Source: Pseudobutyrivibrio sp. MD2005 (GTDB taxonomy: Bacteria; Bacillota; Clostridia; Lachnospirales; Lachnospiraceae). Taken from it: a DNA stretch of 64,000 nt. Positions within the stretch are counted from its first letter, which is position 1. Every line of letters starts with the position of its first letter. The position numbers and the translations under genes were made by a program. Under the pieces are notes generated by a model. The model was not told the origin of the DNA. It worked only from the letters and a program-made list of their open reading frames with translations, and made no database searches. Location: assembly GCF_000621865.1 (NCBI RefSeq), contig NZ_JHXE01000021.1, forward strand, positions 1 through 64,000, read 5' to 3'. This document shows positions 1 through 64,000 of this stretch, in pieces.

Positions 1-220
1 TAAAAGAGGCTCCGCCAATTTACGAAAAACCCTCTTTCAGGTAATGGATGTACTCATCAAAACCATGCCACAGGACGATCCTGTTTATCAGTTCTTAGAT
101 AAGAAACGGGCACAAGGCAAGCCTTACTATGTCTATATGACAGCCGGTGCAAACAAGTTTCTAAGAATCTACTATGGACGAGTGAAAGAATACTTAGCCA
201 CTCTTCCAGAATCGAATTAA
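1..220 (+). CDS. IS110-family transposase, C-terminal part (cut by window edge)
   Basis: Open reading frame running in from the left edge (first full codon at 2) and ending at TAA 218-220, about 72 residues. It reads as the C-terminal Transposase_20 end of IS110/IS1111-type DEDD transposases: KRGS near the start, then DDPVYQFLDKKR, GKPYYVYMTAG, and NKFLRIYYGRVKEYL near the end. The family moves circular intermediates without classical inverted repeats, and target choice is guided by an element-encoded bridge RNA. The catalytic N-terminus and left end lie outside the window. The element's right end cannot be placed from this sequence. The family call is firm, the subgroup is not. Confidence 0.9.
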   Translation, partial: KRGSANLRKTLFQVMDVLIKTMPQDDPVYQFLDKKRAQGKPYYVYMTAGANKFLRIYYGRVKEYLATLPESN

Positions 221-241
221 TCTCAATCAATAAAACTATTC

Positions 242-266
242 AGACCAGCACTGGTTGTGGTGGTCT
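242..266 (+). terminator. Hairpin after the IS110 transposase
   Basis: Ten-base arms AGACCAGCAC (242-251) and GTGGTGGTCT (257-266) pair with one mismatch around a 5-nt loop, followed by TTATTTTG. It sits 21 bp after the transposase stop. It could be the transcript end or a structure belonging to the element's 3' non-coding end, where IS1111-type bridge RNAs lie. Confidence 0.5.
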
Positions 267-384
267 TATTTTGATACCTTCTTTTCAACCTGTATAAAAA
301 TTTCATTGTTCTTTAATTTAGCCTTGACTTTTTATTTGCAGGCTATTTAGCCGCATTTGCAGCTTTTTTCTCTTTATTGTCCAG

Positions 385-896
385 ATACATGCAATTGTTT
401 CTACACAGATTTGGCTAATTGCATGTATATCAATAGTTGTCTCACCATACATGTAATCACAATAGCGCCATTTTACACTTTTGCATGTATCCTTCTTAAT
501 CTTTGATTCACACATGCAATTTCCATACATGCAACTGGCACTAGTGCATGTACCAGGCACTTTTAATGATGTAAACATGCATTTTGCTCGTGGTACGCAT
601 AGCCAATTGCATGTATCTGCTTTTTTTATGAGCATATGCATGCAATCTTATATCAAACGTCACTGCTCAGTGCATGTACATAAATATTATTATTTTTAAT
701 ACATACATTTTCTCATGTTTACCACTCACCCTTACACTTAGACTTTATTTCAGCTTCTCAATAGCTAAATCCCTCCAAAATCTATGCAGGAAATATTGCA
801 TGTAACACACTATAAAAATTCTAATACATGCAATTTCACATTAATTCATACCCTAAATTGCATGTTACCTTTCAGATTGTATTTAATGCATGCAAT
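385..896. repeat. Motif array 1: alternating TTGCATGTAT/ATACATGCAA sites, 62-63 bp period
   Basis: No credible gene lies between 221 and 1561. Sites occur at 385 (-), 418 (+), 447 (-), 480 (+), 511 (-), 525 (-), 543 (+), 573 (-), 606 (+), 636 (-), 669 (+), a degenerate one at 699 (-), then 795 (+), 824 (-), 857 (+) and 886 (-). Orientation alternates apart from the extra site at 525. Centre-to-centre steps are 28-29 bp from a plus to the next minus site and 34 bp from minus to plus. Across the poorly conserved stretch 710-794 the distance 674.5 to 800.5 is 126 bp, exactly two periods, so the phase is kept. Sequences between sites are AT-rich and unrelated. Function unknown. Confidence 0.9.
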
Positions 897-1053
897 TGCT
901 AGGAATAATCAAAAATATATTTCCAGCAAATAAATATTCTAATATAGATATTTGCAATAGGATTATTAATAGCTTGCAAAAGCAACTAATCAGAGACAGT
1001 TTTCAAATTTGGAGATTATTTTAGGATGTAGCTTAAAACTTGTGACCTGACCA

Positions 1054-1110
1054 CGCCAGGCAATATTTTTTGCAGAAAATATTGGTCTTTGTCCGGTTTT
1101 TGTTTTTCTG
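1054..1110. repeat. Dispersed 57-bp repeat, copy A
   Basis: About 85 percent identical to 1489-1546 by eye, with one single-base indel. It contains the inverted repeat CAATATTTT / AAAATATTG (about 1060-1084) and ends in GGTTTTTGTTTTTCTG. Unlike copy B it does not follow a recognisable gene. It may be the 3' flank left after a gene was lost, or a small dispersed palindromic element. The rest of 897-1394 shows nothing gene-like on either strand. Confidence 0.6.
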
Positions 1111-1394
1111 CTGAGCATTACATTATTTTGTCAGCAAAAAGTCATAGATTCCTGAGAATATCAGTTATATTGGCGCAGGACATTAGACACTATGCCAAAA
1201 GGCATAATTCCACACTCCAATTAACTGATATCTACAAAAACCTATTCTTATGTCTCGTAAATTTGGGAAAACACGGCGAAATTAATAACTTTGCCGCAAA
1301 AGTGATATGTTAAAAAATCTTTCAAAACTCATTGAGTACTATAACGGTTGAGAAATTATTTGTCAATAAGTTTTTTTCAAGGAACTAATTCACA

Positions 1395-1431
1395 TAAAAA
1401 ATCCCCAAGGACAACAATAGTCCTTGGGGAT
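1395..1431 (-). terminator. Rho-independent terminator of the 5815-1562 operon
   Basis: A perfect 11-bp stem, ATCCCCAAGGA (1401-1411) with TCCTTGGGGAT (1421-1431), around a 9-nt loop. Read on the minus strand it is followed at once by TTTTTTATG, the classical U-tract. It lies about 130 bp past the last gene of the operon. Confidence 0.85.
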
Positions 1432-1488
1432 AAGATTCTATGACTTCTTGTGGGCTACTTAAGGAAAACGCCCACAAGAACTTGGCTT

Positions 1489-1546
1489 CGCCAAGCAACA
1501 TTTTCTTTCAGAAAATATTGGTCCATTTCCGGTTCTTGTTTTTCTG
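1489..1546. repeat. Dispersed 57-bp repeat, copy B, with hairpin at the gene end
   Basis: Second copy of the element at 1054-1110, lying just beyond the stop of the minus-strand nucleotidyltransferase. Its right part extends into a longer hairpin: GGTTCTTGTTTTTC (1531-1544) pairs with GAAAAACAAAAACC (1549-1562). Here the hairpin could act as a transcript 3' end. Confidence 0.6.
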
Positions 1547-1561
1547 AGGAAAAACAAAAAC

Positions 1562-2293
1562 CTATTCATTCAAAAAAGCCTGTAATTCTTCAGGTGTGCC
1601 AAGCACATGCACTCTCTCTGGTGCGATGTCAGAAATGTAAATCTCGCCGCCTTTTGAAAGAAGATAATCATATAAAGGTGCAACGTATTTTTCACCATTA
1701 ACTAAATCCTGAGTCTTACTGTAGTACTCGTTATATAAATCCTCGTATAAGCCGCAAGTCTTGAAATAGTATGCGCCTAGTGTACAGTAATTAGAAATGC
1801 GCTGCTTTTCTTTGATTTCCACAACCTTTCCAGCATCATCAAGTCTCACAAAGCTCCAGTGATCACCTTCTGCCTGGAAGCAAGGGATAAAGCCATCTCC
1901 TTTGAGCTCAGCTGAATTCATTTCGCCAGCCTCTACATAAGTATCAATGTTGTAGATAAGTAATGCATTATCGCGGCTCCAGAATTCAGCAGCTTTCATG
2001 GCTGTAGTAGCCTGGCCATCTGTAAGGTAATCTAAAATGATTACGTGATACTTTTCAATGCCAAGCTCCTGGCACTTAGACTCAATAAAGCCCTTTACAT
2101 CATTTTCTTCATCAGCCATTGCTATAAACACGTACTGATTAACATCTGCCTTGTAGCCCTCTAAGCTGATCAAAGACCACTCGAATAATGTCTTGCCCTT
2201 AGCCTCAATCATGTATTTAGGCACATTGTATCCTGCTTTTCTAAAACGAGAGCCAAGGCCGCCCATAGTAATAACTACATCAATTTTTCCCAT
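1562..2293 (-). CDS. Sugar-phosphate/phospho-compound nucleotidyltransferase
   Basis: 243-residue GT-A-fold NTP transferase. The nucleotide-binding loop GGLGSRFR is at 11-18, followed by PKYMIE at 25-30 and the metal-binding aspartate in LLIYNIDTYV at about 117. Such enzymes join NTP to a phosphorylated small molecule or sugar, giving an NDP-activated donor and pyrophosphate in the cytosol. AGGGAGG seven bases before ATG 2293 supports the start. It is the last gene of a five-gene operon that also holds an APH-like kinase and a HAD phosphatase. That arrangement resembles pathways making a cytidylylated phospho-substituent, as LicA/LicC do for phosphocholine. The substrate is not readable from sequence, and a plain sugar nucleotidyltransferase is the alternative. 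Confidence 0.75.
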   Translation of the reverse strand: MGKIDVVITMGGLGSRFRKAGYNVPKYMIEAKGKTLFEWSLISLEGYKADVNQYVFIAMADEENDVKGFIESKCQELGIEKYHVIILDYLTDGQATTAMKAAEFWSRDNALLIYNIDTYVEAGEMNSAELKGDGFIPCFQAEGDHWSFVRLDDAGKVVEIKEKQRISNYCTLGAYYFKTCGLYEDLYNEYYSKTQDLVNGEKYVAPLYDYLLSKGGEIYISDIAPERVHVLGTPEELQAFLNE

Positions 2294-2305
2294 AATAAAA
2301 CCTCC

Positions 2306-2698
2306 CTACTGCTGTCTAGAACCCTCACAAATCTTTTCCAATTCCTCTGGTGAGTACTTCAAAAACTCGTCTGGTCTAACAGTTCTGTCATCTACATAAA
2401 AGCCTTTATGGCCTGGCCAAACCTTGCCGTATACGATTTCATCGTATGGGATATCCCACTTTGCAAGCCACTCGTTTAGTACTGCTGCAGTGTGCTTGTT
2501 GATAAGGCCAAGGTTGCCATTGTATGTGTTCATGTTGCGAGATGTGTAAAGCACGATGCGTGCGCCGTTTTCCTTGTAGTATCTGAGCTTCTCGATCATT
2601 TCTGGGAATGGTACAAGATCCTCATAGCGCTCATCCTTTTTCTTAATAGGACAAAGTGTGCCATCAATATCAAACACGAAAGAATAATCCTTAAACAT
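2306..2698 (-). CDS. HAD-superfamily phosphatase (capsule-locus type)
   Basis: 130 residues, short for a HAD hydrolase and lacking a cap domain. Motif I DIDGTL at 10-15 supplies the nucleophile and acid aspartates, motif II TSR is at 52-54, and motif III/IV YVDDRT is at 101-106. Family members hydrolyse phosphate esters. The start ATG 2698 lies inside the last codons of the upstream kinase gene (8-bp overlap), with AAGGAG upstream, so translation is probably coupled. With the kinase and nucleotidyltransferase on either side it probably works on the same phospho-intermediate. Similar small HAD genes are often annotated as capsular biosynthesis proteins; the substrate is unknown. Confidence 0.75.
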   Translation of the reverse strand: MFKDYSFVFDIDGTLCPIKKKDERYEDLVPFPEMIEKLRYYKENGARIVLYTSRNMNTYNGNLGLINKHTAAVLNEWLAKWDIPYDEIVYGKVWPGHKGFYVDDRTVRPDEFLKYSPEELEKICEGSRQQ

Positions 2699-4145
2699 CT
2701 GCTTCTATCTCCTTTAAAATTCTATCTACATTCAAAATAAAGCCAAAGACTTTGTGTGGGTTGTCAATGTGCAATGGAAGCATAGATAGGAATAATGACG
2801 CTTCGTATATACGAACTGTCAAATAATCAAATCCATTTTCCTGAACCTTATCTCTGAAGATTCTCATGTACTGAGCATTATCAAATGGAATCTCTAAATC
2901 ATAAGAGAAATCCTCTGCGATTCTGATATCAAACAATCCATTGTTGAAGAAATCGTATTTACCACATACTGAATGACTTAGCTTTGCTATGTCATAGTAT
3001 GGGTTAGTCCACAAATCCTCTTCCTTGCTGGCGCCCTTAGGATCAATAAACTTAAGGGTCTGAGTCGATTTATTATATAACGTATTTGCGAAGCATGGGT
3101 CGCCATGGCCTATTACCATTTCTCTAGGATACTTGTTTCTTGCTTCAATCTTTTCTTTCAAAGCAAAATATCTGTTAACCAAGCCATCGATTGTAATATC
3201 TGTATGCCCTGCAAGAAGGCGTTCAATCTGCTCATAATCTGGAAGCTTCTTTAAATCAGCAATACGGTCATTTACTTTGTCGATATAAAGAGCATCGGCG
3301 CAAGCCTGATACTGGCTGTCATCACAAGCCTTTGAATGACGACATTTAAAGAAGTAAAAATATTTGTCCATCAATGATTCAAACTCTGATTCATCCATAG
3401 AGCCGTGAACCCATTTGATAGCAAGGTCTGTCATGTGGAGGCGTTCCATTGTGTAGCTGGCAGCCTCATCTGTCTCTTGATAATTGAAAGGCATTACAAA
3501 CCAGTACTTCATATCCTCTGGAAGGAGATGATAGAAATCGTACTCTGCCTTAATCTTCTTTTTGTTTGTAGAGCTCTTTACAAGAGTGTATTCGTTGCCC
3601 TTTAAGCTATTAAAATATCTGGAATCAAAATTGCCTGTAACACACTGGATGAAATTCATGATAATTCCAATATCTACCATGCCTTCTATCTCAAAGTGCT
3701 CTTCGCATTCCTTTGCCAAATCCCATGGCTTACGGCCAGCAATGATATTCTTGCAGAATGCGATGTAGCTTTCTAAGTTAGGAAATAATACTGCTACAGC
3801 CCTGTTACCAGCAAGAGCTGCAAATGGCTCATCTATAAATGAAAGCTTCTCAAAAGAAAGCTTAGCAGCTGCCGCATCACTGAAGATATAGTTTGAAAAG
3901 CAGTGGATTAAGCGGACATCCTGGCCATTATAAACCTCAAGCTGCTTTTCCAAATCAGCATACTCAAATACAGAATGAACCTTCTTCCAAACTACATCTG
4001 AAAAGATGCGCTCCATCTCATCCTTATAGTATTCCTCAAGGCAGCGCTTTTTAACTACGACATCAGCAAAGCCCTTTTCTCCAATAATATCAGCGATTAC
4101 CTCGCTCTTTCTTCCTGTATCATCATAAATAACTATTGTCTTCAT
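2691..4145 (-). CDS. APH/choline-kinase-like phosphotransferase
   Basis: 484 residues from ATG 4145 (AAAGGA six bases upstream; a GTG 15 bp earlier lacks a good site). The C-terminal part has the kinase signature of aminoglycoside phosphotransferase/choline kinase folds: HGDPCFANT at about 347-355, with catalytic Asp and metal-binding Asn, and FIDPKG at about 366-371 with the DFG-equivalent Asp. The first roughly 200 residues are not diagnostic. Expected to phosphorylate a small alcohol or sugar with ATP, feeding the nucleotidyltransferase two genes downstream. It starts 2 bp after the stop of the flippase-like gene and overlaps the HAD gene, so the operon is tightly packed. The substrate is unknown. 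Confidence 0.75.
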   Translation of the reverse strand: MKTIVIYDDTGRKSEVIADIIGEKGFADVVVKKRCLEEYYKDEMERIFSDVVWKKVHSVFEYADLEKQLEVYNGQDVRLIHCFSNYIFSDAAAAKLSFEKLSFIDEPFAALAGNRAVAVLFPNLESYIAFCKNIIAGRKPWDLAKECEEHFEIEGMVDIGIIMNFIQCVTGNFDSRYFNSLKGNEYTLVKSSTNKKKIKAEYDFYHLLPEDMKYWFVMPFNYQETDEAASYTMERLHMTDLAIKWVHGSMDESEFESLMDKYFYFFKCRHSKACDDSQYQACADALYIDKVNDRIADLKKLPDYEQIERLLAGHTDITIDGLVNRYFALKEKIEARNKYPREMVIGHGDPCFANTLYNKSTQTLKFIDPKGASKEEDLWTNPYYDIAKLSHSVCGKYDFFNNGLFDIRIAEDFSYDLEIPFDNAQYMRIFRDKVQENGFDYLTVRIYEASLFLSMLPLHIDNPHKVFGFILNVDRILKEIEADV

Positions 4146-4146
4146 G

Positions 4147-5004
4147 CTAATTCCTTTCACCCTTGGCTGTGCCGCAGGCCTTTACCAAAAGATAAATCAC
4201 AATCATTAGAATAACGCTTATCAAAATAAACTGCTTTAGCTCTGGCGACTGTGTGCCGCTTAAAGCTGAGCGTAAATACTCGGAAATCTTAGGTGTTAAT
4301 GCTCCTGCATCATTTATCTTGCTCATAATCACAATGCTTCCGATTTCCACTATCCATGCAAGTAAAGATAGGACATATAATATGATGCCTCGACCTCGTG
4401 ACACATTTGCAATCTCTTCGTAGACCAGATTAGTCTTATCTAAAAAGTGTAACACCGCGATTTTGTGAGGTGTAGCCTTTGCTCTAAGCAAATATTTCTT
4501 CCAGTATGAATACAGGCCTGGGAATACAATGAAAATCACTAAGGCTGCAACAATAAATACAACAAGCAGATATACTAGCGGGATTATCGGCTGGCCGCTG
4601 TAAAGCCACATGGCAATTATCATTGTTACAAGTGCGATAGTATCCATAAATCTGTCAAGCAGCACTGTGATTACACCTTTTAAGATGTTGTTAATCTGAT
4701 AGCCGTAGCAATACATCCTAAAAAGCTCGCCCAACTTAAATGGAAGCAGTATGCTGACAGGTGTTACCTTACAATAAATCTTAGCGTAGCTAGATGCACT
4801 AAGACCTGCGCCATAAAGCGCCAAATACAATCTGAATGCTTTTAGAAAATGCACTATCACAACCGTAGCTGTAACTATAAGTATGTTAGTCACATCAACG
4901 CTTTCAGACAAGCTTGAAATATTATAGTTGTAAAAAAAGATTAGTGCTGCCGCAAACAACACTAAAATATTTATTAAATTATAGACGAAAGATTTTCTAT
5001 TCAT
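4147..5004 (-). CDS. Flippase-like integral membrane protein (LPG-synthase TM/AglD family)
   Basis: About 285 residues with seven to eight hydrophobic spans and the family pattern FKLGELFRMYCYG near residue 95, where a GE pair within LGE(L/F) is typical of UPF0104/lysylphosphatidylglycerol-synthase transmembrane domains. VLLDRFMDT follows at about 118. These proteins flip or accept lipid-linked substrates at the cytoplasmic membrane. Here it sits between a polyprenyl-phosphate-type GT2 and a kinase/nucleotidyltransferase set, so a role in moving a lipid-linked glycosyl unit is plausible. ATG 5004 was preferred over the adjoining GTG 5007. Confidence 0.7.
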   Translation of the reverse strand: MNRKSFVYNLINILVLFAAALIFFYNYNISSLSESVDVTNILIVTATVVIVHFLKAFRLYLALYGAGLSASSYAKIYCKVTPVSILLPFKLGELFRMYCYGYQINNILKGVITVLLDRFMDTIALVTMIIAMWLYSGQPIIPLVYLLVVFIVAALVIFIVFPGLYSYWKKYLLRAKATPHKIAVLHFLDKTNLVYEEIANVSRGRGIILYVLSLLAWIVEIGSIVIMSKINDAGALTPKISEYLRSALSGTQSPELKQFILISVILMIVIYLLVKACGTAKGERN

Positions 5005-5017
5005 CACTCCACCACTA

Positions 5018-5815
5018 CTACTCGTTTGTATAAATCACCTGAGCTGTGTAATCCTCGATTACTCTATCTCTATGCTCTTCTGTAACAAACTTTTTCTTGT
5101 TGATAATAAAAGAACCCAAAAGCTTCAAGACAACCATAGCCTGGTTTACCATCTTTACGTTAGAAACCTGGTCGTCCTCACGCCAAATTATTGGGAAAAA
5201 CTTTACCTTATGCTTGTAAAATGCCTGTCCCATAACCATGCAATAGTTGAATACCAGGTTGTCTTTATATTTAAAATAAAACTTATCCTTAAGGATGTTT
5301 ACATTGTACATGTTGAGGCCTGAGCCCAAGTCATAAACCTTGTAACCGCAACCAATTGAAAACAGCATGTTGTAAACTTTGTTACCAAATGTTCTAAAGC
5401 TTGAATAGCCCTGAAGCTTAGAACCTTTCATAAAACGAGCGCCAAGGAAGCAATCATACTTCTCATATTCCTTGTTCTTAAGATAAGGCAAGATGTTTGA
5501 AATATCCCCCTGATCATCACCGTGAAGAAGGATGACATAATCAAAGTCATGCTCCATTGCATACTTAAAAGCTACCTTGTGGGAGCCGCCAAGTCCATAG
5601 TTATCATCATTTCTAAAAAGTGAAACCTTTACCGGCAGCTTCTTATCGTTAAGATAATCCTGAACCACCTGCTCGCCATTATCAGTAGAACGATTGTTAA
5701 TAATGATTACCTCTGAAAGGTAAGAACATACCTCATCTGTAAGCTGACCAAGCACTCTTGTAATCTGCTTTTCGCAATTGTACATAGGTATAAATAATAG
5801 AATTTTATTTTCCAT
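5018..5815 (-). CDS. Glycosyltransferase family 2 (polyprenyl-phosphate glycosyltransferase-like)
   Basis: 265-residue GT-A enzyme. IPMYNCEKQI near the N-terminus, INNRSTD at about 40-46, and the metal-binding motif as HGDDQGD at about 98-104. No C-terminal membrane span, unlike many DPM/GtrB enzymes. It probably transfers a sugar from a nucleotide donor to undecaprenyl phosphate or to a lipid-linked sugar. First gene of the operon running to 1562. CAGGAG eight bases before ATG 5815 supports the start, and the promoter must lie in 5816-5937, shared with the divergent GT4 gene. Confidence 0.85.
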   Translation of the reverse strand: MENKILLFIPMYNCEKQITRVLGQLTDEVCSYLSEVIIINNRSTDNGEQVVQDYLNDKKLPVKVSLFRNDDNYGLGGSHKVAFKYAMEHDFDYVILLHGDDQGDISNILPYLKNKEYEKYDCFLGARFMKGSKLQGYSSFRTFGNKVYNMLFSIGCGYKVYDLGSGLNMYNVNILKDKFYFKYKDNLVFNYCMVMGQAFYKHKVKFFPIIWREDDQVSNVKMVNQAMVVLKLLGSFIINKKKFVTEEHRDRVIEDYTAQVIYTNE

Positions 5816-5937
5816 GGAAATCTCCTGATTTATTTGATTTTTATCCTAAACACAGATAATATATTTTTATATGTGTGCCTTGATTTACACGTTGGCATAC
5901 ATAGATATATTACAATATTTATCAGAGGATTGCCACC

Positions 5938-7122
5938 TTGAAAATACTTATGATTAATGTGGTTTGCGGCATTCGAAGCACAGGGCGCATCTGTACAGAT
6001 ATCGCAAAAGGCTTGGAGCAGCAGGGCCACGAGGTAAAAATAGCATATGGACGTGAACATGTGCCTGCCGAATTCCAGCGTTTTGCGGTAAAAATTGGAA
6101 GCTCTTTTGATGTGAAGCTGCACGGACTTAAGGCCAGATTACTTGATGGAATGGGACTTGGCAGTAAGAAAGCTACTGAAGATTTTGTTGCTTGGGTAAA
6201 GGAATATGATCCTGATGTGATTCATCTTCACAACATACATGGGTACTATATCAATTATCCTGTGCTTTTCGATTATCTAAAGGACTGTGGTAAAAAGATT
6301 ATCTGGACCATGCATGATTGTTGGAGCTTTACAGGACACTGCATGTATTTCAATTACGAAAACTGTGAGAAATATAAAAGTGGCTGTGGCAACTGCCCGC
6401 AAAATGGAGTGTATCCAAAGCGAATTGGGCCTGATAAATCTGCTAGAAATTATTCGTTGAAGAAGCTGTATTTTACTGGTATTCCAAACCTTACGATTGT
6501 AACCCCTTCCTATTGGTTGGAAGGCTTAGTTAAGCAATCTTACATGGCTGAATATCCTGTCACCACTATTCACAATGGAGTGGTTTTAGATACATTCAAA
6601 CCTACTGAAAGCAACATATTATCGCGTCTCGGAATTTCTGATAAAAAAGTGATTCTTGGCGTTGCTGCTGTTTGGGATCGAAGAAAGGGTATGGCTGATT
6701 TTATAGAACTTGCAGATATGCTTGATGATTCTTATAGAGTGGTTTTAGTAGGATTATCAAAAGAGCATATTGCTTCACTTCCCGCAAACATAATCGGCAT
6801 CGAGCGTACTGATTCTGTTAAGGAACTTGTGGAGCTTTACTCTGCGGCCTATGTATTTGTGAATGCTACATATGAAGATAATTATCCTACCACAAATCTG
6901 GAGGCTATTGCCTGTGGCACACCTGTGATTACCTATGATACTGGTGGAAGCCCTGAAAGTGCTGGGTTTTATGGGATGACTCTGAAAGAAAAATCAGCGA
7001 AAGCTATCTATGATGCGCTGGGAAAAATTTCAGAGGTGGAGCCTGTTTCAGATTATATGGAGAAAATTTCTAATGATAGAGCTATAAATGAATATTTGAA
7101 GGTGATTGTGAATGGGGAATAA
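5938..7122 (+). CDS. Glycosyltransferase family 4 (WcaC-like)
   Basis: 394-residue GT-B glycosyltransferase. N-terminal Rossmann half begins MKILMINVVC, with VIHLHNIHGYYINY and TMHDCWSFTGHC (about 95-130). The C-terminal donor-binding half has NATYEDNYPTTNLEAIACGTP (about 297-317, the E-x7-E region). The sequence around CEKYKSGCGNCP is typical of WcaC/colanic-type enzymes. It starts with TTG 5938, eight bases after AGAGGA; no better ATG exists upstream in frame. Transcribed alone on the plus strand, divergent from the GT2 operon, and closed by a strong terminator. Confidence 0.88.
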   Translation: MKILMINVVCGIRSTGRICTDIAKGLEQQGHEVKIAYGREHVPAEFQRFAVKIGSSFDVKLHGLKARLLDGMGLGSKKATEDFVAWVKEYDPDVIHLHNIHGYYINYPVLFDYLKDCGKKIIWTMHDCWSFTGHCMYFNYENCEKYKSGCGNCPQNGVYPKRIGPDKSARNYSLKKLYFTGIPNLTIVTPSYWLEGLVKQSYMAEYPVTTIHNGVVLDTFKPTESNILSRLGISDKKVILGVAAVWDRRKGMADFIELADMLDDSYRVVLVGLSKEHIASLPANIIGIERTDSVKELVELYSAAYVFVNATYEDNYPTTNLEAIACGTPVITYDTGGSPESAGFYGMTLKEKSAKAIYDALGKISEVEPVSDYMEKISNDRAINEYLKVIVNGE

Positions 7123-7123
7123 T

Positions 7124-7180
7124 AACCCTCATCAGTCACCTAAGGTAACAGCTTCTCCCTTGAAAGGGAGAAGCCTTTTT
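7124..7180 (+). terminator. Terminator inside a dispersed CTCATCAGTCACC-type repeat
   Basis: GCTTCTCCCT (7151-7160) pairs with AGGGAGAAGC (7165-7174) and is followed by CTTTTTTATT, ending the GT4 transcript. The preceding CCCTCATCAGTCACC with GGTAACAG resembles a short intergenic repeat I recognise from many gut and rumen genomes. Only one copy is in the window. Confidence 0.85.
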
Positions 7181-7182
7181 TA

Positions 7183-10080
7183 TTACTCTACTTCTCTAAG
7201 TTTTAGCATCTTTATATCTTTTATCTTTGGCATTGCAATCACTTCATCGTTCTGCTGCACCTTGATTGTGACATAATCATGGTTGTTCAAAAGCCAGCCT
7301 CTTGCTGCACCAAGTGGAAGAAGAAGCTTGCCTTCATCCATGTCGCAAGTCATTGAGATTTCCTCTCCTGCTTCATTTGTCCATGCAACAGTGACAGCCA
7401 TTCCATCATTGTAAATCTTCTTCATCAAAAATCTTACAATGCTGTTTTTGTACTGGTCGTAGAATACTGGGTCGTGATAGCTGTATAAGCTGTAATCGTA
7501 ATTATCATCCACGCCTTCAAATTCTATGTACATGAAATCTGCTTCATCACCATCAAATTCTTCTGCGAAATCAAGCTCTACTCCTTCACCATCTTCCTCC
7601 ACAGAATAATCGAAATTCTTCTCAGTAAATACTGGCATCAGAGTCTCTAGTGATGAGCCAAATGAGCCTGCTACAGCCCCAATCTCATCTGCTTCCGTAG
7701 AAAGGTTTAGGCTGATGTTTTTATTCTGCTCCAGGATTTCTTCCTTTGAAACACTGCCATCGTTAGGGAAGAATAATCTGGCATCATTATCAAACACGTA
7801 ATCTCCGGATGTCACAAGCCAATGATAGAAGTAATAATTTCTAAATGGGCTGATATTCATACCCACGATAGTATCGTTGTTTCTAATAACCTCTACCGTC
7901 TCTTCAACCGCGCCATAGCCTTTGATTGTGTTGAGGATTTCCATGGCAGAATCGCCCTTCATATTGCAAAGGTAATAAAGGCCAAAGCTATCCACGATTC
8001 CTAAGTAAGATCTATCCTTATCAAGGGTGTTCATGTAGTCATTGATATGGCTAATGTATTCGTATGAATCCGTTGCCAGGAAGCATTCGCCCAAGCGAGG
8101 CTCATTGTTTGCAACATACACATAACCCTCGGGAACTGTGTAACTTGCTTCCAACTTTTCATCGGCACCAGCACCAAAGAAGGCTTCACCTGCAACTGCT
8201 GATGTGATAAATATCGTAAATGCGAATATCCAAAGTGCATTTTTTGATTTATAAAAATATCTTGCAATCAATATGATAAGCACTACAACTGCTGCGCGAA
8301 TAACGCCATCGCTACGTGAATAAATATCATAATAATCAAAGCGAACTACCGTATAGCTAAATGAAATCAGCATCATCAGCGCAATAGAAATTGCGATAAA
8401 TGCCGCCTCTGGATTGGCAATCTTTAGCTTCCATTTTTCCAGTGTAGCATTACCGCTTCTCAAAAACAGAGCCACTGAAATCCAAATGATTGCAATCATA
8501 ATCAAATAAGAAAACAGATAATATGCAATCAATCTGACTGGTACATTTGAAATATATGGTAGAAAACCATCTGCAACCGCCTGACCAAAACGGGCTACTC
8601 CATCTGCAAAAATAGTCTGGGAACCCATAGCAAGCATATGCTTTGCTGTGCCGATAAGCCAGCCCAATCCACACAAGACAGGAATACAGCACACGCCCCA
8701 CCAAGCCCAGAATTTTACAGTCTTAACATCCTTTAAAAGCTGACCTGATTTTGCATAAGTGTATATCTGCCAGATACCAAGTGGCAAAAATCCAAAGCAC
8801 ACTGCTGCACCAAACACTGGATAATATAGTGCGTGAACAAAGCTTGTTAAGAACCATGCCTTTAGCCAAAGATTCTTTTTAGCAATAAGTGCAGGCCATG
8901 TCAAAAGCAGGATAATTGGAACGATTAGCGCCACACGGTTGTAATCTGTAACCATGAATACCAGCGAAATCACCAGCACCCATTCGGCCTTAAGCTGACG
9001 TCTTAACAAAAATACAATAACGAATATGATTGCAAGGTAAAACAGATTGGTCGAGAGGAAGTAAAATCCTCCATAGCCTAAACCAAACACCTTAAAGAAA
9101 AGCCCATGAATGATTGAGTACATTCCTGAAACAGGGATGTATTCGCTAAAGGCCTTCTGTCCCAGCTCAAACATCTGTGAATAGCCAATAAGGTTTTCAA
9201 ATGGATGATGCAAATCGCTAAGCATAATCGAGCCTGTGCCACTAAAGCGATTAAACGCCATGATGCTTACGCAAGCACCGAAGCATAGCACATCGGACAG
9301 ATTTTGTGGACTGTTCCATGCTTTTTTAATCTTAATGACAGCCTCTAGCACAAAGCCAGCAACAATCACAAGAATCAATAATGTCACACGTGATGAAATG
9401 TGGATGTGCATCGTCTCGCCATTATATATATAATCAGACATGAGATACACAAGAAGTGTAAGTGGCACCAAAAGCTGCGCTATCAAGATTGATCTAAGGT
9501 TCGCCACATCATCATTACACACAAGTGTAATCACGGCTGTGATTAGTAGCGCTATGATTGCAACCACTGTGATGCTAATTTCAAATTTCGCGCCAGCAAA
9601 AACCAAACCTCGGTATGCACCTAAAACTGCGTATACACAGATGAAAAATAGCGCCAGCGTATTTACTGCCTTTGTCCTATCCTTTATGAAAACCACCGCA
9701 GTCAAAACAAGTGCCGCAACCGTAATGGCATTTACACTTTTATAAATAACAAGATTTGTAACAAATGACACCACAAGGCCCACGCATATAATATCAATTC
9801 CGCTGAGCTTTCTTTCGGCATCTGATACAGCTCCCCATTTACTCTTTAGGAATATAAATCCATAAATCAAAATCCCAATCAGAGAAAAGATATAAAACAG
9901 GCTGCGCTCTGCGCTTTTGTTGCTGCCATCCATGGCCGTGTACTCAACAACAACATCGGTAAATTCCTGATTAGTATTGCCAGTAAGTGCAGTGTACACA
10001 AGAATTGCAACAGCCCCTAATATCAGCATTACACCCAGTGTGATGATTCGTTTTTTGGTTGTGTCCGTTTGTATATTCAT
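7183..10080 (-). CDS. Large polytopic membrane protein with extracytoplasmic C-terminal domain
   Basis: 965 residues. A first span at about 12-32 is followed by at least a dozen hydrophobic segments up to about residue 630. From about 640 a soluble, acidic domain rich in Asp/Glu and Tyr runs to the end with no further span, presumably outside the membrane. An exposed acidic motif, LSDLHHPFENL, lies in an early loop, as in GT-C-type glycosyltransferases, but I see no diagnostic family signature. Its neighbour is a GT4 gene (convergent), so a surface-glycan role is plausible but inferred. AAGGAAAATTAAA before ATG 10080 supports the start. It stands alone, with about 77 bp to the histidine kinase gene. 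Confidence 0.6.
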   Translation of the reverse strand: MNIQTDTTKKRIITLGVMLILGAVAILVYTALTGNTNQEFTDVVVEYTAMDGSNKSAERSLFYIFSLIGILIYGFIFLKSKWGAVSDAERKLSGIDIICVGLVVSFVTNLVIYKSVNAITVAALVLTAVVFIKDRTKAVNTLALFFICVYAVLGAYRGLVFAGAKFEISITVVAIIALLITAVITLVCNDDVANLRSILIAQLLVPLTLLVYLMSDYIYNGETMHIHISSRVTLLILVIVAGFVLEAVIKIKKAWNSPQNLSDVLCFGACVSIMAFNRFSGTGSIMLSDLHHPFENLIGYSQMFELGQKAFSEYIPVSGMYSIIHGLFFKVFGLGYGGFYFLSTNLFYLAIIFVIVFLLRRQLKAEWVLVISLVFMVTDYNRVALIVPIILLLTWPALIAKKNLWLKAWFLTSFVHALYYPVFGAAVCFGFLPLGIWQIYTYAKSGQLLKDVKTVKFWAWWGVCCIPVLCGLGWLIGTAKHMLAMGSQTIFADGVARFGQAVADGFLPYISNVPVRLIAYYLFSYLIMIAIIWISVALFLRSGNATLEKWKLKIANPEAAFIAISIALMMLISFSYTVVRFDYYDIYSRSDGVIRAAVVVLIILIARYFYKSKNALWIFAFTIFITSAVAGEAFFGAGADEKLEASYTVPEGYVYVANNEPRLGECFLATDSYEYISHINDYMNTLDKDRSYLGIVDSFGLYYLCNMKGDSAMEILNTIKGYGAVEETVEVIRNNDTIVGMNISPFRNYYFYHWLVTSGDYVFDNDARLFFPNDGSVSKEEILEQNKNISLNLSTEADEIGAVAGSFGSSLETLMPVFTEKNFDYSVEEDGEGVELDFAEEFDGDEADFMYIEFEGVDDNYDYSLYSYHDPVFYDQYKNSIVRFLMKKIYNDGMAVTVAWTNEAGEEISMTCDMDEGKLLLPLGAARGWLLNNHDYVTIKVQQNDEVIAMPKIKDIKMLKLREVE

Positions 10081-10157
10081 TTTAATTTTCCTTAATACAT
10101 ATTTTAGATTCCTATTGATTATATACTAAAAAACGTTTAGTTACATCAATTAATCTT

Positions 10158-11483
10158 TTAAAATACCACGGTCACTTTTGTGCCTGAATTAAGCTGGCTT
10201 TCAATTTCTATTTCGGCCTCATGAATGTCTGCGATGTGTTTTACAATTGCAAGGCCCAGTCCTGTTCCACCCCCAGCCTTCGAGCGGCTTTTATCAACCC
10301 TGTAGAATCTTTCGAATACTCGGTCTATGTCATCGCTTGGAATTCCTATTCCGTTGTCCTCCACAGATAGATATTTGCATCCATCTAATTCGTATATACG
10401 AATCAACACTTTTCCACCTTCATCCGTGTAGCGGATAGAGTTTTGCACAAGATTATCAAGTAGTTCACCAAGCAGATTTGGTATTCCACCTACTATTGTG
10501 GATGTTCCCTCTAGCTGCAAATCTATGTTTTTTGCTGCGGCTGCCTCCGCGTGTTCTGCTAATGATTCCTTGGCGATTTGATACAAATCGACCTTTTCAA
10601 ACTGCGCTGCCAGTTCTGGAGTATCAAGCTTTGAAAGCTTTATTATGTCATCTATTAAATTAAGCATTCTGCTTGCGTTTCTATCTATTTCATGAGAAAA
10701 ATGTGTAATCCTTTCAGCATCCAATTCGCCCCCTTCAATAAGCTGGGCATAGCCAGATATGGCTGTAAGTGGAGTCTTAAGCTCATGACTGGCATTGGTT
10801 GAAAAGTCCTGCATCTTTTTTGCTGATTCAAGCACCTGCTCATGCTGCTTTCGTATCTTACTCATAAATGGCTCCAGCTCTGGATAAGGAGCCTCAACAT
10901 ATTCATCATCAAGCTTTCCTGCCACCGCATCGATTGGTGCTATCAGCTTCTTTGTCAAAAGCTTTGTGATGATAATTCCAATATATGAAATGATTATGAC
11001 AATGGCCGCACTAAACGGCAACGCCATGCCAAGAACCATGAATATGCTATCTATTTCTTTTGAGATTCTTAGAATCTTACCATCATTTAAAGTGATTGCG
11101 TAGTAATAATCTACATGGCCCACAGTATCGGATTTACGGATTTTTTCACCCCAGCCATTTTCCTTAGCCTTTTTGATTTCCGGTCTATCGGCGTGATTTT
11201 CCATAAGGCCTGCTCGTACTGTGTTGTCAAATAATACGGTGCCCTCTGCATCAAGTAAGGTCACTCTTAGCTTTGTTCCACTAAGCTTAGGATTATTTTC
11301 AAGCTTTGTAATATCAGCATCATCAAAGAATTCTGTATCCTTGAATATCTGCGCTGTAACCTGCATATCCTCATGAACCTGCTTTTCAAAAAGGGTATAA
11401 AATGCCAGCGCGCAGCACAGGGTTGATAATAGCGTTGTCAGTATAATAAGCACTATAAATCTGCTGAAAATCTTCTTTTCCAT
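10158..11483 (-). CDS. Membrane sensor histidine kinase (PhoR-like)
   Basis: 441 residues. TM1 at about 8-30, an extracytoplasmic sensing region of about 115 residues, TM2 at about 148-172, then a short linker and a DHp domain with H233 in SHELKTPLT. The CA domain has the N box around N348 (LVQNSIRY), G1 DNGIGIP at about 376-382 and G2 GGGTGLGL at about 404-411. It autophosphorylates on H233 and passes phosphate to the response regulator encoded 16 bp upstream. The operon also carries a Na/Pi symporter and a Ca/Na antiporter. Phosphate or ion sensing is therefore a reasonable guess, not shown by sequence. Confidence 0.9.
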   Translation of the reverse strand: MEKKIFSRFIVLIILTTLLSTLCCALAFYTLFEKQVHEDMQVTAQIFKDTEFFDDADITKLENNPKLSGTKLRVTLLDAEGTVLFDNTVRAGLMENHADRPEIKKAKENGWGEKIRKSDTVGHVDYYYAITLNDGKILRISKEIDSIFMVLGMALPFSAAIVIIISYIGIIITKLLTKKLIAPIDAVAGKLDDEYVEAPYPELEPFMSKIRKQHEQVLESAKKMQDFSTNASHELKTPLTAISGYAQLIEGGELDAERITHFSHEIDRNASRMLNLIDDIIKLSKLDTPELAAQFEKVDLYQIAKESLAEHAEAAAAKNIDLQLEGTSTIVGGIPNLLGELLDNLVQNSIRYTDEGGKVLIRIYELDGCKYLSVEDNGIGIPSDDIDRVFERFYRVDKSRSKAGGGTGLGLAIVKHIADIHEAEIEIESQLNSGTKVTVVF

Positions 11484-11499
11484 AAAGCCTCCTAGCGGC

Positions 11500-12168
11500 C
11501 TAATCTACCACATATCCAACATTTCTAACTGTTCTTATTCTGGCGCCATAATCGCCAAGTTTGCTTCGCAATGTCTTGATATGCATATCAAGTGTGCGGG
11601 ATTCCAATTCATAATCCATGCCCCAAATCCTATCCATTATCTGGCTTCGCTTTAGGACAATCCCTCTGTTCATAACCAAATATTTTAATAGCTCATACTC
11701 TTTATATGTAAGCTCAACCGGCTTATCTGCAATAGTTACCTGGTGCTTCATATCATCTAAAATCAATTCGTCTATACGAATTATCACTGCCTCATCTTCT
11801 AAGGTTCTGCGAAGTAGCGCCTTCACTCTCGAAATAAGCTCCATCACCGAAAATGGCTTTTTGATATAATCATCAGCTCCATTATCAAGACCTCTTACCA
11901 AATCAAGCTCGGAAGTCTTGGCAGTCACCATTATTACCGGAATATTCTTAGTAATTTCACTGGCGCGAAGCTGCCTTACAATCTCATTTCCACTCTCATC
12001 TGGAAGCATTATATCAAGCAATACCAAATCCGGAATTTTCTTTTCCAAATACTCAAAAAAGCCTGCTCCGTCAGGGAAGCTTTTAGCAGTAAATCCTGCA
12101 TTCCCAAGAGCAAACTCTTCTATTTCTCTGATGTTATCATCATCCTCAACAATATAAATTAAAGCCAT
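11500..12168 (-). CDS. OmpR/PhoB-family response regulator
   Basis: 222 residues. The receiver domain has acidic residues EDDD at 8-11, phospho-acceptor D52 in LLDIMLPDE, T82 in VTAK and a Lys in DYIKKPF at about 103. A C-terminal winged helix (Trans_reg_C) ends in RTVRNVGYVVD. AAAGGAGG lies close before ATG 12168. It lies between the Na/Pi symporter gene (15 bp) and the histidine kinase gene (16 bp), so kinase and regulator are clearly a pair. Targets are unknown, though autoregulation of this operon is common for the family. Confidence 0.92.
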   Translation of the reverse strand: MALIYIVEDDDNIREIEEFALGNAGFTAKSFPDGAGFFEYLEKKIPDLVLLDIMLPDESGNEIVRQLRASEITKNIPVIMVTAKTSELDLVRGLDNGADDYIKKPFSVMELISRVKALLRRTLEDEAVIIRIDELILDDMKHQVTIADKPVELTYKEYELLKYLVMNRGIVLKRSQIMDRIWGMDYELESRTLDMHIKTLRSKLGDYGARIRTVRNVGYVVD

Positions 12169-12183
12169 CTATCCTCCTTTCTC

Positions 12184-13203
12184 CTATGCCTTCAGCTGCG
12201 CCGTGGCTTTCGAAGCGGGTTTATAATCATCCCTGACTGAGCTACTCGCCAAGCTAACAAGCTGATTTGCAAAAGGATAAAGCAAAAGTGTACAGCCTAT
12301 ATTAAAAACTGAATGTATCGCAGCTACTGCCACAGGGCTAGCGACCTGCTGCATAAAACCAAATTTCATAAATAGATTAGCAGTATAGAAAACTACCACA
12401 AACACTGCTGTTCCAATCAAATTGAAATACAGATGTATCATCGATGCCCTTTTTGCATTTTTGGTCGCTCCTACAGAAGATAATAGGGCTGTCGCGCAGG
12501 TGCCAATATTTTGCCCTAAAACTATAGGAATCACCGAAGCAAAGCTGACATTTCCTGCCATGCAAAGGGCCTGCAGGATTCCCACCGATGCTGATGAGCT
12601 TTGAATGACAGCTGTGAAAATCATGCCTACAACTATTCCAAAAATCGGATTTGATACTGCTAAAAGAACAGCTGAAAATGTCTCGCTTTCCGCCAGTGGA
12701 TGCATGGCTGTGCTCATTGTTTCCATGCCGTGCATTAGGATTCCAAAGCCTATACAAATGCCACCGATGTGAAGCTTTTTAGCATTTTCTTTTGCAGTCA
12801 TATATAGTATTACGCCTATCAGCGCTATCACCGGAGCAAACGAAGAAGGCTTAAGCATCTTTATCAAAAATGCATCGCTCTCTATCCCCGATAGAGACAG
12901 TATCCACGATGTCAATGTGGTGCCGATGTTTGCACCCATTATAATACCTACTGCCTGCCTTAGATTCATTATACCTGAATTTACAAAGCCCACAACCATA
13001 ACTGTTGTGGCTGACGAAGACTGAATCACCGCCGTAACTGCAGCACCTAACAACACTGACTGATACGTTTTGCCAGTGAGCCTTGCCAGAATTCTCTCTA
13101 GCTTTCCTGATGCTATCTTCTCTAAGCTCTCTCCCATGAATTTCATGCCAAATAGGAATAGCGCAAGGCCACCTAATAATGATATTACTGAAAATATACT
13201 CAT
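12184..13203 (-). CDS. Na+/phosphate symporter (PNaS/NptA type), short form
   Basis: 339 residues with about nine hydrophobic spans and the two internal Na_Pi_cotrans repeats: AAVTAVIQSSSATTVMVVG at about 54-72 and FTAVIQSSSASVGILQ at about 196-211, with the characteristic QSSSA in each. It takes up phosphate with sodium across the cytoplasmic membrane. Many relatives carry a C-terminal PhoU-like domain (total about 550 residues); it is absent here. AAAGGGG before ATG 13203. Second gene of a four-gene operon with a Ca/Na antiporter and a two-component system. Confidence 0.88.
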   Translation of the reverse strand: MSIFSVISLLGGLALFLFGMKFMGESLEKIASGKLERILARLTGKTYQSVLLGAAVTAVIQSSSATTVMVVGFVNSGIMNLRQAVGIIMGANIGTTLTSWILSLSGIESDAFLIKMLKPSSFAPVIALIGVILYMTAKENAKKLHIGGICIGFGILMHGMETMSTAMHPLAESETFSAVLLAVSNPIFGIVVGMIFTAVIQSSSASVGILQALCMAGNVSFASVIPIVLGQNIGTCATALLSSVGATKNAKRASMIHLYFNLIGTAVFVVVFYTANLFMKFGFMQQVASPVAVAAIHSVFNIGCTLLLYPFANQLVSLASSSVRDDYKPASKATAQLKA

Positions 13204-13224
13204 CTCATTCCCCTTTAATTTATG

Positions 13225-14208
13225 TCATCTAATAATCGCGTAAGCCATGGCAAGTCCGTACATTACAAGCATAATCACTCCTTCTGTCTTGTTAAGCTTA
13301 TGCTCCGTAAATGCGAATAACCATGTGATGATTGTGACAATTAATAGGATGAATAGGTCGTAAACTGATGCTACATTTACATATATTGGTGTGATAATTG
13401 CGGATACCCCTAAAATGAACAGCAGATTAAATATGTTTGATCCCAATACATTTCCTAATGCTATTCCAATCTGCCCTTTTCTTGTAGCAACCACCGAAGT
13501 TACAAGTTCTGGGAGAGATGTTCCAATGGCTACAATAGTAAGTCCTATTAGTGTCTCTGACATTCCTGCCATGAGTGCTAGAGCTTTAGCACTATTAACA
13601 ACTGTTTTGCCACCTAGGATAATCATTATCACTCCTGCTATCAGATACAGCACACACTTCTTATTAGGGATTGTTTTTACACCTTCATATTCTTCATCCT
13701 CCTTTCCTTGTGCTTTCATGAAGATGTAAATGATGTACATTACATATCCGCCTAACAGCATTGCACCACCTAGCCCTGAGATTCTTGCTACATTCTTTGT
13801 AGTAATATCTCCTATCGCCGGGATTTTTCCTACAATCGTAAATCCTGCTATTCCTACAAACAGCAGCACTGTGGAAATTGTTGTGACCGCAAAGTCCCTT
13901 TTGATTATCGTCTTTTCCACAATTATCGGCGACATCACAGCACATATGCCAAGGATTCCTAGTAAGTTGAAGGTATTTGATCCAATAATGTTACTTAATG
14001 CTATCTCACTAGAACCTTCGGCCGCTGCAGAAAGACTCACTGCAAGCTCTGGTGCACTGGTGCCACAGGCCACAATTGTCAGGCCTATTATCAACGGATT
14101 CACTCTGAAGTTTTTCGCCAAGGCGGCACTGCCATCCACAAAATAATTTGCGCCTTTTACAAGCAATGCGAAACCTACCATCAAAAATATAATTGTCATA
14201 ATCATCAT
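13225..14208 (-). CDS. Calcium/sodium antiporter (CaCA, YrbG-like)
   Basis: About 327 residues from ATG 14208. An upstream in-frame GTG at 14292 would add 28 residues with no family match and no clear ribosome site, so I chose the internal ATG. Two inverted alpha repeats are visible: GLTIVACGTSAPELAVS in the first half and GLTIVAIGTSLPELVTS in the second, each with the ion-binding Glu. Ten hydrophobic spans. It exchanges Na+ for Ca2+ or another cation. Head of the operon antiporter, Na/Pi symporter, regulator, kinase. Motif array 2 begins about 140 bp upstream. Confidence 0.85.
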   Translation of the reverse strand: MMIMTIIFLMVGFALLVKGANYFVDGSAALAKNFRVNPLIIGLTIVACGTSAPELAVSLSAAAEGSSEIALSNIIGSNTFNLLGILGICAVMSPIIVEKTIIKRDFAVTTISTVLLFVGIAGFTIVGKIPAIGDITTKNVARISGLGGAMLLGGYVMYIIYIFMKAQGKEDEEYEGVKTIPNKKCVLYLIAGVIMIILGGKTVVNSAKALALMAGMSETLIGLTIVAIGTSLPELVTSVVATRKGQIGIALGNVLGSNIFNLLFILGVSAIITPIYVNVASVYDLFILLIVTIITWLFAFTEHKLNKTEGVIMLVMYGLAMAYAIIR

Positions 14209-14348
14209 GATTTGATGATAAATGGGGAATGTAAAGAGTATGTAAAATAGATATTTATTTGAATCACACTGTTTTCTTAGAGCAAATGCCACTAATCAAT
14301 CTAGGAATCTCTTGTCGCATCCATTGCTCCGATTCTATATTCTATGAT

Positions 14349-14639
14349 TTTGCATGTATCTAATGTTTTATTATTATTTACATGCAATGTTTGCAGCTCA
14401 GATTTGCTTCTTTGCATGTATCTGAAATAAATCTATAGTATACATGCAATTTCTCCCAGACTCATTTCTATCTTTGCATGTATTGTGAATTATTTTTTTA
14501 TTGTACATGCAATACAACCACTTTTGCTTTGATATATTGCATGTATTTTTACTCTATTTATTGTGATACATGCAAAATTTAATTTCACCCTGCTTCACAT
14601 TGCATGTATGTGCACACATTATAATCATATACATGCAAT
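14349..14639. repeat. Motif array 2: ten alternating TGCATGTA-core sites, the cleanest copy
   Basis: Ten 11-bp sites whose CATG centres lie at 14354.5(+), 14382.5(-), 14416.5(+), 14444.5(-), 14478.5(+), 14507.5(-), 14541.5(+), 14570.5(-), 14604.5(+), 14633.5(-). The steps are 28, 34, 28, 34, 29, 34, 29, 34, 29. Plus sites read TTTGCATGTAT or ATTGCATGTAT, minus sites mostly ATACATGCAAT. Spacers are AT-rich and unrelated. Neighbouring plus/minus pairs could also form 10-11 bp hairpins with about 17-nt loops. It lies upstream of the antiporter operon and downstream of the DUF2238-like gene's terminator. Confidence 0.93.
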
Positions 14640-14668
14640 CAGGACTAAATAGTAGCACTGAGATAGCA

Positions 14669-14697
14669 AAAAGCCCTGCCGCACTGGCAGAGCTTTT
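14669..14697 (-). terminator. Terminator of the 16562-14713 operon
   Basis: On the minus strand AAAAGCTCTGCC pairs with GGCAGGGCTTTTT around a short GC-rich loop (CTGCC 14676-14680 with GGCAG 14686-14690, extended by AAAGC/GCTTT) and ends in TTTTTGC. It lies 16 bp past the stop of the membrane protein gene. Confidence 0.8.
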
Positions 14698-14712
14698 GTT
14701 ATCTTTTTGCTT

Positions 14713-15507
14713 TTATTTAACTGGTTTAATCATAAGGCTATCTGTGATGACCGATTTCTTAGAGAATTTCAATGTACAGTAGCCAATAATACTAAAGACT
14801 ACAGCGCCGATGAGATTGACCAGCAAATCCTTCATGGTATCGATGATTCCTATATCAAGATATCCTCCGGCCACTGTGTATGATTTGCCATCAGCAGTGT
14901 TGATTACAGTATCTGTGATATTTCCGATGAAATAAGGCAAGCCACTATTTTCCGGGTCGAGAGTAACCGAGCCAATGTTATTAACAATGAAATCCTTTTG
15001 CATATCCACAAAGAAAAGCTGATCCATTGTGAATTCAAAGAATTCCCACAGCACTCCTATTGTCATAGAAAAACAAAAGGCCACCAAAGTCAGATAAAAT
15101 GGCGACAGATTGATGTTATCGCTGCCGCGGTTGAGCAAGTATACCAGCGAAAATCCTATGGCGGCACACAAGAATCCATTCATGGTGTGAAGCATTGTAT
15201 CCCAACCGGGAATCTTTACATAATAGTGATCAACTTCGCCAAGTATTTCTGCTGCGTAGGTAAACCCAAATATGATAGCCTGAAAAAGTGCAGGAAACTC
15301 TATCTTCATTTTCTGCTGCAAAAACGCAGGCATCAAAAACAGTAGCAAGGATAAGACGCATATTGCTGCACTTTCATAATTCCTAGTTAGAATGCATCTC
15401 ACAAGAGTGAGGATAACCAAGCCACGCAGGATTAGGTAAAATATGAAAGTCCTTTTGTTCTTTTTATAGCTGTCCACCAGGGAATTCTTGTAGTCTATAA
15501 TTTTCAT
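14713..15507 (-). CDS. DUF2238/YjdF-like membrane protein
   Basis: 264 residues with about seven hydrophobic spans. PGWDTMLHTMNGFLCAAIGF at about 99-118 and the acidic span GVLWEFFEFTMDQ at about 150-162 resemble DUF2238 (YjdF-type) inner-membrane proteins of unknown function. The conserved His/Asp/Glu residues inside membrane spans hint at transport or catalysis, but nothing firmer. AGGAAGG precedes ATG 15507. It follows the PsiE-like gene by 14 bp and ends at a terminator, so it is the last gene of a three-gene operon. Confidence 0.6.
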   Translation of the reverse strand: MKIIDYKNSLVDSYKKNKRTFIFYLILRGLVILTLVRCILTRNYESAAICVLSLLLFLMPAFLQQKMKIEFPALFQAIIFGFTYAAEILGEVDHYYVKIPGWDTMLHTMNGFLCAAIGFSLVYLLNRGSDNINLSPFYLTLVAFCFSMTIGVLWEFFEFTMDQLFFVDMQKDFIVNNIGSVTLDPENSGLPYFIGNITDTVINTADGKSYTVAGGYLDIGIIDTMKDLLVNLIGAVVFSIIGYCTLKFSKKSVITDSLMIKPVK

Positions 15508-15521
15508 CAGGTTTCGCCTTC

Positions 15522-15920
15522 CTAGATTGTATCTTCTTCAAAATCGAAATCTCTAAACAAAAACTTGCGACAGGCAAGAAGTATCGCTATGCAGACAATT
15601 CTAACCAAAGTTTCAAGTGGAGCCTCGTGTCCTACTACAAGCCCTCTTGCGATTGCAAATATCAGCACTTCCACAACCGTGTTCATAGAGTGCTTTATCA
15701 GCATTCGAATGAACTCAATGACAATTACTGCATTGAAAGCCGTGAGCAATATATCCTCAACATAAACATCAAATGCCAGCTCTGTCATGGAAAGCACATG
15801 AATGCCCAACTGAATACAGCTGTAGCCTACTCCTATAAGCAATATGGCAGCCACCACTTTTTCAAGGAAGCTTGGCATTTTTAGTATTATATCGTGGATA
15901 CGATCGAATGATTTTCGCAT
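15522..15920 (-). CDS. PsiE-like small membrane protein
   Basis: 132 residues with four hydrophobic spans (about 20-42, 52-75, 82-98, 105-122) and the pattern IARGLVVGHEAPLETLVRI, which resembles the phosphate-starvation-inducible PsiE family. The biochemical role of that family is not established. GAGGTAG precedes ATG 15920, 3 bp after the rubredoxin gene's stop. A Na/Pi symporter lies about 2 kb away in a separate operon, which makes a phosphate link tempting but unproven. Confidence 0.6.
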   Translation of the reverse strand: MRKSFDRIHDIILKMPSFLEKVVAAILLIGVGYSCIQLGIHVLSMTELAFDVYVEDILLTAFNAVIVIEFIRMLIKHSMNTVVEVLIFAIARGLVVGHEAPLETLVRIVCIAILLACRKFLFRDFDFEEDTI

Positions 15921-15923
15921 GTT

Positions 15924-16562
15924 CTACCTCGTAATCTTTTCAAAATCTGCTTTCGGATGCTTGCATATTGGACAGATAAAATCATCAGGAAGCTCTTCTC
16001 CCACCCATTCGTATCCGCAGATGCGGCAGCGCCAGATTGTTTCGCCCTTTGGAGTGGTGCCAACGGCCTCTGGCTTTGGCTTGATGTTGTCCTGATAGTA
16101 GCTATATGTACAAGAAGGTGCGGCTGCCAGCACTTCCATCGCTGTTGGCTCGCAAACAAATAGAGTGTGGGAGCCCAAATCTACTGTTTCTTTTACCTTA
16201 AGAGAAAAATAGGCATTAGTGCCAGATGTGATATATGGGATGCCATTTTCTGCAGTAGCATAATTTGCCGCAGGATAATCTGCAAACTTGTCCACATCTC
16301 TTCCTGACTGGAAGCCAAAATGCTTGAACAAGTCAAAGCTAGCCTCTTCACTAATGACCGAAACATTAAGAACACCTGTAGCTTTTACCATGTCGTGTGT
16401 GTAATTGGCTTTATTTATCGCTACTGTGATTGTGTTTGGCTCTGATGCAGCCTGAATTGCAGTGTTGATGATACAGCCGTTTATCTTTTCCCCCTGAACG
16501 GCCGTGCATACAAATAGTCCATAAGAAAGCTTGTACATAGCTTTAGTGTCCATTTTCCCCAT
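15924..16562 (-). CDS. High-molecular-weight rubredoxin (flavin reductase domain + rubredoxin)
   Basis: 212 residues. Residues 5-155 are a flavin-reductase-like FMN-binding split-barrel domain (GCIINTAIQ at about 29-37, TVAINKANYTHDM at about 46-58). The C-terminus is a rubredoxin with iron ligands C179/C182 in CRICGYEW and C197/C200 in CPICKHP. Such proteins carry electrons from NADH to flavodiiron proteins or rubrerythrin, removing O2, NO or peroxide in anaerobes. AAGGAGGGG precedes ATG 16562. First gene of an operon with PsiE-like and DUF2238-like genes; no flavodiiron gene is in the window. Confidence 0.9.
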   Translation of the reverse strand: MGKMDTKAMYKLSYGLFVCTAVQGEKINGCIINTAIQAASEPNTITVAINKANYTHDMVKATGVLNVSVISEEASFDLFKHFGFQSGRDVDKFADYPAANYATAENGIPYITSGTNAYFSLKVKETVDLGSHTLFVCEPTAMEVLAAAPSCTYSYYQDNIKPKPEAVGTTPKGETIWRCRICGYEWVGEELPDDFICPICKHPKADFEKITR

Positions 16563-16644
16563 AGTGACCCCTCCTTTTGTGCGATATTAGTATTTATTAT
16601 ATTCTATATTTTTGTGTAAAAAATATCTATAGATTCTTTCTTTT

Positions 16645-19584
16645 CTACAAATCAGCATCAACTAATTCTAGCAGTTCTTCAGCAGCCTTCTCATTCTCAA
16701 TCCTGATTAGATTATCCCAAACATCAGCTTTTCCAAGTAAATTCATTCCGCCGTGCCAAACAATATTTCTATCTATCACAGCAAAATGTTCATTTTCCTT
16801 TTTCTCTAATCTGACATATATTCCCGCCTGACGCATTTCATCATGCATGGCATATAAATCTATCACATCTCCATAGCCGACCTCTTCTGGCGATAAAGTT
16901 ATTACTGTTATTTCGACTCCCGCTTCTTGTCTTGCTTTCACAAGCTCAACCATCCTTTCGACTTTATCGGCTCGTAAAAGTGGGCTTGAAATCACTATTT
17001 CTTTATTAGCTTCAACTAAATCTCTCGCAAATGTTTCATAATAATCTTTATTGTCAAATATCATATTTGTCTTTTGTTTATCCGTCCTAATATCAGAAAT
17101 AATTTTGTATCCAAGTCTTTTATATGTATGCAGCCTACTTCTATATTGTCGATTAAAAAATTTTATATGAGAATCCACATAATCATAAACTATTACCTCA
17201 TTTTTCCCATCACAGGCTCTGCTAAGTCGTCCAACATATTGCGTTAATTTCCCTTCAAATTTAACCGGTGCAGCAAGCATCAGTGTATCTAATCTTGGAC
17301 AATTAAAACCTTCTCCAACCATTGAACCTGTAGCAATGACAATAACAGATTCATCTGAAGGTATTTTATCTAACTCAAGTTTAACACGATTGTTTTCTTT
17401 TGCAGATTGGTCTCCATATATCAATAATACATGTTTTGCATGACCACTTAGTGCTTTCTCTAAAATTTCCACATGTTTCTTTCTCTTTACAAGTATAAGC
17501 GTAGTTCTGCCCTCTTTTACACATAAATCAACATCGGTTACAATCTGATTAGTTCTATCTACTGACGATACAATCAACTCATCCGCTTCATGTATAGTTA
17601 AATCTTTTCCTGATATGTTTACAACTCTTGTAAATCGTGGGTATACGAATCGCTCTATTCCTTGTGCTTCAGCTTGTTCCTTTGGTGTATATTCATGTCG
17701 TATTGGCCCTAAAAGCATATAATTTATTTGTTCGAGTTTATCACTTCTCTGAGGTGTTGCAGATACGCCATATACGTATTTTGATTTTACTTTATTCAAT
17801 ACTGCTGTAGCCTGGTTAGATGCGGCATGATGACACTCATCCATTATTACCAAGCCATAGTCATTTATCCTGTCAAAGAATTGCCCCTTCTTATATGCAG
17901 ACCCAACCATTGCAATATCAATTATCCCTGTGGTCTTGTCTACACCAGATGATAATGTACCAATTACTAAGTCACGCCTTTTTTCGCGACCGGTTTTTGT
18001 GTAATATACAGGCGGTTTTTCATCCACAATTAAAAACCTGTTTAGCTCATCCACCCATTGTTGTAAAAGACTTGCGCTTTCTATAAGAATTAATGTATTT
18101 ACTTTACGTTTTGATATGATATACGCAGAAACTACCGTTTTTCCAAAAGCAGTAGCAGCACTTAGTATTCCTTCGTCATATTTTAATAAATTATCCATCG
18201 CAACCTTTTGCTCGGGTTTAAGTTGTCCATTAAAACTCACTCTGATTGGTTTACCAATCTGACGATTGTCTTCGATATCATATTCAATTCCTGCCTGCTT
18301 GCATTTATCAATAATTTTATCTTTTAATCCACGAGGAACTCTAATAAATCCATTTTCATCTTTTCCTAAATATATAGTTCTAAAGTTGTAATAATTAGAA
18401 TGACCAAGACGCTTGTTTTTATAGAATTCTGGATTATCTATAGTAGCCAATCTTCTGATACAATTCGCTAAACGTGGCATTATGTTTAAAGTATCAACAT
18501 ATATGCCATCTTCTTGAACCATATGTAATGTACCACCAACAACATCCGCTTTGATTAATCTATCTTCTTGCTGCCATGGTTTTAGTTCGCCCCTCCTCAA
18601 TATTACTTTATTGATTAGCGATGTACCCAACCATTCTTGTAGATATTTTTCAATCTCAGATTTCGATATTTTTCTTGCGCTTAACAAGGCTTGCCACTGA
18701 TCACTATATGCATTCCAATTCTCATCAACAAATGCACTATTGCCATCCTTCAATGCTTGTCCTTGCAACGGCAGAGCTACAAGATTCCCTAGTTTACTCA
18801 ATACATCTTGCGAAGGATACATTCTATCGTAAAATTTAAAAGATGTAAGATTAACCTCTGATGCCCCTTTTTCCAATAATGCAAATCCAAAATTTCGGGC
18901 TAGACTTGCCGGAACTTGCTCATTGAATAATATCCATACATGGGCACCTCTACCAGACCTAGAACGCTCCACCAGGGCATCAATACCGCATTGTTTACAT
19001 ATTTCTCGAAGTGAATCGACTTCTGTCTTCCATTCCTCATTAGTATTCGCATCATCATTTTTATAAGAGTCCTTTGCATGATTATCAAAGTCAAACACTA
19101 AAAAACGACACACATCCCCCGGTAATAAAGGATATGCGCCGATAACGTCTGTACAATCTTCTCTTTTTCCAATTAAGTGATTTAATATGATATTTGCATT
19201 AAGCCTCTCCCATCTTTTACCAGGACAATCTTCGTCACAAAATACCTTCTCTCCTGCAGCCTTCGGACAAACAGCTGCATCCCATCTATTCTTACACTGA
19301 GGAAAATATCCACCATTCTTCCCTCTTCTGGCATAAACATCCTCACGTCCCCAAAATCTACCATAGAATTCTTTCGCCATTTGCAAAGTAGGATTCATTG
19401 GTATGATTCTTGCGCCTTGATCCTCGTCATATTCGTCAGATACATCGTTCGTTGAAATTGTTATGTTATCAGTGATTTCAATGTTATTTGAATGCAAAAG
19501 AGCCTTAAGCTCTTTATTCTCGCGCTGCAAATTTCTTATTATTCTGCGTAATGTATCTAGGGTATGGCTTGATGGGTTAAACAT
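16645..19584 (-). CDS. TOTE-type primase + SF2 helicase + PLD-like protein
   Basis: 979 residues. A short coiled coil (about 10-32) precedes a Cys cluster (C97, C106, C116, C120). Next is an archaeo-eukaryotic-primase-like domain with D165/D167 in FLVFDFD and H215 in GRGAHVW, then LVALPLQGQ. An SF2 helicase follows: AATAFGKT at about 476-483, DECH at 582-585, SATP at 608-611 and QYVGRLSRA later. The C-terminal 140 residues are PLD-like, but the HKD motif reads HFAVID, lacking the lysine, so nuclease activity is doubtful. Domain order matches proteins annotated as TOTE conflict-system primases, thought to act in defence or DNA conflict. That role is inferred. Confidence 0.82.
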   Translation of the reverse strand: MFNPSSHTLDTLRRIIRNLQRENKELKALLHSNNIEITDNITISTNDVSDEYDEDQGARIIPMNPTLQMAKEFYGRFWGREDVYARRGKNGGYFPQCKNRWDAAVCPKAAGEKVFCDEDCPGKRWERLNANIILNHLIGKREDCTDVIGAYPLLPGDVCRFLVFDFDNHAKDSYKNDDANTNEEWKTEVDSLREICKQCGIDALVERSRSGRGAHVWILFNEQVPASLARNFGFALLEKGASEVNLTSFKFYDRMYPSQDVLSKLGNLVALPLQGQALKDGNSAFVDENWNAYSDQWQALLSARKISKSEIEKYLQEWLGTSLINKVILRRGELKPWQQEDRLIKADVVGGTLHMVQEDGIYVDTLNIMPRLANCIRRLATIDNPEFYKNKRLGHSNYYNFRTIYLGKDENGFIRVPRGLKDKIIDKCKQAGIEYDIEDNRQIGKPIRVSFNGQLKPEQKVAMDNLLKYDEGILSAATAFGKTVVSAYIISKRKVNTLILIESASLLQQWVDELNRFLIVDEKPPVYYTKTGREKRRDLVIGTLSSGVDKTTGIIDIAMVGSAYKKGQFFDRINDYGLVIMDECHHAASNQATAVLNKVKSKYVYGVSATPQRSDKLEQINYMLLGPIRHEYTPKEQAEAQGIERFVYPRFTRVVNISGKDLTIHEADELIVSSVDRTNQIVTDVDLCVKEGRTTLILVKRKKHVEILEKALSGHAKHVLLIYGDQSAKENNRVKLELDKIPSDESVIVIATGSMVGEGFNCPRLDTLMLAAPVKFEGKLTQYVGRLSRACDGKNEVIVYDYVDSHIKFFNRQYRSRLHTYKRLGYKIISDIRTDKQKTNMIFDNKDYYETFARDLVEANKEIVISSPLLRADKVERMVELVKARQEAGVEITVITLSPEEVGYGDVIDLYAMHDEMRQAGIYVRLEKKENEHFAVIDRNIVWHGGMNLLGKADVWDNLIRIENEKAAEELLELVDADL

Positions 19585-19657
19585 AATTTAATAGTTTCTC
19601 CGTTTCCTTATTTTGATTGCCAGACATTTCACGTTCTAATTCTGCATAATACAATCT

Positions 19658-20692
19658 CTATCTTTGTTTTTCAATAAAGTTGGAAAATCTTGGTAAGAGT
19701 AAGCTAATGTAACCATATTTTGAAGTATCTATAAGGCCTTTTTTATCTAATCTATCACGATATGTAGAAAACAAACTTGATGACATATCTATTTTTTCTC
19801 TCAAGTCTTTAATTTTCATTTCTTCTTTTCCCTCTAAGCCAAGCAATACATTTCGATCCGTTTCAGATAGCCCTGACCATATTTTCTGATAAACATACTC
19901 TTCTAAATATTGTTCATATTCAGGCATTACCTGTTTTAGTGATTTCTCAGGATTTTTCCATTTAACATACCCTAAAACTTGATAAGCAAATGCATATCCT
20001 TTTGTCTCATCCGCCATTTCCTTTGCATATTTATTGTCAATTTTGAAAATCGTTTTATAGCTTTCGACAATTGCTCCCGTATTCAACGGTGAAATATGAA
20101 TCTTTGGAGCACGATATAAAAATGTTAATGATTTCTCATTCTGCAACTGATATATATTTTCATATAGTCCAGTCATTAAAATGTATATTTCTAATTCTTT
20201 TCTAATGTATATCTGAAAAGAGTGAGCTAGAATTCGCATTGATTTATTGTTCGTAACTTCATCCAATAAAACTAGCACTTTTTTACCTTCCTTTTTCAGA
20301 AGATCAAGCATAGTTTCAATAGCCGTATCTATGCTTGTAAATTGCTGACCGCCTTCAACACTAATACCTAATCCAAAGAATGATAAATCAATCTTTGCTT
20401 TTGTAAAAATCAAATGATTTTCCGGTAAATTATATAACTTAGCTGCTAATTGCTCTAGCAGATCAAGTTCTGGATTAAGCTCAATAATTATCCACTTTTT
20501 ATTCTCCGATAACTGTTTTGCAATACTAGTCATTAATACTGTCTTACCAGCACCTCTTACTCCTGTAATCATGTACATCATACAATTAGCTGGTTCAGCA
20601 GTAAAATTTTCCACTACTTCATTAGTCTGCTCAAGTCGCGAAATATATGTTAATGGTTGTTTTCCGAAAGATAATGTAAATGGATTGCTCAT
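19658..20692 (-). CDS. AAA/STAND-like ATPase with C-terminal winged helix
   Basis: 344 residues. Walker A GVRGAGKT at 44-51, Walker B KVLVLLDEV at about 137-145, and a sensor-like MTGLYEN at about 174. The C-terminal part (about 285-340) reads as a winged helix with DLREKIDMSSSLFSTYRDRL then KGLIDTSKYG. Similar ATPases are common next to mobile or defence genes; the function is unknown. GAGGG lies upstream of ATG 20692. It ends 74 bp before the primase-helicase gene, same strand, so the two may be co-transcribed. Five phased TCTATAACT repeats lie directly upstream and may be its operator. Confidence 0.75.
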   Translation of the reverse strand: MSNPFTLSFGKQPLTYISRLEQTNEVVENFTAEPANCMMYMITGVRGAGKTVLMTSIAKQLSENKKWIIIELNPELDLLEQLAAKLYNLPENHLIFTKAKIDLSFFGLGISVEGGQQFTSIDTAIETMLDLLKKEGKKVLVLLDEVTNNKSMRILAHSFQIYIRKELEIYILMTGLYENIYQLQNEKSLTFLYRAPKIHISPLNTGAIVESYKTIFKIDNKYAKEMADETKGYAFAYQVLGYVKWKNPEKSLKQVMPEYEQYLEEYVYQKIWSGLSETDRNVLLGLEGKEEMKIKDLREKIDMSSSLFSTYRDRLDKKGLIDTSKYGYISLLLPRFSNFIEKQR

Positions 20693-20701
20693 TATGTTCC
20701 C

Positions 20702-20770
20702 TCTATAACTTTCAATTTCTTCTATAACTCTCTATAACTTTTTCTTTATTCTATAACTTTCTATAACTTT
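20702..20770. promoter_or_regulatory. Five phased TCTATAACT repeats upstream of the ATPase gene
   Basis: Direct copies of TCTATAACT begin at 20702, 20721, 20731, 20750 and 20760. The intervals are 19, 10, 19 and 10 bp, that is near-integral helix turns in a repeating two-step pattern. They lie between the ATPase ribosome site and its likely promoter. This looks like an operator for a cooperatively binding protein, possibly the winged-helix ATPase itself. CTATAG-type sequences also occur at about 20851-20863. Confidence 0.65.
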
Positions 20771-20934
20771 AGTCAAATATGCCTGTAACAGCTAGAACTA
20801 TAATAATAAATCACTTTGTATTCACATACGAGGAAACCTATAGAACTATAGAAATAGAGATTTTTTTACTTAATATTAGACAGGTGATATATTTTGAGGC
20901 AATAAGAACACTTTTGAGAATTATAAAATTTCTC

Positions 20935-21161
20935 ATTGCATGTATCTTTATATAAATCATTTAATCCATGCAACCCACTTCAGACTAATCTATGTAATTG
21001 CATGTTTTAAGTATACACTGCGCTAAAACATGTAATATCAATGATAAATCAGAGCACAATTGCATGTATGTTTGTGAGATACATTTGATACATGCAAAAA
21101 AACAAAATCCTTTCTTTGAAATTACATGTATCTCAAAGAAAAAGCCTGCCATACGTGCAAT
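20935..21161. repeat. Motif array 3: eight alternating, partly degenerate sites
   Basis: Centres at 20940.5(+), 20968.5(-), 21002.5(+), 21030.5(-), 21064.5(+), 21092.5(-), 21126.5(+) and 21155.5(-). Steps are 28, 34, 28, 34, 28, 34, 29, the same geometry as arrays 1 and 2. Several sites are degenerate (CCATGCAA, ACATGTAA, ACGTGCAA), yet spacing is preserved to the base. It lies between the 3' end of the 165-residue protein gene and the region upstream of the ATPase gene. Confidence 0.9.
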
Positions 21162-21188
21162 GAGTCCAGTATACCGTTTGCGGCTAAA

Positions 21189-21686
21189 TTATAAGCTAAT
21201 TCTTTCCAAAAAGTCTTCAGCATTTGTAATATAAGAATTAGTATTTTTTCTAGAATCACTTACATGCACTTTTCCTGATTCTGCCTTGATAGTGACATAA
21301 CTTCCATCAGGTCTATATATCTTCATTTCTTCGGTAGAATGTTCAAGAAACTCAAATGGATTGTCCATTTTCTTAAGCCTATTTATATCTCGCTCTAACA
21401 TATAAAATTCTATTTCTGTAATATCACGAGGCTTCTTCAATGCCTTATTTCTTGATGAACCATCCTTATTTTTTAATCGATCTGAAAACACTACATCGGA
21501 CCTCATGTCATCCAGCAACTCTTCTATTCCTTTAATATTTGAAATTGGAATTCCCACCAAAACACCTTCTACGATTTTACGATATTCTGCTAAAGAGATT
21601 TCTTTGCTCATACATTCCTTGCTAGCATTCTGTTCGTAGGTAATGCCATCAGCATATTTTAATTTATAGATATAATCAAATTTCAT
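21189..21686 (-). CDS. Uncharacterised protein, paralogue of 28228-28599
   Basis: 165 residues, soluble, no signal peptide. I do not recognise the family. It shares with the protein at 28228-28599 an N-terminal block (start MKFDYIYKLKYADG, then EYRKIVEGVL.GIPISNIKGIEELL) and a C-terminal block (EEMKIYRPDGSYVTIKA.SGKVHVSDSR). The middle 40 or so charged residues (about 66-105) are absent from the shorter paralogue. AAAGGAAAATATAA precedes ATG 21686. It lies between motif array 3 and a terminator hairpin. Two divergent copies in one accessory region suggest a family tied to mobile or defence DNA, but no role can be stated. Confidence 0.7.
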   Translation of the reverse strand: MKFDYIYKLKYADGITYEQNASKECMSKEISLAEYRKIVEGVLVGIPISNIKGIEELLDDMRSDVVFSDRLKNKDGSSRNKALKKPRDITEIEFYMLERDINRLKKMDNPFEFLEHSTEEMKIYRPDGSYVTIKAESGKVHVSDSRKNTNSYITNAEDFLERISL

Positions 21687-21721
21687 TTATATTTTCCTTT
21701 ACATTATCAAACATTTTTTCT

Positions 21722-21760
21722 CAAAAAAATCAAGCTGTAGCAACAGTGCCACAGCCTGAT
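21722..21760 (-). terminator. Terminator downstream of the choloylglycine hydrolase gene
   Basis: On the minus strand ATCAGGCTGTGGC pairs imperfectly with GCTACAGCTTGAT (21729-21760) and runs into TTTTTTTGA. The preceding 21 bases match the hairpin at 43209-43250 at 19 positions, so this is a recurring terminator-like element. Confidence 0.75.
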
Positions 21761-21840
21761 TATACACTATATGTTTTTTCCAAAAACATATCTTTTGTTT
21801 TGCTTAGACTGTTCTGCGTCAATCCCAAAGTTTTAAAGCT

Positions 21841-22788
21841 CTAATTCTCTATCAGCTCCGCACCAACTAAATCATAATCCTCAAGCTTAACACTTCTGAT
21901 AGTAAAATCATCATAGATATTGTAATAATAAGTATTTGTAGCCGCAGAAAATCCACCTGTGTAAATAGTCTTTTCATATGCTCCATCTGCCATTTGGGCG
22001 GCCCCATCTATCATTGCAACACCTGCTAATGTGTGGAAAAGTCTAGCGACGTTTTCTTCTTCTGTTGATTTCTTAGGATAGTGAGTGTTTAAGTAAGCAG
22101 CTCTTACAAATCTGGATGTGGAATAATAATCTCCTGGGATGCCTCTCATTAGCGAGCCTGAGCCAAAAGGCGCAAGCTTTGCAGATTCCCAAATAACTTC
22201 AGCTGGCATGTCACTTGCGAGATTCATATAGTTTCGAAGATTCTCTCGATGCCAATTAAAACCAGGCTGATTTGCCAACACATCCACATCATTATCGTAT
22301 ATTTCCAGTCCTTCCGATGTGTATTCTACAACGATACTTCCTGTCTTATCACCTATTAACCAATGTAGCATGGAAACTGGATATTTATCATTTATAGGTT
22401 TTGCTATTATAGCCACGTTTTGCAAAGACTTTTTCACTTCGTCAAGTGTAGCAAACTGAGATGCTATCCACATAGGGAACTCATAAGCTGCAATATTAGT
22501 CTTGCCTTCAATCTGCTCTGGCTCATAGCTTGCATAACCTGGGAAATTCAGACCTGCTATAGCAAGTCCCGCTTCATTTCCACAATCGAAGTACAAAGGA
22601 ATATTATTCTCAATAATTCCCATACCTATTGTGGCATGCTTAATGTTTAGCATGCCTTGAAAAGCTGAGTTTAGCTGGTACCCTCTAGGTGTAATCAAGA
22701 CCTTCTGGCCATACCCCACTGACCAGTCTAGATTCCTACCAAAGTACATGTTGCCATTTTTGTCATTAAACCTGATTCCTGTACACAT
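21841..22788 (-). CDS. Choloylglycine hydrolase / penicillin-V-acylase family (bile-salt-hydrolase-like)
   Basis: 315 residues from ATG 22788. This start is decided by GGGAGGAG just upstream and by the family's need for Cys2 as N-terminal nucleophile (MCTGIRF); a longer frame upstream would bury it. GRNLDW near residue 17 supplies the Arg and Asp of the active site, with NEAGLAIAGLNFPG at about 80. Length fits the usual 315-330. The enzyme hydrolyses amide bonds of conjugated bile salts or other N-acyl substrates such as penicillin V or homoserine lactones; which one cannot be told. A 36-bp element also found at 24757-24792 abuts its ribosome site. Confidence 0.9.
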   Translation of the reverse strand: MCTGIRFNDKNGNMYFGRNLDWSVGYGQKVLITPRGYQLNSAFQGMLNIKHATIGMGIIENNIPLYFDCGNEAGLAIAGLNFPGYASYEPEQIEGKTNIAAYEFPMWIASQFATLDEVKKSLQNVAIIAKPINDKYPVSMLHWLIGDKTGSIVVEYTSEGLEIYDNDVDVLANQPGFNWHRENLRNYMNLASDMPAEVIWESAKLAPFGSGSLMRGIPGDYYSTSRFVRAAYLNTHYPKKSTEEENVARLFHTLAGVAMIDGAAQMADGAYEKTIYTGGFSAATNTYYYNIYDDFTIRSVKLEDYDLVGAELIEN

Positions 22789-22795
22789 TTTCTCC

Positions 22796-22831
22796 TCCCA
22801 TATAAAGGTATATCCCCTGACATACTGAATA
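22796..22831. repeat. 36-bp repeat, copy 1, abutting the hydrolase ribosome site
   Basis: Matches 24757-24792 at 35 of 36 positions. It lies just upstream of the GGGAGGAG of the choloylglycine hydrolase gene, so it would be in that gene's 5' leader. It may be a shared leader or promoter module, or a scar of duplicated DNA. Confidence 0.75.
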
Positions 22832-22980
22832 GCAGATTTTCTGCCATCAATAGCATCAGGGGATATAAACCTCTTGCTGTATAATCCTGTAAATAAGATA
22901 TCAGGAATAATTATATCTGACAATACAAAAGTAATGAATTTTACACAACGTTCACAATTAATTTTTCCTAGAAATCTTTA

Positions 22981-23058
22981 CTAGCCGCAGCACTTTTTAT
23001 ATTTCTTTCCCGAGCCACATGGACAAGGATCATTTGGATACACCTTATCAACCAGCCA
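22981..23058 (-). pseudogene. SEC-C zinc-motif remnant
   Basis: On the minus strand a 25-codon frame reads WLVDKVYPNDPCPCGSGK then KYKKCCG and a TAG stop. CPCGSGKKYKKCC is the metal-binding SEC-C motif found at the end of SecA and of many small proteins. The frame is open only from 23058 and has no start codon or ribosome site. It is out of frame with the DUF1703 gene that ends at 23073. This is the tail of a lost gene. Confidence 0.75.
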
Positions 23059-23072
23059 CTATTATTAAGACA

Positions 23073-24671
23073 CTAATTATCTACAATAACAGAATCTATG
23101 CATCGTTTATCCTTATCTGTTGAAAAATTCAGACCTACCTTTATGATTTTGTAGCCCGCAAGTGTCTTATCATAATATTTCTGATCGTACTTTTTATCAT
23201 TAATTTGAGCCATCGCTTCTTCAGCGGTCTTATCAATTTTACACTCTATGACATATATATTTTTACCAGCTTCTAATACTGCATCTATCCTTCCAGTATT
23301 TGTCATACTTTCAGCATCAAGTACCATACCGCACATCTTAAATGTCAAATACATTAATGACTGATAGTATTTTTCATATTTTAATTGAATAGCATATGGT
23401 ATACTTGCAAAAAGTCCATTTAAAACTTTTATCATCTTATCAACATCACCATCATAGGCTGCATTTTGAATATTAGATGCTATAGAGTTTATTTCTACTA
23501 TAGACTTATCTAAATACACAGATGCCAAATCTGTTTCAAAAGACATTTGTACTTCTTTGTTAGGATACACCAATTTGTATGTAGGCATATTACTACGCTC
23601 ATCTCTATCACCAATGGTTAGGTATCCTGTTTGAAACAACAATTGTGTTATCGTTTGCACATCCACACTATTCTCACTAAGCGCCATTAAATCAAAAGAG
23701 TTGAATGATATGTCTGTAACCAACGCATTTTGTATACTCTCAAGAGTAATTTTCTGTTTTCTAGCGTAGTTTACTAGCATTACTGGTGTTGCTGTTCCAT
23801 ACCAATAATTTCCAAAAGTATAGTTTTCTGTGAAGAAGCGTCCAACAGACACTGGATTGTATACTTTTACACCGTCAAAAGTAAATTTAAATCCATCATA
23901 CCAAGAGGCCAATTCTTCAATCATTTCATCAATAGAATAGCTATTCTTTTCCGCAGCTGCAATAATATATTCATTAAAATTATATCTTAACTCATCTTCA
24001 TTATATCCAACTGCATCAGAATATTTTTCGCTTCTAGAGATGTCTATTAGGTTGTTTAATTTACTAAAAATGGATACCTGACTAGCTTTAGTGATTCCCG
24101 TGATAAAAACAAAGCGTTCCATGGATTCGTATCCTTTTATCATCTGATAAAAAGCTTCCATAGTTCTGCTAATAAGTTTTACACCTTTTCCATCTTCCAA
24201 ATTATTTGTGATAGGCCTGTCATATTCATCCACAAGTATAACAACACCTTTTGAATACTTGTTATACAATGCCTTTATTAATTCACCAAACATTATTGCT
24301 GGTGAGCTACCTGCAATTTCTACATCATAGCTCTTAGCGATTCCAGTCATTTCAAGCTTGAGCCACTCTTCCAGATTTGCGACAGTTGAACTATCACTTC
24401 GTCCGAAATCTATATGTATTACTGGATATTCCTCCCAAGAATAGTCTTTATCACTGATATACAACTCCTTAAATAACTCTTTTTCAGCCTTAAATACTGC
24501 CTCTAGAGTACTCACTGTCAAACTTTTCCCAAAGCGACGTGGGCGCGAAAAGAAAAATTGTCCAAATGGCTCTTTCACCATCTCGTATATATATTTAGTT
24601 TTATCCACATATAAATAATCTGATTCAATAATATTCTTGAATGTAGATATTGATGTGCTTATTCTTTTCAT
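23073..24671 (-). CDS. AAA-ATPase-like / PD-(D/E)XK nuclease protein (DUF1703 type)
   Basis: 532 residues. The N-terminal AAA-ATPase-like domain has the family Walker-A variant SRPRRFGKSLT at about 42-52, then a LVDEYDRP Walker-B-like motif near 145. The C-terminal domain has the PD-(D/E)XK pattern: D463 in GRIDAVLEAG and E477/K479 in VIECKID. Very common in multiple copies in Bacteroidetes and Lachnospiraceae; the physiological role is not established, with defence or mobile-DNA functions suggested. ATG 24671 has GAGGAA 12 bases upstream. A copy of the 36-bp repeat lies 86 bp upstream, in its probable promoter region. Confidence 0.85.
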   Translation of the reverse strand: MKRISTSISTFKNIIESDYLYVDKTKYIYEMVKEPFGQFFFSRPRRFGKSLTVSTLEAVFKAEKELFKELYISDKDYSWEEYPVIHIDFGRSDSSTVANLEEWLKLEMTGIAKSYDVEIAGSSPAIMFGELIKALYNKYSKGVVILVDEYDRPITNNLEDGKGVKLISRTMEAFYQMIKGYESMERFVFITGITKASQVSIFSKLNNLIDISRSEKYSDAVGYNEDELRYNFNEYIIAAAEKNSYSIDEMIEELASWYDGFKFTFDGVKVYNPVSVGRFFTENYTFGNYWYGTATPVMLVNYARKQKITLESIQNALVTDISFNSFDLMALSENSVDVQTITQLLFQTGYLTIGDRDERSNMPTYKLVYPNKEVQMSFETDLASVYLDKSIVEINSIASNIQNAAYDGDVDKMIKVLNGLFASIPYAIQLKYEKYYQSLMYLTFKMCGMVLDAESMTNTGRIDAVLEAGKNIYVIECKIDKTAEEAMAQINDKKYDQKYYDKTLAGYKIIKVGLNFSTDKDKRCIDSVIVDN

Positions 24672-24756
24672 AAAGCTAACTATTCCTCTTCAGTTTATCA
24701 ATGGGCAATATCGCCTTTACATTATAGCACATATCAACATTTTATTTTACATCTCT

Positions 24757-24792
24757 TCCCATATAAAGGTATATCACCTGACATACTGAATA
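24757..24792. repeat. 36-bp repeat, copy 2, upstream of the DUF1703 gene
   Basis: Second copy of the element at 22796-22831, in the same orientation relative to a minus-strand gene, about 86 bp from that gene's start. The single difference is C to A. Confidence 0.75.
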
Positions 24793-24797
24793 CTATT

Positions 24798-24900
24798 TTA
24801 ATAACAATACATATCCTCTCCCGTAATCAAACGCGATTCCTTTGACTCAAATTCAAAGCCGTTTATTGTAATGGGGGCAGGCACCAATGTTCCTTCTAAA
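24798..24900 (-). pseudogene. Unidentified coding remnant after the SWIM gene
   Basis: On the minus strand, in a different frame from the SWIM gene end, an open stretch reads EGTLVPAPITINGFEFESKE, continues SRLITGEDMYCY and ends TAA at 24798. It has protein-like composition but no start or ribosome site of its own. I do not recognise the family. Probably the tail of a lost gene. Confidence 0.3.
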
Positions 24901-26605
24901 ATCCTATCTTCTTCAACTCATCGAGCATTGCCGATCTCCTACGATATTCCTTCTTTAAATTATTAGCTAATTCAGTAGCTTTTACTCGTCCAACTTCTGA
25001 AAAGCTCATAGTTTTCAAATATTTAGCAATGCTTCTATATGCTTTTCTTTCGCATGCGTGCTCCATACTGTCTTCAATATAAGTTGCATACAAATGAATC
25101 ACTCTATCTGGAACTTCTTTTGACAATACTTTTAGGTATTTATCCAGAATATAAACATTAGTGTACTCTTCTATTGTATCCATTAATTGTTCAAATTTAT
25201 GCTCCTCAACGAGGAGGTCATATAACACATGGCTATCACAATTTCTCTCAATTATTAAATCTGCAAAATCATCCCAACCTTCCAACTGTCGCTCTTGATA
25301 TAATGACTTCAATTCTTTAAACTGAGTTACATCTGATTGTTTACAATTTAAAAGATTGAATTTTAGTTCTATAAAATAATCCTCATCTTTTCCAGTTAAT
25401 TTATATAGCTCAATCAATTTTTTGCTATACCTAGTCAACAAGGATTCATCACATGCATCTAGCTTCTTACTTTTAATAAGCAAATCAATCGCTGCTTCAT
25501 ATGCTTTAGCTTCTATATATTCTTTAATCTTTCTAATTCTCACAACAGAGAATTGCATATGCTTTTCACAATACTCATCAACATCTTCCTTCGTCATACC
25601 CAGGCTTTGCATATACGCTATTCTCTTATCAATTAAACTAATTCTTCCTTCTGTAATAGTATATATGTACCCACACTCATTCGAAGTACCACGAGCCTCT
25701 ATTTCCGCATCCAGTTCTTTAATAAAAGCTATGATTTCCTCTGGTGAAGCTAATTCTGTATCACGAAATTCTAAAAGATACTCTTCTACCCAATCTAGTA
25801 AATATCCCTCCTTATATGAAAAAAACCAACCCTTAATTTTCGCCTTGGCATCATCGTCAGCCTGCTGATATATATTTTTCCATATTGAATAGCATTTTTC
25901 GGCCACAATACCCAAACCACCATCCGAGTCGTCCATATCTATTGAGCCTATCAAAATAAAAATCTTATTAGTCAATTCAAATGCAGGTTTCAATGCCCCT
26001 TTAGCAATAATCATATCAACCCTATCCTCTAAAAAATGTCTTAGAGAACAGCAAAAATCAAATGCATGATTCCAATCAACATATCCACGATAACAATTTT
26101 CATTTACAATATCATCTATCTCTTGACGCAATTCCTGTAGTTGCTTTGCATCTATGTTAAAAGCATGTTTTAGTTTTAAAGATGTTCTAAGCTGCGAATC
26201 ATGAATAAGAATATTAGTTAATAATAATTGCTTTTCTTCCTCTGGAATTATTGATAACAAGTGACTTACATCTTCTGCTACCATTTCCTTGTTTTTCATG
26301 AAACCTGTTAAATAATCTGATTCCAGCTCATAATCGTCAACGCTATCCTCATTGCCAAAGCATTTATATAACACTGCAGCCATATGTTTGCAATTATTCC
26401 CGTCTGCAGCATATGGACAGCTGCACTCCATGCTAAGAATATTGCCATCTTCAATATCGATTACCACATCATAAGCTTCACTGCCTTCAACACAAGCTTC
26501 TATTCTATGTTCATCAATATTATTAATTCTAACCCTCTCATCCGTATAATAATCGTATCCACGCTCAAGAATGCGAGATTTAAACAGTCTTTCCCATTCC
26601 ACCAT
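24896..26605 (-). CDS. SWIM zinc-finger protein
   Basis: 569 residues. The SWIM zinc-binding motif CxCx8CxH is at C61, C63, C72, H74 (ECSCPYAADGNNCKH). SWIM domains bind DNA or proteins; bacterial relatives are often encoded beside SNF2 helicases, absent here. The remaining about 480 residues are predicted mostly helical, with Leu/Glu-rich repeat-like segments and LIERN/LLVEEH patterns resembling TPR-like solenoids, as usual for this family. ATG 26605 has TGGAG upstream. It lies 13 bp after the 105-residue gene at 26619, so the two are probably co-expressed. Function unknown. Confidence 0.8.
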   Translation of the reverse strand: MVEWERLFKSRILERGYDYYTDERVRINNIDEHRIEACVEGSEAYDVVIDIEDGNILSMECSCPYAADGNNCKHMAAVLYKCFGNEDSVDDYELESDYLTGFMKNKEMVAEDVSHLLSIIPEEEKQLLLTNILIHDSQLRTSLKLKHAFNIDAKQLQELRQEIDDIVNENCYRGYVDWNHAFDFCCSLRHFLEDRVDMIIAKGALKPAFELTNKIFILIGSIDMDDSDGGLGIVAEKCYSIWKNIYQQADDDAKAKIKGWFFSYKEGYLLDWVEEYLLEFRDTELASPEEIIAFIKELDAEIEARGTSNECGYIYTITEGRISLIDKRIAYMQSLGMTKEDVDEYCEKHMQFSVVRIRKIKEYIEAKAYEAAIDLLIKSKKLDACDESLLTRYSKKLIELYKLTGKDEDYFIELKFNLLNCKQSDVTQFKELKSLYQERQLEGWDDFADLIIERNCDSHVLYDLLVEEHKFEQLMDTIEEYTNVYILDKYLKVLSKEVPDRVIHLYATYIEDSMEHACERKAYRSIAKYLKTMSFSEVGRVKATELANNLKKEYRRRSAMLDELKKIGF

Positions 26606-26618
26606 TAAATCAGCTCCA

Positions 26619-26936
26619 TTATTTCCCCAATAGTTTCATTACAACGTTCTGGAACTCTTCACTGAACTCATCGAAGTTTTCCTCTGTAATCACACATTCT
26701 TTAATTAATGTTGCAGTGTCATACTCCATATCAGCTTTACGTAATTCTAGTAAAACTCCAGGTTTACGTGAATCTTTCTTTATCTTTTCCTTTAATCCCC
26801 AAAATTTTTCAGATGCGTCACATTTCTCTGTAGAAAGATACTCTATATATTCACATATCAACTTTTCCATATAAGCTTCTTGCCACTCTGCGACTTTTGT
26901 TTGGAATAAGTTCCAGTCCTGCTTTCTTATGTCCAT
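26619..26936 (-). CDS. Small uncharacterised helical protein upstream of the SWIM gene
   Basis: 105 residues from ATG 26936, chosen because GGTGAG lies eight bases upstream; an earlier in-frame start at 26975 lacks one. Charged, all-helical composition (MDIRKQDWNLFQTKVAEWQE, later EENFDEFSEEFQNVVMKLLG), no membrane span or signal peptide. I do not recognise a domain. The 13-bp gap to the SWIM gene implies one transcript and possibly a functional pair. Confidence 0.7.
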   Translation of the reverse strand: MDIRKQDWNLFQTKVAEWQEAYMEKLICEYIEYLSTEKCDASEKFWGLKEKIKKDSRKPGVLLELRKADMEYDTATLIKECVITEENFDEFSEEFQNVVMKLLGK

Positions 26937-27008
26937 AATTATCTCACCAGCCTTAAATTGAAGCCTTATAAACACAACATATCATTTATAAGCTATCATT
27001 CTTGTTTT

Positions 27009-28066
27009 CTACAATTCTGTACCCTTTTGCAGAATTCCCACATACTCTGCAAACCTATATTTTTTATATCTTTTTTTCTCCGGAGTATCATCAACCAATA
27101 TTCCTAATTTGACAAACTCATTACAAACGGTAGCTCCTGTAGGTTCAGATACATTCAATAACTCAGAAACTTGCTTTTTAGAAACAATCGGGTATTCAAA
27201 TAACAAATCTAACAACCTTTGATAACTACTATTTCCATTGTCTACATTATATAAAACTTCTGAGTATTTTTTCTTTAATGACAAAATAGCCTTTGCTGAA
27301 CTTGTTGCTTCATCTGAAGTCACTGCTACCCCTTGAAGAAAAAACTTAATCCAAATTTCCCAATCACCGTCGAATCTCACCTTATTTAAACATTCATAAT
27401 ACTCGCTACGATTTTGTTTAAAATAATAACTTATATAAAGCAATGGTTGAGTAAGTATTCTCTTTTGGCAAAGCCAAAACGTAATTAATAATCTTCCCAT
27501 TCTACCATTACCATCTAAGAATGGATGAATAGTTTCGAACTGAGCATGAATCAAGGCTATCTTTATCAATGCAGGAATATGATCATCTTCATAAAAAAAG
27601 TTTTCCAACGCACTCATGGACTTAAGCATCTCAGTTGGTGAAGGTGGAATGAACGATGCGTTTTCAAGCGTGCACCCAGCAGGGCCTATCCAATTTTGAC
27701 TTTTGCGAAATTCACCTGGATTCTTAGTTGAACCTCTAACATTTGTCAACAATATCTGATGTATTTCTCTTATCAAACGCAAACTGAATGGCAATGATTC
27801 GAGTCGATCAAGACCATACGTTATTGCATTTACGTAATTTACTACTTCCTTTATATTATCAGGCTCATAATCTGGTCCCTTCTCATCTTGAGTATTCAAG
27901 ATATCAATCATTGATGCTTGTGTACCTTCAATTTGAGAACTTAATACGGCCTATTTTTCACATACATCGCCACAAACAACTCTGGATTTGGTAGTATTTC
28001 GGTTATCCCATCCAACTGCCCCAGCTTTCTGTCTGCCTGAGAAAGTAAATCTTGTATTTCAATACC
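27009..28066 (-). pseudogene. Fic-family AMPylase gene, N-terminus broken by frameshift
   Basis: The intact part (27009-27911, 300 residues from ATG 27911) carries the Fic active site HPFLDGNGRMGR at 129-140 and a C-terminal winged helix. Upstream codons continue the family: in frame just before that ATG is AVLSSQIEGTQAS, which contains the inhibitory (S/T)xxxE(G/N) motif. Further upstream, in another frame, is SQADRKLGQLDGITEILPNP then ELFVAMYVK. The frames switch at an A-run near 27950-27958, and an upstream TGA at 28067-28069 cuts off the usual N-terminus. The gene is therefore damaged; if translated from ATG 27911 it would yield a Fic domain without its inhibitory helix. Confidence 0.85.
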
Positions 28067-28111
28067 TCACTCTAACTTAAACAATTTTTACTTATATTTA
28101 TAATATTTCTT

Positions 28112-28156
28112 TTAAGCAAAAAAACAACCGATTTTTTTGCTTAAAAATCAGTTGTT
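28112..28156. terminator. Overlapping hairpins, possible bidirectional terminator
   Basis: TTAAGCAAAAAAA (28112-28124) pairs with TTTTTTTGCTTAA (28132-28144). An alternative hairpin pairs AACAACCGATTTTT with AAAAATCAGTTGTT (about 28123-28156). The two share bases and exclude each other. They lie between the broken Fic gene and the 123-residue gene. Nothing else is seen in 28067-28227. Confidence 0.5.
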
Positions 28157-28227
28157 TCTTCTAAGAAAAATATACTTTAGTTAAATCTTTACTCTAAGCA
28201 CCTAGATATCCTCAACAGCTCACCACT

Positions 28228-28599
28228 CTACCAACCACAAGGCATCCCAAGCTTACCCAAGAAAGTCTCCACCTCCATACTCATAGCCTCAGCTCTATTC
28301 CTCGATGACTTGATATATACTTTGCCAAGAGCTGACCGTATATTTATATAAGATCCATCTTCACGATAAATCTTCATCTCTTCCGCAGGATTATCAAAGA
28401 TTCCAAGAGGATTATTCATCTTATACAATAACTCTGAAATACCTTCAATTTTTGAAATTGCTGTCCCCGATAGAACTCCGCTAACAACTTTGCGATACTC
28501 TTCATCTGAAGCCTCTATACCCATCTGCTCTTTTGCCGGATTCTGTGTATATGTCTTCCCGTTAGAATACTTCAAACTGTATGTATAATTAAATCTCAT
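28228..28599 (-). CDS. Uncharacterised protein, paralogue of 21189-21686
   Basis: 123 residues. It aligns with the 165-residue protein at 21189-21686 over both ends (start MRFNYTYSLKYSNGKTY; EYRKVVSGVLSG..ISKIEGISELLYKM; EEMKIYREDGSYINIRSALGK) but lacks that protein's central charged insert. No membrane span or signal. AGAGGT precedes ATG 28599. It is flanked by the broken Fic gene and the damaged GNAT toxin gene. Family and function unknown. Confidence 0.7.
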   Translation of the reverse strand: MRFNYTYSLKYSNGKTYTQNPAKEQMGIEASDEEYRKVVSGVLSGTAISKIEGISELLYKMNNPLGIFDNPAEEMKIYREDGSYINIRSALGKVYIKSSRNRAEAMSMEVETFLGKLGMPCGW

Positions 28600-28680
28600 T
28601 GATTAAACCTCTGCAATCAATCATTATTTCAACTATAGGCTATTGGGAATTATTATGTGACCATTCCTATCCACCAAAAG

Positions 28681-29283
28681 CTAAATAACTTTTAATAACT
28701 GAATAAGCTTGTGTCCATCATTTTTAGATTCTCTGGTAGAAAACCGTTTAAATGAATTTTCTTTCTCATAAAAATCCAACAATTGCGGCTTATCTTCGGC
28801 CTCTAGAAAACAAACTGTCCCACCTGCCATATGTTGTAACATCTTAATTGTATCGATAGCTGCATGCAATAATTGTCTACCTTCAATCTTTTCATTCGCA
28901 TTATCCGAAAAGTTCTTTCCGAGTTGGGCAATAAGGTAAGCAGACAATGTATATGTATTACTTTCCTCATCCAAATCACTAACTCTACTTATCTTTCATT
29001 TTACATTATTACTAAAAACCTCAGCATTCACACAAATAGGTTTTATAGCTAGTGTAAAATATCCAACTAGAGACGCATCCGCATTAAGAAAGACCAAATA
29101 TGTAACTGACTGATTTTTCTTTGTGAAATCAATAGAACTATTTTTTAGAAACCGCTCTACATCAGGATTTTTTGTACATGAAAACTCGGAGAGGATCTCT
29201 GATAATTCGTCCTCTCCGAGCCCGCCATCATTTCCATCTGATAGATACTCGCGGATGTTAATTACAGTAACACCATTAAGCAT
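28681..29283 (-). pseudogene. GNAT-type toxin gene with an in-frame TGA
   Basis: A 200-codon frame interrupted once by TGA at 28996-28998. Before the stop: ERFLKNSSIDFTKKNQSVTY then LVFLNADASLVGYFTLAIKP. After it, in the same frame: KISRVSDLDEESNTYTLSAY then LIAQLGKNFS, and GGTVCFLEAEDKPQLLDFYE near the end. This is the layout of GNAT acetyltransferase toxins (TacT-like) that acetylate aminoacyl-tRNA. The TGA sits where relatives have a Lys/Arg-rich segment (NNVK-stop-KISR), so a single substitution would explain it. The start codon adjoins the antitoxin stop. Probably inactive unless read through. Confidence 0.8.
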
Positions 29284-29469
29284 TTATTTTTTCCTTTTCA
29301 TCATAAATTTCTTCACGTCATCTAATCCGCTCAGATGAGACACTTTCATATCAGGTGCCTGATTTACTTTCAGCGACTCCTGATATGACTCTTCTATTGC
29401 ATTTGCGAACATATCAACTTGTTTTTTACCAGAAACAACAAAGTTCTTTGTAATACTTGAAGTTGCCAT
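29284..29469 (-). CDS. Antitoxin partner of the GNAT toxin
   Basis: 61 residues from ATG 29469; AGGAGG eight bases upstream fixes the start, and the GTG at 29478 overlaps that site. The sequence MATSSITKNFVVSGKKQVD with a basic C-terminus DDVKKFMMKRKK resembles short antitoxins encoded directly before GNAT toxins in Firmicutes. Its TAA is followed immediately by the toxin ATG. The gene is intact although the toxin is not, the usual order of decay for such pairs. Region 29479-29736 holds only its leader and promoter; I see no gene there. Confidence 0.7.
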   Translation of the reverse strand: MATSSITKNFVVSGKKQVDMFANAIEESYQESLKVNQAPDMKVSHLSGLDDVKKFMMKRKK

Positions 29470-29736
29470 CTCAAACACCTCCTATTAAATTTCTTCCATT
29501 ACATTAAGTGGCAATAATCCACTCTACATCTTTATAATAACCTCTAAAGTGTTTTTTATGTTTCTTTTCATAAAATTATAACAAATTCTTCACACTTTTT
29601 CCACATTTTATCTTTCTTCCCAAATGCTACAAATTCTTTCTATATTGTTTATCGGCATATATGTATAAAATACTTAACTTTATACTATATAGCTTCAATT
29701 AGCAAAATGTTTATTACAAATACCAAACAAAACCTA

Positions 29737-30300
29737 TCACGACAACCCCGCAAGTATGCTTCTCATCCTGTTTTCCTGCTCAATTCTTTTAATCTCTTCT
29801 GCCTTTTTCTTTTCAATCCTTCGCTTCTCTTCAGCAGCTATCGCTCTTCGTCTAGAATTGCATTCGTAATTTGAAGTTGCAAACCAATCTTCATCGATTT
29901 TACTATCCAACTCAAAAACCAAATAACCGCCCTCATAATCTATGCGCTTAACACTATAAGAGCATTCCTCATTATCCTCCATTTCATAAACGCTCTCTTC
30001 TAACTCTTTAGCTTGTCTAGCACTTATTGCATTTTTAGCCATCAAAGCCAACTCATTAAGGATTTTAGATTCTGGATATAATCTATCATCCGGTGATTGC
30101 TGAAATAACTTTACAAACAATTCATCTAAAAACGCATACTCACTATTCACATCAGCTATTGTCTTGTATCCTGCTGCCTGTGGAACCTCTTTTGTGAACA
30201 TTTCATTTAAAATCAATCCTGCAGCATATATATCTGACTGATAGCAAGCTTCTCCACCTATCTTCTTCTGTTCAGGTGATGCATACATATAATTTGCCAT
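29737..30300 (-). pseudogene. C-terminal fragment of a Ser/Thr protein kinase
   Basis: 187 residues beginning at the activation-loop end of a Hanks-type kinase: YMYASPEQ (APE motif) and SDIYAAGLILNEMFT (subdomain IX), with FQQSPDDRLYP as subdomain XI. The ATP-binding lobe, catalytic HRD and DFG are missing. Instead, immediately upstream lies the relic tail of a sugar transferase gene in another frame. The C-terminal 80 residues end in a charged coiled coil (RRRAIAAEEKRRIEKKKAEE). Formally open from ATG 30300, but it cannot be an active kinase. It marks a recombination breakpoint. Confidence 0.75.
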
Positions 30301-30323
30301 GCGCTCACCCTTCTTAGTCTCCC

Positions 30324-30420
30324 CCCTTCCGGAGTCCCCATAAACGCCTCCATGGTGGCCGAAGTCTCGGAGCTGATGCCCTCCTTCTTCACCACCGACT
30401 TCACCGTATCAATCAAAATA
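30324..30420 (-). pseudogene. Relic C-terminus of an EPS sugar transferase, GC-rich
   Basis: On the minus strand about 32 codons read ILIDTVKSVVKKEGISSETS then ATMEAFMGTPEG, nearly identical in protein to the end of the intact transferase at 43287-43925 (IDTVKSVIKKEGISSETS...). The codons are very different, with G/C in third positions (GTG, AAG, GAG, GGC), so this is not a recent copy of that gene. The rest is missing: 30421-30508 contains only a possible 30-codon frame beginning MLNEWMNTIG. This is a scar of an earlier EPS locus. Confidence 0.8.
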
Positions 30421-30508
30421 CCCGTTCCTGATTGTGGGAGAGTAGGCTACAAGCATAAAAAAACAATATATACTTCCAATTGTGTTCATCCATTCATTAA
30501 GCATCTTT

Positions 30509-32527
30509 TCACCTATTTTTTAACTTCCACAACACATTATAATCATAATCAGCAGGACCTATTACTGGCTTAATAATATCATCGTCTGCATCAGCTTTTA
30601 TTTCCATTACATTAAACCCCGCTTTTTCGAGTAATTCCTTTGAATCCATCCCAAATACTCGAAGGTGATCATTTTGCCCGAAATTAATTATTCTATCCTC
30701 TTTCGTTATAATACTGCTGTCCTCGTAAACTGTAGCCAATTTAGGATCAACAGGAAAAGATAGTATTGCAAAGCCATCTGGCTTAATAATTCTACGAAGT
30801 TCATCCAACGCTTTAGCATAATTCTCTACATGCTCTAAAACATGATTACAAATGATAATGTCGAAGGAATCACTTGCCAGCCCAGTTGCTTGAATATCAA
30901 TTTGTAAATCAGCCTTTCCAAATAAATCTGCTGTAGTACTTGAAATACCATTTCTACTCATCCACATTTTCACTGACTTTTCCTGTGCAAAATACAGAAT
31001 TCTTTTTCCTTCTAAATCTGTTTTATGTTTTTCAAAGTACGAGACCAAAATTCTGTGTCTTGGCAAAGAACCACACACAGGGCAAATGACATACTGATCA
31101 ATCTTATGATATCTTTTGAAATCATAAAGAGACGGAGTTTTATCATAGTTTCCTTTTGTAAATTTTCTAAGATGAGTATCACAACAAGGACAATAAAAAG
31201 GCAATACAGAACCCTTTATCATACTGTACAACCTTATAAGAATTGTCCGAATTATCCTTTTTATTTTTCCTAATATTCTTCTAACTAAACCCACAAAAAA
31301 ATCCATATCCAAATCTTTCCTTACGTAATATATGCAGATGCCATAAACAATTACCTCTGCAATAACAGTAGTTATTGCAGCACCAACAATAGAAAGCTTA
31401 GGGATTAATACCAAATTAGCTATAAAATTAAATATTGCTCCCCATATTTCTGCAATCAAAAGTCTGCTTTCTTTACCTGCAGGAATAAGAACCTGTCCTC
31501 CTAAGATATTACTAGCCCCAATCGGGAGCAAGGATAAAAGTAAAATCCTGAATACTAACGTAGCTCCTTCATATGCGTTGCCTCCTACTATAAAAAGCAG
31601 CTCTTTTGCAAAAATTATGCATATAACCGCAACAATAGTTTGAGTTAATGACACAAGTGCAATTGTTTTCGTAGCAAGAGATTCAAATTGACTTCTTTTC
31701 TCCTCTTTCCACAGTGAAGTAGCTGTAGGCAAAATTGCATTCCAAACTATTCCACCTGTCAAGGCTAAAACAGATTTTGCCTTGGCGGCGATGCTATATA
31801 AGCCTATCTCATAATTAGATTTCATAAAACCAAGCATCGTAAGATCCAAGCTGCTGTAAACTGACACTGCAAAGGACATCATAAAAAACATAAGAAGTGG
31901 CTTAAAATGTGTAGTGTTTATATGATAATCAAATCTTACATCCACATAACGGTGGGCCATAATAAAATATATAAGACCGCTACCATAAGAGGTTATAACT
32001 GATAAGAATGCATATAAAGACACCTGGTCTGGAGTTTTAATAAACAGGATAATACACAAAAAAGAAATTAGCTTGCAGAGGAAACTGACTAACGCCAAAA
32101 AGCGAAACTTTTCCAATCCTCTATAAAGCCATTCGCATCCAAACATCTGAAAAAAAATGGAACTTCCATATATTAGCAACATGAATGCATTAGTTTTTAA
32201 TTTGGGTACCATCAATATAGATAATCCCAATAAGAGTATACTTATAATAGAAAGTATTACTTTAATACTCCATAACTCATTAAATACCAGACTAAGTTCC
32301 CTTCGGTTATCTCGTTTGCTGGCACATAATCGAATGGCATAAATAGGCATTCCAAGTTCTGCAAACATGATAAAATATCCAACAAAAGATGACGCAAAAG
32401 AAATCTGGCCAAATGCCTGCGGTGCCAACACTCTTGAGACATACATCAGTGTAAAAAAGGAAAAGACATATGGCGTTACACTCATAATGGCATTGAGAGA
32501 AATGTTGGATAATATTTTATGTTTCAT
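30509..32527 (-). CDS. Wzx-type flippase fused to a zinc-ribbon SAM methyltransferase
   Basis: 672 residues. Residues 1 to about 425 are a polysaccharide flippase of the MATE/MVF group (twelve or more spans; start MKHKILSNISLNAIMS, SRVLAPQAFGQISFA at about 31). A basic linker leads to a zinc-ribbon-like CPCC...CPVCGSLPRHR region (about 450-490). A class I methyltransferase follows, with SFDIIICNHVLEHVENYAKA then LDELRRIIKPDGF (about 565-600). Methyltransferases of this form are normally separate proteins in EPS loci. The fusion would tie sugar methylation to export across the membrane. It overlaps the GT2 gene upstream by 4 bp. Confidence 0.82.
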   Translation of the reverse strand: MKHKILSNISLNAIMSVTPYVFSFFTLMYVSRVLAPQAFGQISFASSFVGYFIMFAELGMPIYAIRLCASKRDNRRELSLVFNELWSIKVILSIISILLLGLSILMVPKLKTNAFMLLIYGSSIFFQMFGCEWLYRGLEKFRFLALVSFLCKLISFLCIILFIKTPDQVSLYAFLSVITSYGSGLIYFIMAHRYVDVRFDYHINTTHFKPLLMFFMMSFAVSVYSSLDLTMLGFMKSNYEIGLYSIAAKAKSVLALTGGIVWNAILPTATSLWKEEKRSQFESLATKTIALVSLTQTIVAVICIIFAKELLFIVGGNAYEGATLVFRILLLSLLPIGASNILGGQVLIPAGKESRLLIAEIWGAIFNFIANLVLIPKLSIVGAAITTVIAEVIVYGICIYYVRKDLDMDFFVGLVRRILGKIKRIIRTILIRLYSMIKGSVLPFYCPCCDTHLRKFTKGNYDKTPSLYDFKRYHKIDQYVICPVCGSLPRHRILVSYFEKHKTDLEGKRILYFAQEKSVKMWMSRNGISSTTADLFGKADLQIDIQATGLASDSFDIIICNHVLEHVENYAKALDELRRIIKPDGFAILSFPVDPKLATVYEDSSIITKEDRIINFGQNDHLRVFGMDSKELLEKAGFNVMEIKADADDDIIKPVIGPADYDYNVLWKLKNR

Positions 32528-33546
32528 CTATAAGCCACCTTTAAATACACTAATCTAAATGGCCTGTAGATTTTATAAACAAATGTGAACAGAAAAGCAG
32601 GTAAATTGAGTGCTAAATGGGTTGCAGCCCTAAGTCGTACTCCGCAATTTTTTATATCAATATCTTCAGACTCATTTTTGATTTTATTTTTTACCAAGGC
32701 AATGCACCTTTTTTTATCATTTATTCTTGAGCCTGCTATTTTTATAAAAATAGAAATCATATGCCTATATCTGACCAAAGCAGCTTGATTTATGTCTCTT
32801 TCCTTAAAAATCCCAGAATTGTTTGATGCAACAAATTCATAATAATGGTCAAATGCAGAAAGAAAATCAATCACATTATCATATGAATAACATCTGGAAA
32901 TGCTGCCATTTCTTTCTCTATACAAAACCAATGGTTCGTCAATAACATAAATAGAATCAGCCATACTCAGTAGAGGAAGCACGATGTCTCTATCCTCAAA
33001 ATTCTGACCCTCTCTGAATCGTAAATTATCCCAAATATGCCTTTTATAAATTTTATTCCATGCAGCGGGTGCGATTTTTCCTTCCAGCTGCAGACGTGCA
33101 GCTTCTTGTTTACTATACAAACCAGCATGGGCATGAATTATATTTTTTTTCCTTCCAAGCGATGTGCTCCCCATGTTTTTATTACATTCACATCTAATAT
33201 AATTACACTCAACTATGTCAGCATTATTTTCTATCATAGCTTCATGCATTTTAGATAACATATCCGTCTCAAATGCATCATCAGGGTCCAAAAAAGAAAT
33301 GATTTCGCCTTTGCAAATATCAAGCCCTGCATTTCTGGCGGCACTTAGTCCAGCATTATTTTGATGAATGACCATAATGTTATTATATTTATTAAAGTAT
33401 TCATCACATATTACGTCTGAACTATCTGTAGATCCATCATCCACAAGAATGATTTCTATGTCCTTATATGTCTGATTAAGAACACTATCTATGGCCTCTC
33501 TCAAATATTTTTCCACATTATAAACTGGGATAATAACGCTAATCAC
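32524..33546 (-). CDS. EPS glycosyltransferase family 2 (EpsJ-like)
   Basis: 340 residues. Classical GT-A start ISVIIPVYNVEKYLREAIDS, LVDDGSTD at about 34-41, the metal site as FLDPDDAFE at about 85-93, and a later base-like ENFEDRD region near 180. It adds one sugar to the lipid-linked repeat on the cytoplasmic face. It starts with GTG 33546, seven bases after GGGGAGA, and its stop overlaps the flippase-fusion start (ATGA). It lies after a terminator, so it may need its own promoter in 33547-33664. Confidence 0.88.
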   Translation of the reverse strand: MISVIIPVYNVEKYLREAIDSVLNQTYKDIEIILVDDGSTDSSDVICDEYFNKYNNIMVIHQNNAGLSAARNAGLDICKGEIISFLDPDDAFETDMLSKMHEAMIENNADIVECNYIRCECNKNMGSTSLGRKKNIIHAHAGLYSKQEAARLQLEGKIAPAAWNKIYKRHIWDNLRFREGQNFEDRDIVLPLLSMADSIYVIDEPLVLYRERNGSISRCYSYDNVIDFLSAFDHYYEFVASNNSGIFKERDINQAALVRYRHMISIFIKIAGSRINDKKRCIALVKNKIKNESEDIDIKNCGVRLRAATHLALNLPAFLFTFVYKIYRPFRLVYLKVAYR

Positions 33547-33664
33547 TTAAATTTCTCCCCTACAACAACAGAATTTTAACTCGCTTTTTATATTATATAT
33601 TTTTTCAATATAAAAGAAATAGCAACAATTATTCTGTTGATAATCTTAGACACCTACAAAATAA

Positions 33665-33700
33665 TAAAAAACAAGGTTCCTTACAATCCCAGAACCTTGC
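33665..33700 (-). terminator. Terminator after the aminotransferase gene
   Basis: On the minus strand CAAGGTTC (33692-33699 complement) pairs with GAACCTTG around a 12-nt loop and runs into TTTTTTATT. It lies 14 bp after the DegT-type gene stop. Confidence 0.85.
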
Positions 33701-33713
33701 CTTCATATTATCC

Positions 33714-35012
33714 TTATTCAAAACATGCCCTTACAACTTCAATAATCCTATCCTGTTGTTCAGCAGTCATCTTATTATCACTTGGCAGACATAAACCTCT
33801 CGCAAAAATATCGCTACCTCTATCTAGGAGCTTGCCATCTGCGCCAAGTACTCCGCCTGCAATGTAAGCATTGGTAACAGCTCTACCATTTCCTTCTCTA
33901 GTGATGAATGGATTTAATCTGTAGATTGGCTGCATATGCATTGGCTTCCAGATTGGACGACCTTCTGCATTGATGCTTGCGATAGCATTTAAGATTTCTG
34001 TAGGGCAGCTCTTGCCGTGCTCTGGAGTAAAGAGAACATCCTGCTCTCCGCGTACCTGTGGGCACATAGCGTCAGCATCGATAATCATGCATGACAACCA
34101 GTAGTTTGGCTCACTGTTTTCAAAATCAACAGGATTCATCTGAACTGGTAATCCCTTGAAACCTTCACGATATCTTTCATAAATAGCTTTCTTCTGAGCG
34201 ATATGCTCCTCTAAATGAGGGAACTGGCCGCGAACAACGCCTGCAATAACATTGCTCATGCGATAATTGTAACCAAGCTCCTCATGCTGATACCAACTAG
34301 CAGCTTCTCTAGCCTGTGTAGACCACTTACGAACCTTTTCAGCTGCGTCTTTGTCATTTGTGAGGAAACATCCACCAGCGGAGCCAGTAATAATCTTGTT
34401 TCCATTGAATGAAATAGTGTTGTAAGAACCAAATGAACCAGTCTGAATGCCCTTATATGTAGCGCCAAGCGACTCAGCTGCATCTTCAACAAGGATTGCT
34501 CCATGCTTTTTAATGATAGCATTTATCTCGTCAATCTTTCCAGGTGTACCATAAAGATGTGCACATACTACAACCTTTACATCTGGATAGATTTCAAATG
34601 CCTTTTCAAGTGCCACTGGATCCATGTTCCAAGTGTCATCCTCAGTATCAATGAATACTGGAATACCACCTTCATATACAACAGGGTTTACTGTGGCATC
34701 GAATGTCATATCAGTACATAAGACATGATGGCCTTCTAATGCTCCATGGCCGACCATAGGCATACCATAAGCTTCGATTCCTGCAAGTTTCATTGAAAGA
34801 TGAAGAGATGCTGTACCCGCCGAAAGTGCTACTGCATATTTCACACCGACCTTTTCAGCTGCCAATCTCTCAACTTCATTTATGTTAGCACCTACCGTAG
34901 ACATCCAGTTGGTGTCATAAGCTTCCTGCACATATTTGATTTCCTCACCATGCATTGTAGGCGATGAAAGCCAAATTTTATCTTCAAACTTTTCTATGTT
35001 CCTCGTGTACAT
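33714..35012 (-). CDS. DegT/DnrJ/EryC1-family sugar aminotransferase
   Basis: 432 residues, PLP fold type I. ALSAGTASLHLSMKLAG at about 64-80 binds the cofactor phosphate, LVEDAAESLGATYKG at about 173-187 has the pyridine-binding Asp, and the Schiff-base Lys is in SFNGNKIITG at about 198-207. Such enzymes transaminate a 4-keto (or 3-keto) NDP-sugar to an amino sugar for surface glycans. A longer than usual loop near residue 85-115 (GMPMVGHGALEGHHVL) is seen. AGAGGA before ATG 35012. Less AT-biased codons than the neighbouring polymerase gene. A terminator lies on each side, so it may form its own unit. Confidence 0.9.
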   Translation of the reverse strand: MYTRNIEKFEDKIWLSSPTMHGEEIKYVQEAYDTNWMSTVGANINEVERLAAEKVGVKYAVALSAGTASLHLSMKLAGIEAYGMPMVGHGALEGHHVLCTDMTFDATVNPVVYEGGIPVFIDTEDDTWNMDPVALEKAFEIYPDVKVVVCAHLYGTPGKIDEINAIIKKHGAILVEDAAESLGATYKGIQTGSFGSYNTISFNGNKIITGSAGGCFLTNDKDAAEKVRKWSTQAREAASWYQHEELGYNYRMSNVIAGVVRGQFPHLEEHIAQKKAIYERYREGFKGLPVQMNPVDFENSEPNYWLSCMIIDADAMCPQVRGEQDVLFTPEHGKSCPTEILNAIASINAEGRPIWKPMHMQPIYRLNPFITREGNGRAVTNAYIAGGVLGADGKLLDRGSDIFARGLCLPSDNKMTAEQQDRIIEVVRACFE

Positions 35013-35100
35013 TTATAATCCTCTTTTCTTACGAATGTTGATATAATTTTACTACATTTCTGTATTATAGCACATATCTACATTTAAAAAATAGACACAA

Positions 35101-35132
35101 AAAAGACGTCTACTATCAATATAGACGCCTTT
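35101..35132 (-). terminator. Terminator after the polymerase-like gene
   Basis: On the minus strand GGCGTCTAT (complement of 35121-35129) pairs with GTAGACGTC (complement of 35104-35112) and is followed by TTTTTTGTG. Between it and the gene end (35133-35285) lies a short frame on the minus strand, MDKNRLEILDAAMSKI-stop, probably a coding remnant. I see no other feature there. Confidence 0.75.
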
Positions 35133-35285
35133 CTTTGTCCTCCATGCGATTTCAAAGTCGGATGCGACCTACCACAATCTCATACATGAGACTCCATATT
35201 TCTATGTGTCCGATTCCTCTATAGTTATATTTTACTCATTGCTGCATCTAAAATTTCCAATCTATTCTTATCCATAGCAAATTCT

Positions 35286-38099
35286 CTATCTAGTTTTAGT
35301 AATATAAATCACATCATCATACATAAGTCTATATATAGGAACATCTGGCGCGAATACATCATATGTTATTGAATCAATAAGTTCATCATTTTGATTATCT
35401 ACCAAAACAATATTAAATCCTCTCCATTTCACTGCATATTGCTCTCCATCAATAATAATATCTACTGTATTTCCGGTATTATATGTTGCACTCTTAACAT
35501 TAACATCATGGTTATTAATTTGAGTCTCATATGATATGGCATTATCTCCCCCTATTTCTTGATACTCCACTTCCCCTCTACTATATATGCCTATAAATGA
35601 ATTATAATTAGTTTCTGTCGAAAACTCCATGCCATCAAATCCTAATGCTCTAAATGCCTCTAAATCCTGTTCATCAACATATGGCGCAGCAATATCTTTG
35701 ACCGCAATTATCGCTGTACAATCCATTTCTCCAATTTTATTTAAATATTCCGCCAAAGTAATATTACCTATAATTATATTACTTCTTTTTAAGCGATTAT
35801 CATCATTTAGCAGTTTATGTATAGACATTCCAGTACCAATAAATAGACCAATGGTCAGCAAAATAACAATGCTTATCCCTATGATTTTTTTCTTAAACAT
35901 TAAGTAATTACCAGACACCGGATATATATATCTAATCTTTATAGCTTTGAAACTATCTCTTATATTTATTATTTTTATGTCACTTTCAAATACATCATTG
36001 TAAGCAATATCTGCGCAAATCATCCCATATATCATTAGCCCTAATGAAAAGATATATTTACTCGTAATTGCTGATGATTCAAACATGAATTGATAATTAT
36101 AAAGAATAAAAGCTATAATCAATATATATTCGGTAACGTATTTATCTTTGTGGCAAACCATTTTGCAAAAACAGTATAATGACCACAATTCGAATGCAAA
36201 TAAAAGTCCAAACACCACCATTCCATAATCTCGTGCAAAATCGAGCCACATACAATGGGATGTCCTAATCCCAAGATAGTTTTCCTTAGATGCGATCCAT
36301 TGTAAACCTGTTTTCATCCCCAATTGCATTCTAAGAGCTTCTTTAATAAATACCAATCTACCATCTTGAATTCTTGAAGCAAACAGTATACCTATACAGG
36401 TCGTACTTAGAAGTGCAACAATAATCTTACTCATTCTAGTTGTATATAATAGAATTCCTACTATTATTGAAATTGGTATAATCCAAAGTGCTTCAAAAAC
36501 ACTTTTATCAACGGTATTTCCAGTTAGTATTTCTGTATACAAGCCAAACTTATAGAATTCAGAGTTAATAGATAGCCTGTACATATTAATTACAATTAAA
36601 GTACTTAAGATACCGACGATTATCAAAATAGCAAATTGATATTTTTTTCTATTAAGAACTCCGCCCAATAAATATCCACATACAGGTATCACAAACGGCA
36701 TCAAAAGACTCAAACGATTATTCCACCAATCTACATATGAACTAGAGATAAGTGCCATTGTTAATAATCCTAAACCAAAAAACAAATATCTCTTGCGATT
36801 AGATACTCTTACACAATTTATTCTAAAATTCTTTGGACTTTCAATCACATTTTGTATTCCACTAATTAATCCACATACAAAGAAGAAAAAAAGCGTCAAA
36901 TCGTGATTTTGAATATATATAGGCTCATACATTCCAAATATAAACATTGCAATTTCTGAAGCAAATGCAAAGTACAATATAGGATATTGATTTCCATTCT
37001 TAAATACAATTCGAATCCCACAAACCAATGTTAGTAGTATAAATACTACGATTAATAGAAACACAATTATGTCATAGTATCTAGCGTATTCTATCCATGT
37101 ATTATGGACAGTAGGCAATGAATTTATATCCGATAAATCCCAGCCACCCTTCTTTAGATAAAATGCACGCGATATTCCCAGAATCCACATCCTCAAGCGG
37201 ACATTATTAATCACTCCACCATTTCTACTTAAGAAAGAATTATTATATAAGTCTCTAATACCTAATACATTCTCGCAGAATAATTGCTGGAATATAACTA
37301 TAAATAATATTATTGTGGTTAGCGCGATAAAGAATTTTATCCTAGTATCTATAGAAAAAGTTTTGAAATGGGCTAACACATATACACATGCCATAAAAGC
37401 ATATATCAGAATTAGCATAGCTGGAAGTGTTCTACCACCAAATAGAAGATTTAAGGTAACACAAAATATCGTTGCTAATAGTATGCCCCAAAACAACTTT
37501 TTATTTTTTTTTCGCATTATAGTAGCATAGAACAATGCGCTTATTATCATAATAAAGCCATTATTCCAATTATTACGCGTACCGTCAGTTGCTGCATCCC
37601 AAAACGAACGCCAAATTGCATCTGGATCATTATAGGCTAAATCACAGTACATGGTATATCCATAATAATTTAGCAATCCTTGTATGTACATACCAATCGA
37701 GATGATTAGTAGTATTAGAAGTACACGTCTCGATATATATTTTTTGTCATTTCCCACACTTACTTTGCCAAGTAAATACACAGATGGAACCGTCCAAGCA
37801 TATGCCAATACATTATACTCTTCGGCTTGTCCCTCTAGTAATATATGTTGATTTAAGCCTATTAAAAAATATCCCAAAAATAAAACGAAAAATGAAAAAT
37901 CAAATAATCCTATTCCATCACCGCAAGCTACAACCTTAGCTATTAATAATGCTATAATAATTGGTAAAAATTTAGGTCCATCTATTATTCCATAACCATA
38001 TCTTAGAGAAAAAAAGAATAAACATGCAAAAAGAAGACTATCAGATAGCCTGTTAAATGTAGTATAAAAATAATTTTTCTTTTCTTGCATATTTATCAT
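35286..38099 (-). CDS. Tandem O-antigen-polymerase-like membrane protein with C-terminal soluble domain
   Basis: 937 residues. Two polytopic halves follow one another: about 10-425 and about 430-750. Each ends with a Wzy/WaaL-like periplasmic-loop pattern and last spans (VHNTWIEYARYYDII near 348; SHCMWLDFARDYGMVVFG near 640). After the last span (about 760-780) a soluble domain of about 155 residues contains TAIIAVKDIAAPYVDEQDLE then GFDG..., and later VDIIIDGEQYAVKWRGFNIVLVD. These fragments resemble halves of the ILEI/FAM3-type domain in swapped order. It probably polymerises or ligates glycan repeats outside the membrane. The duplicated body is unusual. Confidence 0.7.
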   Translation of the reverse strand: MINMQEKKNYFYTTFNRLSDSLLFACLFFFSLRYGYGIIDGPKFLPIIIALLIAKVVACGDGIGLFDFSFFVLFLGYFLIGLNQHILLEGQAEEYNVLAYAWTVPSVYLLGKVSVGNDKKYISRRVLLILLIISIGMYIQGLLNYYGYTMYCDLAYNDPDAIWRSFWDAATDGTRNNWNNGFIMIISALFYATIMRKKNKKLFWGILLATIFCVTLNLLFGGRTLPAMLILIYAFMACVYVLAHFKTFSIDTRIKFFIALTTIILFIVIFQQLFCENVLGIRDLYNNSFLSRNGGVINNVRLRMWILGISRAFYLKKGGWDLSDINSLPTVHNTWIEYARYYDIIVFLLIVVFILLTLVCGIRIVFKNGNQYPILYFAFASEIAMFIFGMYEPIYIQNHDLTLFFFFVCGLISGIQNVIESPKNFRINCVRVSNRKRYLFFGLGLLTMALISSSYVDWWNNRLSLLMPFVIPVCGYLLGGVLNRKKYQFAILIIVGILSTLIVINMYRLSINSEFYKFGLYTEILTGNTVDKSVFEALWIIPISIIVGILLYTTRMSKIIVALLSTTCIGILFASRIQDGRLVFIKEALRMQLGMKTGLQWIASKENYLGIRTSHCMWLDFARDYGMVVFGLLFAFELWSLYCFCKMVCHKDKYVTEYILIIAFILYNYQFMFESSAITSKYIFSLGLMIYGMICADIAYNDVFESDIKIINIRDSFKAIKIRYIYPVSGNYLMFKKKIIGISIVILLTIGLFIGTGMSIHKLLNDDNRLKRSNIIIGNITLAEYLNKIGEMDCTAIIAVKDIAAPYVDEQDLEAFRALGFDGMEFSTETNYNSFIGIYSRGEVEYQEIGGDNAISYETQINNHDVNVKSATYNTGNTVDIIIDGEQYAVKWRGFNIVLVDNQNDELIDSITYDVFAPDVPIYRLMYDDVIYITKTR

Positions 38100-38143
38100 A
38101 ATCTAATTACCTATTGTTCATATTTATATTCTTGTAGTATTAT

Positions 38144-38242
38144 TCACCTGATATCACTGTTACTAATCTCATAAGTTATCACCAGCTCGCCCTCGTAGCC
38201 TGTCACGATTGCTCCCATCATTATGTCATCAATGGGGGCACT
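38144..38242 (-). pseudogene. Unidentified coding remnant in the 38100-38479 gap
   Basis: On the minus strand a frame reads ASAPIDDIMMGAIVTGYEGE then LVITYEISNSDIR and TGA. It is more GC-rich than its surroundings and follows a TGA, with no proper start. I do not recognise the protein. The rest of 38100-38479 shows no gene, terminator or repeat that I can support. Confidence 0.35.
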
Positions 38243-38479
38243 TGCTCAGCACCTTCCATTCTTTTTTTTTACAATTATGATATCTTCACCCTAAATTATG
38301 TCATAATCAGCAACGCATCTTAACAAGTCAAATATTATTAGACCCCAAACCAGACACTCACTCGAAGTCTTGAGCGAAGCTTTCTACAGAAAACTCTGAA
38401 ATTATTAAAAACTATTATTTATATTCATTTGTGCCATTCTCGCCATGGGAAAGCACTAATGTTTGATATTAAAATATAA

Positions 38480-39532
38480 TTACTCACAAGTAATATTTAT
38501 GCTATGTCCTTTTTCAAATAAAATCAAAATTTTTTCAATTGTATTTATATATATAGCCCAAATGCCCCAACTAATCATATAAATCACAAGACCATTTCCC
38601 AATATATGCATCACCATCAAAACCGCATTTTCTGTTGCAATATATTCCATATTAATTAATGTAAAAAAATCTCTATGAATCAAAAACATGACAATTACTG
38701 ATCTTGAGAGGTGGTTTATAAAATATGACTTAAATTTAAATTTTCTAAACAATTCAAACCATAAAACCGCAATCCATATAACAAGCGGATTGCAATATGC
38801 CCAAATAGTCCATCTTCCACCTTCATGCAACAATTCCGCTCCAACTGTTAAAAAAAATAACAAAACAACACAAACCCCAAATTTTAACAGCAAGTTGGTA
38901 AACTTTTTTTCTTGTCCGTATCTTCTAATATAAATTCCCACACTAAACATTAAAAAATAGTTAACAACAGAATAACCGCTAGCTGCTCCATCAACTGTAA
39001 CAGTCCAAAGTGTAGAAATTGATAGTTGGAAAATATCATTTATTATATAGAAAAATGTCGGTATAATTGAAAATAGAATTATCTCAATAATCAACAGTCT
39101 CTTCATCTGTTCACGGGACAATTTTCCAGTCATAAACCCTATAAAAGGTGAAAATATATAAACAGTCAGGTATAAATTAATAAACTGATTGGATGGAACT
39201 ATAGACTTAAGAAATGTTACAAGTTCAAACACTCCACCACTTATATATAATCCAGTAAAATATCGAATAAACTTAAAGAAAGAAACCATAAAAAGTAGAT
39301 TAACAGCCTTCCAAATAGACACCGTGTGTCTCTCTGACATAAAATATCCCGAAATCAACATAAACAGATTAACCGAACCAATAAAGAAACATTCAAGAAG
39401 ATACAACGTTCCTGTATTTACCCCCTCCGACTGTGATATTATCCCCCCATTTTGATGGAGAATGAATACCCCGATAATAGAAATTATTCTTAATAATTCA
39501 ATATTTGAATCTCTCTTAATTGCATGTTGCAT
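38480..39532 (-). CDS. Acyltransferase family 3 (EPS O-acyltransferase)
   Basis: 350 residues, about ten hydrophobic spans. The family start pattern is RDSNIELLRIISIIGVFILHQN with the catalytic-region His at about 26, followed by FFIGSVNLFMLISGYFM at about 50-66. Such proteins acylate sugars of exopolysaccharides using acyl-CoA. AAGGAG lies about 12 bases before ATG 39532. It stands between a gene-poor gap and the IS66 remnants and is the gene nearest the insertion on this side. Confidence 0.85.
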   Translation of the reverse strand: MQHAIKRDSNIELLRIISIIGVFILHQNGGIISQSEGVNTGTLYLLECFFIGSVNLFMLISGYFMSERHTVSIWKAVNLLFMVSFFKFIRYFTGLYISGGVFELVTFLKSIVPSNQFINLYLTVYIFSPFIGFMTGKLSREQMKRLLIIEIILFSIIPTFFYIINDIFQLSISTLWTVTVDGAASGYSVVNYFLMFSVGIYIRRYGQEKKFTNLLLKFGVCVVLLFFLTVGAELLHEGGRWTIWAYCNPLVIWIAVLWFELFRKFKFKSYFINHLSRSVIVMFLIHRDFFTLINMEYIATENAVLMVMHILGNGLVIYMISWGIWAIYINTIEKILILFEKGHSINITCE

Positions 39533-39747
39533 TGTGTTGTTATCACTCCTTGTTAATCACTCGAAACTGTATTATCAAATCCATAAACTTAAATAGTTCG
39601 TAAGCACCTAATAGAAAGGATACTTTTATAATAGCATTCGCAGCAATAAGTATACTCAATATACGTAAGCCCTCAATCACCAGTACCTTACAATTCTCCC
39701 ATGCTCATGAGATGATAACCCCAAATACTTTTTAGGGAGGACATCTC

Positions 39748-40116
39748 ATGAAAACTACTAAAGTTATTCACCAAGCAAAACTAACTAATTGGGCTAATCT
39801 CATTTGCGAGCAACAATTCAGTGGAATGAAAGTAACTAAATTTTGTGAAACTCGCTCAATCTCAAAGTCTCAATTCTACTATTGGAAGCGACGTCTTACA
39901 GAGCAGTTCGTAGAATCTCAACTTCCAGATATTGTTTCTATTAGTTCAACAGTTCCGGACAACAGTTGTACAACTTTTAAAAGTTGTGCAACACATACTA
40001 CCATTTCCGCACTGTCTACACTAAAGCTAACCATCAACGACATCACAATCGAAATAACAGAAGACACATCCGACTTTCTATTATCAAAGGTCATTAAGAC
40101 GGTGCGTCATGCTTAA
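39748..40116 (+). CDS. tnpA: IS66 TnpA (older element)
   Basis: 122 residues of the IS66 Orf1/TnpA type: a helix-turn-helix region with SGMKVTKFCETRSISKSQFY followed by YWKRRL, and a C-terminal LTINDITIEITEDTSDFLLS strand region typical of the family. AGGGAGG precedes ATG 39748. Its stop overlaps the start of the broken tnpB. Open, but stranded in a dead element because tnpB is broken and tnpC is gone. Confidence 0.85.
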   Translation: MKTTKVIHQAKLTNWANLICEQQFSGMKVTKFCETRSISKSQFYYWKRRLTEQFVESQLPDIVSISSTVPDNSCTTFKSCATHTTISALSTLKLTINDITIEITEDTSDFLLSKVIKTVRHA

Positions 40117-40464
40117 GGATGCTGATTTCAATTACTTTCCTGCTGTCTATGTTGTTTGTGGTTAAACTGACATGCGCTACGGAATTGACTCCCTTGCCGC
40201 CATCATTGAACGTAAGTATAAGGTCAATCTATTTGTTCCCAACACCTTGTTCCTGTTCTGTGGCAGACAATGAAGTAAAATCAAAGGTCTCTCTTATGGG
40301 AAGGTGATGGTTTTCTGCTCCTATATAAACGAGTAGATTGTGGTTTCATCACTTGGCCTAGAACAAGTGATGAATTACGCCAACTTCGTCCAGAGCAGTT
40401 CAAATGGTTGATGCAAGGCTTCGCCATTGATCGTAAGCGCTTAGTATTACCCCGTAGGATATGA
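40109..40464 (+). pseudogene. tnpB: IS66 TnpB (older element), two stops and a frameshift
   Basis: Translating from ATG 40109 gives AVYVVCG-stop-TDMRYGIDSLA and later LFLFCGRQ-stop-SKIKG, then continues in another frame as LWEGDGFLLLYKRVDCG and RPEQFKWLMQGFAIDRKR. Together these cover IS66 Orf2/TnpB (compare IICGYTDMRKSIDG and YLFCGKRNDRIKAL in the intact copy at 42236). One TAA, one TGA and one frameshift inactivate it. Confidence 0.88.
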
Positions 40465-40520
40465 ATAAAGGCATCCTTTCGGATGCCAGACATTCAACAT
40501 ATGGAGCATTTTACTCCATT

Positions 40521-42158
40521 TTATATAGCGCATGCTTCTCGAGTAGCTTTGCTCCATGGAGCTAACTGCTCTAGTTTCTCGTCTGACCAATCAGCACTCG
40601 GACGACTCTCGAGAAGATACTCAAGATATTTTTCAGGATCTATGTCATTAGCCTTTGCGGTTTCAATCAGTGAGTAGATTACCATGCTGGCATTAGCACC
40701 ATCCTGGCTATCACTAAATAACCAATTCTTCCTGCCCATTACAACAGGACGAATTGCATTTTCACTTAGATTATTGCTAAGGCTGCAAGCTCCATCCTTA
40801 AGATAGTTCTTTAGGTATGGTCGGCATCCGTTGGTATAGTTAATCGCTTTGATTATACTATCGCCAGTCTTAGGAGTAAGTCCATCAAGCCACGCCAAGA
40901 AAGCATCTATCACAGGCTCTTGCTCCTTGAGACGACGCTTATAAATCTGTTTAACTGAAAGCCCCTTCTCTTTATAGGTTCTTTCGTAACTAAACAGCTT
41001 ATCGCAGTATAAAAGGCCTTGTACCGCTGGATGAGTGTAATCCGTTTCATGACCTTTAGGAATGGCTCTTAGCCAATACCTTCTGATGTGTGCCCAGCAG
41101 GCACATCGATTGGCATCAGGTACTTTATTGTAACCTTTGTAGCCATCAGTCATAAGGAAATATCCTTCGGGAGCATCCTTCAAGAAGTCTGCCGCATTGG
41201 CACCTTTTCTTGTTGGTGCATAGTTGAAAAGGATTATTGGAACTCCTCGGTCTTCGCCAGTTCGAAATACCCATACATAGGATTTCGACTGTGGTCTTCG
41301 TTCAGGTTCTTTTAAAACCTGGATAGGAGTTTCATCAGCCATGAGGAACATCCTCTTGCATAGCTTTTGATGAAGGTAATCATACATGTGAACCATATAA
41401 TCCTGTGAACAGGTAATAATCCAGTTCGCCATGGTAGCTCTGCTAATCTTGGCACCGAGATGCAAGAAATCCTGTTCCTGCCTGTATAGCGGACAAGCCA
41501 TGACATACTTGTAATACATCACATGTGCCGCAAGGCCTGAAGAAACATAACTACCCTCAATCAATGCAGCTTTACATTTATCATAGGCAAAGTAAGTTTC
41601 TGCTTCCTTTTCGGCGTTAGGACAACAATACGTCCTAGCCACGTACTCAATTCTCTCCAAGCTAGGCTTGTGATAGATTACCTCAGTACGAACTACCTTT
41701 GTTCCAATAGGAACCATTACACTACCGCATTCAGGGCATTTACGTTCTTCCTCTGGAAGTTCATCAACAGGAACCTGTGTGGTTTTGATGTTCTCAAAGA
41801 TTTCATTATAGGTAGCCTTTGGCTTACGTTTACGAGTGTGAGCTTTAACCTCGATAATCTCAGGCTCAACTGGAACTGCAGGCTTATCATCTTCATCAGT
41901 TGCATCAAAGAGACTGAGCTGACCAGGAATATCGTTTTTACGAATCTCACTGGTAGAACCAAACAGCTTATTCTTAAGATAATCAAGCTGTGCCTGAAGA
42001 TTTGCTATAACCTGGTCCTTTTCATCAATCCTAGCATTACGCTCATCGATAGACTTTTGAAGCGACATAATAAGCGATGTCTGAGTGTTGATTGTATTAT
42101 TCAGTTGTAAAATTGTATCCCTCAGATCCCTGAGTTGGATATCATTTGCACCTGACAT
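40521..42158 (-). CDS. tnpC: IS66 TnpC transposase
   Basis: 545 residues, full length for IS66 Orf3. An N-terminal coiled coil (about 8-60) is followed by a zinc-binding region with CPECGS (about 143) and a second CC pair near 175, the DDE catalytic core starting with FLMADETPIQVL at about 265-276, the DGYKGYN region at about 317-323, and the C-terminal LSNNLSENAIRPVVMGRKNW region with the catalytic Glu. AGGAG lies upstream of ATG 42158. It catalyses cut-and-paste transposition with TnpA/TnpB as accessory proteins. No frameshift seen. Confidence 0.95.
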   Translation of the reverse strand: MSGANDIQLRDLRDTILQLNNTINTQTSLIMSLQKSIDERNARIDEKDQVIANLQAQLDYLKNKLFGSTSEIRKNDIPGQLSLFDATDEDDKPAVPVEPEIIEVKAHTRKRKPKATYNEIFENIKTTQVPVDELPEEERKCPECGSVMVPIGTKVVRTEVIYHKPSLERIEYVARTYCCPNAEKEAETYFAYDKCKAALIEGSYVSSGLAAHVMYYKYVMACPLYRQEQDFLHLGAKISRATMANWIITCSQDYMVHMYDYLHQKLCKRMFLMADETPIQVLKEPERRPQSKSYVWVFRTGEDRGVPIILFNYAPTRKGANAADFLKDAPEGYFLMTDGYKGYNKVPDANRCACWAHIRRYWLRAIPKGHETDYTHPAVQGLLYCDKLFSYERTYKEKGLSVKQIYKRRLKEQEPVIDAFLAWLDGLTPKTGDSIIKAINYTNGCRPYLKNYLKDGACSLSNNLSENAIRPVVMGRKNWLFSDSQDGANASMVIYSLIETAKANDIDPEKYLEYLLESRPSADWSDEKLEQLAPWSKATREACAI

Positions 42159-42235
42159 TTACCTGTTAAAACTCCTTTTTCTGATACATTTATTATACCA
42201 GATTTAGGAGTAAAAACCCAGTAAAATCAAGGCTT

Positions 42236-42583
42236 TTAGGCACTTTTTATTGCCTTTGGTTGCTCGATATCCAGCCCTGACATTAACCAGTCAAACTGTC
42301 GCCAGGTAATGGTTTTGACCTCGTTTTTATTACGTGGCCATTTGTATTTACCAAGCTTGTAATCGAGCCTTTTATATAAAAGCACAAAACCATCTTTTTC
42401 ATGATACAGTGCTTTTATCCTGTCATTGCGCTTACCACAAAAGAGGTAAAGCGATTTGGTATTTTCTGCATCGAGTTCGAGCAGATCTTTAATTACGGCA
42501 CACAGTCCATCTATGGACTTGCGCATATCTGTGTAACCACAGATGATATATATGTTATCTGCTGAGGAGATATCACCAATCAT
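42236..42583 (-). CDS. tnpB: IS66 TnpB accessory protein
   Basis: 115 residues from ATG 42583, preceded by GGGAGG. Typical of IS66 Orf2: IYIICGYTDMRKSIDGLCAV, SLYLFCGKRNDRIKAL and FVLLYKRLDYKLGKYKWPR. Its ATG overlaps the TGA of tnpA (ATGA), implying coupled translation. Intact, unlike the plus-strand copy at 40109-40464. Confidence 0.93.
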   Translation of the reverse strand: MIGDISSADNIYIICGYTDMRKSIDGLCAVIKDLLELDAENTKSLYLFCGKRNDRIKALYHEKDGFVLLYKRLDYKLGKYKWPRNKNEVKTITWRQFDWLMSGLDIEQPKAIKSA

Positions 42584-42963
42584 AGGCAACCTCCCAGGCA
42601 GGTCATAACCTGAGATAATAACTTTGGATTAACATCATTGAAAACTTTTATCGATGCCTGTCCTATAGTTATTTCGATGGCACAATTGTTTGATGGAAGC
42701 TGCTGAACCACTGGTGGCTTTTCAGCAGGAAGTTCATCGACAATTTCAAGTTTCACGATATCTGGTTTTGAGTCAAGATGGTAATCTTCGGCATATGTTC
42801 TATCAGGAACATTAGCTCCATCTCGTTTCAACTGTTTTACCCAGCTATAAAAGGTGCTGCTTTGGATATCGTGCTTCTTGCACCACATGTAATCGGATAA
42901 GCCACTGTTGCGACATTCCATTACCATGTCAAACTTTTGTTGCTTAGTAAATTTGCTTCGCAT
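42580..42963 (-). CDS. tnpA: IS66 TnpA
   Basis: 127 residues from ATG 42963, chosen because GGAGG lies seven bases upstream; an earlier TTG/ATG would read through the element's end repeats. The N-terminal helix-turn-helix reads RSKFTKQQKFDMVMECRNSG with WCKKHDIQSSTFYSWVKQLK, and the C-terminal strand region CAIEITIGQASIKVF is as in other TnpA proteins. It overlaps tnpB by 4 bp. Confidence 0.9.
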   Translation of the reverse strand: MRSKFTKQQKFDMVMECRNSGLSDYMWCKKHDIQSSTFYSWVKQLKRDGANVPDRTYAEDYHLDSKPDIVKLEIVDELPAEKPPVVQQLPSNNCAIEITIGQASIKVFNDVNPKLLSQVMTCLGGCL

Positions 42964-42976
42964 AATAACAACCTCC

Positions 42977-43082
42977 ATGTGTAGTGAAACACTCCACTTT
43001 GAATATCCTATTCGATATGGAGTAAAACGCTCCATATGAACGAACTATAACGAATAGTAATTGGAGTGAAATGCTCCATATG
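42977..43082. repeat. Iterated end motifs at the right end of the younger IS66
   Basis: Three spaced copies of the end motif: GTAGTGAAACACTCCA (about 42979), GGAGTAAAACGCTCCATATG (about 43018-43037) and GGAGTGAAATGCTCCATATG (43063-43082). Each is also an internal palindrome, GGAG...CTCC. They are plausible transposase binding sites upstream of tnpA. The left end has only one copy. Confidence 0.65.
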
Positions 43083-43208
43083 TTTAGTTGTTATTATTAT
43101 TTCAAAAGCACCGCTGTTAGTCACGACGGTGGATTACTAAGCGCTTACCTTCTTTTGTATAATTTTCGTTCATTGTTAATCTTATCCTTTCAAAATATGC
43201 CATATAAA

Positions 43209-43238
43209 TGGCTGTGATTATTCGCAAACCACAGCCAC
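43209..43238 (-). terminator. Hairpin after the sugar transferase gene
   Basis: TGGCTGTG (43209-43216) pairs with CACAGCCA (about 43230-43237) around a 13-nt loop. The downstream T-tract is weak (ATTTATAT). The flank 43230-43250 matches 21750-21770 at 19 of 21 positions. It lies 50 bp after the transferase stop. 43083-43208 holds only the end of the older IS66. Confidence 0.6.
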
Positions 43239-43286
43239 ATTATACACTATTCTTTAATGTTATGGAACAGATGAATTATCTATATA

Positions 43287-43925
43287 TTATTTAGGCTCTT
43301 TCCACTTTGGCTCCACCCCTTCTGGCGTCCCGGTAAAAGCTTCCATAGTTGCTGATGTTTCTGAGCTAATTCCTTCCTTTTTTATTACAGATTTTACTGT
43401 ATCTATTATTATATGTATATCAACTGCAAGTGAAACATGGCGTGTATACCACACATCCATAGCAAACTTATCTTCCCATGATACACTATTGCGACCATGT
43501 GCCTGCGCATATCCCGTTAAACCTGGCCGAACATCATGTCTGTGCCGTTGTTCCACATTGTATAATGGTACATACTGTACCAAAAGTGGACGTGGCCCAA
43601 TGATTGCCATATCCCCCATGAGAATGTTGAACAACTCTGGCAGTTCATCCAATGATGTACTACGAAGAAATCGCCCATATTTATTTAATCGAATTTCATC
43701 AGGTAATAATTGCCCCGAAACATCCTTTCGATTATCCATTGTTCTAAATTTAATTAGTTTAAAAATCTTTTCACCTTTACCTGGACGTTGTTGCATAAAG
43801 AAAGGATTTCCACTCATGAAAATAATTCCAAGTATAATTAATACCAAAAATATTGGAGATAATAATATTATTCCTATGAATGATAATATAAAATCAATTA
43901 GCCTCTTAAAGAACTTTGCATACAT
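43287..43925 (-). CDS. Initiating phosphoglycosyltransferase (PglC/EpsL-type sugar transferase)
   Basis: 212 residues, the small monotopic form with one N-terminal membrane-inserted helix (about 8-38). Family motifs: FFMQQRPGKGEKIFKLIKFR at about 42-61, STSLDELPELFNI with the catalytic Asp-Glu at about 93-94, MAIIGPRPLL at about 106-115 and VRPGLTGYAQ at about 132-141. It transfers a phosphosugar from UDP-sugar to undecaprenyl phosphate, starting repeat-unit assembly. It overlaps the ATP-grasp/HAD gene by 28 bp. Its C-terminus (IDTVKSVIKKEGISSETS) recurs as a GC-rich relic at 30324-30420. Confidence 0.93.
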   Translation of the reverse strand: MYAKFFKRLIDFILSFIGIILLSPIFLVLIILGIIFMSGNPFFMQQRPGKGEKIFKLIKFRTMDNRKDVSGQLLPDEIRLNKYGRFLRSTSLDELPELFNILMGDMAIIGPRPLLVQYVPLYNVEQRHRHDVRPGLTGYAQAHGRNSVSWEDKFAMDVWYTRHVSLAVDIHIIIDTVKSVIKKEGISSETSATMEAFTGTPEGVEPKWKEPK

Positions 43926-45529
43926 ACACTTAATATCTCCGTTACGTCATTAACAACTTTTACTCCCGCAACATATTCATCCCCCTGATAATACAATCCA
44001 TCTGTATTCTTAACCCAGATAGCCTTCATTCCCAGTTGCTTTGGTGCTTGGAAATCTTTGTTCAAATTATCACCAACATAAACCATTGATTCAAATGGAA
44101 TACGCCATCTATTTTGCATAATTCTAAAGGAAATATCATTTGGTTTACGGAATTGGACTCCTCCAAGTTCATCAGTGATTATGATATCATCTACTAGCTT
44201 AGAGAACCCTAATGCTTCAATTTTATTCTTCTGCCCATCTACTCTGCCATCAGTGATGATTCCAATCTTGATTCCCGCGTCTTTAAGCGCCTGAAGCGTA
44301 TCAATAACTCCATCATATAAATGAATATCGGGCTTATGTTCTCTATATACTCTTAGACATGCTTCTTTCTCATCAGAACAACCAATCTCCGATAAGTATG
44401 AATCAATTGCTGGCTTACCAGCTTCAAAATAACACCACATCTTATCAGTAACACCACTAACACCTATATAATTCTCTACAGCACAATATCCAGAACGAAC
44501 ATATTCTTTTTCAGAATATAAAGTGTCATCTAGGTCAAAAACTACACCCTTAATATCATATTTATCACCAGGTGAAATACAAACACTATCATCGAAACGG
44601 CTATACACCGCACCATCTTCCATAACTCCTGTATACTCATCTACCTGATTGCCCAATACTAGCTTTAATAAAGCTTCCGCAGAACGAGCCCCAGCGTTCA
44701 TTGATAACGGTGCACCACCACCAAATCTGGGATTAATCTCTATATAATAATTTTCACCCGTCACTTCATCCCGAATCAGTTGTACAGTAATTGGACCGCA
44801 TGGCTTGAATCCAGCAATAATCTTTTTGCTTTCCTCTATCATAGTTTCATCCATGTAAATCCGTGTTTTTAACACCTCGCCTGCACGAACTTGGATTCTT
44901 TCACGAGGTGTAATATAGATTGGGTTTCCATCAAAATCACAGAAAATGTCTATTGTATATTCCCGCCCAGAAATAAAGGGTTGAATAATATAGTCATCAA
45001 CTTGATTAGCATACACTTCTAGTTCTTGCTCATCCTCAACTTTAAAGGCATTTATACTACTGCTACCATCTTTAGGCTTGATAAAGCAAGGATATCTATC
45101 ATTATACTTCTTGTAGTCATTATATGTCTTTGGCGCTTTTACTCCGCAACTTTCAAAAAAAACACCTGTATTGTTCTTATCTCTGCAAATCAGTATTTTA
45201 TCAGGCTTACTTATTAAAACCTTTGTCCCCACTTCAGCAAACCTATCGGAGTTATGCGATAAAACTAACAAATCCGTATCAATAGTAGGAATTAATAAAT
45301 CTATCCTATCTTGCTTACAAATTCGCAACAGCTCATTAATATAGTTTGCATCTTTCATTCCACAAATTTTTCTCGTATAATCGCAATAAGCTAAAGCAGG
45401 CGCTGTCCCAGCCATATCAGCTCCATATATTTTTAGATTCATACCTAGGCATAACGCAGCCTGTCTAAATGCCTTTAATAATTCAATTCTTCGGCCTACT
45501 CCTGTAAATAATATATTAATCTCTCTCAT
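43898..45529 (-). CDS. ATP-grasp ligase fused to a HAD hydrolase
   Basis: 543 residues from ATG 45529; a TTG 42 bp upstream is less likely because family members begin at MREINILFTGVGRR. Residues 1-310 form a PylC/carbamoyl-phosphate-synthase-like ATP-grasp enzyme: pre-ATP fold, CFIKPKDGSSS at about 150, YYIEINPRFGGGAPLS at about 262-277 with metal-binding Glu and Asn. From about 325 a HAD phosphatase follows: VVFDLDDTLYSEKEY, IGIITDGR, KPNDISF, YVGDNLNKD. The first half probably joins an amino acid or similar acid to an amine with ATP, the second removes a phosphate. A role in making an unusual EPS substituent is inferred. Confidence 0.82.
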   Translation of the reverse strand: MREINILFTGVGRRIELLKAFRQAALCLGMNLKIYGADMAGTAPALAYCDYTRKICGMKDANYINELLRICKQDRIDLLIPTIDTDLLVLSHNSDRFAEVGTKVLISKPDKILICRDKNNTGVFFESCGVKAPKTYNDYKKYNDRYPCFIKPKDGSSSINAFKVEDEQELEVYANQVDDYIIQPFISGREYTIDIFCDFDGNPIYITPRERIQVRAGEVLKTRIYMDETMIEESKKIIAGFKPCGPITVQLIRDEVTGENYYIEINPRFGGGAPLSMNAGARSAEALLKLVLGNQVDEYTGVMEDGAVYSRFDDSVCISPGDKYDIKGVVFDLDDTLYSEKEYVRSGYCAVENYIGVSGVTDKMWCYFEAGKPAIDSYLSEIGCSDEKEACLRVYREHKPDIHLYDGVIDTLQALKDAGIKIGIITDGRVDGQKNKIEALGFSKLVDDIIITDELGGVQFRKPNDISFRIMQNRWRIPFESMVYVGDNLNKDFQAPKQLGMKAIWVKNTDGLYYQGDEYVAGVKVVNDVTEILSVCMQSSLRG

Positions 45530-45738
45530 GCTTTCAATTCCATTCAAATCAGGATTATTAATTATCTCCAATTATGTATTATCATACACCTGTTCCACAA
45601 ACAATGATTTATCGATTTCTATATATTAAATTTTTAGCTAACGAAATCTATTGTTATGTAATTTTTATTCCTACATATTAATCAAACAAATCACCTTATT
45701 CTATAGACATTTATAAAAATGCTACACCTATATCACAA

Positions 45739-45764
45739 TAGCCAGTTCTTTTCGGAACTGACTA
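45739..45764 (-). terminator. Hairpin after the capE-like gene
   Basis: TAGCCAGTTC (45739-45748) pairs with GAACTGACTA (45755-45764) with one mismatch around a 6-nt loop. There is no strong T-tract, so termination may be weak. It is the only structure I see in 45530-45780, which otherwise holds the leader of the ATP-grasp gene. Confidence 0.5.
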
Positions 45765-45780
45765 TATTCCACCAAATATA

Positions 45781-46827
45781 TTATTTATCCGGCTTCTTTT
45801 CCAACATCTCCCTCACATAATCCGTAGTCATAATCTTATCTACTGTCCCCTGTACATCCAATCTCTGGGTATTATGAGAAGTATACGCCTCGTTTGCCAT
45901 AGTCTGAACCTGACCATCTACGAAGAACTTGTCGTAGTTGAGGTCACGTCCATCAGGAAGAACACGGTAGTAGTTGCCCATATCGATTGAGCGAACACAC
46001 TCTTCGTTTGTCATAAGTGTCTCGAAAAGCTTCTCTCCATGACGTGTGCCGATAATCTTTGTGCCTGTATCTCCAAAGAGCTGCTGAACAGCCTTTGCCA
46101 AATCGCCGATTGTAGAAGCATCTGACTTCTGAACAAATAAGTCGCCTGGCTCGCCGTGCTCAAATGCAAACATAACAAGAGCGACTGCCTCGTCAAGATT
46201 CATAAGGAAACGAGTCATGCTTGGGTCTGTGATTGTGATAGGATTTCCTGCTTTGATCTGGTCGATGAAAAGAGGAATAACCGATCCACGAGAGCACATA
46301 ACGTTACCGTAACGTGTACAACAGATTGTTGTCTTGCCTGCTGCTACACGAGCGTTTGCTCCGATAACTTTCTCCATCATAGCCTTTGAAATACCCATGG
46401 CATTGATTGGGTATGCTGCCTTGTCAGTTGAAAGACAAACTACACGCTGAACGCCAGCCTCTACAGCTGCATGCAAAACATTATCAGTGCCCTCAACATT
46501 TGTACGAACAGCCTCCATTGGGAAGAACTCACATGAAGGAACCTGCTTGAGTGCTGCTGCATGGAAAATGAAATCAACACCTGGCATAGCATCCTGAACA
46601 GAGCGCATGTTTCTAACATCACCGATGTAGAATTTTACCTTGCCTGCAAGGTCAGGGTGCTCAGCCTGAAGCTGATGTCTCATATCATCCTGCTTTTTCT
46701 CGTCACGTGAGAAAATGCGGATCTCTTTTAAATCTGAATCTAAAAAATGTTTAAGCACTGTGGAACCAAAAGAACCTGTTCCTCCTGTAATCATTAAAGT
46801 TTTATCTTTAAATAATTCACAATTCAT
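45781..46827 (-). CDS. UDP-GlcNAc 4,6-dehydratase/5-epimerase (CapE-like)
   Basis: 348 residues from ATG 46827 (GGAGG upstream; the TTG at 46845 would overlap that site). Extended SDR: GGTGSFGSTVLKHF at about 15-28 binds NAD(P), HAAALKQVPSCE at about 88-99, and STDKAAYPINAMGISKAMME has Met in place of the usual catalytic Tyr with Lys retained, as in FlaA1/CapE. It converts UDP-GlcNAc to a UDP-4-keto-6-deoxy-hexulose on the way to UDP-L-FucNAc-type sugars. Less AT-biased codons than the flanking EPS genes. It starts 2 bp after the epimerase gene end. Confidence 0.88.
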   Translation of the reverse strand: MNCELFKDKTLMITGGTGSFGSTVLKHFLDSDLKEIRIFSRDEKKQDDMRHQLQAEHPDLAGKVKFYIGDVRNMRSVQDAMPGVDFIFHAAALKQVPSCEFFPMEAVRTNVEGTDNVLHAAVEAGVQRVVCLSTDKAAYPINAMGISKAMMEKVIGANARVAAGKTTICCTRYGNVMCSRGSVIPLFIDQIKAGNPITITDPSMTRFLMNLDEAVALVMFAFEHGEPGDLFVQKSDASTIGDLAKAVQQLFGDTGTKIIGTRHGEKLFETLMTNEECVRSIDMGNYYRVLPDGRDLNYDKFFVDGQVQTMANEAYTSHNTQRLDVQGTVDKIMTTDYVREMLEKKPDK

Positions 46828-46829
46828 TT

Positions 46830-47984
46830 CTAAAATTTCCTCCAAACCATCTTATTAACAATACCTGTGTATGACTGAATGATTTTAACAACCTTTGTAG
46901 ATACATTCTCTTCTACATAATCAGGTACTGGAATGCCGTAGTCGCCATTTTCGTTCATGTCGATGGCTGTTGTTACTGCCTGAAGCAATGACTTTTCATC
47001 GATGCCGGCAATGATGAAGCATGCCTTATCGAGAGCCTCTGGTCTCTCAGTAGATGTACGAATGCATACCGCTGGGAATGGCTTTCCAATGCTTGTAAAG
47101 AAGCTTGACTCCTCAGGAAGTGTACCTGAGTCTGATACTACTGCAAATGCATTCATCTGCAAGTGGTTGTAATCGTGGAAGCCAAGTGGCTCATGCATTC
47201 TCACACGTGGGTCGAGCTTGAAGCCTGTAGCCTCAAGGCGCTTACGAGAACGTGGGTGACAGCTGTAAAGAATTGGCATGTCATACTTTTCTGCAAGCTT
47301 GTTGATTGCTGTGAAAAGTGATGTGAAATTCTTTTCTGTATCAGTATTCTCCTCGCGGTGTGCAGAAAGGAGAATGTATTTCTTTGGCTCAAGTCCAAGC
47401 TTATCAAGAACATCGCTGGCCTCAATAGCCTCAAGGTTCTCGTGAAGAACCTCTGCCATTGGAGAACCTGTCACATATGTACGCTCCTTTGGAAGACCGC
47501 ACTCAGCCAAGTAGCGGCGTGCATGCTCTGAGTAAGCCATGTTTACATCAGAAATGATATCTACGATACGACGATTTGTCTCCTCTGGAAGACACTCATC
47601 CTTGCATCTGTTTCCAGCTTCCATGTGGAAAATTGGAATATGAAGACGCTTTGCGGCGATTGCTGAAAGGCATGAGTTTGTGTCGCCGAGAATCAAGAGA
47701 GCGTCTGGCTGTATCTCAACCATAAGCTCGTATGAACGAGCAATAATATTGCCAACAGTTTGACCAAGATTGTCACCAACTGCATCCATGTAAACTTCAG
47801 GATCATCAAGCTGCAAATCCTTGAAGAATACACCATTTAAATTGTAATCGTAGTTCTGTCCTGTGTGGGCTAAAACGCAGTCGAAGTACTTGCGGCACTT
47901 CTTAATTACTGCAGCCAATCTAATAATCTCAGGACGAGTTCCTACTATAATAAGTAACTTAAGTTTTCCATTGTATTTAATCAT
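46830..47984 (-). CDS. UDP-N-acetylhexosamine 2-epimerase (CapG/WecB-like)
   Basis: 384 residues from ATG 47984. GT-B-like epimerase: LLIIVGTRPEIIRLAAVIKK near the start, LILGDTNSCLSAIAAKRL, FHMEAGNRCKDECLPEETNR around residue 115-135 and LLSAHREENTD at about 210, with the later AVVSDSGTLPEESSF loop. With CapE it forms the UDP-FucNAc pathway; the intermediate reductase CapF is not visible in the window. It overlaps the upstream acyltransferase gene by 8 bp. Confidence 0.9.
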   Translation of the reverse strand: MIKYNGKLKLLIIVGTRPEIIRLAAVIKKCRKYFDCVLAHTGQNYDYNLNGVFFKDLQLDDPEVYMDAVGDNLGQTVGNIIARSYELMVEIQPDALLILGDTNSCLSAIAAKRLHIPIFHMEAGNRCKDECLPEETNRRIVDIISDVNMAYSEHARRYLAECGLPKERTYVTGSPMAEVLHENLEAIEASDVLDKLGLEPKKYILLSAHREENTDTEKNFTSLFTAINKLAEKYDMPILYSCHPRSRKRLEATGFKLDPRVRMHEPLGFHDYNHLQMNAFAVVSDSGTLPEESSFFTSIGKPFPAVCIRTSTERPEALDKACFIIAGIDEKSLLQAVTTAIDMNENGDYGIPVPDYVEENVSTKVVKIIQSYTGIVNKMVWRKF

Positions 47985-49011
47985 TTCCAATCTTTACGAA
48001 TAATCGAATAACCTTTCCCAACGATAATATTAGAGTATGCATAGCAAATGCAAACATTGTTATTATTAATAAATACAATAATATTACCTTTGAATTTAAC
48101 CTATCGAATAAAACTGGTATAACATACAATCTTACAAAATTGTGATTCAAGTATATTGAATACGATAGTGCACTAAACATGGATATTACCCTATTTCCAT
48201 TGACAATTTCATAATTAAAAGAACAAAATACACCAATTGCTATTAGTATTGTATATATGTAATTATAGTATCCACCATTGTGCATTGATAATATACATAC
48301 AATAGACAACGCTATAAAACCGACTATTCCATATAGTGTTTTACTTTTAATTTCTACTTTTTTACTTAACTCATGTAAGAGAATTCCAATTCCCATTTCA
48401 GTAAATCCACGTATCATCTTTAAACTAAGAACTTCACATAAATACTCATCCTCTGTGAAATTTCCATATTTCTTAAATGATATAGTATAAAAAAACATAA
48501 TTAAAAGTGGAATAATTACTTCGCATAGTAATTTCTTATTAATTCTATATAATGAATATAAGATTAGTCCACAGAATAGCATTACGCTAATATACCAAGT
48601 TGGAATATTGGCCATATTTTTATAATCTCCCCCCCATGGCCAATAATGAATCATCAACAATTCTTTGTACCCATACAATAAAAACCAGTCCTTATAGAAG
48701 CCAATATTCCAATTATTTGTACTATTCCAAAGAACACTGTATCGTATAGCAAACGAACATAACAAAAACGCAGCAACATACTCTGGAAAAAGTCTTTTTA
48801 TTCTCAAAGCAGTATATTCATAAGCACTATAATTTGTTTTTTCTGCCTTTTCTGCTAACAAATAACCACTTACAATAAAAAAGAATTCCACACCTATCAT
48901 CCAAAAATTTGGAACAGCATATCTATTATACAAGTGATGAATAGCTATTTGGTATGTAAAAATCACACGCCAAAAAGATATCAAATTTGTTTTTGTAATT
49001 CTATTTAGCAT
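47977..49011 (-). CDS. Acyltransferase family 3, EPS modification
   Basis: 344 residues from ATG 49011, six bases after GGAGA; an adjoining ATG at 49014 and earlier codons are less well placed. About ten hydrophobic spans. Family start pattern ISFWRVIFTYQIAIHHLYNR with the His pair near residue 25 and WMIGVEFFFIVSGYLLAEK. It probably O-acylates a sugar. It overlaps the second acyltransferase gene upstream by 11 bp, so the pair is coupled. Confidence 0.85.
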   Translation of the reverse strand: MLNRITKTNLISFWRVIFTYQIAIHHLYNRYAVPNFWMIGVEFFFIVSGYLLAEKAEKTNYSAYEYTALRIKRLFPEYVAAFLLCSFAIRYSVLWNSTNNWNIGFYKDWFLLYGYKELLMIHYWPWGGDYKNMANIPTWYISVMLFCGLILYSLYRINKKLLCEVIIPLLIMFFYTISFKKYGNFTEDEYLCEVLSLKMIRGFTEMGIGILLHELSKKVEIKSKTLYGIVGFIALSIVCILSMHNGGYYNYIYTILIAIGVFCSFNYEIVNGNRVISMFSALSYSIYLNHNFVRLYVIPVLFDRLNSKVILLYLLIITMFAFAMHTLILSLGKVIRLFVKIGND

Positions 49012-50059
49012 CATTCTCTCCAGATATTTTGTTCTTTCCTTTGTAAAAAGCAATATACACGCACACTAATTTATAAAAGAATAACAATAAAAATGATATG
49101 ACAAAAACAGTAAATGCTTTAAAATTTCCCCAAAACCACTCTATATGTAACCTTATAACCAGCCATTCATTTATCAATTCTCCTATCGGTTGATGAACTA
49201 AATATATCCCAAAAGAGAACGTATTACCCAGCCAAAATAATAAATCTTTACCCGAAACAAAAGGATATTTTATACACAAAACAAACAGTCCTATTGCCAT
49301 AAAAAAATTCCCCACAAAATACCCTTGATAAACCAAAATTCCAAGTCTATCAAGAAAACTTAGTTCTAAAACTGGTAATACTATTCCCAAAATAATAAAC
49401 ATTACGCACGTAATATTACTAATTCTAACAACCGAAGAAACATTTCTTTTTATTACAACACCAAGAAATACAAACGGAATACCTCGGGTAAAAAAATTAC
49501 CTGTAAACAACAATTCATCGCCCCATATACCATATAACTCAGTAAATACAGAATTAATAAATAAGAAAAAAATAGATAATGGTAGGCATAGTTCTACTAA
49601 TCTATTCTTACACAAAAAGTATAATATAATGTACGTATATACCAAAGCTGATATATACCAAATAGGTCCACCGAGCTCAAATGGCCAAGTATTATCAACA
49701 ATAATCTCAAATATACTTGTTCTTTTTAGCCAATCCACTATTCCAATAAAATTTCCGTATTTCAACTTCCAATCCAAAATACTTAATAGTGAATAAATCA
49801 CTGCGGCTTTCATATAAATGATAGTGTATTTTTTTATTCTTTGCTTTAATTTTTTTTGAAATACAACTAAATCACTATCATATACAAAGTAGCCCGACAC
49901 AATAAAGAAAAACGGCACAGCATACATTAAGATTGCATGTATTTTTTCCCCTAATATTCCTTCAAAACCAAAATGAATAGCACAAACGCAAAAGCACGTA
50001 ATTCCACGTGCTTTCTCAATTGATAAATTAATATTTTCATTTTTACTCAATTTTTTCAC
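49001..50059 (-). CDS. Acyltransferase family 3, next to the PLP/ACP cassette
   Basis: 352 residues, about ten spans. SIEKARGITCFCVCAIHFGF near residue 13-32 and VPFFFIVSGYFV near 48-59 are the family hallmarks. GTG start at 50059, inside the end of the PLP-decarboxylase gene (17-bp overlap), so translation is coupled to that cassette. It may therefore pass the ACP-bound, amino-acid-derived acyl group onto the glycan instead of an ordinary acyl-CoA group. That is inferred from gene order. Confidence 0.82.
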   Translation of the reverse strand: MKKLSKNENINLSIEKARGITCFCVCAIHFGFEGILGEKIHAILMYAVPFFFIVSGYFVYDSDLVVFQKKLKQRIKKYTIIYMKAAVIYSLLSILDWKLKYGNFIGIVDWLKRTSIFEIIVDNTWPFELGGPIWYISALVYTYIILYFLCKNRLVELCLPLSIFFLFINSVFTELYGIWGDELLFTGNFFTRGIPFVFLGVVIKRNVSSVVRISNITCVMFIILGIVLPVLELSFLDRLGILVYQGYFVGNFFMAIGLFVLCIKYPFVSGKDLLFWLGNTFSFGIYLVHQPIGELINEWLVIRLHIEWFWGNFKAFTVFVISFLLLFFYKLVCVYIAFYKGKNKISGENDAK

Positions 50060-51242
50060 AACAGTTAAACACCTCAGTGAAAATAAAATCTCTCAGCAAT
50101 CTTAAACCATCATCAAATGAATATGCCCATATTTGCGGCATTTCACGTGATAAAAATGTTGACATTGCTTCCATAAATGAATATGCTCCTGAATTTTCGA
50201 ATACAAGTATATCACCTTCCAAAAGATTAGTGTACTCCACATCTCGACATATCACATCTTCTGTTGAACAAATACTTCCACATATTGTCCATTTTTCAGT
50301 TTTGACTTCACTATTAACCTTATTATTAATATGAATATGAGTGTGAAACGGAATTTTCATACTCCTAATCTGTCCATCGTAATGTAGATGATTCATACCA
50401 CCATCTACAATAGCGTAATTTACACCATTATTTTGCTTACTATCTACTACCTTTGTAAAATAGTAGCCACAGTTCGCCGCAAAATACCGTCCCATCTCTA
50501 TAGTTAGATTAGTCACTTCAGCCAATGACAGCAATGCTGGCAAGATTTCTTCCAAAGCTACTGCACCACTTTTTTGATCTCGAAAGTATTCAACGCCTAA
50601 GCCAGTTCCATACTCCACATTTCTTATTTCAAAACCATATTCATTATGTATCTTAAAGCAAAAACCTTTTAAATACTCTATTTCTCGATTTATAACCGAA
50701 TAACCTCTTTTTTGAGTACCAGTAAAGTAATGTATACCTACTATATCAATCGATGAATAAGAATTTCTATCCTTTATTATCTGAATTACGTCAACTTCAT
50801 CCATTCCAAATTGTGTATCAGCAGATATTCTAAGAAGAACCTTTATTATATCATTATTCTTTTTACCAATCTCTTCAATATATTTAAGGTGATTAAAACT
50901 CTCAATAGTGAAAAGTCGTACTCCACTATCGTAGGCAAATTCTACTTCTTCCAACCTTTTATTAACACCAGAATACAAAATTTTATTTACTGGCAACTTA
51001 TTCTTAATACATATATGAAGTTCCCCTAAAGAACACACTTCAAATTTATCAAATGCATTTTCCGCTCGAAAAAACGGATTTATCAAAAAAGGATTTGCCT
51101 TGACTGAAAAACATATCCCAATCTTTTCACCCAAATATCCCCTTGTTTCTTTTGCTCTATTTAAAAATTCAGACCTATCAAAAACATAAGAAGGAGTTTT
51201 TATACCTTTATTTATACTATTTAACTTCTCTACATCAATCAT
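50043..51242 (-). CDS. PLP-dependent decarboxylase, Orn/DAP/Arg type (fold III)
   Basis: 399 residues. N-terminal TIM barrel with the PLP Lys48 in FSVKANPFL, VGIHYFTGTQ at about 172-181 (His stacking on PLP), NVEYGTGLGVEY at about 205 (glycine loop) and IEMGRYFAANCGYY at about 248. The C-terminal barrel has CGSICSTEDV at about 318-327 with the catalytic Cys, and ENSGAYSF. Relatives of this length occur beside an AMP-ligase and ACP in exosortase-type and other polysaccharide loci. It probably decarboxylates an amino acid, perhaps while tethered to the ACP encoded next to it. AAGGAG before ATG 51242. Confidence 0.82.
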   Translation of the reverse strand: MIDVEKLNSINKGIKTPSYVFDRSEFLNRAKETRGYLGEKIGICFSVKANPFLINPFFRAENAFDKFEVCSLGELHICIKNKLPVNKILYSGVNKRLEEVEFAYDSGVRLFTIESFNHLKYIEEIGKKNNDIIKVLLRISADTQFGMDEVDVIQIIKDRNSYSSIDIVGIHYFTGTQKRGYSVINREIEYLKGFCFKIHNEYGFEIRNVEYGTGLGVEYFRDQKSGAVALEEILPALLSLAEVTNLTIEMGRYFAANCGYYFTKVVDSKQNNGVNYAIVDGGMNHLHYDGQIRSMKIPFHTHIHINNKVNSEVKTEKWTICGSICSTEDVICRDVEYTNLLEGDILVFENSGAYSFMEAMSTFLSREMPQIWAYSFDDGLRLLRDFIFTEVFNCCEKIE

Positions 51243-51285
51243 TTTTTAACTCCTTTTTTTATCCACCATCTGTTATAACTAATTA

Positions 51286-51510
51286 CTAGTTAGATAGTAT
51301 ATCAATTAATTTCGTCATATTTTTTATTGAATTAAAATTCTCTGCTGTCAAATATTTGGGCTTAATATCAATATCAAATTCCTTATTCAATTCTTCTACA
51401 ATAGTAATTACATCGAAGGAATCTAAAATTCCGTCAGTAATTAACTTTTCTTCAACCAAAAAATTTATATCTGGCCTAACATCCTCCAAGATTTGTAATA
51501 GTTTTTCCAT
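51286..51510 (-). CDS. Acyl carrier protein
   Basis: 74 residues with the phosphopantetheine Ser31 in GILDSFDVITIVEEL, acidic helices, no other domain. GAGGAGG precedes ATG 51510. It sits between the adenylating ligase (13 bp) and the PLP decarboxylase (43 bp). The three form a Dlt-like activation and carrier unit within the EPS locus. Confidence 0.9.
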   Translation of the reverse strand: MEKLLQILEDVRPDINFLVEEKLITDGILDSFDVITIVEELNKEFDIDIKPKYLTAENFNSIKNMTKLIDILSN

Positions 51511-51523
51511 ATTTCATCCTCCT

Positions 51524-53029
51524 CTAAATAACTAATTTTTGAACTGCTTTAATATCTATTTTCCCATTTGGGAGATGCGGTATCTCCTCAATTTTCTCAA
51601 CGGACCTTGGAACCATAAAAGAAGGTACATTATTTCTAAAAAACAATATAATGTCCTTTTTCTCAACTTCTCCACTATACACAAAATGTAGTATAGATTT
51701 ATCATTATCATATACAGCTACACACTCCTGTACCCCTTCAATTTTTTTCCCATATAGTTCAATTTCTTCCAACTCAATACGATGTCCAAAATGTTTTACT
51801 TGCCTATCTTTTCTTCCACAAAAAAATAGCATACCAGCCTCATCATATCGGCCAAGGTCCCCTGTTTTATATATAATTTCTCGATACTTATCATTTAACG
51901 GGTTTTGTATAAAATACTCATCCGACAATACCTTATCTCCAAAATACCCAAGTGTAACGCCCAAGCCAGAAACGCATATTTCGCCGATTGATCCATCCTC
52001 GGTTTTAGTTCCGTCTTCATTTATTAACAAGATGTTATAATTACTATATGGTATTCCGATAGGAAGCACTGTATTGGCTGAGGCTTTTTCTTTAACCACA
52101 TAGTATGTACAAGACGCCGTTGCTTCAGTAGGTCCATATTGATTTATAAACGATGCCGTTGGAAAGCGTGTCTGCCAAGCCTCTAACACACGCCCAGGTA
52201 ATATTGAGCCTGAAAACAAAACTTTCTTAATATTATTTGATCTTATCTCCTCCAATAAACCACTTTTATATGTCATCTCCAATCCAGCAGCGCTCCAACA
52301 AAGAACTGTTATTCCTTGCTTATCTATTCTTGCCGCCAATTCAGATGCCATAGCAAATTCATTCTTAGGAATAATAACTGTCGTTGCACCAGTAAATAAT
52401 GGCAAATATATATCTCTAATTGCCGCTATGTAATCAAGCGGCGATTGATTTCCTAATATATCTTCTTCAGACAAATTTAACACCTCATTAACGGCATCTA
52501 TGTAGTTTATCAACGCTAAATGTGAGGTTATAACCCCCTTCGGTCTCCCTGTAGAGCCCGATGTAAAAATAGTATATAATGGCATCATTGGATTCATTTT
52601 TTTGTTCATGTCATTTATCAATAATGGTTCCAACCGCGCCTCAATCAAGTCTTCTATAACAAGAACATTCCCAACGAAATTAAGTTTTTCAATATCACCC
52701 AACAATTCTCTATTAGTTAATAATATAGCGGATTTAGTAGCACCAATAATCTGATTAATTCTATTTTCATTAAGAGTAGAATCTATAGGAACATAGTAAT
52801 TACCAGATTTAACTATTCCTAAATATGCAACTGGTGTGTATACATTACGTTTTGATAAAACTAAAATCGGGCAGTTAAAACATCCCATTTGAATAATCCT
52901 GGATGCTATCTTTGATGTCATAACTTCCAAATCATCAAAACTAACTGAATTCTCATTATCAATATACGCTATTTTTTTTCCATATTTCTTTATTGATTTT
53001 TCAATAATACTTACTACTGAATTAAGCAC
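51524..53029 (-). CDS. Amino-acid/acyl adenylating ligase (DltA/NRPS A-domain type)
   Basis: 501 residues, ANL superfamily. Core motifs: YTIFTSGSTGRPKG at about 155-168 (A3), NQYGPTEA at about 290-297 (A5), YKTGDLGRY at about 395-403 (A7), GRKDRQVKHFGHRIELEEIE at about 409-428 (A8) and NGKID near the end with the catalytic Lys (A10). It activates an acid as an AMP ester and loads it on the ACP encoded 13 bp downstream. GTG start at 53029 lies nine bases after AGGAGG. The selectivity pocket cannot be read with confidence; an amino acid is likely because a PLP decarboxylase follows. Confidence 0.87.
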   Translation of the reverse strand: MLNSVVSIIEKSIKKYGKKIAYIDNENSVSFDDLEVMTSKIASRIIQMGCFNCPILVLSKRNVYTPVAYLGIVKSGNYYVPIDSTLNENRINQIIGATKSAILLTNRELLGDIEKLNFVGNVLVIEDLIEARLEPLLINDMNKKMNPMMPLYTIFTSGSTGRPKGVITSHLALINYIDAVNEVLNLSEEDILGNQSPLDYIAAIRDIYLPLFTGATTVIIPKNEFAMASELAARIDKQGITVLCWSAAGLEMTYKSGLLEEIRSNNIKKVLFSGSILPGRVLEAWQTRFPTASFINQYGPTEATASCTYYVVKEKASANTVLPIGIPYSNYNILLINEDGTKTEDGSIGEICVSGLGVTLGYFGDKVLSDEYFIQNPLNDKYREIIYKTGDLGRYDEAGMLFFCGRKDRQVKHFGHRIELEEIELYGKKIEGVQECVAVYDNDKSILHFVYSGEVEKKDIILFFRNNVPSFMVPRSVEKIEEIPHLPNGKIDIKAVQKLVI

Positions 53030-53042
53030 AGAACAAGACCTC

Positions 53043-54194
53043 CTATCTAATTATTCCAATAGCTTTTCTAAGCATTTTATATAACGGTCTTAATACCGCT
53101 TTAATTCTAGATTTGAAAATATACAATTTCAAAATCCTTATATAGTCTTTAGGAAGCGATGATATGTAGCTATCAATTTTATCCATATTCTCATAATCAT
53201 TTCTACTATTCCTGTATAATAATAAAATAGCATCCGTCAAAATATTATACTCTAAATCTTCTTGCGTAGATGAATAGTTATTTTTCAAATATTCTATCTC
53301 TTCATAAACTGCCTTTTTTATATCAACATCATAGTTTGCCGAAGGTGCCACTTCTTTTATTTTGTCATTATTTAATGTAAAACCGGGTATCTTATCATAA
53401 TTCATTTCAACATATTTCCCATAATGTAGCATTTTCAGGATATTCAAATCGCCCTCAATCACTACAGGTGATTTGTTAACTATACTCCCTATTATATTGT
53501 ATATATCACGGTATACTACAGTCTTGTCGTCAGAAATATGATAGCATTCTCCATACACAGACTCATTGCCAAACAACTCTACAACCGCATCCCCAAATGT
53601 ACTTGTATGACACATTGCGTGTGGAAATAGTCCATCATAATTCAATACCGGCTTATTGTTAATTATTCTGTTTACTAAAGTCCATTCATTTTTTCTACTA
53701 CCAAATCCTACAGGAATTCTTTTTTCCCCAAAAGTCATGGTAGGTCGAACTATGGTCCAATTAAAAGAATAATTATCACCTTCATCAAAAAGATATAATT
53801 CAGCTTCACGCTTATTTCTTCCATAGGTCCATTTCAAATCATCAAGCTTTATATTTCTTTCTTCAGAAACATTCTCATCTGGATGCATATAAACCGCATC
53901 TGTAGAAATATAAATAAAATGACTACAATGCCCATCTACTAGTCTTGTATCGCGAATAAGCTCTTCCTTCTTAACAACTAAAGTATCAACGATTACATCA
54001 AAATCTTCATTTACTATCGAAATCAAAAAATCATCATTTTTCCAATCTCCTTGAATTCCCTTCGCACCAAGTTTTTTGTAATAATCTGTAATATTTCTTC
54101 TGCTTAATATATATACATCATGACCTTTTTTACATGCTGCTTCTGTAATTGCTCCTCCTATTATTCCCATACCACCAACAACTAGAATTCGCAT
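53043..54194 (-). CDS. NAD-dependent epimerase/dehydratase-like SDR with C-terminal extension
   Basis: 383 residues. Extended SDR: MRILVVGGMGIIGGAITEAA start, YISTDAVY at about 95-102, catalytic Tyr/Lys in TYGRNKREAE at about 122-131, TIVRPTMTFGEKR at about 147. The last 80 residues are helical and basic (RIKAVLRPLYKMLRKAIG) and not part of the usual fold. It lacks the cupin tail of CapF. It may act on a nucleotide sugar or on the product of the adjoining ligase/ACP cassette. It overlaps the flippase gene by 13 bp. Confidence 0.75.
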   Translation of the reverse strand: MRILVVGGMGIIGGAITEAACKKGHDVYILSRRNITDYYKKLGAKGIQGDWKNDDFLISIVNEDFDVIVDTLVVKKEELIRDTRLVDGHCSHFIYISTDAVYMHPDENVSEERNIKLDDLKWTYGRNKREAELYLFDEGDNYSFNWTIVRPTMTFGEKRIPVGFGSRKNEWTLVNRIINNKPVLNYDGLFPHAMCHTSTFGDAVVELFGNESVYGECYHISDDKTVVYRDIYNIIGSIVNKSPVVIEGDLNILKMLHYGKYVEMNYDKIPGFTLNNDKIKEVAPSANYDVDIKKAVYEEIEYLKNNYSSTQEDLEYNILTDAILLLYRNSRNDYENMDKIDSYISSLPKDYIRILKLYIFKSRIKAVLRPLYKMLRKAIGIIR

Positions 54195-55714
54195 TTTCCT
54201 TTTTTCCTTTCCTTTTTTAAACTAAAAATATCATTTCTTTCATTTTTATCAAACACAAACCAATAGGCTATCAATCCATAGGTAAATACAAATATTAGAA
54301 TCTGCAATATATAGGCTGCAATCGAATTAAAGGATATATATTTAATTACAAAATACGCAATTGCCCAACATGGTATAGTATATATAATTATTTTGCACGT
54401 GTTAGCCCAATAATGTTTTATATTGATTCCTATTGCATATTTGTAATATGTATTCATAAATATACCCGTCCCTAACAACATAGCAACTGCGGTTCCAACC
54501 GCAGCACCAATTGGACCCATATATATAATAAGCGGAATACTTATCAAAACATTTCCAATATCAATCAATAAATAAACTACGGATCTTGCTCTATGCTTAT
54601 TAACCGCTCGCTGAATCTCTATTCCAATATTTTGCGACAACGCGATAATTAATGACGCCATAAGCGTAATTGCAATATAATATGAATCATCATACCCTTT
54701 TCCAATCCATAATTCATAAAATATCTTTCCCCATAGAACAAATCCCATAAAAGCCATATATAAAATAGCAAACTGGATTTTACCAACTTTAGTAAAAATC
54801 TTAGTCAATTTATCACTATCTTCTCCACTATCGACAATCCTATAAATTGTAGGTACAAATATTGCTGAAATTGGAGCGGCAACAGAATAAAACATTTGAC
54901 TAATCTTTCCTCCCATAGTATATGTAGTCACGGAATCTGTACCACATATTCTCCCAATAAGATAATTATCAATATTTGTGCTACTAAGCAAATCTAAAAC
55001 CTGGTTTAAAAAAATAAAAAATGTAAACCCTCCAATTTCTTTCATCAAGTTCCAATCAAATGATTTAAATGAAAACGGCATTGCTAGCTTTTTTATGTTA
55101 TAAACACAATTTATAGAAAAATCTACTAATGCTGACATTAGTATTGCTATCGAAACCGCCACAGGATTTTTCATAATTAAAACAAGAACAATCTGCAAAA
55201 CCGGAGAAATTATATCTATGAACAAAACAACACTCTTTTGAAAAACAAATCTTTCATGAGCTGTTGTATTGCAAACAAATATGCTTTTAGGAAACGTCAA
55301 TGCCATATTAATTGATAATATGATAACCATAATAAATGCCTCTCTATGATTATTATCATCAATTGCATTTCCAAATACTGCATCAATATTATAGCTAATT
55401 AATAATCCTAAAATAATACATGCCACCGACATTAATAAAAAAGCCAGCATAAACATGCCATTCAACCTAGCAATACCTTCATGATTATTTTGTGATTTGT
55501 ATCTAGAAAAAAATCTGATGTATGATGCAGAAAATCCAAATCCTAACAAACTCAAATACGATACTGTTGATGAAATCATCTGAAATAGCCCGTATTCGGC
55601 TTTTCCTAATTGCCTTAACAAAAAAGGGGTGACAAAAAAAACTACTGCAAATTGTAAAATCATTGTGCAATAAGAAATCACCACTGCCAATTTCTTGTTT
55701 GCTTCATTCCGCAT
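54182..55714 (-). CDS. Wzx-type polysaccharide flippase (second copy)
   Basis: 510 residues, fourteen hydrophobic spans, MATE/MVF fold. FFVTPFLLRQLGKAEYGLFQ at about 26-45 and YLSLLGFGFSASYIRFFSRY at about 53-72 are characteristic of polysaccharide exporters. It moves undecaprenyl-linked repeat units across the membrane. Unrelated in detail to the flippase half of 30509-32527. Two flippases in one locus suggest two polymers or a composite cluster. AGGTGG upstream of ATG 55714. Confidence 0.9.
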   Translation of the reverse strand: MRNEANKKLAVVISYCTMILQFAVVFFVTPFLLRQLGKAEYGLFQMISSTVSYLSLLGFGFSASYIRFFSRYKSQNNHEGIARLNGMFMLAFLLMSVACIILGLLISYNIDAVFGNAIDDNNHREAFIMVIILSINMALTFPKSIFVCNTTAHERFVFQKSVVLFIDIISPVLQIVLVLIMKNPVAVSIAILMSALVDFSINCVYNIKKLAMPFSFKSFDWNLMKEIGGFTFFIFLNQVLDLLSSTNIDNYLIGRICGTDSVTTYTMGGKISQMFYSVAAPISAIFVPTIYRIVDSGEDSDKLTKIFTKVGKIQFAILYMAFMGFVLWGKIFYELWIGKGYDDSYYIAITLMASLIIALSQNIGIEIQRAVNKHRARSVVYLLIDIGNVLISIPLIIYMGPIGAAVGTAVAMLLGTGIFMNTYYKYAIGINIKHYWANTCKIIIYTIPCWAIAYFVIKYISFNSIAAYILQILIFVFTYGLIAYWFVFDKNERNDIFSLKKERKKGKCEF

Positions 55715-55738
55715 CTTTCATACCACCTGTTATAATTA

Positions 55739-57493
55739 TCACCATTCAACATTCTCCATAACGCATTTTGCTGGATTACCCAAAACAGAACTACGCGCTT
55801 TAACATCTCTTACTATAGTTGAATTAATACCGCAAATCGCTCCGTCACCTATTGTTAATCCCTTTACAATGCTTACCCCTGTACATAGCCAAACATGATT
55901 GCCTATTATTAGAGGTCTCCCTTTAATCTTTTCGTTAAACTTAGTTGGATGAAAATTACTGTCGTATATAACTACATTTCTCCCCATATCAACTCCATCT
56001 CCAAGTTCTATTCTATTAGAGCACACAATTACAGCGCCATAATTTGTATCAGTCTTCCCAACTTTTAACAGCGCCCCTTTTAATATATCAATAGAACTAT
56101 TGGCTGCGACTCGAACTCTGCCGTTAATTTCCATTACCCCACCAGAGTAGATATGTATGTAGGTCTCTTCATTAGATTTTTTATGTTTAAAATCATTAAA
56201 AAAAACATTTGCATGAACTATCAGTTTTGCTCCTTCATCCATCACAATTCTGCTTCCTTTATATGGAAATATATATCTCCTATTGTCCCTAGTTACTTTT
56301 TTACATAGAAAATTGTAATAAACAAAAGAAATTTTATCAATTTTCATCAACAATTCGATTATCTTTAATAATTTTTCTTTTCTTTTTTTCATTTTGAACA
56401 TTCTAACATTTCCATATTTCTTATGAATCTCTCTGATAGAATCTGATTCAAGATCTTTATAAAATCTTTCTCGTCCCTCTTTGTATGGAAGTTGACCATT
56501 TAAGCAATGATTCCCCTTTTTTATCTCCCATATATCTCTCTTTTCCACAACAAGTGACTCTTTTATTGAATTAAAAAAACTGATACCCTTTTCACTACTT
56601 AATAAAACAACAGATACGCCATTTATACGATCTTCGTTCGTAACTCCGTTTATTCCCCAAAAATCGCCTAGAGTTACATCCGTAACTCTCTCTGATGTTC
56701 TATACTGACATTCAAAGCAAGACTCTCTTGTTACATAATCATCAATTTGCAACATATATTCATATGGATCATCATCCTTATTAATATAATAACTCTCGCC
56801 ATTTTTAAAATTGAACCTAGTTCCAAACTTTGTCCAACCTATACTCTTTTCTTTATATTGTATAAAATCAATTTCAGAATTATACTTTCGTTCTAATTCA
56901 ACAACTCTCTTAGCGTGATATAATTGTGAGGTGTATCCTCTACAAATAAAATCAACACATAACAATTCTTGATATTTTTTCCCCAAAAATGATAGCAATG
57001 CAGCATTAGAACATGACGTGCCTACAAACATTACTTTTTCATGTCTATCTAATAGCTCCTTAATCTTTACAAATATATCATTCATCTCTGGTTGAAAATA
57101 TTTTGATTGTGTAATCAAATCTAGTTTATCCAATGAATTAACAATTATATATTCTGCATTCTTATAGTTATCACACCATGCAACACCACATACATATCCA
57201 CCTTGTTCTATAAAGCACTTTGATAGTTCATAACATACTCCACCTGACGTACATTTTCTACGTTGCGCCGTATTTTTGCTCCATGCGGAATAAACAATTG
57301 GATATGAATTCTTTTCTACTGCACAGCCCACTGCTGGACATTTTTTTTCGCATAGATGACAGTCTATACATTTTTCGATATTAACAACTGGTAGTCTAAA
57401 TCCATTTTGAATTTTAAATTCAATTGCTCCAGTGGGACAAATCTGGCCACACATAGTACACCCAGTGCATAATTTTTCAGTTATATCTATCAT
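55739..57493 (-). CDS. Ferredoxin-FrhB-like protein fused to a left-handed beta-helix acyltransferase
   Basis: 584 residues. Two 4Fe-4S motifs (C9xxC12xxC15xxxC19 in CTGCTMCGQICP; C42xxC45xxC48xxxC52 in CIDCHLCEKKCP) are followed by an FrhB-type coenzyme-F420-dehydrogenase beta-subunit region (GTSCSNAALLSFLGKKYQEL, DFICRGYTS; CFECQYR and TLGDFWG). From about 420 hexapeptide repeats form a LbH acetyltransferase (GVMEINGRVRVAANSSIDIL then ALLKVGK..., ending IIGNHVWLCTGVSIVKGLTI and VLGNPAKC). FrhB-like proteins are often neighbours of pyruvyl transferases in EPS loci; a fusion to LbH is unusual. It probably couples a redox step and acetylation of a sugar. Confidence 0.82.
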   Translation of the reverse strand: MIDITEKLCTGCTMCGQICPTGAIEFKIQNGFRLPVVNIEKCIDCHLCEKKCPAVGCAVEKNSYPIVYSAWSKNTAQRRKCTSGGVCYELSKCFIEQGGYVCGVAWCDNYKNAEYIIVNSLDKLDLITQSKYFQPEMNDIFVKIKELLDRHEKVMFVGTSCSNAALLSFLGKKYQELLCVDFICRGYTSQLYHAKRVVELERKYNSEIDFIQYKEKSIGWTKFGTRFNFKNGESYYINKDDDPYEYMLQIDDYVTRESCFECQYRTSERVTDVTLGDFWGINGVTNEDRINGVSVVLLSSEKGISFFNSIKESLVVEKRDIWEIKKGNHCLNGQLPYKEGRERFYKDLESDSIREIHKKYGNVRMFKMKKRKEKLLKIIELLMKIDKISFVYYNFLCKKVTRDNRRYIFPYKGSRIVMDEGAKLIVHANVFFNDFKHKKSNEETYIHIYSGGVMEINGRVRVAANSSIDILKGALLKVGKTDTNYGAVIVCSNRIELGDGVDMGRNVVIYDSNFHPTKFNEKIKGRPLIIGNHVWLCTGVSIVKGLTIGDGAICGINSTIVRDVKARSSVLGNPAKCVMENVEW

Positions 57494-57506
57494 TACATAT
57501 ACCTCA

Positions 57507-58655
57507 TCACTTATTCTGTTCTAATGATTTGTTATTTTGAGTCATTATACTATCATATAAATATCTTAATGACGTTCTCTTCAATAGATTGTATTCATGT
57601 CGTACAATTGTATAATCAATATTTTGCATCGACTTAATATAATCAATATTAAAATCTTTCTCTTCATGTATAAAATGATTTTCTGTTCCAAATAACTGCG
57701 TTAGCGATATCATTCTGTTGTTCATTTCTTTATGTTCACTTCTACCAAAACATACAAATTGTGTTTCGAAAATATGCGAGAACACACTTGCATGAAAGCT
57801 ATCAGTGAATACAATTCTAGCATATTTAATATAACTCAAAAAATCCTCAACTGTAGTGTCAAATAATTGCATATCTCCAAAACCTAAATCAACAGATTCC
57901 ACTCTCCCTTGCATGTGAGGTATTGTTATGATTTCAATATTATGTTCGCATGCATATGCTTTTGCTAAATCTCTGATTCTTTTATCTCTTCCTAAAAAAT
58001 AGCAGAACATATATGGCTTATCATTCTTTTTGTTTGATACTATATCTTCCCAATCTTGCCTATCTAAAATCAGTGTCGGATCTAAAACCCACTTAACAGC
58101 CTGCTTCATAGATTTTGACAATTGGTCTTTTATATCATTTTCTCTAACAGAAATAGCAGTATAACTCTCTGTCTTTTCTTTTATATAATCTATCTCCTTT
58201 TTTGTTAGAAACGATTTGCCTGTACTAGCTGCATACGCAATTTTTTTAATACCATTCGGAACAAAATCCAAAAAATACGCAGGCCAGTCTCCATGCCACA
58301 CTTGATCTGAGCCAGTTATAAAAACATCATAATCTAACACACATGATTTTATATTACGCTCACCAAACACATTTTTTGAATGTGGTACCAGTTTTTTAGC
58401 GTCTTTAACTATTATTTTTGTTCTACGATTTATTTTATATTGTACATATATGTTTATGGGGTTTTTCATAATGGGCAAATAACGATTCAATCTCATTTTC
58501 AATCTTCTCTTAGCCGAAAAAGCCGAGTAATGATTATAACATATTTGTTCTGAATCTATTCCCATTTTTTTTATTGCTTCAGTCAATGCATACGCTTGTA
58601 GTATTCCACCATAATTCGATGAATTATAATACATTGTTATAATACCAATCTTCAT
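57507..58655 (-). CDS. Polysaccharide pyruvyl transferase
   Basis: 382 residues, PS_pyruv_trans family. Begins IGIITMYYNSSNYGGILQAY, with FITGSDQVWHGDW at about 112-124, WVLDPTLILDRQDW at about 187-200 and FTDSFHASVFSHIFETQFVC at about 286-305. It transfers pyruvate from PEP to make a ketal on the glycan. AGGA before ATG 58655. It sits 13 bp upstream of the FrhB/LbH fusion gene, the usual neighbour of this enzyme. Confidence 0.92.
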   Translation of the reverse strand: MKIGIITMYYNSSNYGGILQAYALTEAIKKMGIDSEQICYNHYSAFSAKRRLKMRLNRYLPIMKNPINIYVQYKINRRTKIIVKDAKKLVPHSKNVFGERNIKSCVLDYDVFITGSDQVWHGDWPAYFLDFVPNGIKKIAYAASTGKSFLTKKEIDYIKEKTESYTAISVRENDIKDQLSKSMKQAVKWVLDPTLILDRQDWEDIVSNKKNDKPYMFCYFLGRDKRIRDLAKAYACEHNIEIITIPHMQGRVESVDLGFGDMQLFDTTVEDFLSYIKYARIVFTDSFHASVFSHIFETQFVCFGRSEHKEMNNRMISLTQLFGTENHFIHEEKDFNIDYIKSMQNIDYTIVRHEYNLLKRTSLRYLYDSIMTQNNKSLEQNK

Positions 58656-58679
58656 TTTTTTATCCTATCTAAATCTTAT

Positions 58680-59930
58680 TTAAAAAACCTTATCCGTTCC
58701 ATTCATCTTTTCTATCGCTAATAACGGAATCACTAATGTACTTAACCACATATGTGGATGTGATATAACTGGATTGATTATAAACATAATTAACAAAGTG
58801 AAAACTTCAAATATATAAAAGCGTTTTTCATATGGATACTTTATTAATTTAATCTTTCTATACATCGTGATAATAACAATGGTTATAACAATAATCCCCA
58901 AAAAACCTACCGTTCCCAATATATCACAAAAATCACTGTGAAATCCAATTTCCACCAATGGATTCTTTTCTTGACTAAAATATCTACCAAAAGGATTACG
59001 TACAAATGTATTAATACTTCTTGAATACCTTTCAAATCTAGCACCAGCATCGCCATCAGTATCTTTCAATATGAATAAATTATATAAATTCTTTACCCTA
59101 AGGGCCAACATATCCATCTTTGTGTTACAAATAATTCCATATAACCACATTAGTATCTTTGCTTTCCCAAGCCATAATATTGAAAACAACAATGTGAACG
59201 GTATCATTTTAGCAATCATACGTTTATATGTATCATTTATAAACACAAAGAACAGTAAACACATCATCAGTAGCACTGCAAACATTAACTGCGAAAACAC
59301 AACGCAAACAATACTAGATAGTAGTGTTAAGAAAATCAAAAATTCCTTCTTCATTTTCAACATGTATAATAACGTTCCACAAAAAAAAGCTATTCCAAAG
59401 AGCGCATTCCATCCAGCCATATTAAGACTTCGATAATAGTTTTGCCAATATGAATTCACATCATCAGCCACTTGACCAAGAGTTCTAATTGCTGTTGGAT
59501 AATGAATCAATCCTAATACAGTTGTTAACGTAGTTATTAGTATAACGATCGTGTAAAATCTGAGATATTTCGATGATACTTTTAATTTTTTATCTAGAAT
59601 TAATAGTGCGCAAACATAAAATTCCACACTAACCGCTGCTGGAAATATATACGATGAAAAACTCAATTTTGCTGACCACGAATAACTGTAATATACAATT
59701 TCAAAAAAAATCAATCCGACAAAACCAAATAGATATATAGAACCTTTTTTTACTAAACCCAACATAAAAGACATTATTGCTATTAACAATAATGGCTTTC
59801 TTATAATATTCGGTATTAATATTGTAATTGGTATATTATATAATATAGTAAACACATACAACGAAAACACTATTAATGTATCACTCGCAATTGAAATCTT
59901 TGTTTTTTCATTTATTTTAAAACGGAACAC
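58680..59930 (-). CDS. Wzy/O-antigen-polymerase-like membrane protein
   Basis: 416 residues, about eleven hydrophobic spans, with a large outer loop before the final spans containing RNPFGRYFSQEKNPLVEIGF then HSDFCDILGTVGF, the position and character of the Wzy_C loop. It polymerises repeat units outside the membrane. GTG start at 59930 after GAGGTG. Poor sequence conservation is normal for the family, so the call rests on topology and context. Confidence 0.75.
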   Translation of the reverse strand: MFRFKINEKTKISIASDTLIVFSLYVFTILYNIPITILIPNIIRKPLLLIAIMSFMLGLVKKGSIYLFGFVGLIFFEIVYYSYSWSAKLSFSSYIFPAAVSVEFYVCALLILDKKLKVSSKYLRFYTIVILITTLTTVLGLIHYPTAIRTLGQVADDVNSYWQNYYRSLNMAGWNALFGIAFFCGTLLYMLKMKKEFLIFLTLLSSIVCVVFSQLMFAVLLMMCLLFFVFINDTYKRMIAKMIPFTLLFSILWLGKAKILMWLYGIICNTKMDMLALRVKNLYNLFILKDTDGDAGARFERYSRSINTFVRNPFGRYFSQEKNPLVEIGFHSDFCDILGTVGFLGIIVITIVIITMYRKIKLIKYPYEKRFYIFEVFTLLIMFIINPVISHPHMWLSTLVIPLLAIEKMNGTDKVF

Positions 59931-59987
59931 AATTCACCTCTATTTATTTTGTCTAAACTGTTGTTAATCAGAATATACTTTCACATA

Positions 59988-61049
59988 TTAACCATTATTT
60001 ATGATGTTTTTTATTATCTCTACAGTATGATTAACACCTGTTATTGCATCAAATAAACCTTCCCAACCAATTTCAATTAGTTCTGAGCTATCCAGAGAAG
60101 AATTAGCCATAGGATTAAAACCTTTTTTTTCATCGCTTGATGGTATTTCATAAGATATATTGCTTGCTGTTTGTAATGTCATTATTTCTGCCAATCTTCT
60201 TATACTAATAATTGAATCAGGATTTGAAATATTATAAGCACTTCCTTTTTTTCCATCTAACAAAACCTTTAATATTGCTGATGCACAATCTAAACAATAG
60301 CAATAACTTCTAATCTGCTGGCCATCGCTTTTCATAATAATATCTCTCCCCCTTGCCACATCATATGCCCACAAGGACGAAACTCTCATATCTCCTTCTC
60401 TAGCTGTCGGACCATAAATGTGTCCAGGTCGGACTATTACCGAATCCGTTCCATATTCATCATAATACGAAGCGCATAATGTCTCCGCAGCACATTTACC
60501 AATTGAATATGCATTTCGTGGGTTTAATACATCAATTCCACCATAATTATTTATTCTTATAGGATTACTAGATTTATTTTCACCATACACCTCTGATGAC
60601 GAAATAAGAAGTAGCCGTTTTGCTTTATTATCTCTCACGTAATCCAGCAACTTTTTTACGCCAAAAATATTACTCATCAAAGTCTCAACCGGTTCTTTAA
60701 TAATTATATTAGGTGAAGCATTGCTTGCACCATGAATTATATAATCAATTTTATTAGGCATTATTATATTTTTTGTAGAATCATATTCTACTACATGAAA
60801 ATAACTACATTTACAATATAAACCAAATCGATTTGTAATATTCTTTATGTTTCTTCCCGCAGCATATATATTAATGTTTTTTTCATGTGTCTCATTCCAT
60901 CTAATTAATACATCTATAACTGCAGAGCATATTAATCCAGTTGCTCCTGTAATAAATATATTATGATTTTCAAATTTGGCTATTTCAGGAAATCTACCAA
61001 TTATTACATCCAAATCATTTATCCACAGCTCATTTTTATATATATTCAT
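59988..61049 (-). CDS. NAD-dependent epimerase/dehydratase (extended SDR)
   Basis: 353 residues. ITGATGLICSAVIDVLIRW at about 33-51 binds NAD, LISSSEVYGENKSS at about 149-162, catalytic YSIGK at about 183-187 and IVRPGHIYGPTARE at about 206-219. Resembles dTDP-glucose 4,6-dehydratase-like or UDP-sugar epimerases. An IspD/TarI-like cytidylyltransferase three genes upstream raises the possibility of a CDP-linked substrate, but the substrate cannot be read. Confidence 0.82.
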   Translation of the reverse strand: MNIYKNELWINDLDVIIGRFPEIAKFENHNIFITGATGLICSAVIDVLIRWNETHEKNINIYAAGRNIKNITNRFGLYCKCSYFHVVEYDSTKNIIMPNKIDYIIHGASNASPNIIIKEPVETLMSNIFGVKKLLDYVRDNKAKRLLLISSSEVYGENKSSNPIRINNYGGIDVLNPRNAYSIGKCAAETLCASYYDEYGTDSVIVRPGHIYGPTAREGDMRVSSLWAYDVARGRDIIMKSDGQQIRSYCYCLDCASAILKVLLDGKKGSAYNISNPDSIISIRRLAEIMTLQTASNISYEIPSSDEKKGFNPMANSSLDSSELIEIGWEGLFDAITGVNHTVEIIKNIINNG

Positions 61050-61077
61050 TTCTAATTCTCAATCTTCCTACCTTTAA

Positions 61078-62244
61078 TTAGTAAACCATTCCATCAATAA
61101 AACCGTTAAACTCTTTTTTAATTATCTCATAATCGTGGTATTTTCTACTCATTAAATAGTTATTTTCTCCTAATAATATCATCACCTCTTTATGGTTATA
61201 TGCATACTCTATACAATCAGCTAAATCATATGAATCATTAGGTCTAAATGTAAGAGCGTTATACCCTTCTATGAAATACTCTCTCGTCTCATGAAAATCA
61301 GATATTATTACAGGTTTTTTAAAATATCCAGCCTCAATACATGGCCTCGGTTGATGAACCTTTGTTGACGGAAAAATAACCAAATCACAGTCATCTATCA
61401 ATGGATAGATATTTTTTTGTTGACCAACAAACTCAATATTGTTTAATACAATCGTTTTCCTGTAAGCTTTCCTTAACCTTATCAAATGTCTACAATAAAT
61501 GGGATTGTATAAATGTATTAAGATATTTTTTAATGAAAACCTTCTAACTTCGAATCGCCCAGCTACAATAAGTCTAACCTTGTCATTTACCTTCGTCATT
61601 GCCTCAAGAGCAATCTCAGCCCCTTTCAGTCTTGAAGACCCACCCATATATAATACTTTCATTATACCATCTGGTTTACCATGTTTTTTCAAGACATTAT
61701 CCACACATAAATCTTCCTGAGGAACGCAATCTGGAAGTACCACAACTTTCCTTCCAGAATTGATATCTAATTTTTTTCGCTCATATTCACACAAAAATGC
61801 AACACCACTCATTTTCTCTAATAGATTACGATACAATCTTATTTGAAACTTATTCGTTAAAGTCTCACGATCAATGACAGCACATTTTGTATTTAATCCA
61901 CCAATGACTGCAACAGAGCATACAATAGAATTAAAAACTATCAAATCAGGTTCAACTTCATTAATCTCGTCACAAAATCTTTTTATTCCAAACAACGATT
62001 TTATAGACGTTAGTGACGCCTTAGATATTATAGGACTCGCACCTGAGAATAAATTCAAATGCGGCACTACACTTATTTCCTTCACCCTGATATTATCTTT
62101 ATTAAATTCTACCTCCAATAATCTGCCTTTAGGAACACATATTATCACCTCATAGCGTTCACATAGCATATTTGCCATATCTATTAATGATTTCGTTCCT
62201 CCTCCAAGCTCTCCTGTATGATGTACAAGTGCTACACATTTCAT
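61078..62244 (-). CDS. Glycosyltransferase family 4
   Basis: 388 residues, GT-B. N-terminal VALVHHTGELGGGTKSLIDM, C-terminal half with VLYMGGSSRLKGAEIALEAM at about 193-212 and the E-x7-E region VIFPSTKVHQPRPCIEAGYF then KKPVI at about 310-335. It adds a sugar to the lipid-linked repeat. AGAGG upstream of ATG 62244. Third gene of the visible operon. Confidence 0.88.
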   Translation of the reverse strand: MKCVALVHHTGELGGGTKSLIDMANMLCERYEVIICVPKGRLLEVEFNKDNIRVKEISVVPHLNLFSGASPIISKASLTSIKSLFGIKRFCDEINEVEPDLIVFNSIVCSVAVIGGLNTKCAVIDRETLTNKFQIRLYRNLLEKMSGVAFLCEYERKKLDINSGRKVVVLPDCVPQEDLCVDNVLKKHGKPDGIMKVLYMGGSSRLKGAEIALEAMTKVNDKVRLIVAGRFEVRRFSLKNILIHLYNPIYCRHLIRLRKAYRKTIVLNNIEFVGQQKNIYPLIDDCDLVIFPSTKVHQPRPCIEAGYFKKPVIISDFHETREYFIEGYNALTFRPNDSYDLADCIEYAYNHKEVMILLGENNYLMSRKYHDYEIIKKEFNGFIDGMVY

Positions 62245-62267
62245 TTTAAAATCAATCCTCTTAATAT

Positions 62268-63494
62268 TTAACTATGTCCCGATTTAAGATACGTGCTAAT
62301 AATATTTGCGGTGTAATCAGGCGAATTACTTTCAAACATTTCTTTAATTGTATCAAAACCAATTCTCTTCTCTTTTGACGAACATATAAAGTCTACAACA
62401 CGATTTACATTTAACTCAAGGTCATCCTCAGGATAAATAATGCATACTAGACCATATTTTTTTAAATAGGATATTGCACTATCATTATTTCCCCCGCTAA
62501 CATGAATTATTGGTTTACCTATCGAAATGTATTCCAATATTTTAGATGGAAGTGACCTGTCCTCACCCGATAGTTTATTTCCAATACTAAGCAATATATC
62601 AGCTTTATTTTGTTGTTGTACAACCTCTTCTGGGGTAACATACCCCATTGCTTTTATCAAACCATTGCTTGTTTTTTCTTCATGTCTTAGTATATCTTCG
62701 CAATTCCCTCGCGAATAAAACTCGCCTACAATATCAATATGTTGCCCTACGGAATTCAATATTTTCAATAAATATTCAGGATTCCTTATATCTTTTAATA
62801 AAGTACCAAAATATGAACAAATAATTTTTTCTCCACTATTATTTTTTTCTGAATGAGGGAAAGGCACCAAATTAGGTATATCTGAATAACATGATTTTTC
62901 TTCATATTTAGCATACCTTTTCTTCTTATAATAACTACGATTACATTCCATATGAATAATTAAATCGGCTGCATCAAATGCCTTCTTCTCGATTCTATTA
63001 ACTCGATATCTTAAAAGCTGCTTAATAAATCCATTATTCTGAGGGTTATTTGATATAGAATCTAACTCATAAAAAACTAATTTTTTTAATCCTATGCTAG
63101 AAATAATAGTATCAACTGGTAGGGCGACTGCAATCACCGCATCATAATTATTTATCAAATCTAATTCAATTATTTTTTTTCTATATTTCGAGTTTAACTC
63201 ATATTTAAAATATCTTGGCCACCTATAAGCTACTGATGCTTTATTAAAAAAATGGATAAGTCTATTTTCAATTGTTGTGTTCAATAATCCCTCACCAGCA
63301 CCTATAGAATAAACCGTTCCACATTCATTTGATTCTACTACACCTTCTTCACCAGTATATTGAAGAACATCACTTTTTATCCCTAAAGCAAGTAAAGAAT
63401 CCCTAACTCTTTTTACACAAATCTCGCATACTTTTGGAACTGGTGCATATTGTCTTACTAGAAATAATAATTTGTATTCTTTATCCTTTTGCAT
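62268..63494 (-). CDS. GT-B glycosyltransferase (GT4-like)
   Basis: 408 residues from ATG 63494; a TTG two codons upstream is possible. It begins LLFLVRQYAPVPKVCEICVK, lacks strong N-terminal signatures, but has a Rossmann donor half with ICSYFGTLLKDIRNPEYLLK at about 227 and LPSKILEYISIGKPIIHVSG at about 317-336, which match the nucleotide-sugar-binding segment of GT4 enzymes. Donor and acceptor are unknown. Confidence 0.78.
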   Translation of the reverse strand: MQKDKEYKLLFLVRQYAPVPKVCEICVKRVRDSLLALGIKSDVLQYTGEEGVVESNECGTVYSIGAGEGLLNTTIENRLIHFFNKASVAYRWPRYFKYELNSKYRKKIIELDLINNYDAVIAVALPVDTIISSIGLKKLVFYELDSISNNPQNNGFIKQLLRYRVNRIEKKAFDAADLIIHMECNRSYYKKKRYAKYEEKSCYSDIPNLVPFPHSEKNNSGEKIICSYFGTLLKDIRNPEYLLKILNSVGQHIDIVGEFYSRGNCEDILRHEEKTSNGLIKAMGYVTPEEVVQQQNKADILLSIGNKLSGEDRSLPSKILEYISIGKPIIHVSGGNNDSAISYLKKYGLVCIIYPEDDLELNVNRVVDFICSSKEKRIGFDTIKEMFESNSPDYTANIISTYLKSGHS

Positions 63495-63527
63495 TATCAA
63501 CCCATATTTCCCATATTTTTAATTTTA

Positions 63528-64000
63528 TTATTTTAACCAATCTGAACGTTTTGCTACCAACAAAGCCTTGAAAATATCGATATCCTCAACAGTTGTTAGC
63601 TTTATATTTTTTTCTGATCCAGCCGAAAAATAAACCTTTTTTCCCATTTCAATCATGAGCGTACATGATGCAACAGAGTTTGTTATACCACTTTCCAATG
63701 CATCTCGGTGCAATTGGCATATGTCTCCTATCCTAAATGCCTGCGGGGTTTGTGTTCTTTTTAATCTGTCTCTCGGATAGCTGCCAACTGAAATCTCTCC
63801 ATCCTCTGTTTCAATCATCGCTTCTGCACATGGAATAACCGTTACCGCATTACCATGTTCTCTAGCCACTCGAATATTATCTGATATTATTTCAGCACTA
63901 ACCATTGGTCTAATTGCATCGTGTATAAGAACTAAATCTTCAGCATCATAATGTTTTTCTAATTTCATAACACCGTTACGTATTGAATCTTGACCATTTT
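63528..64000 (-). CDS. IspD/TarI-type cytidylyltransferase (5' part beyond window)
   Basis: Reading frame continues past the right edge; 157 codons are visible. NGQDSIRNGV at the edge corresponds to the TRQxSVxNG segment of IspD/TarI, then LVLIHDAIRPMVS with the metal-binding Asp, RDRLKRTQTPQAFR, and the last conserved stretch EKNIKLTTVEDIDIFKALL. It activates a polyol or sugar phosphate with CTP. In an EPS/teichoic-type locus a TarI-like role (for example CDP-ribitol) is more likely than isoprenoid synthesis, but the N-terminus is unseen. Confidence 0.85.
   Translation of the reverse strand, partial: NGQDSIRNGVMKLEKHYDAEDLVLIHDAIRPMVSAEIISDNIRVAREHGNAVTVIPCAEAMIETEDGEISVGSYPRDRLKRTQTPQAFRIGDICQLHRDALESGITNSVASCTLMIEMGKKVYFSAGSEKNIKLTTVEDIDIFKALLVAKRSDWLK

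Follow-up and report, generated by a model that had tools for sequence, protein, structure and literature searches.

Alternating arrays of short inverted sites at regular spacing in Pseudobutyrivibrio sp. MD2005 and other Lachnospiraceae

We describe an array of ten 10-bp sites that alternate in orientation and are arranged as five inverted-repeat units with a period of 62-63 bp (array 2, 14350..14638, no strand assigned). It lies between two genes of Pseudobutyrivibrio sp. MD2005, in a window that comprises the first 64,000 nucleotides of contig NZ_JHXE01000021.1 and to which all coordinates without a further label refer. The same layout recurs in other genomes of the family with other site words. 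We consider it somewhat probable that array 2 is a set of helically phased sites for a putative sequence-specific protein that binds double-stranded DNA. Such binding fits the sharing of a word without sharing of the spacers between pairs, the conserved cores, the lack of overall covariation between arms and the succession of units at whole helical turns.

Throughout the text, X denotes the arm spacing inside an inverted pair (the loop between the arms) and Y the step or spacer between successive pairs. The window's own genome is G000; other G numbers denote genomes, L numbers loci or stretches, and C a contig.

Array 2 and its sister arrays

The sites of array 2 start at 14350, 14378, 14412, 14440, 14474, 14503, 14537, 14566, 14600 and 14629, in orientations alternating between + and -, and the steps are 28/34/28/34/29/34/29/34/29. 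Eight of the ten sites are exact copies of TTGCATGTAT and the other two are one base off. The number of sites, their alternation and the steps given in the sequence-only reading of this DNA are confirmed. The 420-bp gap between the flanking ORFs contains 10 core sites, whereas 5000 dinucleotide shuffles of it average 0.125 and never exceed 3. Over the whole window, the core TGCATGTA is present in 25 copies, as against 3.7 (at most 8) for 100 shuffles. Likeness is undetectable among the four Y spacers of array 2 (p=0.31) and marginal among its five X loops (p=0.03).

The flanking genes are both on the minus strand. One encodes a sodium/calcium exchanger (PF01699 in Pfam, 13225..14292) and the other has no Pfam match (14713..15507). 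Of the 29 genus genomes, G002 and G028 are the relatives that show both flanks side by side, separated by 47 and 32 nt, where 475 nt are found here (14247..14721, no strand assigned), containing array 2 and a terminator-like hairpin (14676-14690). The array 2 stretch was therefore either acquired by this genome or lost by those relatives.

Four arrays of this site are present in the own genome (3.09 Mb, 26 contigs). Array 1 (385..895, no strand assigned) has the same site and register as array 2 and has undergone partial erosion: two expected sites, near 733 and 762, are missing and the register is kept, the distance from 699 to 796 being 34+29+34. Array 3 (20936..21160, no strand assigned) consists of eight sites with steps of 28/34/28/34/28/34/29, and a fourth array (G000:C6:145538-145763) repeats the site in the same register. 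Across these four arrays, Y spacers are alike neither within (p=0.36) nor between arrays (p=0.33); X loops are slightly alike within arrays when pooled (44.0% versus 40.7% expected, p=0.008) and hardly alike between them (p=0.08). Outside arrays the core occurs at background level, 19 sites in 400 kb with 2 of them non-coding, as expected given the 10-12% of non-coding DNA in that sequence.

Recurrence of the layout and quantised unit periods

The exact paired site is absent from the other 28 genus members searched; outside the genus, G052 and G095 contain one lone pair each. A search of 84,980 species genomes, which possibly skips the own genome, for the exact 21-base pattern matched one other genome, G099, a Lachnospiraceae MAG from roe deer. 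Its word is GAGCATGTAA, present in four arrays whose steps are 29 and 33-34 except for a single 28 and a single 24. At E<=0.01, a covariance model built from G000 and G099 matched 10 of the 397 family genomes searched. On inspection of these matches, clear arrays were seen in G409, G241, G273, G367 and G302, apart from the own genome, and no array was seen in G052, G122 (its locus L144 included), G148 and G150. A second covariance model, from seven genomes, matched 5 of 391 genomes of the class at E<=0.001, all of them in the own family, and 16 of 79 genomes in the genus of G273 at E<=0.01. Twelve of these 16 were new, and when their loci were viewed, those of G897 and G900 proved single or eroded and those of G850 and G874 unusual. 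About ten arrays are carried by G273. Both covariance models derive from GCATG-type and GCATATA arrays and therefore miss arrays of other words.

Across the family genomes, the layout is found with the words GAGCATGTAA, AAGCATGTTR, GGCATGYC, GGCATATAGA and GGACACGCAA, and 14 or more sites can stand in one register. Words vary between genomes and also between arrays inside one genome (G832, G870), a variety that a single protein of one specificity cannot account for. Because some arrays use asymmetric words, the near-palindromic CATG core noted earlier does not extend to the class as a general feature.

Steps between exact cores were collected from 33 array stretches in 10 genomes (n=237). They fall at 28-31 (111 steps), 32-34 (71) and 22-25 (27), with none at 26, 27 or 35-41. 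Of the remaining 28, four are below 22 and come from extra cores within a Y spacer. Steps of 42, 45, 52 and 54 occur once each, the range 61-66 is represented by sixteen steps and 96-126 by four, and the long ones are mostly sums across an inexact site. Y of 23-25 is found in both stretches of G302 and in two of the four of G832 (L210, L213), L200 of G832 having 33-34. An exception is L205, with X of 22 and Y of 32. Its geometry counts against the reading as phased protein sites; near-identical units follow one another at this locus, which means that its steps are not independent of each other. A phase test on hand-entered Y steps alone gave two main modes, and the period is therefore not resolved by this test.

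Unit periods were obtained by a motif-blind scan for two consecutive inverted-repeat units with 8-bp arms of any word. In 380 kb of G832, with at most 2 mismatches, 12 clusters (some of them coding-like) were found versus none in three dinucleotide shuffles; this shuffle control applies to the G832 scan only. A looser scan covered 400 kb each of G000, G839 and G273, plus the window. Motif-blind scanning revealed new families in G000, namely AGTATCACT (two loci of four units), AAGGTATAACC (four units), ACGCTGTTT and ACTACATA. The looser scan yielded 41 non-coding clusters, the non-coding mask having removed some G832 arrays found in the earlier scan of that genome. X lies at 24-36, a range set after seeing the data, in 28 clusters and elsewhere in 13. 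Twenty-three of the 28 have periods in the bins 52-54 (8), 62-64 (6) and 72-75 (9), the other five having periods of 41, 49, 84, 84 and 96. Only one of the 13 falls into a bin (period 73), which makes 24 of 41 overall, a proportion that speaks against the phased-site reading. When GCATG-like words are left out, 14 of 19 periods are in the bins.

The circular resultant of the 28 cluster periods is 0.79 at 10.5-10.7 bp, and that of 21 per-family values, chosen by the author, is 0.80 at 10.8 bp; in both cases, none of 5000 uniform simulations reaches the value. The input was entered by hand, and one cluster of period 106 was taken as 53, a period seen for the same cluster in other scans. Within the post hoc X range, unit periods are quantised at 5, 6 or 7 helical turns. 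The same spacing thus returns with other words in other genomes, quantised by about one turn, which supports the selection on spacing claimed in the sequence-only reading and argues for its proposal that a protein would be bound on one DNA face. For comparison, 150 kb of E. coli contained three clusters in the motif-blind scan: one of period 63 (X 19), which tells against the phased-site reading, and two of periods 91-92 (X 18-24), which we take to be REPs. The two clusters in 100 kb of Butyrivibrio proteoclasticus plasmids have periods of 102 and 69, outside the bins.

Regular spacing might also be left behind by simple tandem duplication of a unit and its later decay, the spacing itself being unselected. 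Near-identical tandem units are indeed present in some arrays elsewhere (L205, L140, L157, L145), and arrays gain or lose whole units, as L142 and L202, from two species, differ by one 63-bp unit between well-aligned flanks. Together with the slight likeness of X loops in G000, these cases indicate that duplication plays a part, and the earlier exclusion of recent tandem duplication has to be given up to that extent. As an account of the whole layout, duplication is nevertheless very improbable: unrelated families share the same quantised period values, sites outlast Y spacers, and single Y steps inside arrays otherwise at 32-34 (L121, L160, L155) are one turn off their own array (23-24 for 33-34).

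Pairing of arms and conservation of cores

Inverted sites in a row may instead act as serial hairpins in RNA or single-stranded DNA, with arms pairing across a loop of 17-21 nt and with selection on structure, not on sequence. Relative to shuffles, the predicted fold of array 2 is much more stable on either strand (z -8.4 and -6.8), which would necessarily hold for every inverted array. In the + strand prediction, three of the five neighbouring X pairs form, along with two long-range pairs; on the - strand, there are two neighbouring pairs only, these span Y spacers, and the rest is long-range. Some arrays elsewhere are terminator-like (G409, L205), and arms stay complementary though the word changes between families. 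The last point agrees with hairpins; comparison of genomes shows the entire word replaced on both arms, and as any inverted word would show this, such a comparison does not discriminate.

Covariation of partner arms, expected if hairpins are selected, was assessed by within-array permutation on the 6-bp core in 28 array stretches; these include three G273 arrays with their G637 orthologues and omit L140, L150, L153, L157, L205 and the first part of L145. No overall covariation was found either across X (n=105, p=0.77) or across Y (n=88, p=0.46), nor was there any overall in the flanks. As sites are chained by fixed allowed steps, this test provides no evidence on spacing. Two contrary values favour hairpins weakly and count against the phased-site reading: p=0.04 for the X core in an earlier test of G000 and G099 together, and p=0.006 for the inner 8 X positions in G000, one of 24 X tests.

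Three arrays have been inherited vertically in G273 and G637, with their cores conserved. Between these orthologous arrays, CATG columns changed in 1 of 72 cases versus 59 of 458 elsewhere (p=0.002), and the sole CATG change affects an L142 core that is out of register. With 4 of 36 changed, the R and Y columns next to CATG are similar to other columns. Taken together, the missing arm covariation and the low change of CATG favour sequence-specific binding to double-stranded DNA over RNA hairpins. Periods quantised by helical turns are unneeded by RNA, and the same word is kept in distant arrays of one genome. We therefore regard selected hairpins as improbable. The row of hairpins kept by pairing, one of the two models offered earlier, is not borne out, the predicted fold being no simple row and partner arms lacking overall covariation. 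A scan of the window with Rfam 15 gave no match above gathering score.

Neighbouring genes, known systems and proposed role

Next, we consider the genes around the arrays. For 18 of 22 arrays both neighbours were called, and their arrangement is tandem in 13, convergent in 4 and divergent in 1; L192, counted as tandem, becomes divergent if the ORF overlapping its end is taken as the neighbour. The neighbours are unrelated and include ribosomal protein L17, adenylosuccinate synthetase, glycosidases, glyoxalase-like proteins, transporters and others. All-against-all blastp at E 1e-6 of 387 ORFs from 21 stretches in 9 genomes, a comparison that would miss small diverged proteins, identified no neighbour family common to all nine and no binding protein. 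The widest family, which includes an ABC transporter (L191:7680-9422), extends to five of the nine genomes, and the next-widest, which includes a response regulator (11500-12168), to four. Location between unrelated genes suggests that the arrays serve for structure or addressing and do not control a single pathway.

It is unlikely, in our estimate, that the arrays are multi-copy operators of ordinary transcription regulators with one word for one regulon. Their sites are sequence-conserved and array-specific, as operators would be, and ORFs are near: the distance is 58 bp between array 2 and the mechanical start of the exchanger ORF, and 244 bp between array 3 and an ATPase ORF downstream of it. 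Contrary to this idea, the scanned neighbours are unrelated, four arrays sit between convergent gene ends, and lone sites outside arrays do not exceed background.

Two neighbouring genes were followed as candidates for a link. A TOTE conflict-system protein with AEP primase, helicase and PLD-like domains (16645-19584) is encoded between arrays 2 and 3, and 10 of 29 genus genomes have its gene. In nine relatives with TOTE, no alternating array of five exact 8-mers was found in the 6-17 kb around the gene, a search that eroded arrays would escape, and this link was rejected; the sole exception in these neighbourhoods is L058, with three copies of a 39-bp palindromic repeat. AAA/STAND-type ATPase genes lie directly downstream of three arrays (at 19658 in the window, 346416 in G839 and 124066 in G273). 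Eight such genes were viewed, and since four are without an upstream inverted repeat and one has single ones only, the link was not sustained, and we retain it as a weak lead.

Direct repeats of another kind, AAAGTTATAGA (spacings 10 and 19), occupy 20670-20780, just upstream of the STAND-type ATPase ORF (19658-20692). They recur with the same spacing at 10145 of L055 in G028, near the TOTE gene of that genome; no GCATG array was found in L055. A related ATPase in G000 (C2 78272-79381) has other upstream direct repeats, TATAAAAGGTTG. Further along the window, 23073-24671 encodes an AAA-ATPase-like protein with a PDDEXK_9 nuclease domain (PF09820, PF08011).

Among known systems, BIMEs and REPs resemble the arrays in their short palindromic units, alternating orientation, intergenic position and several families per genome, and spacers of REP dimers can differ in sequence, according to PMC3733652. 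The arrays are dispersed between genes and alternate in orientation in the same way. They might accordingly be selfish extragenic palindromes, spread by a transposase and devoid of host function, a reading compatible with a bound protein and in keeping with the absence of array 2 from two relatives. We judge it unlikely, while giving it some weight. The Y1 (RAYT) transposase PF01797 was found in neither of the two carriers searched (G000, G099), the control being positive in 5 of 14 genomes. No GTAG/CGTC tag at the palindrome foot appeared in column counts over 44 G000 sites, some of them eroded, and the 12 bp to either side of each; GTAG is present inside some G099 sites, GAGCATGTAG. Moreover, Y spacers are unrelated, three arrays are inherited vertically with conserved cores in G273 and G637, and the sites measure 10 bp as opposed to palindromes of 20-40 bp. 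With 14 or more sites per register and periods at 5-7 turns, the arrays also differ from the E. coli clusters that we presume to be REPs.

Two other repeat types were seen in passing. REP-like palindromes AATGAGCC...CCGTCCCTAGGGCTCATT occur in several copies in L142 (1600-1850) and in G273 C18 near 74415, 82521 and 93724 (L298, L299), in a genome also carrying phased arrays. Short-loop hairpin families, GAAGTACATCCATGTACTTC and GATTTATC...GATAAATC, with periods of 40, 58-59 and 97, are found in L287/L293 (G839 C1 near 250232, 259655 and 364731).

Tn7-like transposon ends are likewise intergenic arrays of inverted protein-binding sites; according to PMC8649781, transposase sites of about 20 bp, in Tn7 three at one end and four at the other, delimit a single element on its two sides. 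The present arrays differ from these ends by strict alternation and by their number, about ten in a genome such as G273. Binding sites at regular helical spacing are also known from SopC-like centromere arrays and Lrp-type phased sites, from which the present class is set apart by many dispersed arrays with different words. Array 2 shares with CRISPR a regular repeat/spacer layout and a near-constant period, but has alternating 10-bp sites instead of identical direct repeats. No cas genes are among the 19 proteins scanned at 1562-24671, and blastn of array 2 against phages and plasmids gave nothing beyond chance (best E 0.08 and 0.9). A phage origin was rejected, as the exact pattern had 0 matches in viral contigs and a looser one 16 chance matches, none an array. 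Within the scope searched, the earlier statement that this is not a CRISPR stands, and so does the one that no such family has been described, no account of such arrays having been found in the open-licence PubMed Central literature.

In the preferred reading of helically phased protein sites, the unit is an inverted pair of about 10-bp sites, with centres 28-31 bp apart in nearly all arrays. Units follow each other at 5, 6 or 7 whole helical turns, so that all sites of one orientation come to lie on one face of the DNA, where the putative protein would sit. Several words per genome need several specificities, and a cell with several families may accordingly employ a set of related proteins that share an architecture, or a single scaffold that takes on more than one specificity. 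The role could be bridging, wrapping or marking DNA, possibly on a spreading element.

A bolder proposal, which we put forward tentatively and regard as rather doubtful, is that these arrays represent a new class of chromosomal nucleoprotein array. A diversified DNA-binding family of one architecture, each member with its own word, would occupy helix-locked inverted pairs and thereby address or bridge intergenic places; words would change fast even between congeners while the geometry stays fixed.

If true, these bacteria would possess many sequence-coded nucleoprotein sites that are unnamed within the literature searched. The geometry rule, which leaves the word free and sets the sites of an inverted pair about 29 bp apart and the units at intervals of 5, 6 or 7 turns, offers a motif-blind search for any genome, and the array could be used as bait for its protein. 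The arrays would then provide a clear case of conserved spacing with drifting sequence specificity.
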